Source: Oscillatoria sp. FACHB-1406
Lineage (GTDB): Bacteria > Cyanobacteriota > Cyanobacteriia > Cyanobacteriales > Spirulinaceae
Reading direction: 5' to 3'
Length of the DNA: 64,000 bases
Assembly: GCF_014698145.1 (NCBI RefSeq)
Contig: NZ_JACJSM010000004.1
Coordinates: forward strand, 124,001 to 188,000
Below are positions 1 through 64,000 of the stretch, piece after piece (the stretch's first letter is position 1; every line of letters starts with the position of its first letter). The translations under genes were made by a program, and so were the position numbers. The notes under the pieces were generated by a model. The model searched no databases and had not been told where the DNA came from. It saw only the letters and a program-made list of their open reading frames with translations.

Positions 1-60
1 AAATTCCTTGAGGGAGTTGCACTCCGTCTAATCCTTTTCCCTCGTTGGATCGCAAATTTT

Positions 61-1479
61 ATGTCTTTCGGTATCCTCGAACAAGCCTTACGCACTCTGA
101 AGGCAGAGACGCACAATTTAAGCTTTGTGCAACAGCGCACTCCTAAAACAGTGAATCGTTGGTTTAAATGGTTAGCGCCGGGATTATTGGTCAAGCGCTG
201 GATGTTAATGAGTCTCGGTGGCGTTCTTTTAACGGCTTTGGGGGTTGCAATTTGGGTAGGGCTAACCCCGATTTATCGGCTGATCGAACTCGCCTCCGAT
301 CTCCTCAGCGCCCTCGCTCGCGTCTTTCCCAATTCAATTTCCGGCCCTCTAGCCATTGCGGGCGGTCTTTTCTTACTCTTTTGGGGACAAACCCGCACGG
401 TAGGCTCGATCGCGGAAGTTCTCAAACCCGAGCGCGATGAAGAACTGGTCGATCTCCTCATGGCGCACCGCCGCCTCAACCGAGGTCCGAGAATCGTCGT
501 CGTTGGCGGCGGGACGGGCTTATCGACGTTACTGCGCGGGCTAAAAGTCTACAGCGCCAATATTACCGCCGTCGTTACCGTTGCCGACGATGGTGGTTCT
601 TCCGGGCGCTTGCGGCGAGAGTTGGGAACGATCCCGCCCGGGGATATCCGCAATTGCGTTGCTGCCCTGGCTGATGAAGAAAAACTGCTGACCGAACTAT
701 TTCAATATCGCTTCCCCGCCGGAAGCGGACTATCGGGACACAGTTTTGGCAATCTTTTTCTCGCCGCGATGAGTGAGATTACTGGCGACTTCGAGCGCGC
801 GATCGCAGCGAGTTCCAAAGTCCTTGCCGTGCGCGGGCGCGTCCTCCCCGCTACCCTCTCCGACGTGCGCCTCTGGGCGGAAATGGAAGACGGACGTTTT
901 ATTGAAGGCGAATCCAATATTCCCGAAGCGAAAGGGAAAATCGTCCGCGTCGGCTGCATCCCGGAAAATCCGCCCGCCCTTCCCGCTGCTCTCAAAGCGA
1001 TCGAAGAAGCCGATTTTATCATCCTCGGTCCCGGCAGTCTTTATACTAGCGTTATTCCTAACCTTCTCGTTCCTGAAATTCGAGACGCGATTTCTCGCAG
1101 CCGCGCCCCCCGCATTTATGTCTGCAATATCATGACCCAACCGGGCGAAACCGAAGGCTACAGCGTCAGCGACCATATTCGCGCGATCGATCGCGTTTGG
1201 GATCGCGGTACAGAAACAGCCACATCACCCCCCAGACTGTTCGATGCGGTGGTCGTTCACGGGCGCGTCCCCTCCGCCCAAACCCTAATCCGTTACGCTC
1301 AAGAAAACTCTCACCCCGTTTTCCTCGATCGCGAAGCGGTGATTCGCTCCGGGCGGCGCGTTATCCTCGCTAATATCATGCACGAAGATCCGGGAACCGG
1401 CTACGTCCGTCACGACTCGCCCCGCCTCGCCCGCGTCCTCTTGCGGTGGTACGATAGCGCGCGCGGCAGTAAGAATTAA
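61..1479 (+). CDS. yvcK: YvcK/CofD-like protein (gluconeogenesis factor family)
   Basis: The 472-residue product has two hydrophobic segments near residues 45-70 and 85-110, then a CofD-like domain from about residue 143 that starts with the nucleotide-binding loop [15 protein letters not shown]. It also has the family's [10 protein letters not shown] and GPGSLYTS motifs. YvcK proteins bind UDP-sugars and affect carbon metabolism and cell-wall balance in Firmicutes; the cyanobacterial role is less defined. The N-terminal membrane anchor, absent from Bacillus YvcK, is common in cyanobacterial members. The ATG at 61 is the first start in the frame and leaves the whole family domain intact. The family is clear; the physiological role is inferred. 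Confidence 0.9.
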
Positions 1480-1509
1480 GGATGTCTCCTTTCCCGATAC
1501 GATTGACCG

Positions 1510-1812
1510 ATGGAAAATTCAGAAAAACGCAGAGTCGAGGTTTGTCAGAATCGATCTTGTCGAGAGCGAGGTTCTGGAACGGTGCTGGCTGCCTTTCAAG
1601 CAGCAGACCTGCCGGAAAACACCGAAGCGATCGCCTGCGATTGTTTGGGACAATGCAATATGGGACCGAGCGTACACGTCACTCCCGACGAAACTTGGTA
1701 CTGTCTGGTTAAGCTTTCTGACGTTCCGGTTATTGTCGAACAGCACCTCAAGGGAGGGCAGCCCGTTGAAGCGAAGCTGCATCCCCGCTTGCACGCGCGT
1801 TACAGTTTTTAG
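1510..1812 (+). CDS. Thioredoxin-like [2Fe-2S] ferredoxin
   Basis: This 100-residue protein has Cys12 and Cys17 (CQNRSC), then Cys45 and Cys49 (CDCLGQC, with an extra Cys43). That is the C-x4-C / C-x3-C spacing of thioredoxin-fold [2Fe-2S] ferredoxins related to the NuoE/HoxE cluster domain. It is probably a small soluble electron carrier or redox regulator; no partner is encoded nearby. It starts 30 bp after yvcK on the same strand and could be co-transcribed. The ATG at 1510 is the only start that leaves a short N-terminus before the first Cys. Confidence 0.8.
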   Translation: MENSEKRRVEVCQNRSCRERGSGTVLAAFQAADLPENTEAIACDCLGQCNMGPSVHVTPDETWYCLVKLSDVPVIVEQHLKGGQPVEAKLHPRLHARYSF

Positions 1813-1887
1813 GTTGAAGCAGGGTGCGGAGCGCGAAGCGCGAAGCGTAACGCACCATTCTCCTGGTAGACGTTAGTAATAAATAGA

Positions 1888-1934
1888 CTTATAGCCATCG
1901 CCAAGGCAGTTAGGACAAATTTGGGTAGGGGCGA
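1888..1934 (+). repeat. Dispersed intergenic repeat, copy 1
   Basis: A 47-base stretch containing TAGCCATCGCCAAGGCAGTT recurs as its reverse complement at 35103-35148 with only a few differences. Both copies lie outside intact genes. It looks like a short non-coding repeat element. Confidence 0.7.
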
Positions 1935-1947
1935 ATGGCATTCGCCC
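1929..1947. repeat. Palindromic spacer repeat (GGGCGAATG type)
   Basis: The arms GGGCGAATG and CATTCGCCC are reverse complements around one base. The same word occurs at 27271-27289 and 34061-34079, with a degraded copy near 25789. Confidence 0.8.
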
Positions 1948-2183
1948 GGTTTTCTACCGATCGGATTGTCCTCATCGATGTGTCTGTTGCTATACTATTG
2001 AGTTCACGCTCCTGGATAGTGTTTAATTAAGTCCCTTCTTGTTGCCACACTCCGTCCTAACAGTGCGGAGATTCTTTAAAAAAGCGCACTTACGCCCTCG
2101 CGTACTAGCCCAAAATTGATGGGAGTATGGTTTAGTGCAACGTCCAATGCAAATAGGTGTTGACAAAACTGCAAAAATATAAT

Positions 2184-3188
2184 TTAGCGACGGAAAGCCG
2201 AAAATTGACCGCCCAATCCTTGAACAATCGTTTGCGTATTGGCTAAGAGCATTTTTTGATACGTCTCTCCCTCGCTTCCCGCTGCACCCAAACCGTCGGT
2301 AAAAAGAGGACGCTCGGAAATTTTCACCTTAGCTTCTTTTGCTACAGTTGCGATCGCGTTCGAGTTTGCCGTTGCCTCGGCAAAAATCGTGGGAACGCCC
2401 GAAGTTTTAATGGTTTCGACTAACGCTTTCAAGCGCGCAGCACTCGGTTTTTGCTCCGTACTCAGTCCTTGTAAAACGCCTTCGAGCGGAAGGTTGTAGG
2501 CATGGGAATAATAAGCGATCGCATCGTGAGTGGTAACGAGTTTGCGGGATTGAGGGGGAATCGTGGCAATTTGCGCCCGAATCCAGCCATCGATCGCGGT
2601 TAACTCGGTTTTCAGCGTCTCGGCATTCTTTTGATAGAATTGGGCGCGTTCTGGGGCAACTTTTGCCAGATTTTGTGCGATCGCATCCGCCATTTTTGCC
2701 CCATTTTTCGCATCGTGCCAAACGTGGGGATCCGGTTCCTTTTCTTCCCCTTGTTCGTGCTGTTCCTCCCCTTCCTCATGGTGATGTTCTTCTCCCATCA
2801 ACGGTTGGGGAACGGCAACTTCGCCAATCGCAACCTTTGGTGCGGGATTGCTCGTCGATCGCAGAATCTTTTCGAGGGACGGCTCGAGGCTATAACCCGA
2901 ATATAGCAGCAGTTGTGCGTCTTCAATTGCTCTGCGATCGTCCGGCGTGGGTTCGTAAACGTGGGGATCGGTTCCGCCTTTCACCAAGCACTTTAAAGCA
3001 ATCGTTTCCTTCGCAATTTGTTCGGTTAAATCGCACAGAATCGAGTGAGTTGCGACGACTTTTACTTGCGTGCTAGAAGCAGAAGGTGTTGGCACAGAAG
3101 CTTTGCAACCTGCTAGCGCCGCTGCAATCCCCGCTATAACCATTGGCTGCCAAGCGCGATCGCGTCGTCTTAACTTCTTTTGTTCCAT
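2184..3188 (-). CDS. znuA: Zinc ABC transporter substrate-binding lipoprotein
   Basis: A 334-residue cluster A-I metal-binding protein. It starts with a basic, hydrophobic signal ending in a lipobox (LAGC, Cys28), so it should be a lipoprotein of the plasma membrane facing the periplasm. A His/Glu-rich loop near residues 133-152 (EEHHHEEGEEQHEQGEEKE) is the zinc-scavenging loop of ZnuA proteins; HVWHD and the late TIFAEA region supply further family motifs. It binds Zn2+ and hands it to a ZnuB/ZnuC transporter. The ATPase znuC is divergent from it across a 56-base spacer with a Zur-like palindrome, so zinc-repressed expression is likely. The ATG at 3188 gives a proper signal peptide. Confidence 0.92.
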   Translation of the reverse strand: MEQKKLRRRDRAWQPMVIAGIAAALAGCKASVPTPSASSTQVKVVATHSILCDLTEQIAKETIALKCLVKGGTDPHVYEPTPDDRRAIEDAQLLLYSGYSLEPSLEKILRSTSNPAPKVAIGEVAVPQPLMGEEHHHEEGEEQHEQGEEKEPDPHVWHDAKNGAKMADAIAQNLAKVAPERAQFYQKNAETLKTELTAIDGWIRAQIATIPPQSRKLVTTHDAIAYYSHAYNLPLEGVLQGLSTEQKPSAARLKALVETIKTSGVPTIFAEATANSNAIATVAKEAKVKISERPLFTDGLGAAGSEGETYQKMLLANTQTIVQGLGGQFSAFRR

Positions 3189-3215
3189 CGCTGCTCGTTT
3201 CGCCTACAATAGTGA

Positions 3216-3232
3216 ATGATAATCGTTCTCAT
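3216..3232. promoter_or_regulatory. Zur-like operator between znuA and znuC
   Basis: The near-palindrome ATGATAATCGTTCTCAT lies between the divergent zinc-transport genes. Its form matches Fur-family, Zur-type operators (TGATAAT/ATTNTCA arms). Location and sequence both suggest repression of the two genes when zinc is sufficient; binding is inferred. Confidence 0.65.
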
Positions 3233-3244
3233 ATTCGGTTTCTT

Positions 3245-3991
3245 ATGCTAGAGGTTCAAAACCTAGCTGTCAACTATCGGGGTGTGCGAGGGTTAGACTC
3301 CGTAAGTTTTCGCATCGAACCCGGGCAATTCGTCGGGATTGTCGGGCCAAACGGCGCGGGAAAAAGTACCATGCTCAAAGCGATGCTGGGCTTAATCCCC
3401 GCAGCAAGTGGTGCGGTGAGTTATTGCACCTGTCCGCTGCACCGCCAGTTGCAAAAAGTCGCCTACGTGCCGCAGCGATCGCAAATAGACTGGGATTACC
3501 CCATCACCGCACGCAACGTCGTGATGATGGCGCGCACCCGTCAATTGGGATGGTTTCGCCGCCCCAACCGCGCCACAGAAGAAATCGTTACCGCCGCCCT
3601 CGATCGCGTGGAAATGCTCGATCTCCAGCACCGTCGCATCGGGGAACTCTCCGGCGGACAACAACAACGGATATTTTTAGCGCGCGCCTTAGCCCAACAA
3701 GCGGAAGTTTTTTTATTCGACGAACCATTTACCGGGGTTGACAAAAAAACCGAAGTGATATTGCTCCAAATTTTCAAAGAATTGCGATCGCGCGGTAAAA
3801 TCCTTCTCGTTAGCAGTCACGACTGGGGACAAGGACTCATGGCTTTAGACCGATTGCTGCTGCTGAATCGCAACTTAATTGCCGACGGTTCACCCGAATT
3901 CGTCATGACACCAGAAAACCTGCACCGCGCCTACGGAACTAATTTGAATGTCGGGCTGAATTCAAACTTAGAAACCCTATTTTTCTGTTAG
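3245..3991 (+). CDS. znuC: Zinc/manganese-type ABC transporter ATPase
   Basis: A 248-residue ATPase starting at ATG 3245 (LEVQNLAVNYRG). It has Walker A GPNGAGKS, Q-loop PQRSQIDW, signature LSGGQQQR, Walker B VFLFDEP and a switch His (SSHDW). The sequence type is that of cluster A-I zinc/manganese importers. A longer frame opens at 3143 but would read back through znuA and the operator, so the internal ATG is preferred. It should energise import with znuA. Unusually, the gene is followed by a heptamer repeat and then by convergent priA; no ZnuB-type permease is adjacent or elsewhere in the window. Confidence 0.88.
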   Translation: MLEVQNLAVNYRGVRGLDSVSFRIEPGQFVGIVGPNGAGKSTMLKAMLGLIPAASGAVSYCTCPLHRQLQKVAYVPQRSQIDWDYPITARNVVMMARTRQLGWFRRPNRATEEIVTAALDRVEMLDLQHRRIGELSGGQQQRIFLARALAQQAEVFLFDEPFTGVDKKTEVILLQIFKELRSRGKILLVSSHDWGQGLMALDRLLLLNRNLIADGSPEFVMTPENLHRAYGTNLNVGLNSNLETLFFC

Positions 3992-4007
3992 AAAAGAGTT
4001 GGAGTTT

Positions 4008-4042
4008 GTAATTCGTAATTCGTAATTCGTAATTCGTAATTC
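4008..4042. repeat. Tandem heptamer repeat (GTAATTC)x5
   Basis: Five exact GTAATTC units run head to tail, followed by degenerate TCATAAT-type heptamers to the end of priA. This resembles the short tandemly repeated repetitive (STRR) heptamers known in cyanobacteria. The same unit recurs at 14325-14366 (inverted) and 52101-52121. Confidence 0.9.
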
Positions 4043-4082
4043 ACCACTCATAATTCATAATTCATAACTCATAATTCATTAT

Positions 4083-6590
4083 TCATTCCCAAGTCAAGGG
4101 ATCGACATCAATCGTTAAACTTACCCCTTGCGGACACAACGCGCGCAACTCGCTTAAATCCGGCAACTCCTCGCTCGATTCGGGGGCAAATTTCAGGATA
4201 ATTTGCCAGCGAAAGCGGTTGTTAACGCGCATGACGACAGCAGGTGCGGGGCCTAAAATTTCGCAGGGAAACGAGAGAAGATTGCGACAAGAATCTGCTA
4301 CTAACTCCGCAGCGTCCTGCACGTTGCTCTCTTCCATGCCGCTGAAACGCAGTAAGATCGAGCGTCCGTAGGGAGGATAATTTTTCTGCTGTCGCTGCGG
4401 CAGCGTTTCGCGGGTGAAGGCGCGATAGTCGTGACGGCAAACCGCTTTGAGGGTAGGATGGTCGGGAGAGTAAGTTTGCAGGATAACTCGCCCCGGTTCT
4501 TCTCCACGTCCCGCTCGTCCTGCAACTTGGGTTAAAGTTTGAAACGCCCGCTCGCTCGCCCGATAGTCTGCCCGATTCAGCAATCCATCCGCTGCGACGA
4601 TTCCGACTAGCGTGACCTGCGCCACATCTAATCCCTTCGTCAGCATTTGCGTCCCGACTAAAAGATCGGCTTCGCCCCGAGCGAATTGAGTGAGTAAGGT
4701 ACGGTGGGCGTTTTTCGTGCGCGTGGTGTCGCTGTCGAAACGAATGACGCGCAATTCGGGAAAATCCCTAGCTAAGTCTTGGACGACGCGCTGAGTACCA
4801 GTCCCGAAGAATTTGAGGTAGGGCGAATCGCATTCGGGACATTGGGAGGGATGGCGCTTGCTGTGGTTGCAGTAGTGGCAGCGCAGCAGTTCGATCGCGC
4901 CTTCGTGGGTATGGTGATAGGACAGGGAGACATCGCAGTTCGGGCATTGGATAACGTAGCCGCAACTGCGACAGGAGACGAAGGTGCTGTGTCCGCGTCG
5001 GGGGATAAAGAGGATGCCTTGTTGTTGGCGCTGTTTCAAGTCGTGGAGGGCGCTTTGCAAGGATTGGCTAAAAATGGAGCGATTGCCGTTGTGGAGTTCT
5101 TGGCGCATATCGACGATTTCCACGGGCGGGAGGGGGCGGGCGTGGATGCGTTCGGGAAGGGAGAGGTAGAGGTTCTGCGTTTCGGGAATATCGTCCCTCT
5201 CACCAACTGCCACCCAAGTTTCTAAGGAAGGCGTTGCAGAGCCTAGAATGAGGGGGCAATCTTCGAGTTCGGCGCGCCACTGGGCGACGGTGCGAGCGTG
5301 GTAGGTGGGGGCGGGAGAGTCTTGTTTGAAACTGGAGTCGTGTTCTTCGTCGAGGACGATTAAACCGAGGTTGGCGAGGGGGACAAAAACGGCAGAGCGC
5401 GTCCCGACGATGACTTGCGCTTCTCCGAGTAGCATTTGCCGCCAGATATCGTAGCGTTCGCCGGGACTTAGGGCGCTATGGTAAATATAGACGCGATCGC
5501 CAAAACGGGAGCGAAAGCGATCGGTGAGTTGCGGGGTGAGTCCGATTTCGGGGACGAGAATGAGTGCTGATTTGCCTTCAGCGAGGAGAGTGGCGACGAG
5601 TTGCAGGTAGACTTCGGTTTTACCCGAACCGGTAACGCCGTGGAGGAGAATGCGGGCGTAGCGATTGAGGGGAGAGATCCGCGCGATCGCATCGGTTTGC
5701 GCGGGGGTTAACTGCGATGGCGCATCCTCGATCGCGACGGGAACTCTTGCAAGGCGCAAAATTTCTCGTTCTTCGATCGCGACACAACCCTGCTGTTCTA
5801 ATTTTTCGACAACAGAGGAACTGGTTTTGCAAATTTGTAATAATTCCGTCAGCCAAAGTTCGCCGCCCCTGCGCCGCAGTACGTCGAAGACTTCGCGCTG
5901 GCGGGAGGTGAGATCGACGGGAACGCGATCGCCGATTAACGTTACCGCTTTTTGTAACTTCGGACTCGGCGGTTTCGGGTATTCTAAATAACTTTCTACC
6001 CAACCGCGCTTGAGGAGTTCGCGAATTCCCGCCCGCGCGCCTTGGACTTGGCGCTTGAGGTACTGGGCGCTATAATCGCCATCCTTTTGAGCTTGGAGCA
6101 ACTCGAGCAGCGATCGCGCATTCGCCGAACAAAATTCCGCCGCCCCCGCCGGTAAAACCTCCGGCCGCAAGCGAATTCGTTGCTGAGAGCGTTGTAACAA
6201 ACCGTTAGGGAGCGCCCCTCGCACCACGCTCATGAATGGAGTAAAATAATATTGGGAAACGCGCTCGATTAGCTGCCAATAAAAACTTGGGAAAAATCCG
6301 GCAGCTACAATATCTTCAACCGCCTTAATACGACTGGCATCTAAGCCAATAGGAGGCTCGTTCGCGATGCGAATGGCAATTGCGCCCATCATCTGCGCTC
6401 CGACGGGAACGCTGAGAATATCTCCAGGATGAATTTGCAGTTCTGAGGGAATGCGATACGTCAGCAAACGGTCTTCAAGATTGGGACAATCTACTATTAC
6501 TTCTACCCAACCGCGATCGCGAACTTGCGTGCCGGTTTGGTAAGCGGTGACGGGTTCTGCCACCATTGTCCCCGAATTGCGATGAGACAT
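4083..6590 (-). CDS. priA: Primosomal protein N', replication-restart helicase PriA
   Basis: An 835-residue superfamily 2 helicase. Visible are an N-terminal DNA-binding region, Walker A GVTGSGKTEVYLQ near residue 318, the DEEHD Walker B, and a zinc-binding insertion with CRSCGYVIQCPNCD and later CHYC / CPEC pairs. The helicase C-terminal motifs (VGTQMLTKGLD, QVAGRAGR) follow. PriA reloads the replisome at stalled forks. The length is slightly above the usual 730-820 residues. The ATG at 6590 is used; its last codons lie inside a degenerate heptamer repeat. It is convergent with znuC. Confidence 0.95.
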   Translation of the reverse strand: MSHRNSGTMVAEPVTAYQTGTQVRDRGWVEVIVDCPNLEDRLLTYRIPSELQIHPGDILSVPVGAQMMGAIAIRIANEPPIGLDASRIKAVEDIVAAGFFPSFYWQLIERVSQYYFTPFMSVVRGALPNGLLQRSQQRIRLRPEVLPAGAAEFCSANARSLLELLQAQKDGDYSAQYLKRQVQGARAGIRELLKRGWVESYLEYPKPPSPKLQKAVTLIGDRVPVDLTSRQREVFDVLRRRGGELWLTELLQICKTSSSVVEKLEQQGCVAIEEREILRLARVPVAIEDAPSQLTPAQTDAIARISPLNRYARILLHGVTGSGKTEVYLQLVATLLAEGKSALILVPEIGLTPQLTDRFRSRFGDRVYIYHSALSPGERYDIWRQMLLGEAQVIVGTRSAVFVPLANLGLIVLDEEHDSSFKQDSPAPTYHARTVAQWRAELEDCPLILGSATPSLETWVAVGERDDIPETQNLYLSLPERIHARPLPPVEIVDMRQELHNGNRSIFSQSLQSALHDLKQRQQQGILFIPRRGHSTFVSCRSCGYVIQCPNCDVSLSYHHTHEGAIELLRCHYCNHSKRHPSQCPECDSPYLKFFGTGTQRVVQDLARDFPELRVIRFDSDTTRTKNAHRTLLTQFARGEADLLVGTQMLTKGLDVAQVTLVGIVAADGLLNRADYRASERAFQTLTQVAGRAGRGEEPGRVILQTYSPDHPTLKAVCRHDYRAFTRETLPQRQQKNYPPYGRSILLRFSGMEESNVQDAAELVADSCRNLLSFPCEILGPAPAVVMRVNNRFRWQIILKFAPESSEELPDLSELRALCPQGVSLTIDVDPLTWE

Positions 6591-7118
6591 AGGAGATTGG
6601 AGTGAAAGGATCTATCTCGATCTAGGGTAGCTGTCAACAGCAAACCGCGACGGAAGTGAAATTCTATTCTACCAGCCCTCAATTTCTACCTGACGAGAGA
6701 TCGCGAACCCTTAAACGTATGAGAGGGTAGAAAGGATATCTATTGAGTTTAACCCTACGTTCGCTCCTTATAATCCAGGTATTGCTTGAGGTATGGGGTG
6801 TTCGTTCAAGATTTGATTTCTCGATCGCTCAATTTTCCTCTCTCTGTTTTCCGTTCTCCTTTCCCCTATTTTACTCAGGGATGAGGAATTCAAACCGATT
6901 CCGCCATTTTGTAATCCGGCAAACATCTCGAGAGAATAGTTCTGCTAGCCTGATAGAGATGCTTCGCTGCTTATCTACACAATCAAGCTGTCCCTGAATT
7001 TTCACAAAAACCATTGCTTTGCCTCTCTTCGCGAGTTTTTCTAGATACGCGACGATTGGGAAATTAGCCATTAGCTGAAACCTTCGCGAATTTTCCTTAA
7101 TTAAATAAAAGCAGCCCT
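6591..7118. other. Intergenic region between priA and the sigma factor gene
   Basis: These 528 bases separate divergent genes and should hold both promoters. Short frames occur on both strands (for example 6871-7071 minus), but none has a recognisable family or a good start. An AT-rich stretch with CTTAATTAAATAAAAG lies just before the sigma factor start. Confidence 0.5.
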
Positions 7119-8210
7119 ATGAAATCTAATTTGAATCTCAACTTGCTCGAGGATACTCACACCGAACCGCTAGAATTCGAGCAACCGTTAGTCGATATCG
7201 AATTTTCTAACGAAGTCGATGCCTCAGCCCGAAGTCTAGCTAAAAGTCCGAGTCGAGGACTCACAGACGATACTGTGGGAGCATTTTTTAAAGCAATGGC
7301 TCGCTACCCTCTCCTCGCACCCGATGAAGAAGTTGAGTTAGCTCAATGCGTGAAATCCATTGTGGCGGTTGAGGAGCAGCGCGAACAACTCAAGGAACAA
7401 TTTAAGCGCAACCCGAGTAAAGTAGAATTGGCGCGATCGCTCGATTTAACCGAGCGCCAACTCGATAAACTCCTCTATCAAGGGCGCGTCGCTAAGCGCA
7501 AAATGATTCGCTCCAACCTGCGTTTAGTCGTGTCCATCGCCAAGCGCTACCTCAATCGCGGCGTACCTTTCCTAGATTTGATTCAAGAAGGCGCGATCGG
7601 TTTGAACCGCGCCGCCGAAAAGTTCGACCCCAACAAAGGCTACAAATTTTCTACCTACGCTTACTGGTGGATTCGGCAAGCCATTACCCGCACGATTGCC
7701 AACGATGCGCGCACCATTCGCTTGCCCATTCACATTGTCGAAAAACTTAATAAACTCAAAAAAGCGCAACGCAACCTCAAACAAGACTTGCACCGCAACC
7801 CCACAGAAGTCGAACTCGCGCAAGAATTGGAAGTGACTCCCGCGCAACTGCGCCAACTGTTCCAACTGCGGAGGCAATCGCTTTCTCTCAACCATCGCGT
7901 CGGTAAAGGCGAAGATACCGAACTCGTCGATTTGCTCGAAGATAGCGATTTGCAACTGCCCGAAGATAGAATGAGCGAAACGATGATGCGCCAAGAAATT
8001 TGGGAGGTCTTGGGTGATGTCTTGACAGAACGAGAGAAAGATGTTATATCCCTGCGTTACGGTCTTAACAGCAATCAACCCCATACCTTAGAGGAAGTGG
8101 GCGGAATGTTCAACCTCTCGCGCGAGCGCGTTCGTCAAATTCAAAGCAAAGCCATGCGAAAATTGCGTCGCCCGCAAGTTGCTCGCCGTTTGAAAGGGTG
8201 GTTGAATTAA
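7119..8210 (+). CDS. RNA polymerase group 2 sigma factor (sigma-70 family)
   Basis: A 363-residue protein with sigma regions 1.2 ([20 protein letters not shown]), 2 ([45 protein letters not shown]), 3 and 4 ([35 protein letters not shown]). It lacks the long N-terminal region of a primary sigma factor, so it is a non-essential group 2 type, used in cyanobacteria for stress, nitrogen, carbon or circadian responses. Which paralogue (SigB-E type) cannot be told from sequence alone. It stands alone, followed by repeats. Confidence 0.92.
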
Positions 8211-8212
8211 TG

Positions 8213-8375
8213 GACAATGGATAATGGACAATGGACAATTGAAAGCTTTGAGTAGCGCTCGTTTAGGGTGTAGTAGGGTGGGCAGCGCCCACCAGCCTTA
8301 AGTCAGTGCCATTCGACAATGGATAATGGACAATGGACAATTGAAAGCTTTGAGTAGCGCTCGTTTAGGGTGTAG
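8213..8375. repeat. 61-base direct repeat, two copies
   Basis: The 61 bases at 8213-8273 are repeated exactly at 8315-8375. Each copy starts with GACAATGGATAATGGACAAT and ends in GTTTAGGGTGTAG. Between them is a GGTGGGC...GCCCACC palindrome (8277-8293). The identity implies a recent duplication. Confidence 0.9.
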
Positions 8376-8488
8376 CGGTGCTATGCCCTTACAATGTTAA
8401 TGGATAATTGAAAACGGAATTGGTTGGGGAGATTTAGACAAAATCTCACCGATTTTGCAGCAATTCTCGCGCCGTTGTTCTCAAAAAA

Positions 8489-9346
8489 ATGCCGTCTAAA
8501 GCAATTGTCACGCTAACTTTGGGCAAAGAATACGAGTCGATGTTTGCCAAATATTGTCAGCCTTTATGGTCGCAATATGCCCAAAAACATGGATTCGATT
8601 TAATCGTCTTTACCCAGCCCCTAGATATTTCCGACTGCGCCCAGTCCCGAAGTCCGGCATGGCAAAAGTGTTTAATTCTCTCAGAACCGAGGCTGCAACA
8701 ATACGAGCGAGTCGTTTGGGTGGATGCCGATATTGCTATTAACCCCCAAAGTCCCGATATTACTGAAGGCGTTCCCCTCAATAAAATTGGAGCAGTTGAT
8801 GAATTTTCCGCGCCGAATACAAAGGATTATCAACTTGGTTTAGAAAAGCTTTATCGCTTCTGGGCAGAACAGGGAATTAATTATATCGACAATAGTTCTC
8901 CCACCGTATTTCACAACAACTTTGGCTTAGAAGGAACGTTTCAATCTGTCGTTCAAACTGGCGTTCTTGTCCTTACTCCTAGCACTCATCGAGAACTCCT
9001 CGAATATGTTTATCAAACTTACGAGGACAAAGGTTCGTCTGAATGGAACTATGAAATGCGCCCTTTAAGCTACGAAATTTTAACGCACAATCTCGAGTAT
9101 TGGCTTTCTCCCCAATTCAACATTCCCTGGCCCTTCCTAAAAACTTTTTACTACCCTTTTTTAAATCGTCCCTTAAATCGACTCGAACGGGGACTGCGAA
9201 AGTTCGGCTTCAAACCGAGAGAGACTTTATTTTCTCAATGCGTAACGACAGCTTTTTTAAATAATTACTTCCTTCATTTTGCCGGAAATACGACGAACGA
9301 GGTAAAATATATCGACTCCACTATTACTTCAATTTTTGAGATTTGA
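8489..9346 (+). CDS. Putative GT-A-fold glycosyltransferase
   Basis: A 285-residue protein with no signal peptide. It starts with a beta-strand (AIVTLTLGKEYESMF) and has WVDADIAI near residue 75, a DxD-type motif used by GT-A glycosyltransferases to hold a metal and nucleotide sugar. The pattern resembles galactosyl/mannosyl-transferase-like proteins of cyanobacteria and algae, but no exact family can be named. The acceptor is unknown. Its stop overlaps the start of the GNAT gene (TTGA), which suggests co-translation. Confidence 0.6.
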   Translation: MPSKAIVTLTLGKEYESMFAKYCQPLWSQYAQKHGFDLIVFTQPLDISDCAQSRSPAWQKCLILSEPRLQQYERVVWVDADIAINPQSPDITEGVPLNKIGAVDEFSAPNTKDYQLGLEKLYRFWAEQGINYIDNSSPTVFHNNFGLEGTFQSVVQTGVLVLTPSTHRELLEYVYQTYEDKGSSEWNYEMRPLSYEILTHNLEYWLSPQFNIPWPFLKTFYYPFLNRPLNRLERGLRKFGFKPRETLFSQCVTTAFLNNYFLHFAGNTTNEVKYIDSTITSIFEI

Positions 9347-9837
9347 ATTCCCCCTTAATCATCCGTCCGACAACGCCTCAAGATGTCTCTACCCTCTTTA
9401 AACTAATTCAAGCGCTGGCAGAATACGAAAAACTGTCCCACGCCGTTACCGGCAATGCGGCTGCTTTAGGCGAACATTTGTTCGGCGATCGCCCTTATGC
9501 TGAAGCCTTAATCGCGGAGTGGGAAGGGGAAGCAGCGGGATTTGCCCTGTTTTTCCAGAACTATTCCACCTTTTTAACCCAACCGGGGATTTACCTGGAA
9601 GACTTGTTCGTGCTGCCCCAATATCGCCGTCAGGGAATTGGCAAAGCATTACTCGCTGAAGTCGCGCGATTGGCGGTGGAACGTAAGGCAGGACGATTGG
9701 AGTGGAGCGTTTTGGATTGGAACGAACCCGCGATCGCATTCTACAAACAGATGGGCGCAAAGATTCTGCTTGAATGGCAGATTTGCCGCGTAACGGGGAC
9801 TGCCCTACCCGAGTTGGCGCAGGCCGCGTTAAGCTGA
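9343..9837 (+). CDS. GNAT family N-acetyltransferase
   Basis: A 164-residue GNAT protein: IRPTTPQDVSTLF (motif C/D), EDLFVLPQYRRQGIGKALL (acetyl-CoA pyrophosphate loop R/Q-x-x-G-x-G/A near residues 90-100), then LDWNEPAIAFYKQMGA (motif B). It resembles the diamine/spermidine acetyltransferase branch (LxEYEKLSHAV), but the substrate is not certain. The chosen start is a TTG at 9343 that overlaps the preceding stop; a family-typical N-terminus supports it. The last 87 bases are repeated as a relic at 10257-10343. Confidence 0.87.
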   Translation: MNSPLIIRPTTPQDVSTLFKLIQALAEYEKLSHAVTGNAAALGEHLFGDRPYAEALIAEWEGEAAGFALFFQNYSTFLTQPGIYLEDLFVLPQYRRQGIGKALLAEVARLAVERKAGRLEWSVLDWNEPAIAFYKQMGAKILLEWQICRVTGTALPELAQAALS

Positions 9838-9864
9838 AAAAAATTTATCCAGAATCCTTCCAAA

Positions 9865-10068
9865 ATGAACACTACCGATTATCCGTTTGTTCGCGAGACA
9901 ATTGCCGACGATCGCGGAAATGTCCGCCAAGTGATTCTCGATCTCAACGACTATCTGCATTTCTTAGAATACCTTGAAGATGAGGGATTATACCGAGCCA
10001 TGCAGCAAGTCAAAGCAGAAAAGCCTTTAAGCCGAGATGCAGCCCTAGCAGAATTAGACAAAGATTAG
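9865..10068 (+). CDS. Small antitoxin-like protein
   Basis: A 67-residue acidic protein with the layout of cyanobacterial type II antitoxins: a strand-rich N-terminus (VRQVILDLNDYLHFLEYLED) followed by a charged C-terminal helix ending in SRDAALAELDKD. It starts 27 bases after the GNAT stop. The expected RelE/ParE-like toxin gene is absent: only the 305-base spacer with the GNAT relic follows. It could be an orphan antitoxin or a small regulator; this rests on appearance only. Confidence 0.6.
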   Translation: MNTTDYPFVRETIADDRGNVRQVILDLNDYLHFLEYLEDEGLYRAMQQVKAEKPLSRDAALAELDKD

Positions 10069-10373
10069 GGCGGTGTTATGCAGGCTGAATATCTACCTAA
10101 TTTCCCATAACATTAGCCACTAACGGCTACTTTTATACTAATTCTCAGAGTTCGGACAAGACATCTTGAGGCTAAAACCCTTAATATATCTAGGTTTCTT
10201 CATTTTTAATTTCTAATTTTTAATTGGTTATTACCTCGCACACGAGCAATTACTGCGCGCAAATATCCTGCTTGAATGGCAAATTTGCCGAGTGGCGGGG
10301 ACTGCCCTACCCAAGTTAGCGCGGGCCGCGTTAAGCTGAAAAATAAGCTGAAACTTAAGCATTTAAGGACAAA
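10069..10373. other. Spacer with GNAT relic
   Basis: These 305 bases hold no intact gene. The first part is AT-rich. The second (10257-10343) is the duplicated tail of a GNAT gene, described separately. The leader of the M3 peptidase follows, with an AAGGACA sequence just before its ATG. Confidence 0.6.
10257..10343 (+). pseudogene. Relic of the 3' end of a second GNAT gene
   Basis: About 87 bases match the end of the GNAT gene (9755-9841) at roughly 90%, including the stop codon. In the GNAT frame it still reads ILLEWQICRVAGTALPKLARA before stopping. Most differences are third-position or conservative, so it looks like the tail of a diverged paralogue or allele, not a recent copying error. 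Nothing upstream of 10257 matches the rest of the gene. Confidence 0.8.
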
Positions 10374-12452
10374 ATGGTCGCTACCGCAACGCCCGCCAAT
10401 CCCCTCCTCCTCGGAAAAGGGTTGCCTCCCTTCGATGAAATCGCGCCGGAACATATCGTTCCCGGTATTACCCAACTCCTCAAAGAACTCGAAACCGAAT
10501 TGGCTAACCTCGAAGCCAACGTAACTCCCACTTGGGAAGGCTTAGTCGAACCCCTGACGGAACTGTCCGAACGCCTGCGCTGGAGTTGGGGTATTATTAG
10601 TCACCTCATGGGCGTAAAAAATAGCCCCCAATTGCGGGATGCTTACGAACAAATCCAGCCCAACCTAATTCAATTTTCCAACCGCCTCAGCCAAAGTCAG
10701 CCACTCTATCGCGCCTTTAAATCTCTTCAAGCCAGCGAAACTTGGAACGGTTTGGAGTCCGCCCAAAAACGCATCATCGAAGCGGCAATTCGCGATGCCG
10801 AACTTTCGGGCGTGGGCTTGGAAGGCGAAAAACGGGAGAAATTCAATCAAAATCAATTAGAACTGGCTGAATTGGGAACTAAATTTTCTAATAACGTCCT
10901 CGATGCCACCAAAGCTTTTAAACTGAAGCTGACGGAACCGGAAGAAGTGGAGGGTTTGCCGGAGAGTTGGTTGGGTTTAGCTTCGCAAACGGCGCGGGCA
11001 GAAGGTGAAGAGGATGCTACGCCGGAAAATGGCCCTTGGGTTTTAACCCTCGATTTTCCTAGCTTTTACCCCTTCATGCAGCATGGCAAGCGCCGCGATT
11101 TACGAGAAAAGGTGTATAAGGCAAATATTAGCCGCGCTTCGACCGGAGAGTTCGATAATACGCCGCTTATTACCAGAATTTTAGAATTGCGCCGGGAACA
11201 GTCAGAATTGCTCGGATTTGGGAACTATGCCGAATTGAGTTTAGCGCGGAAAATGGCTCCGAGCGTGGCGGCGGTGGAAGATTTGTTAGGCGAGTTGCGC
11301 GATGTCAGCTACGATGCGGCGAAGCAGGATTACGAGAACTTGAAAAATTTTGCGGAAACGGACGATTTACAGCCGTGGGATGTGGCGTTTTGGGCAGAAC
11401 GGCAGCGCGAAGCTAAGTTCGCGTTTAATGCTGAGGAGTTGCGCCCTTATTTCCCTTTACCGCGCGTGTTGGAGGGGTTATTTGGTTTGGCAGAACGCAT
11501 CTTTGCGGTGGAGATATCACCGACTGATGGTACGGCTCCAGTATGGCAGAAAGACGTGCGCTATTTTGAGGTGGCGAAAGCGGGCGAACCCATCGCTTAT
11601 TTTTACCTCGATGCTTACAGCCGTCCGGGAGAGAAGCGGGGCGGCGCTTGGATGGATGATTGCCTCGGGCGCGGTAAGGTAACGGTGGAGGGCAAAACTC
11701 AGGTGCGGTTGCCGGTGGCATATTTAGTGTGCAATCAAACGCCGCCCGTCGATGATAAGCCAAGTTTAATGACGTTTGAGGAAGTGACGACGCTCTTTCA
11801 CGAATTCGGCCACGGATTGCAGCATATGCTGACGACGGTGGATTATCCCGGCGCGGCGGGGATTAATAATGTGGAGTGGGATGCGGTGGAGTTGGCGAGC
11901 CAGTTTATGGAGAATTGGTGCTACGATCGCGCTACCCTTTTCGGCATGGCGAAACACTACGAAACCGGCGAACCCCTACCGGAGGAGTATTACCAAAAAT
12001 TGCTCGCCGCGCGCAACTATATGAGCGGTTCGGGGATGTTACGCCAGATTCATTTTAGCTTGGTCGATCTCGAACTGCATCACCGCTATCAACCCGGAGG
12101 TGCAGAAACGCCAAAGGATGTGCGCGATCGCCTTGCTAAAACGACAACCATTTTGCCCCCCCTTCCTGAAGATGCCTTTTTGTGTTCTTTCGGACATATC
12201 TTTGCAGGCGGTTACGCGGCAGGTTACTACAGTTATAAGTGGGCGGAAGTCCTCAGCGCCGATGCGTTTGCTGCGTTTGAGGAAGTAGGATTGGAAAATG
12301 AAAAAGCTGTCGTCGAGACGGGAAACCGCTTCCGCGATACCGTGCTAGCATTAGGCGGTTCTCAGCCGCCGATGGCTGTTTTTAAAGCTTTTCGAGGGCG
12401 GGAACCGAAAACCGAAGCCCTGTTGCGCCATAGCGGTTTACTGGCGAGTTAA
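10374..12452 (+). CDS. prlC: M3 family metallopeptidase, oligopeptidase A type
   Basis: A 692-residue protein with the M3 zinc site TLFHEFGHGLQHML (His476, Glu477, His480), a downstream Glu region (WDAVELASQFMENW) and the substrate-binding GHIFAGGYAAGYYSY near the C-terminus. Length and domain order fit oligopeptidase A (PrlC/OpdA), a cytoplasmic zinc endopeptidase that breaks down short peptides, including cleaved signal peptides. There is no signal peptide. The ATG at 10374 follows an AAGGACA ribosome-binding-like sequence. Confidence 0.93.
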   Translation: MVATATPANPLLLGKGLPPFDEIAPEHIVPGITQLLKELETELANLEANVTPTWEGLVEPLTELSERLRWSWGIISHLMGVKNSPQLRDAYEQIQPNLIQFSNRLSQSQPLYRAFKSLQASETWNGLESAQKRIIEAAIRDAELSGVGLEGEKREKFNQNQLELAELGTKFSNNVLDATKAFKLKLTEPEEVEGLPESWLGLASQTARAEGEEDATPENGPWVLTLDFPSFYPFMQHGKRRDLREKVYKANISRASTGEFDNTPLITRILELRREQSELLGFGNYAELSLARKMAPSVAAVEDLLGELRDVSYDAAKQDYENLKNFAETDDLQPWDVAFWAERQREAKFAFNAEELRPYFPLPRVLEGLFGLAERIFAVEISPTDGTAPVWQKDVRYFEVAKAGEPIAYFYLDAYSRPGEKRGGAWMDDCLGRGKVTVEGKTQVRLPVAYLVCNQTPPVDDKPSLMTFEEVTTLFHEFGHGLQHMLTTVDYPGAAGINNVEWDAVELASQFMENWCYDRATLFGMAKHYETGEPLPEEYYQKLLAARNYMSGSGMLRQIHFSLVDLELHHRYQPGGAETPKDVRDRLAKTTTILPPLPEDAFLCSFGHIFAGGYAAGYYSYKWAEVLSADAFAAFEEVGLENEKAVVETGNRFRDTVLALGGSQPPMAVFKAFRGREPKTEALLRHSGLLAS

Positions 12453-12538
12453 GCGATTTGGCTTTAAACTCAAGAGTGACGATCGCGATTTTGACGGAAT
12501 CGGGCGAAATTTGAAAATACTTCAGGAGAAAGCATTAA

Positions 12539-12661
12539 ATGGATATCAAACTGGTACTTGCAGTTTTAACGGGTGTCTTTATTGTGGCGACTCTGTTTTT
12601 TGGAACTAAAAACGGATTCTACGACTCGGATAATTATCATGGTAACGGTTCGGCTCACTAG
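12539..12661 (+). CDS. 40-residue single-span membrane protein, NdhP-like
   Basis: An ATG at 12539 preceded by AGGAGAAAGC opens a 40-codon frame ending at TAG 12661. It encodes one hydrophobic segment (LVLAVLTGVFIVATLFFG) and a hydrophilic tail NGFYDSDNYHGNGSAH. The size, single span and tail resemble the small subunit NdhP of cyanobacterial NDH-1 complexes, from memory of the family and not from a search. A thylakoid membrane location would follow. The ribosome-binding site and clean architecture make it likely to be a real gene; the NdhP name is tentative. Confidence 0.6.
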   Translation: MDIKLVLAVLTGVFIVATLFFGTKNGFYDSDNYHGNGSAH

Positions 12662-12678
12662 CGAATAATGCGAGGCGC

Positions 12679-14316
12679 ATGAGTCCAGCGCGTTCTGAAT
12701 CGGTTAGCGATCGCGATCGACTTTCCTGTTTCCCTTATGGCGTGGGACACAGTACGGAAGGCGTTTGTTTGTCAATTCGCCTGGGGCCGCATCGCATTTT
12801 ACTCGATTGCGGTCTTCAGGATCTTTCTTCTTTAACGCGCGATCGCCAGCCGCCCGCCGATTGGGTATTTTGTACGAATGCCCGCCGCGATCGCGCCCGA
12901 GGCTTGCTGGAACTCCACGAAACCTATCCCCAACTTCCCATTTACGGCAGCGAAGTGACAGCAAAGCTGTTGCCCCTCAATTGGCTCGAACGCCCGTTGG
13001 ATGAAATTCCTAGGTTTTGTCAAGGGATACCTTGGCGATCGTTACAAGAATTATCAAAGGGTCTGACAATCGAGCTATTTCCCGCCGGAAACCTACCGGG
13101 ATCGGCAGCAATTCTCCTGAGTTACGCCGCACCGGAACGGACGTATAAAGTGCTGTATACCGGCGATTTTTTCCTGTCGAATTCGCGTTTAGTGGAGGGA
13201 TTATCGGTTGAAAGTTTGCGCGGTTCGAGTCCCGATATTTTGATAATTGAAGGGACTTACGGGACAGCGAGACATCCGCGCCGCCGTCAGCAGGAAAAGC
13301 AATTAATCGAAAAAATCGATCGCGCTTTAGCAGAAAACCGTTCCGTTTTGCTTCCTGTTCCCCCTTTAGGATTGGGGCAAGAAATTTTGATGTTACTGCG
13401 ATCGCACCATCAGTTTACCGGCCGCGATGTCGATATTTGGGTCGATGGCGAAGTAGCGATTGCTTGCGATTTTTACCTCGAACTACTACCGCAACTCCCC
13501 ACCTCCGTCCAGAACTTTGCCAAACATCAAGCCCTCTTTTGGGACGAACAAATTCTGCCACATCTGCGCCGCTTATCGGGAAACTTCGAGAAAATTCCTC
13601 GCTATCCCTGTATTGCGATCGTCGATGATACCCTAGACTTTAGAACCGAGCGCTTACCCGATAGCGAACTCTGGACAATTTTATGGCCGGAACCCCTCAG
13701 TTCGGAACGCCGCGACGAACTCGAACAGCAACTTTTAGAATGGCCTAATTATCAGCTAGATAGCTACTTACTCTCCGAACACAGCGATGGGCGCAACACC
13801 ACGCAATTAATTCATAATATTCGTCCCCAGCACGTCATTTTTGTTCGCGGTTCCGCCCTCAATCTCGCCGACTTAACCAGTCTCGAAGAACTACAAAATC
13901 GCTACCAACTGCACTCCCCCCCCGCCGGAACCCTCGTCGAACTGCCCGTCGGCGATACTTTTATTCAGCCCGCCCCCCCGACTGAAACCAACTATGAAGG
14001 GGAATTGAACGAACTCGAGACCAGCGTTAATATTATCCTGCCCAACGCGATCGCGATCGATCCCCACTGGAAAAACTTTGCTGAAACCGGAATTGTTGAA
14101 GCCCGCTGGCAAGGCGAAGAATTAGTTTTGCGCGGACTTTCGCAACGAGAATTGCTCGGAAACAGCCAACAAACGCGGCCGCAAATCGACCTCGACTGTT
14201 GCGGAACTTGCCTCCACCAACGCAGTCAGCGCTGTTACAATCCTGCCTCGCCCCTCTATAGTTTTAAAGTCACGCCCGATGGTTATTGCCCCGCGTTTGA
14301 AATGAATAATGAATGA
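12679..14316 (+). CDS. Beta-CASP/metallo-beta-lactamase-like protein lacking metal ligands
   Basis: A 545-residue protein with the order of a beta-CASP nuclease: an MBL N-terminus (GVGHSTEGVCLSIRLG, ILLDCG), a central IIEGTYG motif (compare ESTYG), and a late SEHSDGRNT motif (compare SAHAD). The zinc-binding HxHxDH is replaced by NARRDR (near residue 74), the second ligand site reads AGNLPGSA where GHxxGSA is expected, and the final His position reads FVRG. Only TGDF keeps its Asp. The C-terminus is Cys-rich (CCGTC, then C and C), possibly a small metal site. It therefore looks like a pseudoenzyme with an RNA-binding or scaffold role, which is inference. Confidence 0.75.
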   Translation: MSPARSESVSDRDRLSCFPYGVGHSTEGVCLSIRLGPHRILLDCGLQDLSSLTRDRQPPADWVFCTNARRDRARGLLELHETYPQLPIYGSEVTAKLLPLNWLERPLDEIPRFCQGIPWRSLQELSKGLTIELFPAGNLPGSAAILLSYAAPERTYKVLYTGDFFLSNSRLVEGLSVESLRGSSPDILIIEGTYGTARHPRRRQQEKQLIEKIDRALAENRSVLLPVPPLGLGQEILMLLRSHHQFTGRDVDIWVDGEVAIACDFYLELLPQLPTSVQNFAKHQALFWDEQILPHLRRLSGNFEKIPRYPCIAIVDDTLDFRTERLPDSELWTILWPEPLSSERRDELEQQLLEWPNYQLDSYLLSEHSDGRNTTQLIHNIRPQHVIFVRGSALNLADLTSLEELQNRYQLHSPPAGTLVELPVGDTFIQPAPPTETNYEGELNELETSVNIILPNAIAIDPHWKNFAETGIVEARWQGEELVLRGLSQRELLGNSQQTRPQIDLDCCGTCLHQRSQRCYNPASPLYSFKVTPDGYCPAFEMNNE

Positions 14317-14324
14317 TAAGTTAT

Positions 14325-14366
14325 GAATTACGAATTACGAATTACGAATTACGAATTACGAATTAT
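14325..14366. repeat. Tandem heptamer repeat (GAATTAC)x5 plus GAATTAT
   Basis: Five exact GAATTAC units and one variant fill the gap between two genes. GAATTAC is the reverse complement of the GTAATTC unit at 4008-4042 and 52101-52121. Confidence 0.9.
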
Positions 14367-14373
14367 CTAAGTT

Positions 14374-14826
14374 ATGAATCATTTTTTTAAATTTGAAACC
14401 GACTTTGTAGAATCTTTGCGCTGCATTCCCATGCAAGTTCGACTCAAACTCGATACCTGCGGCGTTAAGCTCAAACTCGCCCATTGGAATCAACTCAGCA
14501 CCGAAGAACGACAAAGCTTAGTTGAAAAACCATGCACGACTGAAGCTGAAAGTAAAGCCTATCGAGAGGACTTGCAACAATTAGTTATCGAGCATACCGG
14601 ACAACCTGCCGGAGAACTCGCGATCGATCCCCATCCGCCTTGGTTAGATACTGCAACAATTCCCGAAGAAGTGCAACTGAAAGCCGCAGAATTTGGCAAA
14701 CAATTAACCCTTCAAGACTGGAATAATTTAACGCCAGAGCAACGATTTGCACTAATTAAACTCAGTCGCCCCAGTCATGAAAATAAAAACTTTTTACCCG
14801 CGCTGCAAGAGTTTAAATTGTTATAG
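14374..14826 (+). CDS. Nitrate reductase associated protein
   Basis: A 150-residue soluble protein beginning FKFETDFVESLRCIPMQVR, the signature of the cyanobacterial nitrate-reductase-associated family, whose genes often sit near narB. Its molecular role is not established; a function in NarB maturation or regulation is usually assumed. Here the gene is about 30 kb from the nirA-nrt-narB operon, right after a heptamer repeat. The ATG at 14374 is followed at once by the conserved motif, so the start is secure. Confidence 0.82.
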   Translation: MNHFFKFETDFVESLRCIPMQVRLKLDTCGVKLKLAHWNQLSTEERQSLVEKPCTTEAESKAYREDLQQLVIEHTGQPAGELAIDPHPPWLDTATIPEEVQLKAAEFGKQLTLQDWNNLTPEQRFALIKLSRPSHENKNFLPALQEFKLL

Positions 14827-15052
14827 ATTGGAAAGATAATTAGTAGGGTGGGCATTGCCCACCAGATAATTAGTAGTGTAAGCATTGCCGCTTCTGGCTT
14901 AACATATAAAAAAATATTTTATACCAGATTAATGTGAAGCTGTATAGAATGAAATGTAGGGTGTGTTAGCGAAGCGTAACCCACCGTTATCCTGAGAATT
15001 TAGGAAAGTTGATTTTAGGCAACGCAATCTTAAATTGGTATTATCCATTGAC

Positions 15053-15248
15053 CATTGGTGTCAACTTAAGCTTAGCCCCTCGCTCACTTAGCCCGCCTTG
15101 GGTTCAAACCCAAGGCTAATAGCTCAAGTCCTCATTTATAGGACTGGGAAATTCAGATGTATCCAACCCGTTTCAACGGGTTTCAGCTATTAGCCAAGAA
15201 CTTAAGTTCTTGGCGGGCTAAGTGTTTCACCTTAAGTTGATGCTAATG
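15053..15248. mobile_element. MITE-like element with nested inverted repeats
   Basis: The outer arms TCAACTTAAG (15061-15070) and CTTAAGTTGA (15231-15240) are exact reverse complements, and the match continues imperfectly outward. Inside, CACTTAGCCCGCC (15085-15097) pairs with 15212-15224, GGCTAATAGCT (15114-15124) pairs with 15185-15195, and there are palindromes at 15097-15114 and 15194-15213. The element has no coding capacity and would fold into a long branched hairpin. Transposition is inferred from the form only; no target-site duplication was confirmed. Confidence 0.6.
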
Positions 15249-15283
15249 TCCATTGACAATGCCCACCACAACCAATTTCAACA

Positions 15284-15311
15284 GTAGGGACGTTAAATTT
15301 AACGTCCCTAC
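15284..15311. repeat. Perfect 28-base palindrome
   Basis: GTAGGGACGTTAAA is followed directly by its reverse complement. It belongs to the GTAGNG...CNCTAC family of spacer palindromes seen elsewhere in this window. Confidence 0.9.
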
Positions 15312-15362
15312 CGATTGACAAGCAACGTCCACCCTACGCCTCAAATCTTTCCGACAAACATC

Positions 15363-16745
15363 CTACAAACAAGCCTCAATCGCTTTACGGTAATCGCTCT
15401 TTTGCTTCACGCCCTTAAACTCGTTTAATAACTCCTGTTCCTTAAACAACTGTACCGTCGGCGTACCCATGACTTGTGCGTTTTGAGCGATCTCCGGTTC
15501 CGCATCGATATCGATTTCAACGAAGTGAATTTTACCGTCGAATTCCTCAACAACTTTACTCAAAATTGGCTTCAAAGTGTGGCAGGGGCCGCAATTAGGA
15601 GAGACGTATTTAACTAGGATGGCGCGATCGCTTTCATGGAATAATTTACGCAGCGCATACCCCCCGATATGGCGCGTCTCGGCAATATCAAAAGTCGCCT
15701 CCGTATCCGCAACTGCCTTCTCCTCCTCCACGGGTTTCGCAACTTCCGACTCCGGACTTTGGTGAAACTCTTGAATTAACCCCTTTTCCGCCAGCCAACG
15801 TTCTGCCAATAGCGCCGCCATACAGCCCGTTCCCGCCGCCGTAATCGCTTGGCGGTACTCACGATCCTGGACATCGCCCGCCGCAAATACGCCCTCTACG
15901 TTCGTCGCTACCGAGTCCGATTCGGTTACGATGTACCCTACCTCATCCAGTTCCAACTGCCCCTTAAATAAGCCCGTATTTGGCGTATGGCCGATCGCGT
16001 AAAATAACCCTCGTACCGCTAAATCGCTTTCCTCGCCCGTTTGGGTATCCTTCAACCTCACCCCCGTCATCCTGCCATTTTCGCCAAAAACATCCACCGG
16101 CTGAGCATTCCAATGCACCGTAATCTTAGGATTATTCAGCACGCGATCTTGCATCGTTTTACTCGCCCGCATTTTCTCGCCGCGAACCAACAGATGGACG
16201 CGCGAACCGTACTTCGTTAAATATGCCGCCTCCTCCGCCGCCGAATCGCCGCCGCCGACAACCGCCAGTTCCTCACCCTTAAAAATCGGCGTTGCGCCGT
16301 CGCAAATTGCACAAGCCGAAATCCCGTTACTCCAATATTTGGCTTCCGAGGGGAGGTTTAACCGCTTGGCAGTTGCGCCGGTTGCGATGATAATACTATT
16401 GGCACGAATTTCGCGATCGCGCGACTTTACCACGAAAGGACGCTGACCGATATCCACCTCCGTCACATCCTCCGTATAACACTCCGTCCCCCACCGTACC
16501 GCCTGTGCTTTCATCCTATCCATCAACTGCGGCCCGGTAATCCCTTCCGGAAACCCCGGAAAATTCTCCACCTCCGTCGTCGTCATCAACTGCCCGCCCG
16601 GAAGCCCCCCCGCCTGAAACCCTTCAAACATAACGGGTTTGAGGTTCGCCCTCGCCGCGTAAATCGCCGCCGTGTAGCCTGCGGGGCCGGAACCAATAAT
16701 GACCAAGTTTTCGATGGTAGGAGAGTTCATGTTATCCAAACTCAT
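15363..16745 (-). CDS. NADPH-thioredoxin reductase with C-terminal thioredoxin domain (NTRC)
   Basis: A 460-residue fusion. Residues about 10-315 are a thioredoxin reductase: FAD-binding [14 protein letters not shown], redox CAICDG near residue 144, NADPH-binding [10 protein letters not shown], and C-terminal FAD motif GVFAAGDV. A linker of about 40 residues leads to a thioredoxin domain with active site CGPC near residue 388. NTRC uses NADPH to reduce 2-Cys peroxiredoxins and other targets, linking photosynthetic redox state to antioxidant defence; it is found in cyanobacteria and plastids. The ATG at 16745 is used; a second Met six codons in is also possible. The Trx site is preceded by SPN instead of the usual W. 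Confidence 0.93.
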
Positions 16746-16961
16746 AACGACTATGATTTAATGATTGTAGCGTACTGGGGGTGGGGAGAGGAGGGGACGC
16801 GCGATCGTAGCATCCCTTAAAAAGCACTTCTCGTCTGCCTTCCTGACAAGCTTGAAAAAAAATTTTTCAACCCGTGATATGAAACAGTAGAAGTCTGGGT
16901 AAGTTACGCTCACAAGTAAAAACGCCCCGTACTTTATTCATCGAAACTAAGGAAAAAACAG

Positions 16962-17552
16962 ATGAAACGCGATTTTCAAGCTAAATTCCTCCGTCATCTC
17001 AGCGATAAGAAAAAAGCTGAGGAAGGCTTTACCCTAATTGAACTTTTAGTTGTTATTATCATTATTGGTATTCTCGCTGCTATTGCCCTGCCCTCACTCC
17101 TCGGTCAAGTTAATAAAGGTCGGCAAGCAGAAGCCAGAAATAACACAGGTTCTGGTAATCGCGCCCAGCAAGCTTTCTTCCTAGAAAACCAAAAATTTGC
17201 TACAAACATGGAGGAACTTGGAGCCGGTCTCAGAACCCAGACCAAAAACTACCGGTACAGCATTAATACCACACAAGCTAATGGACTAGGGTCAGCTAAC
17301 TTTGTAGCTAGACCAATTAAACCAGATAACGCACCAAACAATACTTTGAAAGCTTACGTTGGAATAGTAGGAACTATCGTAGGAGATGCGCAAATTGCTG
17401 AAAATTTAACCGTCGGTCTCGTGTGCGAAGCTAAAAAACCATTTAGCGTTGTCACTATTGATGAAAATTTCAAGAAGGATCTGCAAGCGGCAACGGGTAC
17501 TGAAGATGCTTGTGTTAAATCTATTGACGATAAGTGGAAAGATTTAAGTTAA
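16962..17552 (+). CDS. pilA: Type IV major pilin-like protein
   Basis: A 196-residue prepilin. A 22-residue basic leader ends in Gly22, followed by FTLIELLVVIIIIGILAAIA, so prepilin peptidase should cut before Phe23 and the +5 Glu27 is present. The rest is a PilA-type globular domain with two Cys residues far apart in its second half (VCEAKKP and DACVKS) that may form the C-terminal disulfide loop. It would polymerise into type IV pili for motility, adhesion or DNA uptake. An AAGGAAAAAACAG sequence precedes the ATG, and a terminator-like hairpin follows. Confidence 0.9.
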   Translation: MKRDFQAKFLRHLSDKKKAEEGFTLIELLVVIIIIGILAAIALPSLLGQVNKGRQAEARNNTGSGNRAQQAFFLENQKFATNMEELGAGLRTQTKNYRYSINTTQANGLGSANFVARPIKPDNAPNNTLKAYVGIVGTIVGDAQIAENLTVGLVCEAKKPFSVVTIDENFKKDLQAATGTEDACVKSIDDKWKDLS

Positions 17553-17585
17553 GTCTTTTCTATATAAATAGAACTCAGATATATT

Positions 17586-17622
17586 CAACGGGTAACGATT
17601 AATGTTACTCGTTGATTTTTTT
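17586..17622 (+). terminator. Rho-independent-type terminator after pilA
   Basis: CAACGGGTAAC and GTTACTCGTTG form an 11-bp stem with one mismatch around GATTAAT, followed by a run of T. It lies 34 bases after the pilin stop and would separate pilA from the next gene. Confidence 0.75.
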
Positions 17623-17707
17623 AATGTTTTACATTCAAGTTAGGAGTAAGTTAGACTAAAAATCCATCCAGTTGGAACGGCTATTACACATCTGTTATAT
17701 TTTTTCC

Positions 17708-19918
17708 ATGAGGACTTTACAGCAACAAGCAGTGCTTTCATTTGAGCGCAATGACTATAAGACAGCTACCCAGTTATATGAACAACTAATAGAAGTTGAA
17801 CCAGAAGTAAAATCTCACTATTGGTATCTTGGAGTCCTGAAATTATTGCAGGGTGATCCGGCAGAAGCACAAGCAGCGTGGCTGACAGCAATGCTGGATG
17901 GGGATATTGAAGAGCTAGAGCGCTGGAATCTCGAACTGAGTGAAATACTGGAGTGGGAAGCTCAACGCCAAGAAACAAGAGAAGAACTTTCTCTTGCGTC
18001 AATTCTTCGCCAACAAATTTTAGAAATTAATCCTAATAATATCAATAATGCTATCTCTTTACTCCACTTAATCCTGCAATTAGGCACGTATAGAGAAGAA
18101 GAACTAATAGATGTCGGTATTGTAGAACTACTTACATCAGAATCCAGTATCGCTGTTAATTTCGAGCAACTTCTTTCTGTCATTCAGGAGGTTTTTAAGA
18201 TTGCTCCTTTCGACTCTTCTTCACTTGATTTAGTTGCCGCAAGTCTGCATCTCGCAAATAGCGAATCACAAATGGTGAAAATGCTCACTCTTTTACTAGG
18301 TATTGCTGTTGATATTGGAGGTCATAAAAGACAACCCAGAATTGCTGCCCAACTTTGTGAAATCGTTTTGGATCGATTTACTCAGCAACCCGATTTTATT
18401 TACCATCTTGCTTCTTTCTACCAAGATTCAGAGCAGTATGAAAAAGGAATTGAAACTGCCAAACTTTACTTGTCATTAGTTGAAGACAATCTCATCGAAC
18501 GCATCATTGCTAATAAAGCCATTCTGAGAAGCTTGATGGTGACAGGTGGGCATTGGCAAGAAGCGCGACAAACCTTTGAGAAGCATCGATCTATGCTACA
18601 AACTCTTGTTGAATGCCCAGAGGTAATCTTAGATTCAATTCAAATTTCGCGTTTGTTCAATTCTCTTTTTTTCGCACCATATATTGACGACTTACCTAAA
18701 GAAAATAGAACTCTGCAAAACCAGGTTGCTATTATTTGTCAACAAAATAGACAATCTATTTCTTTAGATGCAGCAAAAAAGTATTCTGTAAAATTTAGAG
18801 AAAAACGACTTGAAAAGATACAAAATCGAGTGTTAAAAATCGGTTATTTGTCAAGCTGCTTAAAATCCCATTCTGTTGGCTGGCTAGCACGTTGGCTTTT
18901 CAAATATGCTAATCGCAAGCAATTTGAGCTTTATGCTTATATGATTACTAGCCAAAATTCACACAATTTTCTACAAGATTGGTATATCGAGCAAGTTAAC
19001 CAGGCTTATTTATCAAGCAATGATGAAGAATTAGCCGAACAAATATATCGAGATGAGATCGATATTCTCATCGATCTCGACAGCATTACTTCTGATATAG
19101 CTTGCGATGTTGTGAGTTTGAAGCCCGCCCCCATTCAAGTCACCTGGCTAGGATTAGATGCCTCCGGGATTCCCGCAATTGATTATTTTATTGCCGATCC
19201 TTACGTTTTACCAGAGTCGGCTCAGGACTATTACAGCGAAAAAATTTGGCGCTTGCCCCAGACTTATATTGCTGTAGATGGATTTGAGATAGAAGTCCCG
19301 ACGTTGCGACGCAAAGATTTAGAAATTGAGGGAGATGCAATTGTTTATTTAAGCGCGCAAAGCGGCTACAAAAGACATCCGGACACAGTACGGCTACAAC
19401 TACAAATTGTTAAAGCTGTTCCCAATAGTTACTTGGCAATTAAAGGTTCTGCTAATTTAGATGCGGTACAGCGCTCTTTTTATCAAATTGCTGATGAAGA
19501 AGGAGTAGAAAGAGAACGTTTGCGTTTTCTCCAACCCGATCCTTCAGAACCTGTTCACCGTGCTAACTTAACCATTGCCGATGTAGTCCTCGACACTTAC
19601 CCCTATAATGGTGCAACCACGACTTTAGAAACTTTATGGATGGGTATTCCTTTAGTAACGCGAGTGGGAGAGCAATTCGCCGCACGTAACAGCTACACAA
19701 TGATGATGAATGCTGGAATTACTGAAGGAATCGCTTGGACGGATGAGGAGTATGTAGAGTGGGGTATTCGCTTGGGGAAAGATGAAATATTAAGAAAGGA
19801 GATTTCTTGGAAATTGAAGAAATCTCGGCAAACTGCTCCGCTGTGGAATGGAAAGCAATTCACAAGGGAGATGGAGAAGGCGTATCGGGCAATGTGGACA
19901 AGATATATCGAGTCATAA
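17708..19918 (+). CDS. TPR / O-GlcNAc transferase-like (SPINDLY, GT41-type) protein
   Basis: A 736-residue protein from ATG 17708; a TTG twelve codons upstream also lies in frame but is less likely. The N-terminal half is helical with TPR-like repeats (ERNDYKTATQLYEQL and others). The C-terminal half has OGT/SPINDLY motifs: GYLSSCLKSHSVGWL, VTWLGLDASGIPAIDYFIAD, YLSAQSGYKRHP, and DTYPYNGATTTLETLWMGIP, which bind UDP-sugar. It probably glycosylates a protein; its place just after pilA makes the pilin a reasonable target, which is inference. It faces the convergent membrane protein gene with an 8-base gap. Confidence 0.87.
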   Translation: MRTLQQQAVLSFERNDYKTATQLYEQLIEVEPEVKSHYWYLGVLKLLQGDPAEAQAAWLTAMLDGDIEELERWNLELSEILEWEAQRQETREELSLASILRQQILEINPNNINNAISLLHLILQLGTYREEELIDVGIVELLTSESSIAVNFEQLLSVIQEVFKIAPFDSSSLDLVAASLHLANSESQMVKMLTLLLGIAVDIGGHKRQPRIAAQLCEIVLDRFTQQPDFIYHLASFYQDSEQYEKGIETAKLYLSLVEDNLIERIIANKAILRSLMVTGGHWQEARQTFEKHRSMLQTLVECPEVILDSIQISRLFNSLFFAPYIDDLPKENRTLQNQVAIICQQNRQSISLDAAKKYSVKFREKRLEKIQNRVLKIGYLSSCLKSHSVGWLARWLFKYANRKQFELYAYMITSQNSHNFLQDWYIEQVNQAYLSSNDEELAEQIYRDEIDILIDLDSITSDIACDVVSLKPAPIQVTWLGLDASGIPAIDYFIADPYVLPESAQDYYSEKIWRLPQTYIAVDGFEIEVPTLRRKDLEIEGDAIVYLSAQSGYKRHPDTVRLQLQIVKAVPNSYLAIKGSANLDAVQRSFYQIADEEGVERERLRFLQPDPSEPVHRANLTIADVVLDTYPYNGATTTLETLWMGIPLVTRVGEQFAARNSYTMMMNAGITEGIAWTDEEYVEWGIRLGKDEILRKEISWKLKKSRQTAPLWNGKQFTREMEKAYRAMWTRYIES

Positions 19919-19925
19919 ATAATCA

Positions 19926-21866
19926 TTACGATCGAGCTTTAACGTAAACCCGTAAAGGTTTTGAGAGAGAGCTTCTCGTCGATGAAGCTACCCAGGCTTG
20001 TTGATAAAGACCAAATTCTGTCATTATTGCCTTATTAGAAGTTGTGCCTAGATCGACAACAACACAAGGATTGAACTGGTTGTAGAAAAATTCATGTTCC
20101 TTAACTCTTGAAAGGTTTTCAATACGGACTTGCTGAAGTTGCATAGCACTATTAGAGTTTTCTTTCAATAATACCCATAAAGGATATTCCCAATCATCGG
20201 CTTTTAAAGAAATACCTACACGATTGCATTTCTGATTTTTGACAAACTGAGATGCTCCAATAAATTCATCTCTAAGATCGGGTCTATCCATAAAATACTG
20301 ATCTGTTCGTTCTGTATTAAATATATTCGTCTGATTCAATATAGGTCGGGTTTCATTAAAAAACAAACAAATACTTGAAAAAATAATTAAAAACATAGCT
20401 ACATAAAATAAAAATCTTTGTTTTAATATGTCTTCAAAAAATTTTCCCACAAAAGGAGCATATAATATAAAAATGGCTAGATGAAGCCGACTTTGATAGG
20501 GCTGCCATTTGACAAGTAAGCAGAATAACAGAAACGCGAAAGTAGTAATGCAAAAATATTCAGTTAGTGTTTTCTGTTGTATTATTTTTTTTATGGATAC
20601 AATACTTAAGACTAATCCTAATAGAATTAGATAACAGTGAAAGGGATTAGCTGCGGTTGCTTCAAAATTGGGGAGCAAGTTAATCCCAAAATAAACTCCA
20701 GGCGATGTTATTCTAGAATCGTTAACATCAATATTTAATATTGTTGAATGGAACTTTACTATTGCGGTTTCAATAAAAGTATTATCAATACTATCAAAAG
20801 GAATAGGTAAATGTATAGCAATATTTCTAACTACATTAGAAATAAAGAGAGGTAAAGCAATTGTATCTATCTTATATTCAGGTGGAGAATATAGGGGAGT
20901 TTTAAATAAATTGATATTTCTATAATAAAAACCAATATTAATTAATATAGCAATCGAAGTAGTAAAGATTGAAGCAATTGAAGAATAAAAATAATTTCTA
21001 TTTCTCTGATGGAATATTTTAAAGATAAACCAACTATAGAAAGGTATAGCGTATAAATACGCAGTTCCTTTTGTGAGAAGTGCTAATCCCAAACTACTTC
21101 CTACAGCCCAATAATTTACAAAACTTATCTTCGATTTAGTTCCGACCAAGATGAAATAAGCTAAGCAAATTAACCAAAAACTAACAGCATAATCATTTTT
21201 GGAACTTGAGGCTTGTAGAATCCCCATTGGTAAAGTTACTACAAATACAGCGGCAAATATCTGACCGCTCGGGCTAGCTTTTAACTCCAATGCGATGAGA
21301 GAAACACCAACTATGCTAGCTATCATGCTAAACCATTGAACTAAATTGGCAAAGCGATCGCTTGCACTCAATATTTGTAAATTTAAAATTGCAAACTCAG
21401 TCCAAGGACTTTGATAAAGTTGGGGCAAATAGTTAGTTGGGTAATGAGCAACAGTTTTGTTTTGTATCCAATGGACTACACGGGGCATATGATAGGTCAT
21501 TGCATCCCAAGTATTAGGGGGGGAAACTATAGCAATCGTGCCTATAATAAGTGAGATTGAAACAATGCTTATTAACAATATTAACGAATAAGTTGGTAGT
21601 TTAAGAGAAAATTGAATTTTATGCACTCGCCTTCTAGATGAAACTCCAAAAAACAAGATTAATAAAAGATTAAAATTTACAACTATCCAAAACCCAGAAA
21701 TCCAAAAAAAGCTAATAGCAGAAAATATGTTTAGAATTTCAACTATTGCTACGATTATAAGTCCCCATGTAATAGCTGCTAATAAAACTGAGCTTCGCCA
21801 ACAACAAGAGTGCGAAAACAAAACAAACAGTAAAAAAAAAGAGAATAATGGTAAAAAAACTAACAT
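19926..21866 (-). CDS. Polytopic GT-C-like glycosyltransferase (family 39/ArnT-like)
   Basis: A 646-residue protein with about a dozen hydrophobic spans. An early loop carries the acidic motif DAMTYHMPRVVHWIQNK after the second or third span, as in bacterial GT39/ArnT-like dolichol- or polyprenyl-phosphate-sugar transferases, and it ends in a hydrophilic tail. It likely moves a sugar from a lipid carrier to a surface acceptor. The gene is AT-rich compared with its neighbours, which is common for surface-glycan loci and may signal transfer. Sugar and acceptor are unknown. Confidence 0.7.
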   Translation of the reverse strand: MLVFLPLFSFFLLFVLFSHSCCWRSSVLLAAITWGLIIVAIVEILNIFSAISFFWISGFWIVVNFNLLLILFFGVSSRRRVHKIQFSLKLPTYSLILLISIVSISLIIGTIAIVSPPNTWDAMTYHMPRVVHWIQNKTVAHYPTNYLPQLYQSPWTEFAILNLQILSASDRFANLVQWFSMIASIVGVSLIALELKASPSGQIFAAVFVVTLPMGILQASSSKNDYAVSFWLICLAYFILVGTKSKISFVNYWAVGSSLGLALLTKGTAYLYAIPFYSWFIFKIFHQRNRNYFYSSIASIFTTSIAILINIGFYYRNINLFKTPLYSPPEYKIDTIALPLFISNVVRNIAIHLPIPFDSIDNTFIETAIVKFHSTILNIDVNDSRITSPGVYFGINLLPNFEATAANPFHCYLILLGLVLSIVSIKKIIQQKTLTEYFCITTFAFLLFCLLVKWQPYQSRLHLAIFILYAPFVGKFFEDILKQRFLFYVAMFLIIFSSICLFFNETRPILNQTNIFNTERTDQYFMDRPDLRDEFIGASQFVKNQKCNRVGISLKADDWEYPLWVLLKENSNSAMQLQQVRIENLSRVKEHEFFYNQFNPCVVVDLGTTSNKAIMTEFGLYQQAWVASSTRSSLSKPLRVYVKARS

Positions 21867-21944
21867 TTTCTAGTGTTTTTAGCAGGAACTTCTAGATGAA
21901 ATGAATTTAGATAGTCAACACACCCACAATTGTTATAGAGTCTA

Positions 21945-24212
21945 TCACTCTTTTCCATCATCGCTAATAAGCTGTACTTGCAAATCTTCTAAACCTGCTG
22001 CCACTATCGCTAATTTATTCTCATACTTCAGTGAAATTCTACCCTGAAGACGCGATCGCAACTTTTCCCATTGCAGTGGCGCAAGCTGCCCTACTAACGA
22101 TAACTCTGCACTTTCACTGACATCAATTTCCTCTTCCATCAATAAATTCATTGCCACAGCAGATAGAAATAAATTTGCATCTTCTTCAGCAATTCCAGTT
22201 GTGTCAATTAACAACGTAATACGATCGCGCTCTGGATGGATTGCAATTCCCTTAAGAACTCGCTGAAACTCTCCTATCAACTCTTCTTCCGCCGCCGTCC
22301 AATCGGGAAAAATAATAAAATTAGCTTCTCTTAGCTTTAAAGGTAAAAGCGTTGCTTCAATCAAAGCAGCACTGACCGTTTCCGACATTTTTTTCCACGA
22401 AAACTGCTTTGCCCGATCCAGTCCTTTCGCAATTAACGATTGACGAACAGAAGGTTTTTGCACTTCACAAAGCGCGTTTGCCATTCCTTCAATGTTATCC
22501 TCTTTAACATAGATTGCTGCCTCTCCTGCAACTTCTGGGATAGACGCATTAGGCGTTGTAATAACGGGGCAACCGCACGCCAAAGCTTCTAGAACCGGCA
22601 ACCCAAATCCTTCGTACAGAGAAGGGTAAACTAAAGCAACTGCACCAGCATAGGCTAAACGTAGTTCTTCATCATTGAGTTGAAGAGTAAAGATTGTATT
22701 TCCAGGCGTATACTGTCGCCAAGCTTCATCGTACCAACCACGATTTCCGGTACTCACTAGCTCAAAACCGATGCGTGTTGGAAGCTGCGAAAATGCCTCA
22801 AAAAATAGTTGTGCATTTTTGTAGCCTGATGAAATACCAACTAAAATAAAATAGGGCTTAGTAATTCCATACTTAAGCTTAAATTGTGCGATTTCTTCCG
22901 GACTTGCGGGAGTGAAAATTGCTTTAATACCGCAATGAGCAACAGTAACCAGTTCTAAGTTAATATCCGGAAAACACTGAAGTAAGTCGCGTGCTGTGTT
23001 CTGCGAAATTGAGATGTAAGCAGATGCGTGCTGAATTCCATAATGCTTTTCTCGCCACATTAAGTTATTCTCTACATCTGCCCCTAACACTTCAGGAATC
23101 ATGTCATACGCCATGAAAACTGAGGGCGTACTAATCGGAGTAGTATAGTAAGTTGAAACGAATAAAGTTGCCCCTTTTTCGTCGCAAATTTGTTGGAGTA
23201 AAGCGCGCTCTGCATCAGTATCTCCATAATTATGTTGAGGAATTGTCAAATATTCAATTCCAGCGACTTTGGGCGCACTATTCTCTCTATCTAAGACAAG
23301 AATGTGCTTAGAAAATTCACTTCCAGACCATTCCTCTAACAAGCTTTGCCAAACGCGAGCAATTCCAGTGTTGTAGTATTGAAAAAAGATACCATCAATC
23401 AAGATTTTAGGACTTTTTGAGTTCGCTTCTAAGGTTTTATCTAAGGTGCGATCGCCGAATACATTAAATTGAATATCACTCCACAGAGTACTCCGAGTTT
23501 CTTGGAAAACACTGCAATAACGAGAGAAATCTAATATTTTATGTAAATCTTGAGGAAGGTCTCGTTCGCTCAATAAATGAATAAATGTTTGATTCGTATA
23601 TAAATGTAAGTTAAATTTTTGCGCGATTTCTGTCAAAGCATCTACCGTGTAGATGGCAATATGCTGACCTTCATGCGGCACATAGTAGCCCCACTCATCG
23701 GGTTTAGGATTGCTCGGCGGTAAAAGTTCTGTACTGAAGAGAATATTTTTTGAAAATTGTAAAATTTTTTCAATATCTTGGAGGGGATTGACAAAGTGTT
23801 CAAAAACTTCAAAAGCTGTCACCAGTTCAAAGCTATCTATTTCTGGCTCGTCTAGCATCTCGGTTGCAAAAAGACTTTCGCAATAGCGATCGTATCCCCA
23901 AAAATCGATCCCCATATCGCGCATCAATCTAACCAATAAACCATAGCCAGAGCCGTAATCTAAAAATTTGGCACGAATATTGAATAGATTGGCAAGAACA
24001 CTGGCTGTTAGCCGAGCAAAAGATATATTCCTCGAAACTAATCCATAATCACTTTTAGCGATTGGGCGTTTGTAAGCTTCTTCTAACCAATAAGGTTCTT
24101 CTGTTTGTACGAAGCCGCAGTTCTTGCATTGAAAATAATCAACTTCATACTTCTCTAGGACTAGAGTACGAGAAAAATGTTGAACTGGGCTATCGCAGAT
24201 TTTACATTTCAT
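21945..24212 (-). CDS. Methyltransferase-glycosyltransferase (GT4) fusion
   Basis: A 755-residue multidomain protein. Residues 1-35 hold two CxxC pairs (CKIC, CKNC), a small zinc ribbon typical of sugar C-methyltransferases. Residues about 85-200 are a class I SAM methyltransferase ([19 protein letters not shown]). Residues about 265-620 are a family 4 glycosyltransferase with [19 protein letters not shown] and an upstream nucleotide-sugar loop ([14 protein letters not shown]). A C-terminal part of about 120 residues is unassigned. It probably builds or decorates a surface glycan, in line with its neighbours. Confidence 0.82.
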
Positions 24213-24311
24213 GACCCTAGCTATTGATTATAAATCTTGCCAATCGCGATCGCGTTAAACAGATGGATTAAATCAACTCAATGAAAGTTGACTTCCCTTA
24301 AACCATTTAAC

Positions 24312-24827
24312 TTACTTTTTCGGTTCCGTCGTCTCGCTCGGCTTTTTACCGCTCTTCAAGTCCGCAACTTGCTGCTTCAACTTACCGAGTTGATCTTTTA
24401 ACTCCGGTTTATCTGGGTTAAGAGCAACGAGTTTTTCTAAGTGTACGATCGCGCCGTCAAAATCTCCCGTCCGAATTCCCACCGCCGCCAGCGCTTGCAG
24501 CACTTGTTGGTTGTTGGGATCCTTTGCTAGCAGCTTTTCTAGCGGTTCTTTGGCTTCTTGCAGCTTACCCAGTCTTAAGCGCGTTTCCACCAGTTGTCCG
24601 AGGGCAAATTGGTTGTCGGGTTCGCGGGCTAAAACGTCCTGGTAGCCTTTTTCAGCCGTTAAAAGCTGTTGTTTTTCTGCGTCGGCGGGGTTTTGCGGTG
24701 CTTGTTGGGCAGTTTGGGGCGTAGTGAAGAAGCTCCCTGCCATTAAAGCGGTGGAGCCGACGAAGGCTAAGATAGAGGCGATAATAATAATTTGTTGAAC
24801 AATATTTTTCTTAGTTTTCTCAGCCAT
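24312..24827 (-). CDS. Membrane-anchored TPR protein
   Basis: A 171-residue protein: a basic start, one membrane span (IIIIASILAFVGSTALMAG), an Ala/Gln/Pro linker, then about three TPR units with the canonical A-x4-P-x-N pattern (LAREPDNQFALGQL, LAKDPNNQQVLQAL, VALNPDKPELKDQL) and a Lys-rich tail. TPRs mediate protein-protein contacts; no partner is evident. It is divergent from the gene at 24940 with a 112-base gap. Confidence 0.8.
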   Translation of the reverse strand: MAEKTKKNIVQQIIIIASILAFVGSTALMAGSFFTTPQTAQQAPQNPADAEKQQLLTAEKGYQDVLAREPDNQFALGQLVETRLRLGKLQEAKEPLEKLLAKDPNNQQVLQALAAVGIRTGDFDGAIVHLEKLVALNPDKPELKDQLGKLKQQVADLKSGKKPSETTEPKK

Positions 24828-24939
24828 AAACTCGATCCAGTCTGGGATGTGCGTTTCGCGTCAGAAGCGCTATCGTTAAACTTACCCGCTTTGGCTCGAT
24901 AAGCGATCGCGTCTCTTTCAACTTTAGCAGATTGTTCCG

Positions 24940-25758
24940 ATGTCGTTCTCTTCCCCCGCACCGCCCAACCGCCGTCAATCGCTAGCCGAACTCTGGGTTT
25001 ATCCCCTCATCCTACTCGGAATATTAGTCATTGCTCGCCTGCAAATTCCCGAACTCAAACGCCTCACCGCTGAAGGACAGCAGGTTTCGCCAGAACGCTA
25101 CCAGCGGGAGGTACAACTCGAACAGTTGCGATTGAAAGCATTCCAAAACCTTCCCGCTTTTGGCTTCGATAACCTACTCGCAGACTGGGTTTTCCTTCAA
25201 TTCGTCCAATATTTTGGCGATGACGATGCGCGCGCCGTCACGGGTTACAGTATGGTTCCGGATTATTTTAAGATCGTTTTAAAACGCGATCCCCGCTTCC
25301 GAGATGCCTATTATTTCTTGGCAACAGGCGGAACACTTTATGCAGGCAGAGCGGAAGAAACAAATGCGTTAATGGAAGAGGGGCTAAAGTCGGTTACTCC
25401 GCAAGTTCCGTTCCATTCTTACTACATTTTGCGGCATAAAGGAATTAACGAGTTGTTGTTCCTCCCCAACTCGCAACAGAAAGCGCAAAAAACGTTCGAG
25501 CAGGCGGCAGAATGGGCAGAAATTTATAACGATGAAGAGAGTCAAAGGGCAGCCCGCGCTTCTCGCAGTATGGCTCAGTATTTGGAAAATAATCCGGAGA
25601 GTAAGGTTGCAAAAGTAGCAGCTTGGGGATCCGTTTTACAATCAGTTCCCGATGAAATGACGCAGAAGAGAGTGATTCAAAAAATACGCGAGTTGGGGGG
25701 TGAAGTTTCGCGCACGCCAGAGGGACAGTTTCAAGTTAAGCTTCCGGCAAAAGATTAA
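24940..25758 (+). CDS. Conserved cyanobacterial membrane-anchored helical protein
   Basis: A 272-residue protein with one N-terminal span (LWVYPLILLGILVIARLQI), then helical repeat-like sequence including GFDNLLADWVFLQFVQYFGDD and YYFLATGGTLYAGRAEETNALM. This recalls TPR-like lumenal or periplasmic proteins of cyanobacteria of unknown role. No catalytic motif is visible. A 28-base palindrome follows and may end transcription from both sides. Confidence 0.7.
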   Translation: MSFSSPAPPNRRQSLAELWVYPLILLGILVIARLQIPELKRLTAEGQQVSPERYQREVQLEQLRLKAFQNLPAFGFDNLLADWVFLQFVQYFGDDDARAVTGYSMVPDYFKIVLKRDPRFRDAYYFLATGGTLYAGRAEETNALMEEGLKSVTPQVPFHSYYILRHKGINELLFLPNSQQKAQKTFEQAAEWAEIYNDEESQRAARASRSMAQYLENNPESKVAKVAAWGSVLQSVPDEMTQKRVIQKIRELGGEVSRTPEGQFQVKLPAKD

Positions 25759-25830
25759 TTCATTTATTGATATTTAAAAACGACTACCGGGCGAATGCCA
25801 TTCGTCACTATCTGTTCTTTCTAGCCTTCC

Positions 25831-25858
25831 GTAGAGACGTTGTATACAACGTCTCTAC
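25831..25858. repeat. Perfect 28-base palindrome
   Basis: GTAGAGACGTTGTA and its reverse complement are adjacent, between two convergent genes. A near copy lies at 40980-41007. Confidence 0.9.
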
Positions 25859-25863
25859 TCCTC

Positions 25864-26751
25864 TCATCGCCGTTGCGCTCCGAGGGAAGAAACAACCAAA
25901 ACTAAGGAAGCGAGTAACATTAACGTTGAGATGGCATTAATAGCAGGAGTAATGGAGAACTTAATCATCCCGTAGACGAAGATTGGTAAAGTTGTCGTTC
26001 CAACTCCAGCGGTAAAAAAGGTAATTACAAAGTCATCAAGGGATAGGGTGAAGGCGAGTAAAGCAGCGCTTAAAATCGCGGGAGAAATAAGGGGAAGGGT
26101 AACGCGCCAAAGAGATTTCCATTCATTTGCACCTAAGTCTAAGGCAGCTTCTTCGAGGGCGGGATCGAGTTCGGCAATTCTCGCCCTTACAGTGACAGCA
26201 ACGAAGGATATATTGAAGGCAATGTGACCGATAATCACGGTAGGCAATCCTAAAACAATCCGAATTCCGAGCAGGTTTTCAATGAGTTTGAAAATGAGGC
26301 TGAAGAAGACGAGTAAGGATACGCCCATCGTAATATCGGGGATGACGATGGGTAAGAATAAGAGTGCATCGATTAAGGTACGTCCGCGAAAGCGAAAGCG
26401 CTCCATTGCAATGGCAATTGCAGTACCAAAGATTGTGGCAAAAATTGTAGAAATTACCCCAACTATAATGCTGGTTTTGAGAGACTCCCAAATTAGAACA
26501 TCGGTTGTTCCAATTTCGCCCCCTCCAACCCCTAAAAGATTGCGATACCAATCCAGGGTAAAGCCACGCCAAACGGCGTTAAAGCGGGATTTATTAAAGG
26601 AATAAATGATGAGAATGGCGATGGGAACGTACAGGAAAGCAAGTCCGAAGATGGAGACCAGCCAAAGCGAGCTTCTGGTGAAGAAGCGAATGCCTAAATC
26701 AATTCCTTGACTAAGTTTAGATTCGGGTTTGGAGGGCGCAAGTTGAGTCAT
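25864..26751 (-). CDS. potC: Spermidine/putrescine-type ABC transporter permease
   Basis: A 295-residue permease with six predicted spans and the EAA loop (EEAALDLGANEWKSLWRVTLP) that docks to the ATPase. The sequence type (YSFNKSRFNAVWRGFTLDWYRNLL) is that of PotC. It should import polyamines with PotA, PotB and PotD, none of which is next to it in this window. It may be the last gene of a split operon, as cyanobacteria often keep the parts elsewhere. Confidence 0.88.
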   Translation of the reverse strand: MTQLAPSKPESKLSQGIDLGIRFFTRSSLWLVSIFGLAFLYVPIAILIIYSFNKSRFNAVWRGFTLDWYRNLLGVGGGEIGTTDVLIWESLKTSIIVGVISTIFATIFGTAIAIAMERFRFRGRTLIDALLFLPIVIPDITMGVSLLVFFSLIFKLIENLLGIRIVLGLPTVIIGHIAFNISFVAVTVRARIAELDPALEEAALDLGANEWKSLWRVTLPLISPAILSAALLAFTLSLDDFVITFFTAGVGTTTLPIFVYGMIKFSITPAINAISTLMLLASLVLVVSSLGAQRR

Positions 26752-26929
26752 TTTAGTGAATAGTTAATAGGAGAGAGTATTAACGCAGCCAACAAATGAA
26801 ATAAAGGGAATATGTTGTATAGAGTTTAATTAAATATTTACCCTTGTTTTCACTATTTTTTACTTGCTTATCGATCGAAAGAAATGGAGAAATAATCGGT
26901 TAAAAGTGGCGGGAGTATGGAGGTAAGGG

Positions 26930-27220
26930 CTAGGAAAATTGGTAGTGCTTTTTAACGTTTTTGGTAATTTTCCAAGTGCAGGACATTCCAGCGGGAAAGG
27001 TGACGAGATCGCCTTTTCCCATACGGACGGGTTCGCTTCCTTCAGGTTGAACTGTTACTTCGCCTTCGAGAAAGTAGCAGGTTTCTGTTGCGTCATAAGT
27101 CCAGGGAAATTCGGAGATTTCTTTCGTCCAAATCGACCAGCTTTCAACGTTGAGTTGTTTGAGGCGTTCGGGGCTGGGTTGATTTTCGATTTTGATTTCG
27201 GCGGTATGATGGGTTGGCAT
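26930..27220 (-). CDS. Cupin-domain protein
   Basis: A 96-residue single cupin of the cupin_3 type: motif 1 around ETCYFLEGEVTVQPEG and motif 2 around KGDLVTFPAGMSCTWKI. Such proteins bind a metal or a small ligand; some are ureidoglycolate hydrolase-like. The function cannot be inferred further. It is preceded by palindromic repeats. Confidence 0.82.
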   Translation of the reverse strand: MPTHHTAEIKIENQPSPERLKQLNVESWSIWTKEISEFPWTYDATETCYFLEGEVTVQPEGSEPVRMGKGDLVTFPAGMSCTWKITKNVKKHYQFS

Positions 27221-27270
27221 TTTCGATCCCCTGTGACAATGAGATTTTAACGGTTTAACCTTTTATAGAA

Positions 27271-27450
27271 GGGCGAATGCCATTCGCCCCTACCTGTTCT
27301 CGGTAGGGACATTTTATCGATAAACGTCCCTACAAAATGTGGCTTTAACAGAATTAGAACTCCAGAATTGCATTTTTGTCAAGCCCAAAGTCGGTTGCAA
27401 AATCGAAATTACGAGTTCCCCAGAGCGAGGGCATAACAATGTTATGCCCT
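27271..27450. repeat. Three palindromic spacer repeats
   Basis: GGGCGAATG/CATTCGCCC at 27271-27289, GTAGGGAC...GTCCCTAC at 27303-27333, and AGGGCATAAC...GTTATGCCCT at 27428-27450 stand within 180 bases. A 69-codon frame runs across them but has no support as a gene. Confidence 0.8.
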
Positions 27451-27515
27451 TACGAAAATTTAAATTGTGTAGAGAAGAGCAATATATAACGTCTCTACAG
27501 TGCAGGATGACCTTA

Positions 27516-28139
27516 TTAATGCTCGAAAATGTCTTTAAATTGCATTAAGTCTAAGGAGACGAAGACGGGCAAACATTCAAAGCATTGTTGGGCGATACGA
27601 TCGCGGCCTTCGCGTTCTAGCATGGCGATTAGCTTATCTTTAGCACTCAGCAGATAGCGCACGTCGTTCATTGCGTAGCGCAATTGTTCTTCTGTGAGAT
27701 GGGCGGCGTTACCCCAGTCGGAACTTTGAGAGGTTTTATCGAGTTCGATGCTTTCGAGTTCTTGGATCAGGGATTTGAGTCCGTGTTGGGAGGTGTAGGT
27801 ACGGGCGAGTTTGCTGGCAATTTTGGTGCAGAAGATGGGGCGGGTTTGGATGCCAAAAGTATGTTGAAGTTGAGCGAGGTCGAAGCGGGCAAAGTGAAAG
27901 ACTTTGAGAACGCGATCGCTTTCCATCAGTTTTTTGAGGTTGGGGGCTTCGGTTTGCCCTTTAGCAATGCGGATGGCGGTGACGCGCTGCTGAGAATCGC
28001 ACAGTTGTACCAAACAAAGCCGATCGCGCTGCGGAATTAAGCCCATTGTTTCGGTATCGATCGCGATCGCGTCTTCTTCAAGATACTGTTCGAGCCTATC
28101 GTTAGGAAGGTCGCGATCGCAAGCTAGAAAGTCAATCAT
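27516..28139 (-). CDS. rnd: RNase D-like 3'-5' exonuclease
   Basis: A 207-residue DEDD-type exonuclease: IAIDTETMGL (motif I, D-x-E), FHFARFDLAQL (motif II) and YAMNDVRYLL (motif III, D-x3-Y). It lacks the HRDC domains of full-length E. coli RNase D, as is usual in cyanobacteria. It would trim the 3' ends of tRNA precursors and other stable RNAs. Confidence 0.88.
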   Translation of the reverse strand: MIDFLACDRDLPNDRLEQYLEEDAIAIDTETMGLIPQRDRLCLVQLCDSQQRVTAIRIAKGQTEAPNLKKLMESDRVLKVFHFARFDLAQLQHTFGIQTRPIFCTKIASKLARTYTSQHGLKSLIQELESIELDKTSQSSDWGNAAHLTEEQLRYAMNDVRYLLSAKDKLIAMLEREGRDRIAQQCFECLPVFVSLDLMQFKDIFEH

Positions 28140-28165
28140 GCTGATTAAAAATTAAAAATTGAAAA

Positions 28166-29845
28166 TTAAACTCCGAGCATCGATCGCAAATAATCTCGCG
28201 CATCCGTCAATCGACGCGACCAAGGCTGCTGCGCTTGGATAAAAGCACGCGCGCAATTTCGCCCCGGCATCCCCGAAATCGAACCGCCGGGATGCGTTCC
28301 CGCACCCGTTAAATATAAACCCTTAATCGGCGTTTTATAATCGGCAATTTCGGGCAACGGTCGCAAAAAGACCATTTGATCCAACGTCATATCCATGTGA
28401 TAAACATTCCCCTTATACGCGCCCAAACGACGGGCAATTTCGGCGGGACTTTCGACGCGGCGAGCGATAATCGAAGGATGTAAATTGGGGGCATATTCGG
28501 CGAGTTTGTCGAGGACGCGATCGGCGACGCGATTTTTAACCTCCTCAGTCCATCCCGTCCCATCCAAACCCGTCCCCTCCGCCCCAGCAATCTGGTAGGG
28601 GGCAAAAAATTCAATCCAAAGCGTATGCTTGCCTTCTGGAGCCATAGAAGGGTCGAGAACGGTGGGACAGACGACGTACATCGAGGGGTTTTCGTCGGGA
28701 ATTTCCCCAAAAAGGGTGAGGGCGTGACTCTTCTCGACGTGGTTCACCGAGTCGGCGATTAAAACCGAGCCGATGAGATACTCGTCTTTGTGGTCGTAGC
28801 GCTCGAAACGGGGCGGTTCGGAGAGGGCGCAATCGATTTTGAGGATGGCTTCGTTGTTATTGGCAATTTTGCGCTCGATGCGTTCGGCGAGTTTAGCATC
28901 GATTTCGTTGACAGTGCCGCGATCGAGCAGTTGCAGGAAAACGCGGCGCGCGTCGATGTTGGAAATAATACCGAGATTGGCGCGATACTCCTTCCCGTCC
29001 TCCGTCCGCACGCCCGCCGCGCGATTATCGTCTAAGAGAATTTCTTTAACGGGTTTGTCGGTGAGAATAATTCCGCCTTTTTCGCGCACGAGATTAACGA
29101 GTGCATCGACAAGCGCGCCCGTACCACCTCGCGGTCGCGTCATTCCAGGGGAGTGGCGCATCGCCATCATCATCGCGCCGACAGCAATTCCTTTTTGGGA
29201 AGGGGGCGCGCCAATTTCGGCAGCGAGACGGGCGAGAGGCGCTCTAACGATTTCTGTATCGAACCACTCTTCGATGAGATCGGTGGGCGAGGTAATCATG
29301 TTGCGCAGGAATTCCAGCGCTTTATTTTTCGAGCCGATTAGGGAGAAAAAGTCTTTAAATTTGTCGCGATCGAAGTTGCTGGCAATATCGAGTAGGGCGG
29401 TGGGTGGGGCGTTGAATAAGGGCGCGATCGCGCGGGAAAATCGCTCCCAATACTCGACAAACTCGGCATATTTTTGCGCGTCGCGATCGCTGTAACGGGC
29501 AATTTCCGCGCAAGTGCGATCGACCGACTGATGGGCTAAAAAATACTCCCCGTTTGGATGGGGACAAAATACGACCGGATCGCAGGTCAGGTAGTCCAAA
29601 CCGTAGCGGGTGAGTTGAAGTTCGCGAACCACCGGCCCGAGGTGGATAAACTCGTGGTCGATCGCGCACAGGTTAAACTTAAAGCCCGGTGCTTCCTCGG
29701 GCAGCACTTCCTCCGTCGTCGCCGCACCGCCAGGAACCGAACGTTTCTCCAGCAGCAAAACACTGTACCCTTCTTGGAGTAAGTAAGCCGCGCAGACCAG
29801 CCCATTGTGACCTGCACCGATAAGAATTACATCGTAAGTTTCCAT
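28166..29845 (-). CDS. crtO: Beta-carotene ketolase, CrtO type
   Basis: A 559-residue FAD-dependent enzyme from ATG 29845; nineteen further upstream codons are open but the FAD motif (YDVILIGAGHNGLVCAAYLL) starts right after this ATG. It has the CrtI/CrtO-family C-terminus YLTGAGTHPGGSISGMPG. CrtO adds a keto group to beta-carotene, giving echinenone, the ligand needed by orange carotenoid proteins. A homologue of the OCP C-terminal domain is 7 kb away. Related phytoene desaturase-like oxidoreductases are the alternative assignment. Confidence 0.8.
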   Translation of the reverse strand: METYDVILIGAGHNGLVCAAYLLQEGYSVLLLEKRSVPGGAATTEEVLPEEAPGFKFNLCAIDHEFIHLGPVVRELQLTRYGLDYLTCDPVVFCPHPNGEYFLAHQSVDRTCAEIARYSDRDAQKYAEFVEYWERFSRAIAPLFNAPPTALLDIASNFDRDKFKDFFSLIGSKNKALEFLRNMITSPTDLIEEWFDTEIVRAPLARLAAEIGAPPSQKGIAVGAMMMAMRHSPGMTRPRGGTGALVDALVNLVREKGGIILTDKPVKEILLDDNRAAGVRTEDGKEYRANLGIISNIDARRVFLQLLDRGTVNEIDAKLAERIERKIANNNEAILKIDCALSEPPRFERYDHKDEYLIGSVLIADSVNHVEKSHALTLFGEIPDENPSMYVVCPTVLDPSMAPEGKHTLWIEFFAPYQIAGAEGTGLDGTGWTEEVKNRVADRVLDKLAEYAPNLHPSIIARRVESPAEIARRLGAYKGNVYHMDMTLDQMVFLRPLPEIADYKTPIKGLYLTGAGTHPGGSISGMPGRNCARAFIQAQQPWSRRLTDARDYLRSMLGV

Positions 29846-29971
29846 TGCTGCTGTCTTCCTTGCTGCGATCGCCCCGTTTAAATTTTCCCACGATCTCGGC
29901 AATTCTGCCGACCCTCGAACGGAGATGTTTATTCTGCCAAAACGACCGCAGAAGGATTATTCTAACAATAG

Positions 29972-29999
29972 TTGACAGATAACTAATTATGTGTATAGA
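29972..29999 (+). promoter_or_regulatory. Sigma-70-like promoter upstream of the STAS gene
   Basis: TTGACA (29972-29977) and TATAGA (29994-29999) are 16 bases apart, a close match to the consensus. Transcription would start near 30006 and give a leader of about 110 bases. It is prediction only. Confidence 0.45.
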
Positions 30000-30116
30000 C
30001 TGCCTGAATCTTTCTGTTTTCCATCTTTTCCAAGTTAAACTCTAGCTGAAAGTTAAACCCTTGGTTATACTAGCAAAGACGGAGAGACCCGCGAGTTAGA
30101 GAAGTATCATTAAAAT

Positions 30117-30449
30117 ATGGATCCTGTGATTAAGTTTATCGAACCTTCTGGCATTCTTGACGGCACAAAAGCTGGCGAATTCCGCGAAGAAATCAGCGAT
30201 AGCGTCAAAAATGGTGCAGATACAATTTGTATCGATTTTAAAGATGTAACCTTTATGGATAGTTCTGGGTTAGGGGCGCTAGTCCTAGCCTTAAAAACCG
30301 TTCGGGCGGCGGGAACTAAACTGTATATTTGTTCGATTAACGATCAAATAAAAATGTTGTTTGAACTCACCAGCATGGATCGAGTTTTTGAAATTTTCCC
30401 CAATCGTGCCGCCTTTGACAGCGCTATCCTGTCCCAACAAAACAATTAA
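30117..30449 (+). CDS. STAS-domain anti-sigma factor antagonist
   Basis: A 110-residue SpoIIAA/RsbV-like protein. The phospho-acceptor site is FMDSSGLGALVLAL (Ser49/Ser50). When unphosphorylated such proteins bind an RsbW-type kinase and free its sigma factor or other target. Next to it are the convergent PP2C phosphatase gene (69 bases away) and two RsbW-like kinases, so all parts of a partner-switching circuit are present. Confidence 0.9.
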   Translation: MDPVIKFIEPSGILDGTKAGEFREEISDSVKNGADTICIDFKDVTFMDSSGLGALVLALKTVRAAGTKLYICSINDQIKMLFELTSMDRVFEIFPNRAAFDSAILSQQNN

Positions 30450-30518
30450 AACTCTTTATCGTTCCCGCTTGGGATTCAGCCAGCGCTTTCGGGGTGCGAT
30501 CGCGCTGCGCGTCAATCT

Positions 30519-31655
30519 TCATTCAAAATCAATCTGTACGATCGAGAGATCGTCATCAAAGGAATCGCGCGGATTAACTTCTTTGACTTCCTCAATGAGA
30601 AAGTCGAGATTCCGTTGCAATTTAGCCTGGTAATTTTTTAAGCGATCGACAAAATTGTCATATCCCCAAATTTCGCCATCCGTTTGATTGATTTCATAAA
30701 TTCCATCGCTAAAAATATACAGACTGGAGGCCGGCGAAATTTCACAGCTTTGCTCGACATATTCCACTCCGGGAAACATCCCCGCCGGAAAGCCCGGGGT
30801 TTTGAGAAGCTCGACTTGAAGACCCCCTCCAGCGGGCGAAATCAACACAGCCGGAGGATGCCCGCCACTTGCGTAAATCAGTTGGCGGGTTTTCTGGTTG
30901 TACACGCCGTACCAAATCGTAAAATATTTGTCGTTGCGCTGGGTCATTTGAAACGCATCGTTGAGATTGCGCAGAACGTCGCTGGGCTGGCGATAGTCCA
31001 CTTGCACTAAGCTCTGAGAGCGCAGCAAATTGATCACCGAAAGCGAAGGTAAAGCCGATCGCAACCCGTGTCCGGAAACATCCAGCAAATAAATTGCCAA
31101 ATGTTCCTCATCCAGCCAAAAATAATCAAAACTATCGCCACCGAGACGACTGCACGGCACAAAACGGACATCAATGCGGACGGGCGGTTCCAGCAACGGT
31201 TCGGGCAGAATCGAACGAACGTACTCTGCCGCTTCCAACAGTTCCGCTTCGAGGCGGTGTTTTTGCTGCTGGAGATCGCGACTGAGTTCGTGCTGCCGCA
31301 ATCCCGATCGCACCCGCGCGTTAAGCTCGAACATTTCCACCGGCTTGCAGACAAAATCATCCGCTCCAGCATCCAACCCCTTAACCCGCGATTCTACCGA
31401 ACCCATTGAAGTCAGGAGAATAAAAATCGTGGTGGATAGCTCGGGCGTTGCCTTCACAGCGCGGCAAACCTCGATTCCGCTCAGGCGAGGCATCACCCAA
31501 TCGCAGATAACCAAGGCAGGGCGCATGGCTTTTGCTTTAGCGAGTCCTTCTTCACCATCGCTCGCAATTTCAACTTCGTACCCTTTTTTCGCGAGCGCTC
31601 GCTTGAGCAAAACTTGGATAGCTGGATCGTCATCAATTACCAGGATTTGAGCCAT
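30519..31655 (-). CDS. Response regulator-PP2C (RsbU/SpoIIE-like) phosphatase
   Basis: A 378-residue protein from ATG 31655. Residues 1-125 form a receiver (ILVIDDD, phosphoacceptor Asp52 in VICDWVMP, Lys in VCKPVEM). A coiled-coil linker (DLQQQKHRLEAELLEA) leads to a PP2C/SpoIIE domain with GGDSFDYFWL, LLDVSGHG, ASGGHPPA and FSDGIYE metal-binding motifs. It should dephosphorylate a STAS protein under control of a histidine kinase. The 5' end of this gene is duplicated as a relic at 32340-32424. Confidence 0.92.
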   Translation of the reverse strand: MAQILVIDDDPAIQVLLKRALAKKGYEVEIASDGEEGLAKAKAMRPALVICDWVMPRLSGIEVCRAVKATPELSTTIFILLTSMGSVESRVKGLDAGADDFVCKPVEMFELNARVRSGLRQHELSRDLQQQKHRLEAELLEAAEYVRSILPEPLLEPPVRIDVRFVPCSRLGGDSFDYFWLDEEHLAIYLLDVSGHGLRSALPSLSVINLLRSQSLVQVDYRQPSDVLRNLNDAFQMTQRNDKYFTIWYGVYNQKTRQLIYASGGHPPAVLISPAGGGLQVELLKTPGFPAGMFPGVEYVEQSCEISPASSLYIFSDGIYEINQTDGEIWGYDNFVDRLKNYQAKLQRNLDFLIEEVKEVNPRDSFDDDLSIVQIDFE

Positions 31656-31876
31656 GACCAATGCGTTGTTTGGATGAGGTAAACGGGGGAAAACTGTAAG
31701 GTCTTTTCAATCTCTATAGGGAGAACGTATACAGTAACTCTAAACAATTACTCGCTCGATAGGGGTAATAATAGTGCGTCCTGGTCAATCTTGGGTTAAA
31801 CTGAATTGGTTTGTAAGCCTCGAGCTAATGCAAACCCCTGCGGGATTTCGCCCTTTCTATTGGTCTTATTGACAGG

Positions 31877-32326
31877 TTGCGTTTAGAGCCATTGAACTTC
31901 CCGAAAAAATCTCTTCTAACTGTTCCGACGAAACTAGATGCGTTAAACCAGGTTTTATCGTGGTTTGACAGCAATCGTCAACCCTTAATTCCTCAGAAAG
32001 ATTGGTTGCAGTGTCAACTCGCTCTGGCTGAGGCGTTTACGAATGCGGTTCGTCACGCTCACAAAGGTTTGAGCGAAGATACGCCGATCGACTTAGAGGT
32101 TTTACTGTACCCCACCAGTATAGAACTGCGAATTTGGGATTGCGGTGCGCCATTTGACTTAGAAAACCGGATCGAAACCCTTGACAGACAACCCAACGAG
32201 CACTGCGGAGGCGGACGCGGATTGATCTTGATGGATCGAATTGCCGATCGCCTCAGTTACCGTCGCGTTGACGAACAACGGAATTGTTTGGTGCTGGTTA
32301 AAACATTTGAAATTGAAAACGCTTGA
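31877..32326 (+). CDS. RsbW-like serine kinase / anti-sigma factor (copy 1)
   Basis: A 149-residue GHKL ATPase domain: N-box ALAEAFTNAVRHAHKG, G1 box WDCGAPFDLE, and G2-like GGGRGLILMDRIAD. Proteins of this type hold a partner and phosphorylate a STAS antagonist. No ATG is available upstream in frame; translation probably starts at TTG 31877, and the duplicated copy keeps a TTG at the same place. It is divergent from the receiver-PP2C gene. Confidence 0.87.
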   Translation: MRLEPLNFPKKSLLTVPTKLDALNQVLSWFDSNRQPLIPQKDWLQCQLALAEAFTNAVRHAHKGLSEDTPIDLEVLLYPTSIELRIWDCGAPFDLENRIETLDRQPNEHCGGGRGLILMDRIADRLSYRRVDEQRNCLVLVKTFEIENA

Positions 32327-32657
32327 CAGACGCATGACGATCTCGACTTCGTACCCTTTTTTCGCGATCGCTCGAGCAAAACTTGGAGAGCGGGGTCGTC
32401 ATCAATTACCAGGATTTGAGCCATGACCGATGCGTTGTTTGGATGAGGTAAACGAGGGCAAACTGTAAAGTCTTTTCAATCTCTGTAGGGAGAACGGAAG
32501 CAACAATTCTAAACAATTCCCTGCTCGATAGGGGTAATAATAGTGCGTCTTCACCGAACTTGGGTTAAACTGAATTGGTTTGCAAGCCTCGAGCTGATGC
32601 AAACCGCTAAGCCAATCCCTGCGGGGTTTTGCCCTTCCCACTGGTCTCATCGACAGG
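32327..32657. other. Spacer inside the duplication
   Basis: These 331 bases are the unit B counterpart of the sequence between the PP2C gene and copy 1. They start with the degraded receiver fragment and continue as a leader that matches 31690-31876 closely. Confidence 0.75.
32340..32424 (-). pseudogene. Relic of the receiver-PP2C gene 5' end
   Basis: Reading minus from ATG 32424 gives MAQILVIDDDPA and about sixteen more receiver-like codons, then a four-base deletion relative to the parent gene and loss of similarity. It matches 31573-31655 and is the edge of the tandem duplication. Confidence 0.8.
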
Positions 32658-33104
32658 TTGCCTTTAGAACCATTGAACTTCCCGAAAAAATCTCTTTTAA
32701 CTGTTCCGACGAAACTAGATGCGTTAAGCCAGGTTTTATCGTGGTTTGACAGCAATCGTCAATTAATGCCTCAGAAAGATTGGTTGCAGTGTCAACTGGC
32801 TCTGGCTGAGGCTTTTACGAATGCCGTTCGACACGCTCACAAAGGTTTAAGTGAAGATACGCCGATTGAGTTAGAGGTTTTACTGTATCCCACCAGTATA
32901 GAACTGCGGATTTGGGATCGCGGTGCGCCTTTCGACTTGGAAGGATATATCAAAACCTTGGACGAACAACCCAATTATCACTCAGGGGGTCAACGCGGGT
33001 TGATCCTGATGAAAAGTATTGCCGATCGCCTCAGTTACCGTCGCGTTGACGAACAGCGGAATTGTTTGTTGCTGGTTAAAACGTTTGAAGTTTCCAGCCC
33101 ATGA
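32658..33104 (+). CDS. RsbW-like serine kinase / anti-sigma factor (copy 2)
   Basis: A 148-residue paralogue of the gene at 31877, made by the tandem duplication. The first 100 residues are nearly identical; differences gather around the ATP lid (EGYIKTLDEQPNYHSGG against ENRIETLDRQPNEHCGG) and LMKSIAD against LMDRIAD. That pattern suggests a change of partner or kinetics, although drift is possible. It starts at TTG 32658, and its stop overlaps the start of the rhodanese gene (ATGA). Confidence 0.87.
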   Translation: MPLEPLNFPKKSLLTVPTKLDALSQVLSWFDSNRQLMPQKDWLQCQLALAEAFTNAVRHAHKGLSEDTPIELEVLLYPTSIELRIWDRGAPFDLEGYIKTLDEQPNYHSGGQRGLILMKSIADRLSYRRVDEQRNCLLLVKTFEVSSP

Positions 33105-33925
33105 CTTTCGACCTTATCTCCGCACCAGCGTTAGCCCAGCAGAGCGATCGCGCGTCGGTTGCAATTGTTGACTGTCGCTTCTCTCTAGCCGATCCTCAAC
33201 TCGGACGGCAGCAGTACGATCGCGGCCACATCCCCGGCGCATATTATCTCGACCTCGATCGCGATTTATCCTCCCCAAAAGGCGCGCGCGGCGGTCGCCA
33301 TCCCCTCCCCACACCCGACGCATTAGCCCCAAAACTCGCGGCAATGGGCATCGAGCCAGAAACCCTCGTTGTTGCCTACGATGACTCCAAAGGAGCATTT
33401 GCAGCGCGCTTGTGGTGGTTATTGCGCTACTGGGGTCGCGATCGCGTTGCCTTACTGGACGGCGGTTGGTCGGCTTGGGTTGCAGGCGGCTATCCCATCA
33501 GTACAGAAGTTCCCGCCCCAAAAGCCGGAAATTTCCAGCCTCAAGTGCGAACCGATTGGACGGTGGATCTGGAGGAAGTCAAAGCGCGCAAAGATTTACC
33601 GGGAGTCGTACTCATCGACGCACGAGAAAGCGATCGCTATCGGGGCGATCGCGAACCCATCGATCCCGTCGCCGGACATATCCCCGGTGCAGTTAACCAT
33701 TTCTGGCAAGACGCTTGCGACGATCGCGGCTTTTTTCTTCCCCCCAACCTCCAACAACAGCGTTGGGCGCACCTCGCCCCAGAGGACGAAATCATCGTCT
33801 ATTGCGGCTCGGGCGTAACCGCCTGCGTCAATCTCTGGTCGATGGCCGCCGCCGGTATCTCTGGTGCAAAGCTATATCCCGGCGGCTGGAGCGAGTGGTG
33901 TTCCGCGGAAACTCCCCCCGCTTAG
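33101..33925 (+). CDS. Thiosulfate/3-mercaptopyruvate sulfurtransferase (two rhodanese domains)
   Basis: A 274-residue protein of two rhodanese domains. The first (residues about 10-130) is inactive in type, with DDSKGAFAARLWWLLRYWG. The second carries the catalytic loop YCGSGVTAC with the active Cys near 236. It transfers sulfane sulfur to cyanide or other acceptors in the cytoplasm. The ATG overlaps the preceding stop by four bases, so it is translated with the RsbW-like copy 2, probably an accidental result of the duplication. Confidence 0.92.
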   Translation: MTFDLISAPALAQQSDRASVAIVDCRFSLADPQLGRQQYDRGHIPGAYYLDLDRDLSSPKGARGGRHPLPTPDALAPKLAAMGIEPETLVVAYDDSKGAFAARLWWLLRYWGRDRVALLDGGWSAWVAGGYPISTEVPAPKAGNFQPQVRTDWTVDLEEVKARKDLPGVVLIDARESDRYRGDREPIDPVAGHIPGAVNHFWQDACDDRGFFLPPNLQQQRWAHLAPEDEIIVYCGSGVTACVNLWSMAAAGISGAKLYPGGWSEWCSAETPPA

Positions 33926-34060
33926 AGCGCGAGTCCAGTTGAAAGACTTGACAGAATTTGTTAATTGTGTATTGTGCTTGGAAGAATTTCCGGTGTAGGA
34001 CGGACATTGCCGTTTTCGGCTTAAATCCAAGAACGTAAGGGCGAATAGCATTGAACGTAG

Positions 34061-34079
34061 GGGCGAATGGCATTCGCCC
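34061..34079. repeat. Palindromic spacer repeat (GGGCGAATG type)
   Basis: Same word as at 1929-1947 and 27271-27289. A half copy (GGGCGAATAGCATT) stands just before it. Confidence 0.85.
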
Positions 34080-34155
34080 TAAAGCTCAATCCCGCTCCCC
34101 TGAATCGTCAAATCCCTCTGCCATAATTGAGAATGAATACATCGCGCCCTCCCTT

Positions 34156-34536
34156 ATGTCAGAAAACACCCTTCGTATCGTCACCCAAGACTCAATTAAC
34201 CCTTCCGAAGGTCGAAAAGATCCGACAAGTTCGGCCAGTGCGGGATATTGGGACGACGACGCAGAACCAGCACCCATTGCACCCCGTCGCGGCAATCTCA
34301 CCTTTCATGAAATCGGGGCAGAAAAGCTCGAAAAAGAATTAGTGCGGGTGCTGCGCGTTCTCGATACTTCCCTCAGTCGCGCTATGCAACAAGCGAACCT
34401 GCAATCGGTGGAATTAAATGAAGTCGAAGTCTCCGTTGCGATTTCCGCTAACGGTTCCTTAAGCATTCTTGGATTGGGTGCAGAAATTGGCGGCAGCAGC
34501 AGTATTACATTGAAACTGAAACCCAAGGGACAATAA
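34156..34536 (+). CDS. Pepco/Trypco-like small protein
   Basis: A 126-residue protein from ATG 34156; the open frame continues upstream through the palindrome at 34061 but that part is not protein-like. After a disordered start, a helix (EKELVRVLRVLDTSLSRAMQQ) leads into a strand-rich end VEVSVAISANGSLSILGLG...SSSITLKLKP. This matches the form of the small domains (Pepco, Trypco) known to accompany trypsin-, caspase- and NTPase-based conflict systems. The next gene is a caspase-like fragment, which supports the reading. The family assignment is from pattern alone. Confidence 0.55.
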   Translation: MSENTLRIVTQDSINPSEGRKDPTSSASAGYWDDDAEPAPIAPRRGNLTFHEIGAEKLEKELVRVLRVLDTSLSRAMQQANLQSVELNEVEVSVAISANGSLSILGLGAEIGGSSSITLKLKPKGQ

Positions 34537-34553
34537 GCATTGATATTTTGTAG

Positions 34554-34652
34554 GGTGGGCAGCGCCCACCAGCCTTAAGTTCAGTGCCATTCCGTTATAG
34601 ATAACGTTCCCCTGAAGTAGAAGTAGGGTGCGTTAGCGAAGCGTAACGCACC
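34554..34652. repeat. Two spacer hairpins between the Pepco-like and caspase-like genes
   Basis: A GGTGGGCAGCGCCCACC palindrome (34554-34570) and a hairpin with GGTGCGTTA/TAACGCACC arms (34627-34652). Confidence 0.85.
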
Positions 34653-34681
34653 ATTATATCCGTTTATTTTCCCGATAAAAC

Positions 34682-35089
34682 ATGGCAAAAAATTGGGCAA
34701 TCTGTGTCGGTATTAACCAATACGCTCATCTTCAACCCTTGCGCTACGCACGGGAAGATGCACGCCAAATGCACGAGTTCCTCAAAACTGAAAGCTTCAA
34801 TCGGATTTTGCTATTGTGCGACGGTAATTCAGAACCTAAAACCTATCCCTCTTGTAACAACCTCTGGCACGCTCTCAACAGTATTAAAGACCAAGATAAA
34901 GCAGCCCACGACGGCGATACGTTTAACATTTGGTTCTTCTTTAGCGGTCATGGAATGCGCTTTAATGGCAAAGATTATCTCATGCCAGGGGAGCAACAGA
35001 GAGTTCTTCTCCCCCCTCGCCCAAAATTGGGAGAGGGGGGTCGGGGGGGTGAGGGCTGGGATGACGCTATAACAAACACTCGTGCTTAA
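34682..35089 (+). pseudogene. Truncated caspase-like (C14) peptidase
   Basis: The 135-codon frame opens like an orthocaspase: WAICVGINQYAHLQPLRYAREDARQM, then the catalytic His motif WFFFSGHGMRFNGKDYLMPG. Directly after it the frame runs into a Pro/Gly-rich repeat (RPKLGEGGRGGEG, DNA around 35010-35060) and stops. The region with the catalytic Cys (usually DACR or similar) and everything beyond is missing. Family members are at least 250 residues. The gene is therefore a 5' fragment, probably cut by insertion of repeat sequence. Confidence 0.82.
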
Positions 35090-35102
35090 GTTGACACCAA
35101 TG

Positions 35103-35148
35103 TCGCCCCTACCCAATTTTGTCATAACTGCCTTGGCGATGGCTATAG
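35103..35148 (-). repeat. Dispersed intergenic repeat, copy 2
   Basis: Reverse complement of the repeat at 1888-1934 with a few mismatches. It is flanked by GCTTAAG words at about 35086 and 35148 and lies right behind the truncated caspase gene. Confidence 0.7.
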
Positions 35149-35196
35149 CTTAAGCTTATTGCAGAAAGAACGAGAATTGCGCTGTAAGCTCGTAAC

Positions 35197-36258
35197 TTAA
35201 GGCAGTCGATATAAAACTCGCTCTATTTCGTTACGCAAAAAGGCTTCTTGTTGCGTATCTTGGTTAGCAACGGCGCTCTCGAGGGCTTGCTGGAAGAATT
35301 GGTAAGCTCGCGTCCAATCCCCCATCCGATGGTACACTTGTCCGGTCAGGCGCAAGGCGATGAGTTCGCGATCGGGCTGTCCGTTTTCCTTTGCCAGCGC
35401 CGCCCAGCGCTTCAATTCCGTCAGCGCTGCCTCGGTTTTACCCCCCGCCAGGTAAGCGCGCGCTAAACCAATGGTGGCATTTAAACTGCCGGTAGGATCG
35501 ATCGCTTCCCGAGCCAGTTGTCGGGCGATACCGTAGGAAATTTGCGCTTCTTTGTAGTTTCCCGCCGCAAAATAAGCATCACCCAAGCCGTTGCGACTGT
35601 TAATTTCGCCCAAAGGATCGCTAGCGCGACGGCGGTATTGAATGGCGCTTTCGTATTGCTTGATGGCTTCTATATAGTTGCCCCGACGAACGGCGAGTAA
35701 ACCCAAATTGCTGCGGCTGAGTCCTTCGCCTTCGTTGCTGTCGATACTTTCCGCGATCGCGAGGGCTTCGCGAAAGGCGGTTTCTGCACCCTGAAAATTG
35801 TCGTACTGAAGGAGAATCGTACCGACGTTATTATACCCGAAAATCTGACCGCGAAAATCATTGCGATCGCGCGCCACGCCCAACCGCATCCGCAAGTACC
35901 GTTCCGCCGCATCAATGCGATCGAGCTTCAGATACGTCATCCCCAAAAAATCGTAAGTCTGCCCCAGCGCTTGTGTCTCGCCCAAACGCTGGTAAATGTC
36001 CGCCGCTTGCAACCAATAGTCAATCGCTTTGCGATATTGCCGCTGTTTTTCTGCCTCGCCCCCAAAGCGCACTAATCGATCCGCTTCTTCCCGCGAACTG
36101 CCTTGCGTGCCATTGTTCGTAGGCGCGTAGAGGGGATCGTCAAACAACTGCGCGCCAACCGAGTGAGAATAACCCGCAATTCCTCCCGTTGCGACAACCA
36201 GCGCTAAAAGAGCAGCCGGATAGTTCTGTGGTAAAAAATATTGCCAGCGTTGCAACAT
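35197..36258 (-). CDS. TPR-repeat protein with N-terminal membrane anchor
   Basis: A 353-residue protein: an N-terminal hydrophobic segment (YPAALLALVVATGGIAGYSHS) of signal or anchor type, then six or more TPR units with about 40-residue spacing of the KLC/Rapsyn-like kind (for example GEGLSRSNLGLLAVRRGNYIEAIKQYE, GLGDAYFAAGNYKEAQISYG). A scaffold role at the membrane or in the periplasm is likely; no partner is known. It is transcribed towards the truncated caspase gene. Confidence 0.82.
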   Translation of the reverse strand: MLQRWQYFLPQNYPAALLALVVATGGIAGYSHSVGAQLFDDPLYAPTNNGTQGSSREEADRLVRFGGEAEKQRQYRKAIDYWLQAADIYQRLGETQALGQTYDFLGMTYLKLDRIDAAERYLRMRLGVARDRNDFRGQIFGYNNVGTILLQYDNFQGAETAFREALAIAESIDSNEGEGLSRSNLGLLAVRRGNYIEAIKQYESAIQYRRRASDPLGEINSRNGLGDAYFAAGNYKEAQISYGIARQLAREAIDPTGSLNATIGLARAYLAGGKTEAALTELKRWAALAKENGQPDRELIALRLTGQVYHRMGDWTRAYQFFQQALESAVANQDTQQEAFLRNEIERVLYRLP

Positions 36259-36368
36259 GGCCGCATCCCCCGTTATGACTCTCTCCGGATTTTATGATAC
36301 GCTGTCGGGTTCGCGATCGGCTACTTTAACTCCTCGCAGAGTAATTCTCCGCTATACCAGCAGAATTA

Positions 36369-36389
36369 GGGCATTGCAGTGCAATGCCC
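36369..36389. repeat. Palindromic spacer repeat
   Basis: GGGCATTGC and GCAATGCCC flank AGT, followed by CCTAC. Same family as the other spacer palindromes. Confidence 0.85.
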
Positions 36390-36563
36390 CTACAGGTGTA
36401 TAAAATTTCGTCTGCTTGGTGGCAGAATTTCGCTCTAACAATCCGTTCGGGGCGTTTGTCGTCGTCTCTCGTCCTTTACCCTTTAAAGTCCGCCTAGAAG
36501 GGGAGGCTTGAGACTGACTCTCTCGGTAAACTAAAAAGCCGTAAACCAAGTTCTCAACTCCGG

Positions 36564-36983
36564 ATGGTTCCTAAAGATATGTTAGAGCATACTACTGTGT
36601 CGATCGAAGGTGTCGATAATGCTACCGTTATTCGCTACATGGATGACATGAACGCCAATGACTTTGATGCCTTAATCGAGTTGTTTGCTCCCGACGGTGC
36701 GATGCACCCTCCTTTCCAAAAACCGATTGTCGGAAAGGAGGCAATTCTTCAGTTCCTCCAGGAAGATTGCAAAAACCTCAAAGTCGTACCAGAATCCGGC
36801 GTTGAAGAACCAGCAGAAGAGGGGTTCGAGCAATTTCGAGTTAAGGGGAAAGTTTATAGTCCTTGGCTTAATGCTTGGGTGAATGTGGCTTGGCGCTTTT
36901 CACTCAATCTGGAAGGGAAAATTTCTTTAGTTGCGATCGAGGTTATTGCGTCTCCGAAAGAATTGTTGAAGTTTGTTAGTTAA
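36564..36983 (+). CDS. OCP C-terminal-domain homologue (CTDH), NTF2-like carotenoid protein
   Basis: A 139-residue NTF2-fold protein that follows the C-terminal domain of orange carotenoid protein along its length: TVIRYMDDMNANDFDALIEL, FAPDGAMHPPFQKPIVGKEA, GVEEPAEEGFEQFRVKGKV and the ending ASPKELLKFV. The N-terminal OCP domain is absent. Stand-alone homologues (CTDHs) bind a ketocarotenoid, often as a dimer, and pass it to helical carotenoid proteins in photoprotection. The nearby CrtO could supply the ligand. Two in-frame ATGs (36564, 36579) are possible starts. Confidence 0.85.
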   Translation: MVPKDMLEHTTVSIEGVDNATVIRYMDDMNANDFDALIELFAPDGAMHPPFQKPIVGKEAILQFLQEDCKNLKVVPESGVEEPAEEGFEQFRVKGKVYSPWLNAWVNVAWRFSLNLEGKISLVAIEVIASPKELLKFVS

Positions 36984-37052
36984 GAGCGCTTAATATCAAT
37001 TGAATATAACGTTGCACAGAATCGACTCTTCTCAATTTTTGACTGAGATAAT

Positions 37053-37079
37053 GGTGCGTTACGCTTCGCGCTCCGCACC
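37053..37079. repeat. Spacer hairpin (GGTGCG type)
   Basis: GGTGCGTTACG and CTCCGCACC arms enclose CTTCGCG; an inverted relative of the copy at 1823-1856. Confidence 0.75.
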
Positions 37080-37150
37080 CTACTTCTGATTCTATGCAGC
37101 TTCAGATCGTATTGGGTATGAGTCCCGATACGATGCGGCAGAGATATCTT

Positions 37151-37636
37151 CTATTCTCCGACATCCCTCAGCGTTTGCTCGTACAAAGCGCGATCGACTC
37201 GAAAGCCAGCCTGCTGCATTAAGTTGTCTAAAATCGGCTTGACTGCTGGAATTATTCCTAACATTTTGGCAGCATTCAAAACCCCCAATACTCCTGTAAT
37301 CTTTAATCCATATTGGGCTGCTATTCTTCTTCCCATCCGTTCATCAATGAGCAAACGATCGGCTTTCAATTGAAGGGCTAGCGCGATTGCTTCTGCCTCG
37401 CCCTTGTCTAATTCATTTTCTAAGGTTGCTACGAATTGAAGATCGGTGGGGATTTGTACTTGAAGCCAAGTTGCTGTAAGGTATAAAGAAAGATCGATTC
37501 CAAAATTTTGAAGACAACGGATCTCGCGATCTACCTCGGGTGGGATTATAACTTGTCGATAAATTTGCTGAATTAACTCGAGTTGTCCCACGATTAAGAG
37601 ATTGCTCAGTGGGGAAGTATTGCTGACAACTATCAT
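37151..37636 (-). CDS. DUF3368 PIN-like toxin
   Basis: A 161-residue protein from ATG 37636, which overlaps the antitoxin stop (ATGA); a TTG two codons upstream is less likely. It has the DUF3368 start IVVSNTSPLSNL, a central acidic site DKGEAEAIALAL and LLIDERMGRRIAAQYG, the parts of a PIN-type RNase active site. Such proteins are toxins of type II systems with UPF0175 antitoxins. The arrangement, antitoxin first and overlapping, is standard. Confidence 0.87.
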   Translation of the reverse strand: MIVVSNTSPLSNLLIVGQLELIQQIYRQVIIPPEVDREIRCLQNFGIDLSLYLTATWLQVQIPTDLQFVATLENELDKGEAEAIALALQLKADRLLIDERMGRRIAAQYGLKITGVLGVLNAAKMLGIIPAVKPILDNLMQQAGFRVDRALYEQTLRDVGE

Positions 37637-37884
37637 CGCCAATTATTCTCGCGCAGGCTTTTCATATCCGCCTGATATTCCTCCAATCCATAATGAACGC
37701 AAATGTCCCGATTTGCCAGCAAATGCTGAAATTCAAACTGGTGCATTCGAGCAATTTGTGCTGCTTTTCCCAAGGTAATGCGTTCCTGTTGAAAAAGAAG
37801 AACGGCAATCTCTCGCAATAATTCAGCCTCGGTTAACTCAGCAGTCCGAGCAATATTATCGGGTATATCGATCGAAATTCTCAT
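37633..37884 (-). CDS. UPF0175 family antitoxin
   Basis: An 83-residue protein with the UPF0175 pattern: ISIDIPDNI at the start, a helix ELLREIAVLLFQQERITLGKAAQIARM, and the end HYGLEEYQADM. It presumably binds DNA and neutralises the DUF3368 partner encoded by the overlapping next gene. The ATG at 37884 begins at the conserved strand. Confidence 0.87.
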   Translation of the reverse strand: MRISIDIPDNIARTAELTEAELLREIAVLLFQQERITLGKAAQIARMHQFEFQHLLANRDICVHYGLEEYQADMKSLRENNWR

Positions 37885-38197
37885 GCTTGACTCCCTACAG
37901 CCGACGGTTGAATAATAGGGTTCGTTTTTCTTATTGTATCTTGCCGGTCGATCGCGATTACAGGCATTTGTCTAACGTTAATGGAGAAGTCCTGATTCCT
38001 GGGAATTCAAAATTACTTTAAACAAACTTAGGCTCCTTACTTCTTTCCCGATTGCGCCCCTAACGCCGTGTAACTTGTTATGCTACTCTTAACGACTTCA
38101 CCGCTCCCTTCCCCAGCCAAAGCGCGCGGCGGTAGAAGGCTGTAGCACCGATACGTTAGAATATGCACGAATTCCATCCCATCAGGAGAGAGTAATT
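37885..38197. other. Intergenic spacer before leuS
   Basis: These 313 bases between divergent transcription units hold the leuS ribosome-binding site AGGAGAGA (38183-38190) just before a GTG start. A short frame runs minus through 38037-38273 but overlaps the leuS start and has no recognisable product. Nothing else is evident. Confidence 0.55.
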
Positions 38198-40927
38198 GTG
38201 GAGTCCCGATATAATGCCGCCGCGATCGAGCAGAAATGGCAAAAAGCATGGGCAGAAGCGGGTTTAGATACAACCCCCGACAACGACAAGCCCAAATTTT
38301 ACGCCTTATCCATGTTCCCTTATCCTTCGGGGAACCTGCACATGGGCCACGTTCGCAACTATACCATCACCGATGCGATCGCGCGCCTGAAGCGGATGCA
38401 AGGATATCGAGTGCTGCACCCAATGGGATGGGATGCCTTTGGACTGCCTGCCGAAAATGCCGCGATCGATCGCGGAATCCCCCCCGCCGAGTGGACGTAC
38501 CAAAACATCGCCCACATGAAGCAGCAACTCCAACAACTCGGACTCTCCCTCGACTGGGAACGCGAAGTCGCCACCTGTTCCCCTGACTACTATCGCTGGA
38601 CGCAGTGGCTTTTCTTACAATTCTACAGCGCCGGACTCGCTTACCAAAAAGAAGCCGCCGTCAACTGGGATCCCATCGATCAAACCGTCCTCGCCAACGA
38701 ACAAGTTGATAGCGAAGGGCGTTCCTGGCGTTCCGGTGCGATCGTCGAACGCAAACTTTTGCGTCAGTGGTTCCTCAAAATTACCGACTACGCCGAACAA
38801 CTCCTCAACGACTTAGACAGCTTAACCGGCTGGCCCGATCGCGTCAAGACGATGCAAGCCAACTGGATAGGCAAATCCATCGGCGCGTACCTCGAATTTC
38901 CCATCGTCGGAATGGATGAAAGCATCGGCGTATTCACCACCCGCCCCGATACCGTCTGCGGCGTAACCTACGTCGTTCTCGCCCCAGAACACCCCTTAAC
39001 GCCCCGCGTCACCACCCCAGAACGCCAAACCGCCGTCGAAACCTTCATCTCTGAAGTCGCCAGCGAAAGCGAAACCGAGCGCACCGCTGAAGATAAGCCC
39101 AAACGCGGCATTCCCACCGGCGGAACCGCAATTAATCCCTTCACCGGCGAGGAAATCCCGATTTGGATTGCCGATTACGTCCTCTATGAATACGGAACCG
39201 GCGCAGTGATGGGCGTTCCCGCGCACGATATCCGGGATTTCCAATTCGCAAAACAGAACGACTTACCGATTAAAACCGTCATTATCCCCGAAGGCGGCGA
39301 TGCCAGTCAGCCCTTAACAGAAGCCTACGTCGAACCGGGAATTATGGTCAATTCCGGCGAATTTGACGGAATGAATTCAATTGACGGCAAACAGGCGATT
39401 ATCGAGGCTGCCGAAAAACAAGGGTACGGTAAAGCCAGAATTCAGTACCGCTTGCGCGATTGGTTGATTTCCCGCCAACGCTATTGGGGCGCGCCGATTC
39501 CGATTATTCACTGCCCTAGCTGCGGTGCGGTAGCCGTTCCCGATGCCGATTTACCCGTGCGTTTACCCGAAAGCGTCGAATTTTCAGGGCGCGGCCCTTC
39601 GCCGCTGGCTAAGATGGAAGATTGGGTTAACGTTCCCTGTCCCAGTTGCGGCGAACCGGCGAAGCGGGAAACCGATACGATGGATACGTTTATCGATTCG
39701 TCGTGGTACTTTTTGCGCTATGCCGATGCGAAGAACGAAGAGACGGCGTTTGCGAAGGCGAAGGCGGATGATTGGATGCCGGTGGATCAATATGTGGGCG
39801 GCATCGAACACGCGATTTTGCACTTATTGTACTCGCGATTCTTTACGAAGGTGTTGCGCGATCGCGGCCTTACGAATTGCAGCGAACCCTTCAATCGCCT
39901 TCTCACCCAAGGCATGGTACAGGGGATGACGTTTAAAAATCCCAAAACCAATAAATACGTTCCCTCCGCAACCGTTAAAGTTGCCGAACCCGACGCAGTT
40001 TTTGCCACAGCCGTTCGGGAAGGGAAGGTCGAAAAAGTGACCTTTAAAAATCCCAAAAACGGTAAATATATCGATTGTAACTTTTCTGAAAAGGGACAAT
40101 TTAAAGTTAACCCCGAAGAACCCAAAGACCCCAATACTGGCGATTCCTTACAAATCTTTCAAGACCCAGAAACTGGCGATTTCTTGCAAGTTTTTTACGA
40201 GAAAATGTCCAAATCGAAGTATAACGGTGTCGATCCGGAAGATGTATTATCCAAATATGGCGCAGATACGGCGCGAATGTTTATCCTCTTTAAAGCGCCG
40301 CCGGAAAAGGATCTAGAGTGGGATGATGCCGACGTTGAAGGACAATTCCGCTTCTTAAATCGCGTTTGGCGTTTAGTTGGCGATTTGATCGAAAAAGGCG
40401 GCAGCGCGAACGATAAGAAGGCAGCGCCGAAATCGAAAGAAGAAAAGGATTTATATCGCGCCATTCATACCGCAATTAAAGAAGTTTCGGAAGATATGGA
40501 AGGAGATTATCAGTTTAATACTGCTATCTCTGAAATGATGAAACTCAGCAACGCGATAACCGATTCTCCTTGTAAAGATTCGCCCATTTATGCTGAAGGA
40601 ATCGAAACGCTGTTGATTTTACTCGCGCCCTTCGCCCCGCACCTTGCTGAGGAATTATGGCATGAATTGGGTCATCAAGACTCGGTTCATACCGTTGCTT
40701 GGCCCGAACACAAACCCGAAGCCTTAGTGGTCGATGAGATCGTTTTAGTGGTACAAATTAATGGAAAAGTACGCGGAACGATTCAAGTTCCCGCCAGTTC
40801 TTCTAAGGAGGAATTAGAAGAATTTGCGCGTAAGTCTGAGGTAGCGGATAAGTATATTACGGGCAAAGAAGTTCGTAAGGTTATCGTCGTTCCGGGCAAA
40901 TTAGTTAACTTTGTGGTTGCCAATTAA
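38198..40927 (+). CDS. leuS: Leucyl-tRNA synthetase
   Basis: A 909-residue class I synthetase with HMGHVRNY (HIGH motif, near residue 48), the CP1 editing domain ([12 protein letters not shown]), a zinc-binding-type CPSCG pair, and KMSKS at residues 669-673. It charges tRNA-Leu. The start is a GTG with a good AGGAGAGA site eight bases upstream. The stretch before KMSKS (residues about 574-668, the leucine-specific domain) is about 94 residues and contains internal repeats ([10 protein letters not shown] / [18 protein letters not shown] / TGDFLQVF), longer than the usual bacterial domain. Confidence 0.96.
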
Positions 40928-40935
40928 AGGGAATT

Positions 40936-41007
40936 GGTAGGCGCTGCCTACCCTACCAAATGTCTTAACTCAAACAATTGTAGAGACGTTGTACACAACG
41001 TCTCTAC
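40936..41007. repeat. Two spacer palindromes after leuS
   Basis: GGTAGGCGCTGCCTACC at 40936-40952, and GTAGAGACGTTGTACACAACGTCTCTAC-type inverted arms at 40980-41007, the near copy of the palindrome at 25831. Confidence 0.85.
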
Positions 41008-41053
41008 AAAGGAAACGTGGCGAACAAAGAAAGCAAGTACATCATTAGAATAA

Positions 41054-41087
41054 GCGAGTCCAATCTCTAGTCGGAGATTGGACTCGC
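41054..41087. terminator. Strong hairpin between convergent leuS and glycosyltransferase genes
   Basis: GCGAGTCCAATCTC and its exact reverse complement enclose TAGTCG, a 14-bp stem. There is no T-run on either side, so termination without Rho is not assured. The place between convergent genes fits a bidirectional terminator. Confidence 0.5.
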
Positions 41088-41152
41088 TGGCGTTGAAATC
41101 GGGTTATTGAACTTGGGGCAACGAATATACTCTTCTTTGCTCTCCAAAAAGT

Positions 41153-42190
41153 TTACGAGAGTGCTTCCTCGGTTTTCGCACGAGTGGATATGGGTTGCCG
41201 TGCAACAGAAGGTTGAGAACTGGCATTCGAGTTACGCTTCTGTGCGAGTTCGTAAACGAATTGCTGAACCTTCTTCGCTTTGCGCCATCCTAATAGCGCA
41301 CAAAGCGGTTTAAGCTTAGCACCAATGACGGGTTGCACGTCCGAACCGCCTAATTGTGCAACGCGGCGTTCTGCTTGCTCGCAAATATTCGGGACACTCG
41401 GATAGACTTCGTAAAAGAAACGCTGGAAGCGGTTAGCACAAGCCTTGCGGGTTCGGGGGCTATTTTCTACGGCTAATAAGTGCTTCATGCAAAATTCTAG
41501 CGAGTAAAAGCGGGATACTTTGGAGCGATCGGAACTTTGCTTGCTGAGACTGCCACTGATACCCGTGCGGTAGTAGGCTTTTGCTTTTTGACAGAAGCGG
41601 ATACCACTGCTGGCAAGCAGGATGCGGCAGAAGTATTCGCCATCGTCATCGGGGTTAGAAGGTAAACTTTCGTTCCAAGGTCCTGCGGCTTTGGCAACAG
41701 CGCGAGGAAAGAGCCAAACTCCGGGATTCATCATCCAGTTATTCTCCCATGCTGTGGTAACCCAATCGACCGGATCTCGGTCAGTCCACAGGGGTACGGG
41801 GACAAACTCGGCTTGACTCGGGTCTTGGTAAAAAATTCCCCATTGGCACGCTGCGACGCAGTTTGGATTCTCCGCTAACACTGCCATCTGAATTTCGATT
41901 TTATCGGCAGTCAGGAGATCGTCTGCGTCTAAATATTGAATATAGTCTCCGCTTGATTTCCGAAATGCTGCATTGCGTGCAGCACAAGCGCCTTGATTTT
42001 TTTGAGAAAAAACTTTAACGCCGCGCGATTCGTAGCGACGGGCGATTTCTAGGCTGCGATCGCTCGAGCCGTCATCTACCACAATAATTTCTAAATTCTG
42101 CCATGTTTGAGCCAGAGCCGATTCTAGCGTCTCGGCTAACCAGGGTTCGGCGTTGTAACAGGGGATAAGGATAGAAACTAAGGGTTGCAT
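41153..42190 (-). CDS. Family 2 glycosyltransferase
   Basis: A 345-residue GT2 enzyme: VSILIPCYNAEPWLAETLES, VVDDGSSD, and the metal-binding YLDADD near residue 87. The C-terminal 120 residues are helical and hydrophilic, without membrane spans. It transfers a sugar from a nucleotide donor to an unknown acceptor in the cytoplasm, perhaps for surface polysaccharide. It stands alone. Confidence 0.88.
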   Translation of the reverse strand: MQPLVSILIPCYNAEPWLAETLESALAQTWQNLEIIVVDDGSSDRSLEIARRYESRGVKVFSQKNQGACAARNAAFRKSSGDYIQYLDADDLLTADKIEIQMAVLAENPNCVAACQWGIFYQDPSQAEFVPVPLWTDRDPVDWVTTAWENNWMMNPGVWLFPRAVAKAAGPWNESLPSNPDDDGEYFCRILLASSGIRFCQKAKAYYRTGISGSLSKQSSDRSKVSRFYSLEFCMKHLLAVENSPRTRKACANRFQRFFYEVYPSVPNICEQAERRVAQLGGSDVQPVIGAKLKPLCALLGWRKAKKVQQFVYELAQKRNSNASSQPSVARQPISTRAKTEEALS

Positions 42191-42770
42191 AGAACTCGAC
42201 GACTCCTAAATTTAAGGACAACCAAAACAAGTGATAGGTGAAATTGGGGCTGTAATTTCGCTCTGTTCCAACTCCGTACTTACTAAATTACACGGTAAAT
42301 TAAAGAATGCGTAGAGTTTTTGTGAATTTTCTGTGAAGATTGGGGTTCTGAACTGTGAATTTTTTGTGAAGGTCGAGCTTTACACGGGAAATGCCGACGC
42401 TAGAACAACGTATTCATGAACTTTACAGGATTGCTCTCCCCGACCGACTCCTCCTAAAGGAGGGGATGCGATCGCATTCCGAAAATGCGTAAAAGCCCTT
42501 ATTTGTCAAACTCACCACAAACCTCGGTAAGAAATTGAGGTTCCATCGGGAGGGAACAAGTCGTAAAGACACGGTAATTAAGCTGAGGTTTCTGCGGATC
42601 GGTTTTCAATAGGGATCGGTATTAATCTCGCAGAGGAGGTATTTCCCTGCATTGCTGCGTTCCGACATTCTGCTAATCTAATTCAAGGACGCAACCTCAA
42701 CAACGAGGGTTGCTAAGGACATCGGTTAAATGGTGCATTCTTGAGACCCCTTTTGAAGAGCAGGAGCGAC
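42191..42770. other. Long intergenic region with structured leader
   Basis: These 580 bases separate divergent genes. They contain a CTCCTCCT...AGGAGGGG hairpin near 42450, and near 42655-42700 GCTGCGTTCC pairs with GGACGCAAC around a 20-25 base loop, with further inverted words around it (CAACCTCAACAACGAGGGTTG). No known RNA family was recognised. A strong ribosome-binding-like GCAGGAGCG lies before ATG 42771. Confidence 0.5.
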
Positions 42771-43157
42771 ATGAAATATCTAATTGATTTTTTAGGTTTT
42801 CTCATTAAAGCAACGATCGCCGCCTTCGCGATCGCATTACTCCTAATCTTTCTTGCCACTTTAACCACCGCGATTGGTCTCGAACTGAGTTTCCCTCCCT
42901 TTTTCTCCTCGCTTCCCGACCAATTCAGTTTTCTCAACCCCGTCTTTCACTTTTTCGAGCCAATTGTTAACGCTGTTAAATCCTTCGGCTCGTTCGTGGG
43001 GGAAAAACTTCAGTTTCTCGGGCCTACCTTAAGAACAACTCAATCTTTTGTCCGCAGCACGGGCGATTTTATGTTGCTCTGGGGGCATCGCATCATGGTC
43101 TTTGCCATCATCGGCGGCATGATCTATTTTATTCTTTCGATTCTTAAAAACTGGTAG
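42771..43157 (+). CDS. Small membrane protein of unknown function
   Basis: A 128-residue protein with two hydrophobic spans at the N-terminus (FLIKATIAAFAIALLLIFLATL) and C-terminus (MVFAIIGGMIYFILSIL), separated by a Phe/Pro-rich middle. The ATG at 42771 follows an AGGAGCG site; an open frame continues ten codons upstream. No family is recognised. Confidence 0.65.
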   Translation: MKYLIDFLGFLIKATIAAFAIALLLIFLATLTTAIGLELSFPPFFSSLPDQFSFLNPVFHFFEPIVNAVKSFGSFVGEKLQFLGPTLRTTQSFVRSTGDFMLLWGHRIMVFAIIGGMIYFILSILKNW

Positions 43158-43277
43158 TCCTAAATAGCAGCAGAGGCGACCGTGAATCGAAGTCCCTCTA
43201 ATACCCTCCCCCAATACCGGCAGACTTATTTTAGGCGCGGGAGTACGCCTTTAAGTTTTTTATAATCTTGCAAACAA

Positions 43278-43350
43278 TGGAGCTAAGCGGATTCGAACCG
43301 CTGACCCCTGCAATGCCATTGCAGTGCTCTACCAACTGAGCTATAACCCC
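43278..43350 (-). tRNA. tRNA-Ala(GGC)
   Basis: Read on the minus strand the 73 bases form a full cloverleaf: acceptor GGGGTTA/TAGCTCC with the G3-U70 pair that marks alanine tRNAs, D-arm AGCTCAGTTGGTAGAGC, anticodon stem CTGCA/TGCAG with loop ATGGCAT (anticodon GGC), and T-arm with GGTTCGAATCC. The discriminator is A. The CCA end is not encoded. It decodes GCC. Confidence 0.96.
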
Positions 43351-43415
43351 TTGACTAAGCCTTATCTAGTATAAGGCACGCGATCGCATACCGTCAACAC
43401 TCTTATTAAAACTTT

Positions 43416-43622
43416 TTAATAATTTAACGGGACGCTTGCATGAGTGAGATAGATGAGACAGCGATCCATCAAAAAGTAAACGACAAGCGTAGAAGCGGCA
43501 GCTAGCGCCACTAACATTCCCGCCAACATCAAAGAAGATTCTCGCTGCTGAACTGCTCCTTGAATGAGGTGCAACGACCAAGCCACCAAAGCAACATCAA
43601 AAATTAAAATAGGTAACAGCAT
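43416..43622 (-). CDS. Small two-span membrane protein
   Basis: A 68-residue protein with two membrane spans (LPILIFDVALVAWSLHLI and LAGMLVALAAASTLVVYFLM) and a short Cys-containing end. It is probably genuine given its clean start and hydrophobic profile. Function unknown. Confidence 0.6.
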   Translation of the reverse strand: MLLPILIFDVALVAWSLHLIQGAVQQRESSLMLAGMLVALAAASTLVVYFLMDRCLIYLTHASVPLNY

Positions 43623-43737
43623 TTTTTAAGAATCGTAAACTTTACTCCATTCTAATACATCTTCAAGGGGTAATAGCACGTATAATTGTCGATCGCCCAA
43701 CTTTGCCTAGCTGGATTTCCCGACTTGCGTGCGAAGA

Positions 43738-44508
43738 TTAGAGCGAGCGAACCGGAATGCGATTTTCGCTCAAATGGTTTTTAATTTCGGCAATACTCAG
43801 TTGTCCGTAATGCAGTAGGGACGCTAAAAGCGCGGCTTCAGCTTTCCCGTCTGTGAGCGCTTCGTAGATATGCGCCACATTGCCCGCCCCGCCCGAAGCA
43901 ATAACCGGAATTTCTACGCGTTGTGCGATCGCGCGAGTCAATTCTAAGTCGTACCCCGCCTGAGTTCCATCCGCATCCATACTCGTTACCAACAACTCGC
44001 CCGCACCGCGTCGTTCCACTTCGGCGGCCCATTCCAACGCATCCAAACCCGTATTCTCCCGTCCGCCGCGCACGTAAACATCCCAACCCGGACGGTTAGG
44101 ATCCGTTCTGCGCTTAGCATCGATCGCCACAACAATACATTGCTTGCCGAAGCGATCGCTCGCCCGATTCAGAAACTCCGGATCTCGCACCGCAGCAGAA
44201 TTAATGCTCGTTTTATCCGCTCCTGCCCGTAACAAATTTTTAATCATTTCTAAGGAATTAATGCCACCGCCCACCGTGAGGGGAATAAAAACTTGTTCGG
44301 CAGTCCGGTAAACAACATCAACGATAATGTCTCGATCTTCGTGCGTCGCCGTAATATCGAGAAAAACGAGTTCATCTGCCCCCGCATCGTTATAAACCTT
44401 AGCTAATTCCACCGGGTCGCCTGCATCTTGGAGGTTAACGAAGTTAACACCTTTAACGACGCGCCCCGCTTTGACATCGAGGCAAGGAAGGATTCTTTTT
44501 GCGAGCAT
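43738..44508 (-). CDS. hisF: Imidazole glycerol phosphate synthase, cyclase subunit
   Basis: A 256-residue TIM barrel beginning [21 protein letters not shown] with catalytic Asp11 and Asp130 (VVAIDAKR) of HisF, and phosphate-binding VGGGINS and ASGGAGN loops. With HisH it makes IGP and AICAR in histidine synthesis. A complete gene; other his genes are not in the window. Confidence 0.97.
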
Positions 44509-44687
44509 GGTGAAATTCAGGAATTATGAGACCTAAGAGGAAATTTTATCGCGAGACGGTTCTTTCATTGCGTGCAATCCCTCTCCAAGCATTCGTATTC
44601 CTTAGCTCTGCTTCAAGAGCGCTCCTCACTTTAAAATGTAAAAAATACATAACTTTTATGTTATTCGTACATTTTATGTAAATGAAT

Positions 44688-44729
44688 GTAACACTTGCTA
44701 CAAATCCTTAATAATCCCTCGATTAACCT
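44688..44729 (+). promoter_or_regulatory. NtcA-activated promoter of the nitrate assimilation operon
   Basis: GTA-N8-TAC (44688-44701) is an exact NtcA site. A TAN3T -10 box (TAACCT, 44724-44729) follows with the spacing expected when NtcA replaces the -35 region, giving a start near 44736. NtcA with 2-oxoglutarate would switch on transcription when nitrogen is scarce. Confidence 0.8.
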
Positions 44730-44799
44730 GTAGGGCATCAAGAGCAATCCTCAATTGTTGCTGGAATGGGGTTGCTCGGCTAGTTAAGGATGCAACGCT

Positions 44800-46338
44800 A
44801 TGATTGCGACGACTTCGCCCGCAACCAGCCAGAATAAATTTGAAAAGTTCAAGGCTGAGAAAGATGGTTTAGCCGTTAAAGACGAACTCGAGCGTTTCGC
44901 CCAAATGGGGTGGGAAGCAGTCGATAAAACCGATCTAGAACATCGTCTCAAGTGGCTGGGAATTTTTTATCGCCCTGTCACTCCCGGCAAATTTATGTTG
45001 CGGCTGCGGATTCCTAACGGAATTCTGACCAGCGAGCAAATGCAAACTCTCGCTGAAATCGTCCAACGCTACGGCGAAGATGGCAGCGCCGACATTACCA
45101 CCCGACAAAACTTACAACTGCGCGGGTTACGTCTCGAGGATATGCCCGACATCTTCCAACGCCTGAAAGCGGTGGGGATGACTTCGGTGCAATCGGGGAT
45201 GGACAACGTGCGCAATATTACCGGTTCGCCGGTGGCAGGTATCGACGGAGACGAATTGATAGATACGCGCGAGTTGGTCAAAAACGTCCAAGACATGATT
45301 ACCAACTCTGGCGAAGGCAACCCGGCTTTCACCAATCTGCCGCGTAAGTTCAATATTGCCATTGAAGGCGGGCGCGATAACTCAGTTCATGCCGAAATTA
45401 ACGATATCGCCTTCGTTCCCGCTTATAAAGACGGAGAATTAGGATTTAACGTCGTTGTGGGGGGCTTTTTCTCAGCTAAACGCTGCGAAGCTGCCATACC
45501 CTTGAATGCTTGGGTTCCGCCCAACGATGAAGTCGTAGATTTATGCCGAGCTATTTTAACCGTTTATCGAGACAATGGCTTGCGAGCCAATCGCCAAAAA
45601 GCACGCTTGATGTGGTTGATTGATGAATGGGGTCTCGATAAATTCCGCTCTGAAGTCGAAGCAGAATTGGGGCGAGAACTGAAAACAGCCGCAGAGAAAG
45701 ATGAAATTGACTGGGATAAGCGCGATCGCATCGGAGTTTACAAACAACTCCAACCCGGTTTAAACTATGTCGGCCTGCACGTCCCTGTCGGACGCTTCAC
45801 GGCTGATAATCTCTTTGAACTGGCGCGTCTGGCCGAAGTTTACGGCGAAAGCGAAATTCGCCTCACCGTCGAACAGAACGCCATTATTCCCCATATTCCC
45901 GACGACAAACTCGCCGCTTTCCTGGCAGAACCCCTGCTCGAGCAGTTTAGCATCGACCCCAGTCCGCTAACGCGATCGCTCGTCTCCTGTACTGGCGCGC
46001 AATACTGCGGCTTCGCCCTCGTCGAAACAAAACAACGCGCCCTCGCGATTGCCCGAGAACTCGACAGCGAACTCAACTTAGCCCACCGCGTCCGCATCCA
46101 TTGGACGGGATGCCCTAACTCCTGCGGACAGCCCCAAGTCGCCGACATCGGCTTAATGGGAACCAAAGTTCGCAAAGATGGCAAAACAGTAGAAGGCGTA
46201 GACCTTTATATGGGCGGAAAAGTTGGCAAAGATGCCCACCTCGGAACTTGCGTCCGAAAAGGTATCCCTTGCGACGAATTGCCCGAGGTCTTAAGAGATA
46301 TCTTAATAAACGACTTTGGTGCAACGCCAAAACATTAA
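44800..46338 (+). CDS. nirA: Ferredoxin-nitrite reductase
   Basis: A 512-residue siroheme/4Fe-4S enzyme. The cluster ligands are in CTGAQYCGFA and GCPNSCGQ; both substrate-binding half-domains are visible. It reduces nitrite to ammonium with six electrons from reduced ferredoxin, in the cytoplasm. First gene of the operon, behind the NtcA promoter; a ferredoxin-like C-terminal extension as in some cyanobacteria is absent. Confidence 0.96.
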   Translation: MIATTSPATSQNKFEKFKAEKDGLAVKDELERFAQMGWEAVDKTDLEHRLKWLGIFYRPVTPGKFMLRLRIPNGILTSEQMQTLAEIVQRYGEDGSADITTRQNLQLRGLRLEDMPDIFQRLKAVGMTSVQSGMDNVRNITGSPVAGIDGDELIDTRELVKNVQDMITNSGEGNPAFTNLPRKFNIAIEGGRDNSVHAEINDIAFVPAYKDGELGFNVVVGGFFSAKRCEAAIPLNAWVPPNDEVVDLCRAILTVYRDNGLRANRQKARLMWLIDEWGLDKFRSEVEAELGRELKTAAEKDEIDWDKRDRIGVYKQLQPGLNYVGLHVPVGRFTADNLFELARLAEVYGESEIRLTVEQNAIIPHIPDDKLAAFLAEPLLEQFSIDPSPLTRSLVSCTGAQYCGFALVETKQRALAIARELDSELNLAHRVRIHWTGCPNSCGQPQVADIGLMGTKVRKDGKTVEGVDLYMGGKVGKDAHLGTCVRKGIPCDELPEVLRDILINDFGATPKH

Positions 46339-46587
46339 GGTGGAATTCAAAATGCTGAGATGAAAAGCATTACCTGAATAGCCTAGTTTTTCCCCGACTG
46401 CCTTAAAACTTAAGTCTCGTTGCCTCCCGCCTACTCGAAATCAACGCCAACCTTCCTTAAATCGGCTTGATTTCTAATCTTGCCTGCCAAAATTTCTTCG
46501 TCTTCACGCGAAAAATACTCTCTACATTGGGTGTCGAGAGAATAGCCAAAAAATCAATTCTTAAAACTGCCAGACAATCCAAGAACT

Positions 46588-47910
46588 ATGTCAAAACTTT
46601 CTCGTCGTCGCTTCCTCCTCACTTCCAGTGCAGCCGCCGCCGGTACTGTTATCCTGCATGGTTGTGTGCCTAATTCTTCCGGCAGTTCCTCCACCTCCGC
46701 CTCTCCGGCTGGCGAATCTCCCGCTCCCGCCCCCAGCCTCAGCGAAGCAGACAAACCTGAAGTGGCTACCGCTAAACTCGGCTTTATTGCTCTGACGGAT
46801 GCGGCTCCCCTCATCATTGCCAAAGAAAAGGGCTTCTTCAATGAATTTGGGATGACCGACGTTGAAGTTCTCAAGCAAGCCTCTTGGCCCGTCACGCGAG
46901 ATAACCTCGAACTCGGTTCCAGTGGCGGCGGTATCGACGGCGCGCATATTCTCTCGCCCATGCCCTATTTGATGACAGCCGGGAAAATCACCAAACAACC
47001 CGTGCCGATGCAAATTTTGGCAAGGTTAAATGTTAACGGACAAGCTATTTCCGTCAGCAAAACCTACCTCGATAAAAAGGTTGCTCTCGATAGTAAAGGA
47101 CTCAAAGAAGCGCTCAAAGGTAAGGCAGATGCTACCGCAGCAATTACCTTCCCCGGCGGCACGCACGACCTGTGGATGCGTTACTGGCTCGCAGCCGGAG
47201 GTGTTGACCCGACTAAAGATATTAAAGTTATTCCCATCCCGCCGCCGCAAATGGTTGCGAACATGAAATCGGGGACGATGGACACTTTTTGCGTGGGCGA
47301 ACCTTGGAACGCGCAACTCGTTAACCAGAAGCAAGGATACACTGCTTTAGTAACCGGCGAACTTTGGAAAAATCACCCCGAAAAAGCCTTTACAATGCGT
47401 AAAGACTGGGTTGAAAAAAATCCAAAAGCTGCTGTTGCATTGCTCAAAGGTATTATGAAAGCTCAGCAATGGTGCGAGAAAGCTGAAAATAAAGAAGAGA
47501 TGTGCAAAATCATCGCTAAAGACCAATGGTTAAAGGTTCCCGTTGAAGATATTATCGGTCGTTCTAAAGGCGAAATTGATTACGGCGACGGACGCAAAGA
47601 AACCAAGCCCGATATCGCTATGAAGTTCTGGGCAGATAACGCCTCCTTCCCCTACAAGAGTCACGATCTGTGGTTCGTTACTGAAGATATTCGCTGGGGA
47701 TATTTACCAGCCGATACCGATGCGAAAAAACTCGTTGATGAAGTCAATCGTTCCGATCTCTGGAAGGAAGCAGCAAAAGCCCTTGGGGTTGCCGAGGCTG
47801 AAATTCCGAGTAGCGATTCTCGCGGGGTTGAAGAATTTTTCGATGGCACAAAATTTGACCCAGAAAATCCCAAAGCTTATTTAGATGGATTGAAGATTAA
47901 GAAAGCTTGA
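46588..47910 (+). CDS. nrtA: Nitrate/nitrite ABC transporter substrate-binding lipoprotein
   Basis: A 440-residue NrtA. It starts with a twin-arginine-like RRRFLLTSSAAAAG and a lipobox ending at Cys26 (HGC), then a Ser/Pro linker, then the CmpA/NrtA binding domain (LGFIALTDAAPLIIAKEKGFF, FPGGTHDLWMRYWLAAGGVDP). It binds nitrate and nitrite at the outer face of the plasma membrane. CmpA, the bicarbonate-binding homologue, is a close relative, but nirA, nrtB-D and narB around it settle the choice. Confidence 0.95.
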   Translation: MSKLSRRRFLLTSSAAAAGTVILHGCVPNSSGSSSTSASPAGESPAPAPSLSEADKPEVATAKLGFIALTDAAPLIIAKEKGFFNEFGMTDVEVLKQASWPVTRDNLELGSSGGGIDGAHILSPMPYLMTAGKITKQPVPMQILARLNVNGQAISVSKTYLDKKVALDSKGLKEALKGKADATAAITFPGGTHDLWMRYWLAAGGVDPTKDIKVIPIPPPQMVANMKSGTMDTFCVGEPWNAQLVNQKQGYTALVTGELWKNHPEKAFTMRKDWVEKNPKAAVALLKGIMKAQQWCEKAENKEEMCKIIAKDQWLKVPVEDIIGRSKGEIDYGDGRKETKPDIAMKFWADNASFPYKSHDLWFVTEDIRWGYLPADTDAKKLVDEVNRSDLWKEAAKALGVAEAEIPSSDSRGVEEFFDGTKFDPENPKAYLDGLKIKKA

Positions 47911-48027
47911 TTCTCCCTATCTCCCTTTGTTCAAGGGGAGGTTGAAAAACAAGAAAAGCCTCATTAAGGGTGAATTGGAAAGGCTAACAGCCAATAAGCT
48001 CGCTTAAAAGAGAAATGAAAATCCTTA

Positions 48028-48053
48028 AAATCCCCCTTCACAAGAGGGGGATT
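48028..48053 (+). promoter_or_regulatory. Hairpin between nrtA and nrtB
   Basis: AAATCCCCCTT and AAGAGGGGGATTT form a stable stem in the 232-base gap. It has no T-run that would make a strong terminator. Such hairpins behind binding-protein genes often protect the upstream mRNA or cut down downstream expression. Confidence 0.6.
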
Positions 48054-48142
48054 TAGGGAGATCGAAAAGCTCTCGCGATCGCAACATACTACGCCCCGAC
48101 CGTCAAATTAAATCTTAAACCTTTCTCTTTCTCTAAATTCTC

Positions 48143-49009
48143 ATGGTCGCTCCCACTGACAGCTACGTTAAAAAGCCGAACTTTCTCGTTACTCTGATTC
48201 AAAAGCCGCCGAAAAAACTTCTGCGTCCAATGGTTGCGATTCTCTTCGTTCTCACCGTCTGGCAAGTGATTTGTAGCGCTCCCGGCGCACCGCTACCGAG
48301 TCCTTCTAAGGTGGTGAGCGACACCTGGGAATTAATCGTCAATCCCTTCTTCGTTCGCGAAGGAACTGATGTTGGCATTTTTTGGCAAATCTTCGCGAGT
48401 TTACAGCGCGTTGCAGTCGGCTATTCGTTGGCAGCAATTGTTGGAATTAGTGCCGGAATTCTCCTCGGCTGTAATCCTTTTCTGTATGATGCTTTCGATC
48501 CACTCTTTCAAGTTTTACGCACCATTCCCCCCCTCGCTTGGCTGCCGATTTCGCTAGCCGTTTTCCAAGCTTTTAACCCCTTGGAAAAAGCGGGCGTAAA
48601 GGTAAATGAAGTTGCTGCAATTTTTGTGATTTTTGTCACTGCGGTGTGGCCGATTGTAATGAATACCACTGTCGGCGTACAGCAGATTCCCCAAGATTAC
48701 AAAAATGTCGCTAAAGTGCTGCAACTGCCTGCGAGAAAGTATTTCTTTAAAATCCTTTTCCCCGCTTCCGTTCCCTATATCTTCAGCGGTTTGAGAATCG
48801 GCATCGGCTTATCTTGGTTGGCAATCGTCGCAGCAGAAATGCTGGTGGGCGGTGTTGGAATCGGCTTTTTTATCTGGGATAACTACAACAGTTCTCGTAC
48901 CAGCCATATCATTCTCGGTCTGCTCTATGTCGGGATTGTCGGCTTGTTGCTCGATCGCCTGATTGCCTTTATCGCTCGATTGGTCGTTCCAGAAGAACAA
49001 AAAGAATAA
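48143..49009 (+). CDS. nrtB: Nitrate ABC transporter permease
   Basis: A 288-residue permease with about six spans and the EAA loop (NVAKVLQLPARKYFFKILFP). It forms the membrane channel with NrtC/NrtD. GAPLPSPSKV and FQVLRTIPPLAWLPISLAVF are typical of the NrtB/SsuC family. Confidence 0.95.
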   Translation: MVAPTDSYVKKPNFLVTLIQKPPKKLLRPMVAILFVLTVWQVICSAPGAPLPSPSKVVSDTWELIVNPFFVREGTDVGIFWQIFASLQRVAVGYSLAAIVGISAGILLGCNPFLYDAFDPLFQVLRTIPPLAWLPISLAVFQAFNPLEKAGVKVNEVAAIFVIFVTAVWPIVMNTTVGVQQIPQDYKNVAKVLQLPARKYFFKILFPASVPYIFSGLRIGIGLSWLAIVAAEMLVGGVGIGFFIWDNYNSSRTSHIILGLLYVGIVGLLLDRLIAFIARLVVPEEQKE

Positions 49010-49126
49010 TTTTTAGAAAGAGATCCATCCGTTCCGAAATCTCAGCATTTGCTGGCGATCGCTGCTCGCTTTACCTGAAGATAGCGAACTGAATAACTGG
49101 AAACTGGTAATTTTTAGAGAACTGTC

Positions 49127-51127
49127 ATGCAATCCTTCCTTGAAGTAGACCACGTAGACCGCATCTTTCGCCTCCAAAACGGCGGCAACTACGTCGCCCT
49201 CAAAAACATTCAACTCGACATCCAGCAAGGTGAATTTATCACCCTCCTCGGTCATTCCGGCTGCGGTAAATCCACCCTGCTGAACATCATCGCCGGACTC
49301 GATCGCCCCACGCAAGGCGGCGTTGTCCTCGAAGGTAAAGAAGTTCGCGCCCCCGGTCCGGATCGCATGGTCGTTTTCCAAAACTACTCCCTTCTTCCTT
49401 GGATGACGGTGCGCGAAAACATTGCCCTCGGAGTCGATGAAGTCCTGCAAAATCTCCCCGCTGGCGAACGCAACCGCCTCATCGACCATTACATCGAAGT
49501 TGTCAAACTGCAACACGCCGCCGATAAACGCCCCGGCGAACTCTCCGGCGGGATGAAACAGCGAGTCGCGATCGCGCGCGCGCTTTCCCTCCGCCCCAAA
49601 GTCCTCCTCCTCGACGAACCCTTCGGCGCTCTCGATGCCTTAACGCGCGGCGGTTTGCAAGAACAATTGATGCAAATTTGTCAAGAGAGTAACGTCACCT
49701 GCATCATGGTGACGCACGATGCCGACGAAGCCCTGCTGCTGTCCGATCGCATCGTCATGCTTACAAACGGCCCCGCCGCCCACATCGGTCAAATCCTGGA
49801 AGTTCCCTTCCCGCGCCCTCGCAGCCGCATGACCGTCGTCAACCACCCAAAATACTACGCCCTGCGCGGCGAAATCGTCTACTTCCTCGAACAGCAGAAA
49901 AAAGCCAAAAAACGCAAAGTTCAAGCGCCTGCTGTCGTTGCCGCTAACGGCCTCGAAAAAGTCAACCTCGAAATTGGCTTTATCCCCCTCACGGACTGCG
50001 CCCCCCTCGTCGTTGCCAAAGAAAAAGGCTTCTTTGAAAAACACGGTCTCACTCAAGTCAAACTAATCCGCGAACCGAGTTGGAAAGTCATCTCTGAAGG
50101 GTTGCGCGAAGGTCGCCTCGATGCCGCTCAAGTCGTCGCCGGAATGCCCATCTCCATTACCCTCGGAATGGGCGGTAACGATCCCGTACCAATGGTGACA
50201 GCCCTTACCATGTCCCGCAACGGTAACGCCATCACCTTCAGCAAAAAACTCTACGATCAAGGGATTCGCACCCTCGCCGACTTCAAAGCCGCGATCGATC
50301 GCGACCCCGATACCGTACATACCCTCGGTATGGTTCACCCCTCCTCCATGCACAACTTAATGTTGCGCCACTGGCTGGCCTCCGGCGGTATCGATCCCGA
50401 TCGCGATGTCAACATCACCGTCATTCCCCCCGCCCAAATGGTCGCTAACCTCAAAGCGGGTAACATTAGCGGCTATTGCGTCGGCGAACCCTGGAACTCC
50501 CGCGCCGTCAACGAAGGCATCGGCTTCGTCATCGCCACCGACCTCGATATCTGGTCGGGACACCTCGAAAAAGTCCTCACCGCGCGCGAAGACTGGGCGG
50601 CAAAATATCCCCAAACCCACCTCGCCCTCGTCAAAGCGCTACTCGAAGCTTGCGAATACTGCGACGACCGCCGCAACCGCGAAGAAATCTTGCAATTCCT
50701 CTGCCGTCCCGAATACGTGGGTGCCGATCCTGTCGATCTTCGTCCCGGTTTCATCGATCCCTACGATCGCGGCACCGACGAACTCCAAGTCCTCGATCGC
50801 TATAACCAATTCTTCGTTGCTAAAACCAACTGTCCCAAACGCACCGAAGCCCTGTGGGTACTGACTCAAATGGCGCGTTGGGGGATTACGTCCTTCCCCC
50901 GTAACTGGCTCGATATTGTCGAACGGGTGCGCCGCGTCGATGTTTACACCGAAGCCGCTACTCAACTCGACCTACCCGCCCTCGAACCCGATCGCCGTCC
51001 GATTCAGTTTACAGACGGTACGACCTTCAACCCCGATGACCCGATCGAATACCTCAACCGTTTAGAAATTAAGCGCCCGATTCGCGTTGAGGAAATCGAC
51101 ATCGATCGCCCTGCCGTTCTCGTTTAA
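49127..51127 (+). CDS. nrtC: Nitrate ABC transporter ATPase with NrtA-like regulatory domain
   Basis: A 666-residue fusion: an ABC ATPase (Walker A GHSGCGKS, signature LSGGMKQR, Walker B LLLDEPFGALDA) followed from about residue 285 by an NrtA-like substrate-binding domain (IGFIPLTDCAPLVVAKEKGFF). The second domain sits in the cytoplasm and mediates inhibition of transport by ammonium in known NrtC proteins. Linker is Lys-rich. Confidence 0.96.
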   Translation: MQSFLEVDHVDRIFRLQNGGNYVALKNIQLDIQQGEFITLLGHSGCGKSTLLNIIAGLDRPTQGGVVLEGKEVRAPGPDRMVVFQNYSLLPWMTVRENIALGVDEVLQNLPAGERNRLIDHYIEVVKLQHAADKRPGELSGGMKQRVAIARALSLRPKVLLLDEPFGALDALTRGGLQEQLMQICQESNVTCIMVTHDADEALLLSDRIVMLTNGPAAHIGQILEVPFPRPRSRMTVVNHPKYYALRGEIVYFLEQQKKAKKRKVQAPAVVAANGLEKVNLEIGFIPLTDCAPLVVAKEKGFFEKHGLTQVKLIREPSWKVISEGLREGRLDAAQVVAGMPISITLGMGGNDPVPMVTALTMSRNGNAITFSKKLYDQGIRTLADFKAAIDRDPDTVHTLGMVHPSSMHNLMLRHWLASGGIDPDRDVNITVIPPAQMVANLKAGNISGYCVGEPWNSRAVNEGIGFVIATDLDIWSGHLEKVLTAREDWAAKYPQTHLALVKALLEACEYCDDRRNREEILQFLCRPEYVGADPVDLRPGFIDPYDRGTDELQVLDRYNQFFVAKTNCPKRTEALWVLTQMARWGITSFPRNWLDIVERVRRVDVYTEAATQLDLPALEPDRRPIQFTDGTTFNPDDPIEYLNRLEIKRPIRVEEIDIDRPAVLV

Positions 51128-51257
51128 GCGTGAAGGAAAGTCGTTTTTGCCCGATAGAGAAGTGTTTTAGCTTCCAGTAAAACAAAGGGCAAAAGTTTCA
51201 AATGCTCCACTTTTGCCTGTCCAGTTCTCTATTTTCTCTGAATCCATTCTAAGAGTC

Positions 51258-52097
51258 ATGCAAACCTTGAATTCCCAAACTTTAGACAAACTTAAGAAAT
51301 CGCCTGACGCTAGCTTTTTGGAAATCGACAGCGTTTCCAAAATTTACCCCACGCCCAAAGGCGACTATACCGTTCTCGATGGCGTAAATCTCACCGTCCA
51401 GGAAGGGGAATTTATCTGCTTGATCGGTCACTCGGGTTGCGGTAAATCGACGCTACTCAACATGGTTTCGGGTTTGAATAAGCCTACCCTCGGCGAAGTG
51501 CGGATGAAGAATCAACGCATTACCAAACCCGGTCCCGATCGCATGGTCGTTTTCCAAAACTATTCGCTCCTACCTTGGCTCAGCGTTTACGAAAATGTCT
51601 ATCTGGGAGTTGACGAGGTTTTTGCCCACAAATCCAAAGCTGATAAAAAAGCGATCGTAGAGGAACATCTAGAGTTAGTCGGACTGACTGAAGCCGCCAA
51701 TAAAAAGCCGACCCAAATTTCTGGGGGGATGAAACAGCGAGTCGCGATCGCGCGCGCCCTAGCCACTCGTCCCGAAGCCTTAATCCTCGACGAACCCTTC
51801 GGTGCATTAGACCCCATCACTCGCGAAGAACTGCAAGAAGAACTGCTGAAAATTTGGGAAGACCACAAAATCACCGTCATGATGATCACCCACGACATCG
51901 ACGAAGCCTTATTTTTAGCCGATCGCCTCGTGATGATGACCAACGGACCGGCCGCCCGGATTGGCGAAATTCTCGATATTCCTTTTCCCCGTCCGCGCAA
52001 TCGCGCCCGCCTCGCTGAAGATCCCCGTTACTACGAACTCCGCAACGAAGCGCTCGACTTCTTATTCCATCGATATGCCCACGACGATACGGAATAA
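51258..52097 (+). CDS. nrtD: Nitrate ABC transporter ATPase
   Basis: A 279-residue ABC ATPase from ATG 51258 (an upstream TTG is in frame but unlikely). Walker A GHSGCGKS, signature ISGGMKQR, Walker B LILDEPFGALDP. It pairs with NrtC to power nitrate uptake. It has no substrate-binding extension. Confidence 0.95.
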   Translation: MQTLNSQTLDKLKKSPDASFLEIDSVSKIYPTPKGDYTVLDGVNLTVQEGEFICLIGHSGCGKSTLLNMVSGLNKPTLGEVRMKNQRITKPGPDRMVVFQNYSLLPWLSVYENVYLGVDEVFAHKSKADKKAIVEEHLELVGLTEAANKKPTQISGGMKQRVAIARALATRPEALILDEPFGALDPITREELQEELLKIWEDHKITVMMITHDIDEALFLADRLVMMTNGPAARIGEILDIPFPRPRNRARLAEDPRYYELRNEALDFLFHRYAHDDTE

Positions 52098-52100
52098 TTC

Positions 52101-52121
52101 GTAATTCGTAATTCGTAATTC
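52101..52121. repeat. Tandem heptamer repeat (GTAATTC)x3
   Basis: Three exact units, plus a partial one, begin four bases after the nrtD stop. Same unit as at 4008-4042. Confidence 0.9.
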
Positions 52122-52330
52122 GCCTGTCCGCCCGTCCCCTTTGGGCTGTAGAGTCCTTCAACAGCTTTTCCCTTTGCCTTGCCGATAACTTTGCATTCAG
52201 TGGAATTTTGTGGCGATAGCCAATAATGGCGATCTCATCTTCAAAATTCCGCTGTTTTTTATTCTCATTTTTCTCTAACTCCAATCAATTTCTAAAAACT
52301 TCCTTTCAAAATAATTTAGGGTGATTCAGC

Positions 52331-54520
52331 ATGGACGAAAAGAAAGCAGACCCAACCGTTAAAACACTTTGCCCGTATTGTGGGGTTGGCTGCGGGCTAG
52401 AAGTCTCACCGCCAAAAGCGCTTAAGGAAAATGCCGCCGCCTGGAAAGTCAGGGGCAATCGCGCTCATCCCTCCAGTCAGGGTATGGTTTGCGTTAAAGG
52501 AGCTACTGTTGTCGAATCGATACAACGCGATCGCCTGCTCTATCCTATGTTTCGGGAAACCCTCGAGCAATCCTTTCGCCGCATTTCCTGGGATGAAGCC
52601 TTCGATCGCATCGTTACTCGCATTCAAACCCTCCTCGCTACCGATGGTCCCAATTCCATTTGTATGTATGGTTCCGGGCAGTTCGTCACCGAAGATTATT
52701 ACACCGCCCAAAAATTAATTAAGGGTTGCCTCGGTACGAATAACTTCGATGCCAACTCCCGCCTATGTATGTCTTCTGCTGTCTCCGGTTACAAACAAAG
52801 TTTCGGTTCCGACGGCCCGCCCTGCTGTTACGATGACCTCGAATTGACCGACTGCGCCTTTATTGTCGGCAGCAATACCGCTGAATGTCATCCCATTATT
52901 TTCAATCGCCTTCGTAAATATCACAAAGCCAATCCAAACGTTCGTTTAATCGTTGTCGATCCGCGCGCGACACCTACCGCTGAAGTCGCCGATCTTCACC
53001 TCCCCATTCAACCGGGAACCGATATCGATCTGTTTAACGGTATCGCCTACTTACTTCTAGAATGGGGCGCGATCGATGAGAAATTCATCGGGGAACGCAC
53101 CGCGAATTTTGATGCTTTTGCAGAAACCGTTCGCTACTATACCCCCGAAAAAGTTGCCCAACGCTGCGGTATTACTGAAGAACAATTACAGCAAGCGGCT
53201 ACCTATTGGGCAGAATCCCAGCGCGTTCTTTCCCTTTGGTCGATGGGACTCAATCAATCTTCGGAAGGAACCGCAAAAATCAGAACCTTAATTAACTTGC
53301 ATCTCCTCACCGGACAACTCGGAAAACTGGGCGCGGGGCCGTTTTCTCTGACCGGACAGCCGAACGCGATGGGCGGGCGAGAAGCGGGCGGTTTGTCCCA
53401 TTTGCTTCCCGGCTACCGCAGCGTCACCGAAGCGCGCGATCGCGCCGAAATCGAGCAATTCTGGGGCTTTCCCGCCGGTCAAATTTCCCCTCAGCGGGGA
53501 CGCAATACCTGGGAAATCATTACGGGCTTAGAAAGCGGCGAGGTAAAATTACTCTGGATTGCAGCCACGAATCCCGCAGTTAGTCTGCCCGACCTAGTAC
53601 GCACAAAACGCGCGTTAAGTCAATCTCCTTTCACAATTTATCAAGAAGCTTACTATCCGACCGAAACGACGGCCTACGCGCATTTATTGCTTCCCGCTAC
53701 GCAATGGAGCGAAAAAACCGGCGTAATGACGAATAGCGAGCGCCGCGTTACCCTTTGTCCCGCCTTCCACAAACCGCCGGGAGAAGCGCGGGAGGATTGG
53801 TCGATTTTCGCTGAAGTCGGGCGACGCTTGGGATATGAGGAGCAATTTCCCTTCCAAACGTCCGCCGATGTTTACCGCGAGTTTGCCCGAACGACGCAAG
53901 GTCGAGTTTGCGATATTAGCGGCTTGAGTCATGAGATTTTACAGCAACAAGGGCCGCAGCAATGGCCATTTCCGGAGCCAAAGACCGAAAATCTCGATTC
54001 ATCGGTTTCTAAGCGACTCTACACGAATCTTCACTTCCCGACTCCCGACGGACGCGCGCGCTTTGCCGCCTTGCACTCGCGAGGACTCGCAGAACCACCC
54101 GATCCCGATTACCCTTTTGTTTTAACAACCGGACGATTGTACGGCCATTGGCACACGCAAACGCGCACGGGACGCATCGATAAGATTAATCAGATGCACC
54201 CGGAACCGTTCATCGAAATTCACCCTCGGGATGCCCAGAAATTGGGGATTGAAGAGGGAGAACGGGTGGAGGTGCGATCGCGTCGGGGAAAATGCCAGTT
54301 TAAAGCCAGAGTGACTCAAGCGATCGCGCCGGGAACGCTTTTTATCCCCATGCACTGGGGCGCACTCTGGGCGGAAGAGGCGGAAGCCAATGCCCTCACC
54401 CACCCGGAATCCTGCCCCGACTCCCACCAACCCGAGCTTAAAGCTTGTGCGGTACAACTCATCGCCGTTGGTGCGTCCGATGAGTTATCCGCTCGCGAGA
54501 CGGTCTCGATTCAAAATTAA
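52331..54520 (+). CDS. narB: Ferredoxin-nitrate reductase
   Basis: A 729-residue molybdoenzyme. The 4Fe-4S ligands are Cys14, Cys17, Cys21 and Cys54 ([15 protein letters not shown]); a Mo-ligand Cys is in [16 protein letters not shown]-binding motifs ([27 protein letters not shown]) follow. It reduces nitrate to nitrite with electrons from ferredoxin. Last gene of the operon. The ATG at 52331 follows a GGGTGATTC leader. Confidence 0.96.
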
Positions 54521-54544
54521 AAATGCAACATTGACATACTCCCC

Positions 54545-54776
54545 GGCAAATATCTTGCACGGCTTGAGAACCGACTGTTTGCCAGAACACTTTTCGCCTT
54601 CTCAGTTTGGCGATATGAGCCTGAAGTTTGGCGCAGTTCAAATGCTTCCCCCACATACGGTAGTACCGTTTGTGAAGTGCAATGCAATGGTTATAAATCA
54701 CCCCGGCAGCGTTGATGCTGCGTTTGAGGTGTTTATTCCGCTTACTTTGGTAGAGTTTGAACTTCAGTGTCTTCAT
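54545..54776 (-). pseudogene. tnpB: TnpB N-terminal fragment
   Basis: From ATG 54776 the frame reads MKTLKFKLYQSKRN, NAAGVIYNHCIALHKRYYRM and FWQTVGSQAVQDI, a standard cyanobacterial TnpB start. After about 78 residues similarity ends and the frame enters narB-side sequence. The RuvC and zinc-ribbon parts are lost, so no active nuclease can result. Confidence 0.85.
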
Positions 54777-54810
54777 GCTAGCATTGTATATCATCTCGAT
54801 ATACTGTGCC

Positions 54811-54951
54811 ATGAAAAAGAGTGTATTTTTTAGACTGACTAGCGAAGAGCTTGAGAGATTAGAAACCTACTGCAAGGCGACAGGAAGATCGAAGTCAGAC
54901 GTTCTAAGGGAACTTGTTAGAAATCTTAAGATCGAGAGAAAGCCGTCCTAG
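54811..54951 (+). CDS. Small ribbon-helix-helix (CopG-like) protein
   Basis: A 46-residue protein: VFFRLTSEELERLETYCKAT strand-helix, then GRSKSDVLRELVRN. Tiny proteins of this type often accompany tnpB in cyanobacterial IS elements. It starts 34 bases from the divergent tnpB fragment. The gene looks intact and may still be expressed. Confidence 0.75.
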   Translation: MKKSVFFRLTSEELERLETYCKATGRSKSDVLRELVRNLKIERKPS

Positions 54952-54985
54952 AAGGACGTAGCTCTAGACCCATTCCTTCGGTAAA

Positions 54986-55010
54986 CTAAAAAGCGGGCAA
55001 GATGCCCGCT
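54986..55010 (-). terminator. Rho-independent terminator of recA
   Basis: On the minus strand AGCGGGCA and TGCCCGCT form an 8-bp stem around a three-base loop, followed by a run of five T. It lies just after the recA stop. Confidence 0.85.
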
Positions 55011-55027
55011 CTGTCCTAAACTGTCTT

Positions 55028-56092
55028 TTATTCTTCTTCTAAATCTGCCTCGTCGTCATCTTCTAAAACAGGCCCGCCCGCGATCGCCGGATTGCCAGCA
55101 ATTTTATCGCGAACCTGTCGTTCGATCTCGGCGGCAACTTCCGGCCGTTCTTCGAGATACTTCACCGCATTATCGCGACCTTGGGCAATATTCTCGTTGT
55201 TATAGCTGTACCAGGCCCCCTTGCGGTTAACCACGCCGCTCGATTCCGCTAAATCGAGCATACAGCCAATTTGAGAAATTCCCTGTCCGAAAATAATATC
55301 AAACTCCGCAATCCGGAAAGGCGGAGCAACCTTATTTTTCGCAACTTTAACCTTAGCCCGAATTCCATACTCCCCTTCCGTTCCTTTTTTCAAAGTTTGA
55401 ATGCGGCGAATATCGAGGCGCACCGAAGCATAAAACTTCAGTGCCGTTCCTCCGGTCGTCACTTCCGGACTGCCATAAGTTACGCCGATCTTTTGCCGCA
55501 ACTGGTTGAGGAAAATAACCGTAGACTCTGACTTGCCGATATTACCGGCAATTTTTCGCAGCGCTTTACTCATCAAGCGCGCTTGCAAGCCGACTTGAGT
55601 ATCCCCCATCTCCCCTTCAATTTCCGCACGCGGCACCAAAGCAGCTACCGAGTCCACCACGACGATTTCTACGGCAGCCGAACGGACTAATTGATCGACG
55701 ATTTCTAGGGCAGCTTCGCCGTGGTCGGGTTGGGCGACGAGGAGGTTATCGATATCTACCCCTAATGCAGCCGCATAGGTGGGGTCGAGCGCGTGTTCGG
55801 CATCCACAAAGGCTGCTACGCCTCCGTTTTTCTGGACTTCGGCGAGGGCGTGGAGGGCGAGGGTAGTTTTCCCGGAACTTTCCGGACCGTAGATTTCAAT
55901 GACGCGACCTCGGGGCAGACCGCCTCCCAAGGCTAAGTCTAAGGTAAGCGCGCCGCTCGATATGGTCTCGACTCGCATCCGCGTGGCATCACCGAGGCGC
56001 ATAATCGCGCCTTTGCCAAAGTTGCGCTCGATTTGACTGAGAACTAACTTGAGTGCTTTTTCTTTATCGGGATTTTTAGCGATTGTAGCCAT
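55028..56092 (-). CDS. recA: Recombinase RecA
   Basis: A 354-residue RecA from ATG 56092; a TTG seven codons upstream is in frame but unlikely. Walker A GPESSGKT (residues 69-76), Walker [12 protein letters not shown]2 region with QLRQKIGV, and an acidic tail ([11 protein letters not shown]). It catalyses strand exchange and LexA cleavage. A LexA-like box lies upstream. Confidence 0.97.
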
Positions 56093-56236
56093 TCGTGCCT
56101 CAGAACTTGCCAATTATTTAGATGTGCGCTCTCGCCAAAAAAGCGTCGCGCTCCATTCAGGGCGATTTGCCTCTCCGTTGAGATTGAATACTGCTGTTTT
56201 GTTCTTGTTTTACCTTACCGAAGTCGGTTTTAAATT

Positions 56237-56250
56237 AGTACATCAGTACG
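56237..56250. promoter_or_regulatory. LexA-like box upstream of recA
   Basis: AGTACATCAGTACG fits the cyanobacterial LexA pattern RGTACNNNDGTWCB. It is about 145 bases before the recA ATG, in the shared upstream region. Regulation is predicted, not shown. Confidence 0.5.
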
Positions 56251-56336
56251 ACTTAATTGTAACTTGTTTTGCCTGCTTTTGGCTTCAGTGTACAAAATTG
56301 TTTGCAATCGACTCTCGGCGTTCCGACAAGAGCGTT

Positions 56337-57134
56337 TTACTCGATATTCAAGAATTTTTGGAGGGCAGCAACCATTGCTGGCGGCCAGCGGCGGACATTT
56401 TGAACCCAGTCTAAGTCTTGGTAGCGCTTATCGATACCGATCGCGGCAACCCAATTACTCTCGGCTTCTCCTTGTTGCTTCTGTTCCCACAACGCCGCCG
56501 CGAGTGCAGCGCGCGCGTCGGGAAACATCGGGTACTTGCGAACGAGGTTGCGCATCGCCGCGAGCGCTTCGGGGGTACTCCCGGTTTGATAGAGGGCTAA
56601 GGCATAGTTAACGCGGGCAAAAGCAAAATTTCGGTCGAGATCGGCAGCTTTGCGGTAATCGGCGATCGCATCTTGCCACTGTCCCCGTCCGGCTTCGGCG
56701 TTGCCGCGATTGTTGTAGGCGGCGGCATCGTTGGGATTGAGGTCTAAGACTTTATTGTAGTCCGCGATCGCGTCTTCGTAGCGGCTCTGCCCTTCGTAAG
56801 CCGTACCGCGATTGAGATAGGGATCTGGAGCATAAGGGGCTAGTTCGATGGCGCGATTAAAATCCGCGATCGCTTCCTCCAAATGATTCTGTGAGACGCG
56901 AACGCTGCCCCGATTGCTCCAAACTGCCGGATTGTCGGGAAATTGCTCGATTAACTGCGTCCAGTCTCGTTCTGCCGCCTGTAAATCCCCCTGCTGCGAA
57001 GCCTGAATCGCTTTTTGCGCCAAAGCCTCCCCGGCTTGTAATTGTTGCTCGGTGTAGGTTGGAGCAGCCAGCGCCGATCCCATCCCGCAAAATAGCAGTA
57101 GCGCGCACAGCACGCCCAAACTCCAACGTTTCAT
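56337..57134 (-). CDS. Secreted or anchored TPR protein
   Basis: A 265-residue protein from ATG 57134 (a GTG eight codons upstream is also open). It has a signal peptide (WSLGVLCALLLFCGMGSALAA), then five to six TPRs with the pattern LAPYAPDPYLNRG, DLNPNDAAAYNNRG. It probably acts in the thylakoid lumen or periplasm as an assembly or scaffold factor; the partner is unknown. Confidence 0.85.
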   Translation of the reverse strand: MKRWSLGVLCALLLFCGMGSALAAPTYTEQQLQAGEALAQKAIQASQQGDLQAAERDWTQLIEQFPDNPAVWSNRGSVRVSQNHLEEAIADFNRAIELAPYAPDPYLNRGTAYEGQSRYEDAIADYNKVLDLNPNDAAAYNNRGNAEAGRGQWQDAIADYRKAADLDRNFAFARVNYALALYQTGSTPEALAAMRNLVRKYPMFPDARAALAAALWEQKQQGEAESNWVAAIGIDKRYQDLDWVQNVRRWPPAMVAALQKFLNIE

Positions 57135-57715
57135 AAATTCGCTTGCAAATTCTTTCACCCAACATTATCCCATCTAGTCTAACGCTGCTGGCTTGCCCGG
57201 GCTTTAACCCCCGCTTAAATCCATCGATCCCCGAGTTTACGCGCAGTCACTCATGAAAAACTCATGAAATCAACAAAGATTGTGATGGAGATCGCATCGA
57301 AACGCCAGTGGATTCTGTTAGTTTAAAGAGCAGGAATCACAGGGCTGCTTCTACAAACGCCGCACCAACTGTCTGATTCCAGCCTAGGATGCTTTCACAG
57401 ACAGGAGAAAAATGAAATTTAAGAAAGTTAAGCTCGTGCAAGAGTTTTATACACTTTGTTGCCCTGGGGGGTCACACACCTCTTCATAAAACTTTTCACA
57501 GTAGCTACAGTAATCATTATCATAAGTAAAATTCTTCACCCTCGCGGTGAAGGAGAAGGAAGCTCCTTTAAAGTTGGCACGTTCAACGAGTGAGGGATTT
57601 GCTTCTATTAGCCTTTAATATAGCCCGCCCGCACCATCGCCAGAGAGTTAACTAGCTCTTTCTAAAGCGCGATGGTCTCTAGATTTTAAATTTTAGATCG
57701 ATAGCGAGAATCGCC
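57135..57715. other. Intergenic region between TPR and HD-domain genes
   Basis: These 581 bases hold divergent promoters. AATCATTATCAT near 57513 looks like a half Fur/Zur-type box, with no other support. No gene or known RNA is seen. Confidence 0.5.
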
Positions 57716-58666
57716 ATGTCGAGTTTTTTAGAACTGACGGTCGATAGCTTTGTCGAACGTATCGAGGAATGTTATCGCAGCCTCTATAGCAACCTTAAAC
57801 CTCATTACCTGAAGGTTTTAAGGGAGGCAGCGCAACGCTCTATGGCAGTCCTCGGACAGTGCGATGCAGCGTATCACAATGCCGACCATACAATGCTCGT
57901 GACCCTCGCGGGTCAAGAAATTCTGTTGGGAAAACAAAAGTTAGAAGGGAATATTTCGGCCGAGGCGTGGCTGCATAGCATTATTTCTTGGCTATTGCAC
58001 GATATCGGCTACGCGAAGGGAGCTTGTAGCCGCGATTGTCCGGAGCAAAATATTTATGCCCTCGGGCGCGGGGAAGCAGCGATCGCGCTGTCGCCAGAAG
58101 CAACAGCCGCGAGCTTAACGCCCTATCACGTCGAACGCAGCAAGCAGTTCGCGCGGGAAAACTTTAGTAACTGTTCTCCCTTAGCGATCGAAATTCTCGA
58201 ACGGAATATCGAACTGACTCGGTTTCCCGTACCGAAAGGGGAACTCTACGCCGATACCCTCGGTTACGCCGGACTGACGCGCGCGGCTGACTTAATCGGG
58301 CAACTCGCCGATCCCCAGTACCTCAGCAAACTTCCCGCTCTTTATCGCGAATTTGAGGAAACCGGCGCCAACCTAGCATTAGGTTGCCGGAGTGCGGACG
58401 ATTTGCACGCCTGCTACCCGAACTTTTTTTGGAAGGTCGCTTATCCCTATTTTAAAGATGCGTTGCCTTACTTGAAAGCGACGCAACTCGGGCAGCAAAT
58501 CGTAGCTAACCTCTACGCTAATGTTTTCTTAGTCGAACGGGAACTCTACGTTGCCGCGAGAGAGTATTCTTGTGCGATCGCGAAAAATTACCGCGACACC
58601 GCTGCCGATACAGCAAGTTTTGCGGCTCACTTAGAAAGCCAGCGGTTAACCTTAGCGCCGGTGTAA
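57716..58666 (+). CDS. HD-domain (metal-dependent phosphohydrolase) protein
   Basis: A 316-residue protein with an HD-type metal site: AYHNADHTMLV near residue 52 and WLLHDIGYAKG near residue 94, then a helical bundle (ILERNIELTRFPVP). Such proteins may hydrolyse nucleotides or cyclic dinucleotides; this subfamily is common in cyanobacteria but its substrate is not known. It stands alone. Confidence 0.72.
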   Translation: MSSFLELTVDSFVERIEECYRSLYSNLKPHYLKVLREAAQRSMAVLGQCDAAYHNADHTMLVTLAGQEILLGKQKLEGNISAEAWLHSIISWLLHDIGYAKGACSRDCPEQNIYALGRGEAAIALSPEATAASLTPYHVERSKQFARENFSNCSPLAIEILERNIELTRFPVPKGELYADTLGYAGLTRAADLIGQLADPQYLSKLPALYREFEETGANLALGCRSADDLHACYPNFFWKVAYPYFKDALPYLKATQLGQQIVANLYANVFLVERELYVAAREYSCAIAKNYRDTAADTASFAAHLESQRLTLAPV

Positions 58667-59170
58667 TTAAATTTTCTCGATTAAAAACAGCTTAGTTTTT
58701 GCAGCCGCCTTGTCTGTGCCAACGACGAGGCGCGTTTCTGCGCGCGAATTACCGAGTCGCTCTCAGCCAACAACCGGTGGGTGTGACGAAGCCTTACATA
58801 AAGAATTGCAAACGTAACTTCATCAAAACTTTAAAAAACCCTAGGTTTTTGTGCTGTTTGCATGAAGATAGCTAGAACGCGGCTAAACTTGTGAAATTGT
58901 TGGGTAAGGTAGAGATATCCGTAGATCTAATTATAGGTCTAACGCTTTTTCACTCATTGATGTTCCAGAAGACTGCGGAAAAAACAGAAATTTCATCTAA
59001 CTCTTGAAATCTCTTAAAGATTAAGTAAAGTGACTCGAATCAGTTGGCGACCTTCAAAAAGTCTTGAGTAAGATGGCTTTATAAACGTTCGCAAATAAGT
59101 TGCACTTAGCATTGCCGAACTGACTGACAACTTCACCATAATTCCTCATCTCTCTAGAAACGACAAAGCG
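58667..59170. other. Intergenic region before the sugar transferase gene
   Basis: These 504 bases are AT-rich and contain no supported gene. They likely hold the promoter and leader of the sugar transferase gene. No distinct repeat was seen. Confidence 0.5.
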
Positions 59171-59854
59171 ATGATTACTACCCCACTTAACTTGCGAGCG
59201 GTTAACCTAACGGAATCTCAATACATTGAACGGGGTTTTGAAGTAGTTCACCGTTCTGTTGAATGCAAGATTAAACGAGCTATTGATATTATTGGTGCTT
59301 TAGTTGGATTGGGAATTGCGATCGCGATCGCTTTACCTATCGCCATTGCCATTCAATTCGATAACCCAGGGCCGCTTTTATACTCTCAGATGCGCTGCGG
59401 CGTAAACGGTAAACCCTTCCGCATCTGGAAGTTTCGTTCGATGATAGTCGGAGCCGAGCGCAACAAACACCTCATTAAAAACGAAGCCCAAGGTTTCATC
59501 TTCAAAAACAACAACGATCCTCGCGTCACTCGGGTCGGTCGATTTCTCCGCCGTACCAGTCTTGATGAATTCCCTCAATTTTGGAACGTATTAAAAGGGG
59601 AGATGAGTCTAGTTGGAACTCGTCCCCCCACGCCAGATGAAGTTGTAAGCTACGGATCCTACCACTGGAAAAGACTGCGAGTCAAGCCGGGACTGACCGG
59701 AGAATGGCAAACGCGAGGGCGATCGAGCGTCAAAAACTTCGACGAAATTGTCAGTATGGATTTGGACTATCAACTGTGCTGGTCGATTCTCTACGATCTC
59801 CAGCTAATTTGGAAGACAATTCATGTTGTCTTAGCCCGTCGAGGAGCGTGTTAA
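59171..59854 (+). CDS. Initiating sugar-phosphate transferase (bacterial sugar transferase family)
   Basis: A 227-residue protein with one membrane-embedded helix (IIGALVGLGIAIAIALPIAI) and the catalytic domain motifs SQMRCGVNGKPFRIWKFRSM, TSLDEFPQFWNVLKGEMSLV and KPGLTGEWQTRGR. It moves a sugar phosphate to undecaprenyl phosphate at the inner membrane face, the first step in exopolysaccharide synthesis. Similar proteins (HepC type) act in envelope polysaccharide formation in filamentous cyanobacteria. Confidence 0.88.
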   Translation: MITTPLNLRAVNLTESQYIERGFEVVHRSVECKIKRAIDIIGALVGLGIAIAIALPIAIAIQFDNPGPLLYSQMRCGVNGKPFRIWKFRSMIVGAERNKHLIKNEAQGFIFKNNNDPRVTRVGRFLRRTSLDEFPQFWNVLKGEMSLVGTRPPTPDEVVSYGSYHWKRLRVKPGLTGEWQTRGRSSVKNFDEIVSMDLDYQLCWSILYDLQLIWKTIHVVLARRGAC

Positions 59855-59927
59855 ACGCAGGATATAGCACGATACAATTGATGGATGCCGAACCGTAACT
59901 GCCCCCATCTGCATTCATCAATTTGTA

Positions 59928-60479
59928 ATGAATATCCCAACCCTCGTCACTGTTTCTCGCCTCCTTGCCGTACCGATTCTCCTCTGGAGCTTGTCGGAGC
60001 CAACCCCACAATCCCGCTGGATAGGGGTGGTTTTTTTTATTGTTGCAGCGGGAACGGATTGGCTGGATGGTTATTTGGCGCGAAAACTCGACCAAGTGAC
60101 GGATTTGGGCAAATTTTTAGATCCGTTGGTCGATAAATTGCTGGTATTAGCACCGCTGTTGGCGTTAATCGAGCTAGGTCAAATTCCCGCCTGGGGCGTT
60201 TTTTTGATTTTGGGGCGAGAGTTAACCATCGCGGGCTGGCGAGTCAATCAAACTACAATTTCTGGGGCGAATATTTGGGGGAAATTGAAAACAGTCAGTC
60301 AAATTATTGCGATCGCGCTATTAATTGCACCGTTAGGCGCGACTTGGAAACTGCCTTCTTTAGTGGCTTTTTGGGTTTCTGTTGCTTTAACGCTAATTTC
60401 AGGTTTAATTTATTTGATACCGTCAGGCGCAACGAAAGACACTTCAACGCTAACATCCAGCATCGCCGATCGGGGATAG
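59928..60479 (+). CDS. pgsA: CDP-diacylglycerol-glycerol-3-phosphate 3-phosphatidyltransferase
   Basis: A 183-residue membrane enzyme with the CDP-alcohol phosphotransferase site DWLDGYLAR...DLGKFLDPLVDKLL. It makes phosphatidylglycerol phosphate, needed for PG in photosystems. About four spans are visible. The last 30 bases overlap the end of the convergent lipoprotein gene. Confidence 0.93.
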   Translation: MNIPTLVTVSRLLAVPILLWSLSEPTPQSRWIGVVFFIVAAGTDWLDGYLARKLDQVTDLGKFLDPLVDKLLVLAPLLALIELGQIPAWGVFLILGRELTIAGWRVNQTTISGANIWGKLKTVSQIIAIALLIAPLGATWKLPSLVAFWVSVALTLISGLIYLIPSGATKDTSTLTSSIADRG

Positions 60480-61001
60480 TTCGATAACTTCCCCCGCTCG
60501 CTCGATACGAATCGTTGCCGAGGAGATGGCGATTGACTCAATTTCTCCTTTTTCCCCTAATGCTACCGAGACTTCAACTCGTAAGGTTTTATCTTCGTTT
60601 TGAAAGGTTTGAGCGATGGTTTGTCCGTAGAACTCCTCTCCAGAAGCAGCAATTCTTTGAAACTTAACCAGTTTGCCATCAATTTTCATCCACATTTCCC
60701 CCTCGTTTAAGCCATTAAAGAAAACGAGCTTCGGAACTCTCTCGCGGGTAGGTTTCCACAAAGACATCCCGCACCCTCCGCCACCAACAGCGTTAAGTTC
60801 CTGGAAAGTAAACTCACCCACTTTGAGAGAACGAGGACTCGGCAAGTCGGGAATGGAGGTTGGCGTTGGTGCTGGACTAGAAGAGAGAGAAGTGTTCGTC
60901 ACTGGCTGGGAGGAAACGCGAGCGGAAGGCGGAAGCGCAACGCAAGCGGATAGCGCACCGAAGAGAACAACGGGAGAGAGTAAAAGAATAGATTTCTTCA
61001 T
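60450..61001 (-). CDS. Putative lipoprotein of unknown function
   Basis: A 183-residue protein with a signal peptide and lipobox (LSAC, Cys20), a Ser/Pro-rich linker and a beta-rich domain. It has CGM near the middle and ends in an acidic/neutral C-terminus with Cys. No family is recognised. The start is taken as the ATG three codons inside the longest frame; the coordinates of that start may be off by one base. Confidence 0.7.
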   Translation of the reverse strand: MKKSILLLSPVVLFGALSACVALPPSARVSSQPVTNTSLSSSPAPTPTSIPDLPSPRSLKVGEFTFQELNAVGGGGCGMSLWKPTRERVPKLVFFNGLNEGEMWMKIDGKLVKFQRIAASGEEFYGQTIAQTFQNEDKTLRVEVSVALGEKGEIESIAISSATIRIERAGEVIELSPIGDAGC

Positions 61002-61151
61002 CGCTTGCAAATCCTCAATCGTTAGGCTTTTCAGCCCTATCCTTCTTTTAGCGGAAGGAAAGGTATTTAAGGTTTACAAGGGCGCGATCGCGATTTCCCG
61101 ATAAATTTGAAAATTTACAAGTCTTTATTCTCGTCTCTCCAAGCGTTGAAC

Positions 61152-61358
61152 TCACGGTTCTCTATGCGCTTGACCCGTTTCAGTTGGCAGCCTGCCCAGT
61201 AATAATAACCCGAAAATCGCGGGGGGAACGGTGACGAGCAGGAAAGCATTGAGGTCAGTCGGCGCGATCGCGAGATAAGAACCGCCGTATTTAATCCCTG
61301 CCGAGATAAAGGTCGAAGCTAACAGAATTTTAATAATAAAACTGATTCGATCGTTCAT
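61152..61358 (-). CDS. Small two-span membrane protein
   Basis: A 68-residue protein with spans ISFIIKILLASTFISAG and AFLLVTVPPAIFGLLLLG. A clean ATG start is visible. Its role is unknown. It is 37 bases before the kinase stop on the same strand. Confidence 0.6.
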   Translation of the reverse strand: MNDRISFIIKILLASTFISAGIKYGGSYLAIAPTDLNAFLLVTVPPAIFGLLLLGRLPTETGQAHREP

Positions 61359-61395
61359 AAAAACTCTCGCAAATCCTAATTTTTAAGGTTGAAAT

Positions 61396-64000
61396 TCAAA
61401 TAACCGAACGATTGAGAGGAATCGCGATCGCGAACTCGGTTCCGGTTTCAGGATCGGACTGACAAGTCAATAGACCGTTATGAGTTTCCTCAACAATTTT
61501 ACGTCCGATCGCCAGCCCCAAACCCGTGCCTTTCCCGATCGGTTTAGTCGTATAGAAAGGATCGAACAAATATTTTTGGCTTTCGGGGGGAATGCCCGAG
61601 CCGTTATCGCGAATGCGGACGATAGCGTAGGGGGGTTTAGCTTCTTCGCTACCTTCCTCGGACTGCGATGATGAGAATTCTGAGGAGAGGGCGCTAACTT
61701 CGGTCGAGATAGTAATTCGGGGATGATGCGAGGGATTATTCGACGATTCACCCTCTGTTTGCTCTTCTAGTGCGTCGATCGCGTTCCCTAAGATGTTCAT
61801 AAAAACCTGATTGATCTGAGAAGGGTAACAATCCACTAAGGGCAGTTCGGTGTAGTTTTTAATCACTTCAATTTCGGGACGCGGCGCTTTCGCTTTTAGG
61901 CGGTTGCTGAGGATTAAAAGCGTGCTGTCGATACCATCGTGAAGATCGATCGCTTCCATGCGATCGCGATCTGTACGAGAAAAGTTACGGAGCGATAACA
62001 CTAATTGTTCGATGCGCTCTGCTCCTAGGGACATCGAAGTCAGAGTTTTGGGTAAATCTTCAATTGTAAAATCGATTTCGATTTCTTCTGCGTAATCTTG
62101 AATCGCTTGCGGCGGGTTAGGAAAATGTTGTCGATAGAGTTCGAGCAGTTGAATCAAAGAATTCACGTACTCTTGAGTATATTCGAGATTGCCGCAAATG
62201 AAGTTGACGGGGTTTTTAATTTCGTGGGCAATTCCCGCCAGCGACATTCCCAAGGCCGACATTTTTTCAGTTTGAATCAGTTGTGCTTGTGTTTCTTTGA
62301 GATCTTCTAATGTGCTTTCTAGTTCTCGAGCTTTGGCGCGGGCGAGAATTGCGGCGGTTTTACTTTCTTCATAGAGTTGTGCTTGGTCGATCGCGATTGC
62401 TAATTGATCGACCACTGCTTTCAGTAATTCCCGATCTGAATCCGTCCAATTGCGAGGTTTTTGGTATTGTTCGCAGACAATCAAACCATCTTGTCCGGAG
62501 CGAGTTCGGATCGGCGCAATTAATAAGGCTTGCAAGCCAACCGCCTGCAAGCGAGCGCGCCGTTCTCCCTCCAGTTGCGGATCTCGATCGATATCGTCGA
62601 TAACCATGCAACTAATTTGAAGGATGGACGATCCCAAGCCTTCTAAAGCATCGCTTATTTCTAGATTGCAGAGATAGGATGAGATCGCAGCACAGGCGGC
62701 GGGTTGAAAGCGTTGACCCTGCGCTCCAGTCAAGTACCACAAAAGACGGCAGCAGTCAAGGTCTAATAAATTAGCAATCTCTTCGACTGCAATCGTTAAA
62801 ATCATCTTCAGGCTAAGCGAACTGCGAATCTTCGTTGTCAGCCGCTTTTTTAAAAGTTTTTCGCGCTCTTGGAATTCCCGATATTGTTTTTGAGTGGTTC
62901 TCAATTGTTCTTGGGCGCGACTTAAGCGTTGATTGGCGCGTAGTAACTGGAGCATCAGCAGATTGAGCGCGCCGCTTTTGGCTTCTAACTCGCAGCGATG
63001 GTGGAGTCCTTGAGATACTTCCGCCAGCAGATCGATCGACATCTGCTTTTGAGGGGAATCCCAAGTTTCCAGGCCCAGCCAAGGTTGAGGAGCGATCGGC
63101 ACTTGAGAGTCCCAGACGATCTCAAATTGTCCTTGGTGCGAGACTCGTCCGATGCGGCAGGGTTTCCAGAGATGCTGATTTTTATCGATAAAAATTCTGC
63201 CGCCGGGAGCGGTAAAAGTAAGACCCCAGGCAGCTTGGCGCGCGCGATCGCTTTCAAACGAGCCTGCCGCTTCGACTGCCGCTTTCCACAAATAAACGCG
63301 CGTGTAAGCGGCTTCAATCGGATCGCTCGTCACCCGATCCGCTCCGTACATAGCTTTAAAATTGCGCACGAAGGTTTGATTTTCCGGAGTCGCCAAACTT
63401 TGGAAATAGCTCCAACTGGCGTAGTGTCCCATCGCAGCTTCTCCGATTTGGCGCAATTCTTCCTCGGCTACGCTAACGGCTAAAGTCGGTAGTTTCTCCG
63501 GATCGAGGCCTGCCTTGCGATAAGACTGGTAAAAACCGATGTTGCTATCGCCATTGAGCGTACTAAAGATTACATCGGGTTCTGCTTGCGCGATCGCCTT
63601 CAAAATCCATTCAAAATTCATCGTTCCCAAGGGAACGTAATGTTCGCCCAGACAAACTCCCCCTTTCTGCTTGAGTTCGGCGCGAATAATTTTGTGAATC
63701 GTGCGGGGAAAAACGTAGTCCGAACCCACCAGGTAAAAACGCCGTCGATTTTGCCCTAACAGCCAGCGCACTGCCGGTTCGATTTGTTGGTTGGGGCAAC
63801 TCCCGGTATAAAAAACGTGAGGCGACTCCTCGAGACCTTCATACTGAAGGGGATACCAGAGCATTCCATTGTGCTCCTCGAGAACGGGAATAACCGCTTT
63901 GCGACTGGCTGAAGTCCAACAGCCAAAAAGGGCAACTGCGCCGCGATCGCGAAGTAATTGTCTAGCGGCCCGAGCGAATACCGCAGGCTCTGAAGCCCCA
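61396..64000 (-). CDS. Sensor histidine kinase with UrtA-like ligand-binding domain (5' end beyond the window)
   Basis: The frame is open to the window end, so the N-terminus is missing. The visible part begins within a type I periplasmic-binding fold of UrtA/AmiC kind (GCWTSASRKAVIPVLEEHNG, LWYPLQYEGLEESP, LVGSDYVFPRTIHK). It runs to about 300 residues, then a coiled coil, a GAF domain (SLSLKMILTIAVEEIANLLD... region), a HisKA site with IAHEIKNPVNFI, and a HATPase with NILGNAIDALEE, RDNGSGIPP, FDPFYTTKP and GTGLGLAI. No transmembrane span is seen, so ligand sensing is probably cytoplasmic, as in AmiC-type sensors. Confidence 0.88.
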   Translation of the reverse strand, partial: GASEPAVFARAARQLLRDRGAVALFGCWTSASRKAVIPVLEEHNGMLWYPLQYEGLEESPHVFYTGSCPNQQIEPAVRWLLGQNRRRFYLVGSDYVFPRTIHKIIRAELKQKGGVCLGEHYVPLGTMNFEWILKAIAQAEPDVIFSTLNGDSNIGFYQSYRKAGLDPEKLPTLAVSVAEEELRQIGEAAMGHYASWSYFQSLATPENQTFVRNFKAMYGADRVTSDPIEAAYTRVYLWKAAVEAAGSFESDRARQAAWGLTFTAPGGRIFIDKNQHLWKPCRIGRVSHQGQFEIVWDSQVPIAPQPWLGLETWDSPQKQMSIDLLAEVSQGLHHRCELEAKSGALNLLMLQLLRANQRLSRAQEQLRTTQKQYREFQEREKLLKKRLTTKIRSSLSLKMILTIAVEEIANLLDLDCCRLLWYLTGAQGQRFQPAACAAISSYLCNLEISDALEGLGSSILQISCMVIDDIDRDPQLEGERRARLQAVGLQALLIAPIRTRSGQDGLIVCEQYQKPRNWTDSDRELLKAVVDQLAIAIDQAQLYEESKTAAILARAKARELESTLEDLKETQAQLIQTEKMSALGMSLAGIAHEIKNPVNFICGNLEYTQEYVNSLIQLLELYRQHFPNPPQAIQDYAEEIEIDFTIEDLPKTLTSMSLGAERIEQLVLSLRNFSRTDRDRMEAIDLHDGIDSTLLILSNRLKAKAPRPEIEVIKNYTELPLVDCYPSQINQVFMNILGNAIDALEEQTEGESSNNPSHHPRITISTEVSALSSEFSSSQSEEGSEEAKPPYAIVRIRDNGSGIPPESQKYLFDPFYTTKPIGKGTGLGLAIGRKIVEETHNGLLTCQSDPETGTEFAIAIPLNRSVI

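Follow-up and report, generated by a model that had tools for sequence, protein, structure and literature searches.

The 64,000-nucleotide stretch of DNA analysed here (the window) comes from a 5.47-Mb genome assembled in 42 contigs, and its homologues are cyanobacterial. The locus under study comprises the following genes:

30117..30449, + strand: STAS protein of the anti-anti-sigma type (Pfam STAS, 2.8e-21; TIGR00377, anti-sigma factor antagonist, over cut-off)
30519..31661, - strand: receiver-PP2C (SpoIIE-type) phosphatase, divergent from kinase A (Pfam Response_reg, 1.6e-25; SpoIIE, 7.6e-42)
31892..32326, + strand: kinase A, RsbW-like (HATPase_c_2, 2.8e-24), with the conserved TTG start; the reading frame in the first-pass annotation begins 15 bases earlier, at 31877
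32673..33104, + strand: kinase B, RsbW-like (HATPase_c_2, 8.2e-23); the first-pass frame begins at 32658
33101..33925, + strand: rhodanese-type sulfurtransferase (Pfam Rhodanese, 2.2e-34; two rhodanese stretches)

The ATG of the rhodanese gene overlaps the stop codon of kinase B (ATGA). The translation of the STAS gene contains a DSSG motif, which we take to mark a protein of the anti-anti-sigma type. A profile search of 12 window proteins identified no sigma factor, a scan for sigma-70-like promoters gave 0 matches against a mean of 1.4 in shuffled sequences, and comparison with the upstream regions of relatives revealed no clear conserved block.

A module composed of STAS protein, receiver-PP2C phosphatase and kinase is common in cyanobacteria. 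The receiver-PP2C gene is divergent from and upstream of the kinase gene in 70 of 80 related loci; a STAS gene is present as well in 62 of these loci, and a rhodanese gene also follows downstream in 18. The stretches around nine family orthologues contain PP2C in all nine, rhodanese in six and STAS in one. The window fits this layout, with the receiver-PP2C gene divergent and upstream and the STAS gene beyond it, except that the single kinase of the module is here represented by two. No second kinase was found in the 80 related loci or the nine family orthologues within the stretches fetched, some of which stop at a contig end, those of the family orthologues being short.

Local alignment showed that the two kinase genes lie in units repeated head to tail, as the first-pass annotation had proposed. 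The elements of the repeat are:

31567..32314: duplicated unit A, containing the PP2C 5′ end, the intergenic region and kinase A (local alignment, repeat blocks)
32315..32339: junction between the units, containing the kinase A stop codon and the sequence CATGAC, which recurs at the start of the rhodanese gene
32340..33092: duplicated unit B (local alignment)
32340..32430, - strand: receiver-PP2C remnant in unit B, corresponding to the first ~30 codons, with a 4-base gap and the frame lost

The 737 aligned columns comprise 659 identities and 78 mismatches, to which 27 gap positions are added, and repeat blocks recur at a spacing of 769-781 bases. The difference of about 10% between the units rules out an assembly artefact. 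Each unit joins a kinase gene and its divergent upstream region to the 5′-terminal ~30 codons of the PP2C gene. CATGAC occurs both in the junction and at the rhodanese start, an indication that copying extended as far as the latter. Kinase A therefore has the usual PP2C gene as its left neighbour, and kinase B adjoins the rhodanese gene, as is the case in part of the relatives. Both RsbW-like genes are intact, as initially read, with open frames and strong matches to HATPase_c_2. The receiver-PP2C fragment carried along in unit B had been described as decayed; the loss of frame is borne out, but the fragment is limited to the first ~30 codons, having been cut by the duplication itself, and was never a whole gene.

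The earlier assignment of TTG start codons to both kinases also stands, although the exact position was probably set five codons too early. In the column five codons past the start first proposed, TTG is found in 71 of 85 rows (83 putative orthologue rows plus A and B), as against 284 of the 1,387 leucine codons further along the same genes. At least two orthologues (L009 and L027) have no in-frame ATG, GTG or TTG between the preceding stop codon and the conserved TTG. The alignment thus places the starts, in all probability, at 31892 (A) and 32673 (B). Residue numbers below refer to the first-pass frame of kinase A, from which 5 is subtracted to obtain conserved-start numbering.

Kinases A and B match the Bergerat-type profile HATPase_c_2 with 86.0 and 81.2 bits, respectively (Pfam cut-off 27.4). 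Their scores lie under the cut-offs of the equivalog models NF003144 (36.5 and 35.7 bits; cut-off 145), TIGR01924 (35.5 and 34.0; cut-off 155) and spIIAB (21.6 and 19.9; cut-off 135) of NCBIfam, which indicates, as far as profile scores go, that they are relatives of RsbW and SpoIIAB and not of the B. subtilis type. Mean pLDDT in the AF2 models is 91.3 for A and 91.1 for B, falling to 60 and 70, respectively, in the lid block (101-110). The best solved match of the kinase A model is SpoIIAB (1th8; E 6.4e-10, TM 0.71); RsbW (6m36) also matches the fold (best row 1.4e-7), identity to the listed SpoIIAB and RsbW structures being merely 13-17%. In RsbW, the excerpted text of PMC7340262 assigns dimer formation to strand β1 and helix α1, and contacts with RsbV to helices α1-α3. 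The corresponding elements span residues 5-12 and 15-27 in the model of A (conserved-start numbering), and N24S (first-pass numbering) is the single change between A and B within them. The helix that follows the lid occupies residues 105-116 in the model of B and 109-117 in that of A (numbered from the conserved start of each protein; B is one residue shorter). At equivalent positions the B helix begins about three residues earlier and runs over the G2 residues. Model confidence in the lid block being low, the earlier helix is only a hint of a structural difference.

Phylogenetic analysis groups A and B in one clade (SH-aLRT 99), placed beside the single-copy kinases of two related genomes, G005 and G006, with a fork support of 87. 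The tree was built from 82 rows, near-identical or truncated ones being left out. The set of 83 putative orthologue rows used throughout was obtained by leaving out 20 locus identifiers (22 rows, made up of paralogues, truncated entries and a single duplicate), and seven of its rows have no adjoining PP2C gene (L011, L050, L065, L076, L078, L079 and L083). The sister relationship of A and B and the lack of a second kinase in the relatives suggest that the duplication is confined to the source genome, as far as seen with a genus represented by one genome. No other close tandem pair was recognized, by eye, among the matches listed for 176 genomes (at least 135 with a match) or in 56 rows from 116 genomes (48 with a match). 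A second pair did emerge among 13 genomes, in genome G002 (locus L110). As in the window, two RsbW-like genes are adjacent there and the second lacks the G2 glycine (GERG); unlike in the window, the pair occupies a different locus, next to a STAS-sugar transferase fusion, and its members, identical at 65 of 140 positions, are not sisters in the tree. Literature titles and abstract openings yielded no tandem RsbW pair in a cyanobacterium.

The differences between kinases A and B gather in the ATP lid and the following helix, in agreement with the first reading. The densest 80 columns of the alignment (32154-32237) hold 21 differences (permutation scan, p = 0.0015). At the protein level, 10 of the 19 amino-acid differences fall within residues 88-127 (40 codons), as compared to 4 within residues 1-87 (86 codons; Fisher p = 0.0015). 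Silent substitutions are likewise denser in the lid region (p = 0.05), and conversion between A and B may therefore have homogenised the regions outside the lid; the changes counted are those accumulated since any last such event. Import of the lid by conversion from another kinase was considered and set aside, as no clear donor was found. One of the changes affects the G2 box (G-x-G), which reads GRG in A and QRG in B, the first glycine being lost and the last one kept:

32213..32215, + strand: kinase A Gly113, codon GGA, first glycine of the G2-box G-R-G
32991..32993, + strand: kinase B Gln, codon CAA, replacing that glycine

Residue 113 is glycine in 82 of the 83 putative orthologue rows. 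In the wider set of 105 homologue rows, two are gapped at this position and 99 of the remaining 103 have glycine. Glycine is replaced in L050 (K), in L081 (E) and in the second tandem kinase of G002 (E); L098 and L105 represent the same gene pair, so that the three E rows correspond to two genes. Since the fetched stretches of L050 and L081 contain no second kinase, glutamine at this position in B need not imply a change of function. Among 35 further rows of family kinases of several kinds, read by eye and including A and B twice each, glycine 113 is lost only in kinase B and in the second G002 copy. Most lid columns vary among single-copy orthologues too.

Both kinases retain E52, N56, D88, G90 and G115. 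We take E52 to be the catalytic glutamate, N56 the N-box asparagine, and D88 and G90 the G1 Asp-x-Gly. Roles for the catalytic glutamate, the N box and the G1 residues are supported by the available portions of PMC12329169 and PMC7340262. A three-dimensional model of the Synechocystis kinase Slr1861 is described in which ATP is hydrogen-bonded by main-chain atoms of G106-G109 (PMC12329169, in part); matched by motif, this segment would correspond to G112-G115 of the window kinases. Polarised with G005, both copies carry derived lid states (Y108E and S110C in A; R98Y and G113Q in B). The division varies with the outgroup chosen: over six outgroups, the changes assigned to A and B, respectively, number 5/4, 6/4, 1/5, 3/4, 1/4 and 1/4, with 8 to 14 undecided in each case, and the only changes assigned to B with all six are I38M and G113Q.

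The first-pass annotation had proposed a dN/dS comparison of the copies, adding that one without expression or ATP binding would be only a drifting duplicate. The pairwise omega between A and B is 0.30, which differs from 1 (2dlnL 13.8) but not from 0.5 (2dlnL 2.55), the value expected if one copy were dead and the other frozen. Branch models gave a divided answer. When branch lengths are left free, neutrality over the whole gene is rejected neither for B (2dlnL 1.15) nor for A (2.45), and only marginally for B in residues 1-95 (4.29). When the two copies are given equal age, a constraint that should hold within one genome, omega is 0.20 for A and 0.34 for B, and neutral evolution of B is rejected both for the whole gene (2dlnL 9.45) and for codons 1-90 (12.71), though not for codons 91 to the end (1.45). 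The equal-age model was run once the outcome of the other was known; we weigh it more heavily as the free-branch model is poorly determined on gene halves (omega of 3.8 for A on a branch of 0.003). The rejection is driven by the 90 N-terminal codons, where differences at codon positions 1, 2 and 3 number 2, 1 and 14, as opposed to 10, 5 and 11 in codons 91-123. Simulating a fully neutral B gave ~40 amino-acid changes compared to the 19 seen, a rough guide only since the simulation ignores differences between sites. The sole length change in the kinase codon alignment is one whole codon, whereas the rest of the unit has gaps of 4 and 12 bases. (Two balancing 4-base gaps placed within the lid by the nucleotide aligner are treated as substitutions in the codon alignment.)

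The first-pass annotation had raised a circuit in which a pair of kinases would share a single STAS protein and a single phosphatase. A closed circuit of this kind cannot be read from the locus, as partners may be shared genome-wide: the genome has 13 PF13581 matches, nine over cut-off and five with E values of at most 6.4e-17 (frames of 146-192 residues), seven STAS matches, all over cut-off, and 12 SpoIIE matches, 11 over cut-off. The wiring is also less unusual than initially supposed, extra partner-switch kinases as such being already known. The excerpts available of PMC12329169 state that, in Synechocystis, Slr1861 and PmgA both phosphorylate the STAS protein Ssr1600. In M. smegmatis, three RsbW homologues are reported to have split roles (PMC7693655, in part), a division of labour in which RsfB is phosphorylated in vitro by RsbW2 only (PMC7693655 and PMC10950880, in part). 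In Nostoc punctiforme, the output of the switch may be the STAS protein itself rather than a sigma factor, according to portions of PMC6495340 and PMC8256260.

The locus resembles RsbU-RsbV-RsbW and SpoIIE-SpoIIAA-SpoIIAB in bringing together genes for the same three kinds of domain, and differs in its receiver-PP2C phosphatase, divergent gene order and two tandem kinases. The Slr1861/PmgA/Ssr1600/SigC system shares with it cyanobacterial RsbW-like kinases, two of which are reported to act on one STAS protein; by the description in the accessible part of PMC12329169, however, slr1861 lies in the icfG operon, and no tandem kinase pair is mentioned there. RsbW1, RsbW2 and RsbW3 of M. smegmatis, also RsbW homologues with divided roles in the text available, are encoded at separate loci and not in tandem. 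HmpU-HmpV-HmpW of N. punctiforme is likewise a phosphatase/STAS/kinase switch from a filamentous cyanobacterium; compared by description, the excerpts of PMC6495340 and PMC8256260 make no mention of a kinase duplication.

Our preferred reading, held tentatively and at a little less than an even chance, is that kinase B has been retained as a second subunit with an altered lid and partners A within one switch. The kinase of an Rsb-type switch, along with its upstream region, would have been duplicated head to tail after the split from the nearest genera, and selection would have kept both copies, B being a working but altered version. The 90 or so N-terminal codons of A and B are strongly conserved in amino acids; within them lie the catalytic Glu/Asn box and the strand and helix predicted to form the dimer. 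The dimer surface so predicted being nearly unchanged, B could still dimerise, probably with A too. It would differ from A in how it closes its lid on ATP and in how it meets the STAS protein. Acting as a weaker kinase, or alongside A in mixed dimers, it would thereby change how much STAS protein is phosphorylated and how much is free. A precedent by analogy for mixed dimers is found in M. smegmatis, where RsbW3, an antagonist, binds RsbW1 and the authors assume inactivation by heterodimer formation (PMC7693655, in the part available). In its most specific form, with B a possibly kinase-poor RsbW subunit whose mixed dimers with A tune the switch, the proposal is speculative and we consider it unlikely. 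Were it true, the loss of the same G2 glycine from the second copy of the unrelated tandem pair in a relative (G002) would point to a repeated route by which RsbW duplicates become regulatory subunits.

The alternative that best survives, to which we give a lower but substantial likelihood, is that B is a young spare copy in which constraint is fading from the lid outwards. Two circumstances would account for its frame still being open: the recent date of the duplication and the start of the rhodanese gene inside the stop codon of B. Loss of a near-invariant glycine, a lid half that cannot be told from neutral, the free-branch result over the whole gene and the occurrence of the pair in one genome only, out of all the stretches fetched, are what one would expect from such drift. 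It is harder to reconcile with the equal-age model, above all in codons 1-90, or with a kinase alignment whose only length change is a whole codon in a unit otherwise gapped by 4 and 12 bases. The rhodanese overlap, moreover, could protect the frame but would not protect the amino acids.

It is rather unlikely, in our estimate, that A and B are both full kinases of the same switch, the lid changes being ordinary variation and the gain simply more kinase. The family's conserved TTG start suggests low expression, which would suit this reading, as would the identity of A and B at the catalytic glutamate, the N-box asparagine, the G1 aspartate and glycine and the last G2 glycine, and the variability of most lid columns among orthologues. 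The kinase/STAS protein ratio is called critical in Synechocystis (PMC12329169), and relative synthesis is said to shape sigma-B behaviour in B. subtilis (PMC5207722), both in the excerpts available. Against it, the clustering of differences exceeds chance and one of the changes strikes the column that is glycine in all but one of the putative orthologue rows. Finally, a split in specificity, A and B each having its own STAS proteins or targets among those elsewhere in the genome, would be compatible with B as a retained subunit; it appears improbable, even though the genome offers seven STAS matches and A and B differ at positions 120 and 121 of the post-lid helix, which by alignment would carry the counterpart of RsbW Tyr118, an RsbV-contacting residue in the text available.

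The tandem duplication is real and, so far as seen, lineage-specific, within a partner-switching module common in cyanobacteria. Should B only be drifting, the pair is a tandem duplicate of the ordinary sort. If instead B works as an altered subunit, the locus would capture a young, still readable split of a partner-switch kinase in two, with a changed ATP lid on a preserved dimer and catalytic core. The origin of additional RsbW paralogues, such as those of mycobacteria, could then be tested directly.

The kinase start column holds TTG in 71 of the 85 rows of the cyanobacterial orthologue alignment (83 putative orthologues plus the two tandem RsbW-like kinases of the window, whose TTG codons lie at 31892-31894 and 32673-32675), and AAAGG- or GAGG-like bases are found 5′ of the TTG in many of the rows. 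Judged from sequence, the conserved TTG appears to be the true start codon of the kinase across these orthologues. Perhaps it is retained as a weak start, keeping the level of the kinase low. In one genome (G004; loci L103 and L113), the kinase found there shows no match before residue 68, which suggests that its N-terminal half is broken or misassembled.

Downstream from the rhodanese gene that follows the second kinase, the window contains:

34031-34074, 22-base repeat present twice, in the stretch separating the rhodanese gene from the Pepco gene
34051-34533, Pepco-domain gene, with a caspase-like gene next
34682-35089, caspase-like gene, matching only positions 2-98 of the family's 233
37151-37884 (- strand), UPF0175 and DUF3368 gene pair with overlapping ends (domain search)

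The caspase-like gene runs into a C- and G-rich stretch and then ends; it looks truncated. The UPF0175/DUF3368 pair resembles a toxin-antitoxin arrangement.

Outside the window, a STAS-domain gene adjoins an RsbW-like kinase on contig C7 of FACHB-1406 itself (L106:5953-7418) and in family genome G002 (L110:7957-10222); other family genomes have a STAS match close to the corresponding kinase. The G002 locus also carries an independent tandem pair of RsbW-like kinases (L110:7957-9150; 65/140 identical), the second with GERG in its G2 box. At L110, the only locus where fusion was examined, domain search found the STAS domain in fusion with a sugar transferase of bacterial type (PF02397). This predicted fusion makes polysaccharide synthesis a likelier target than a sigma factor.
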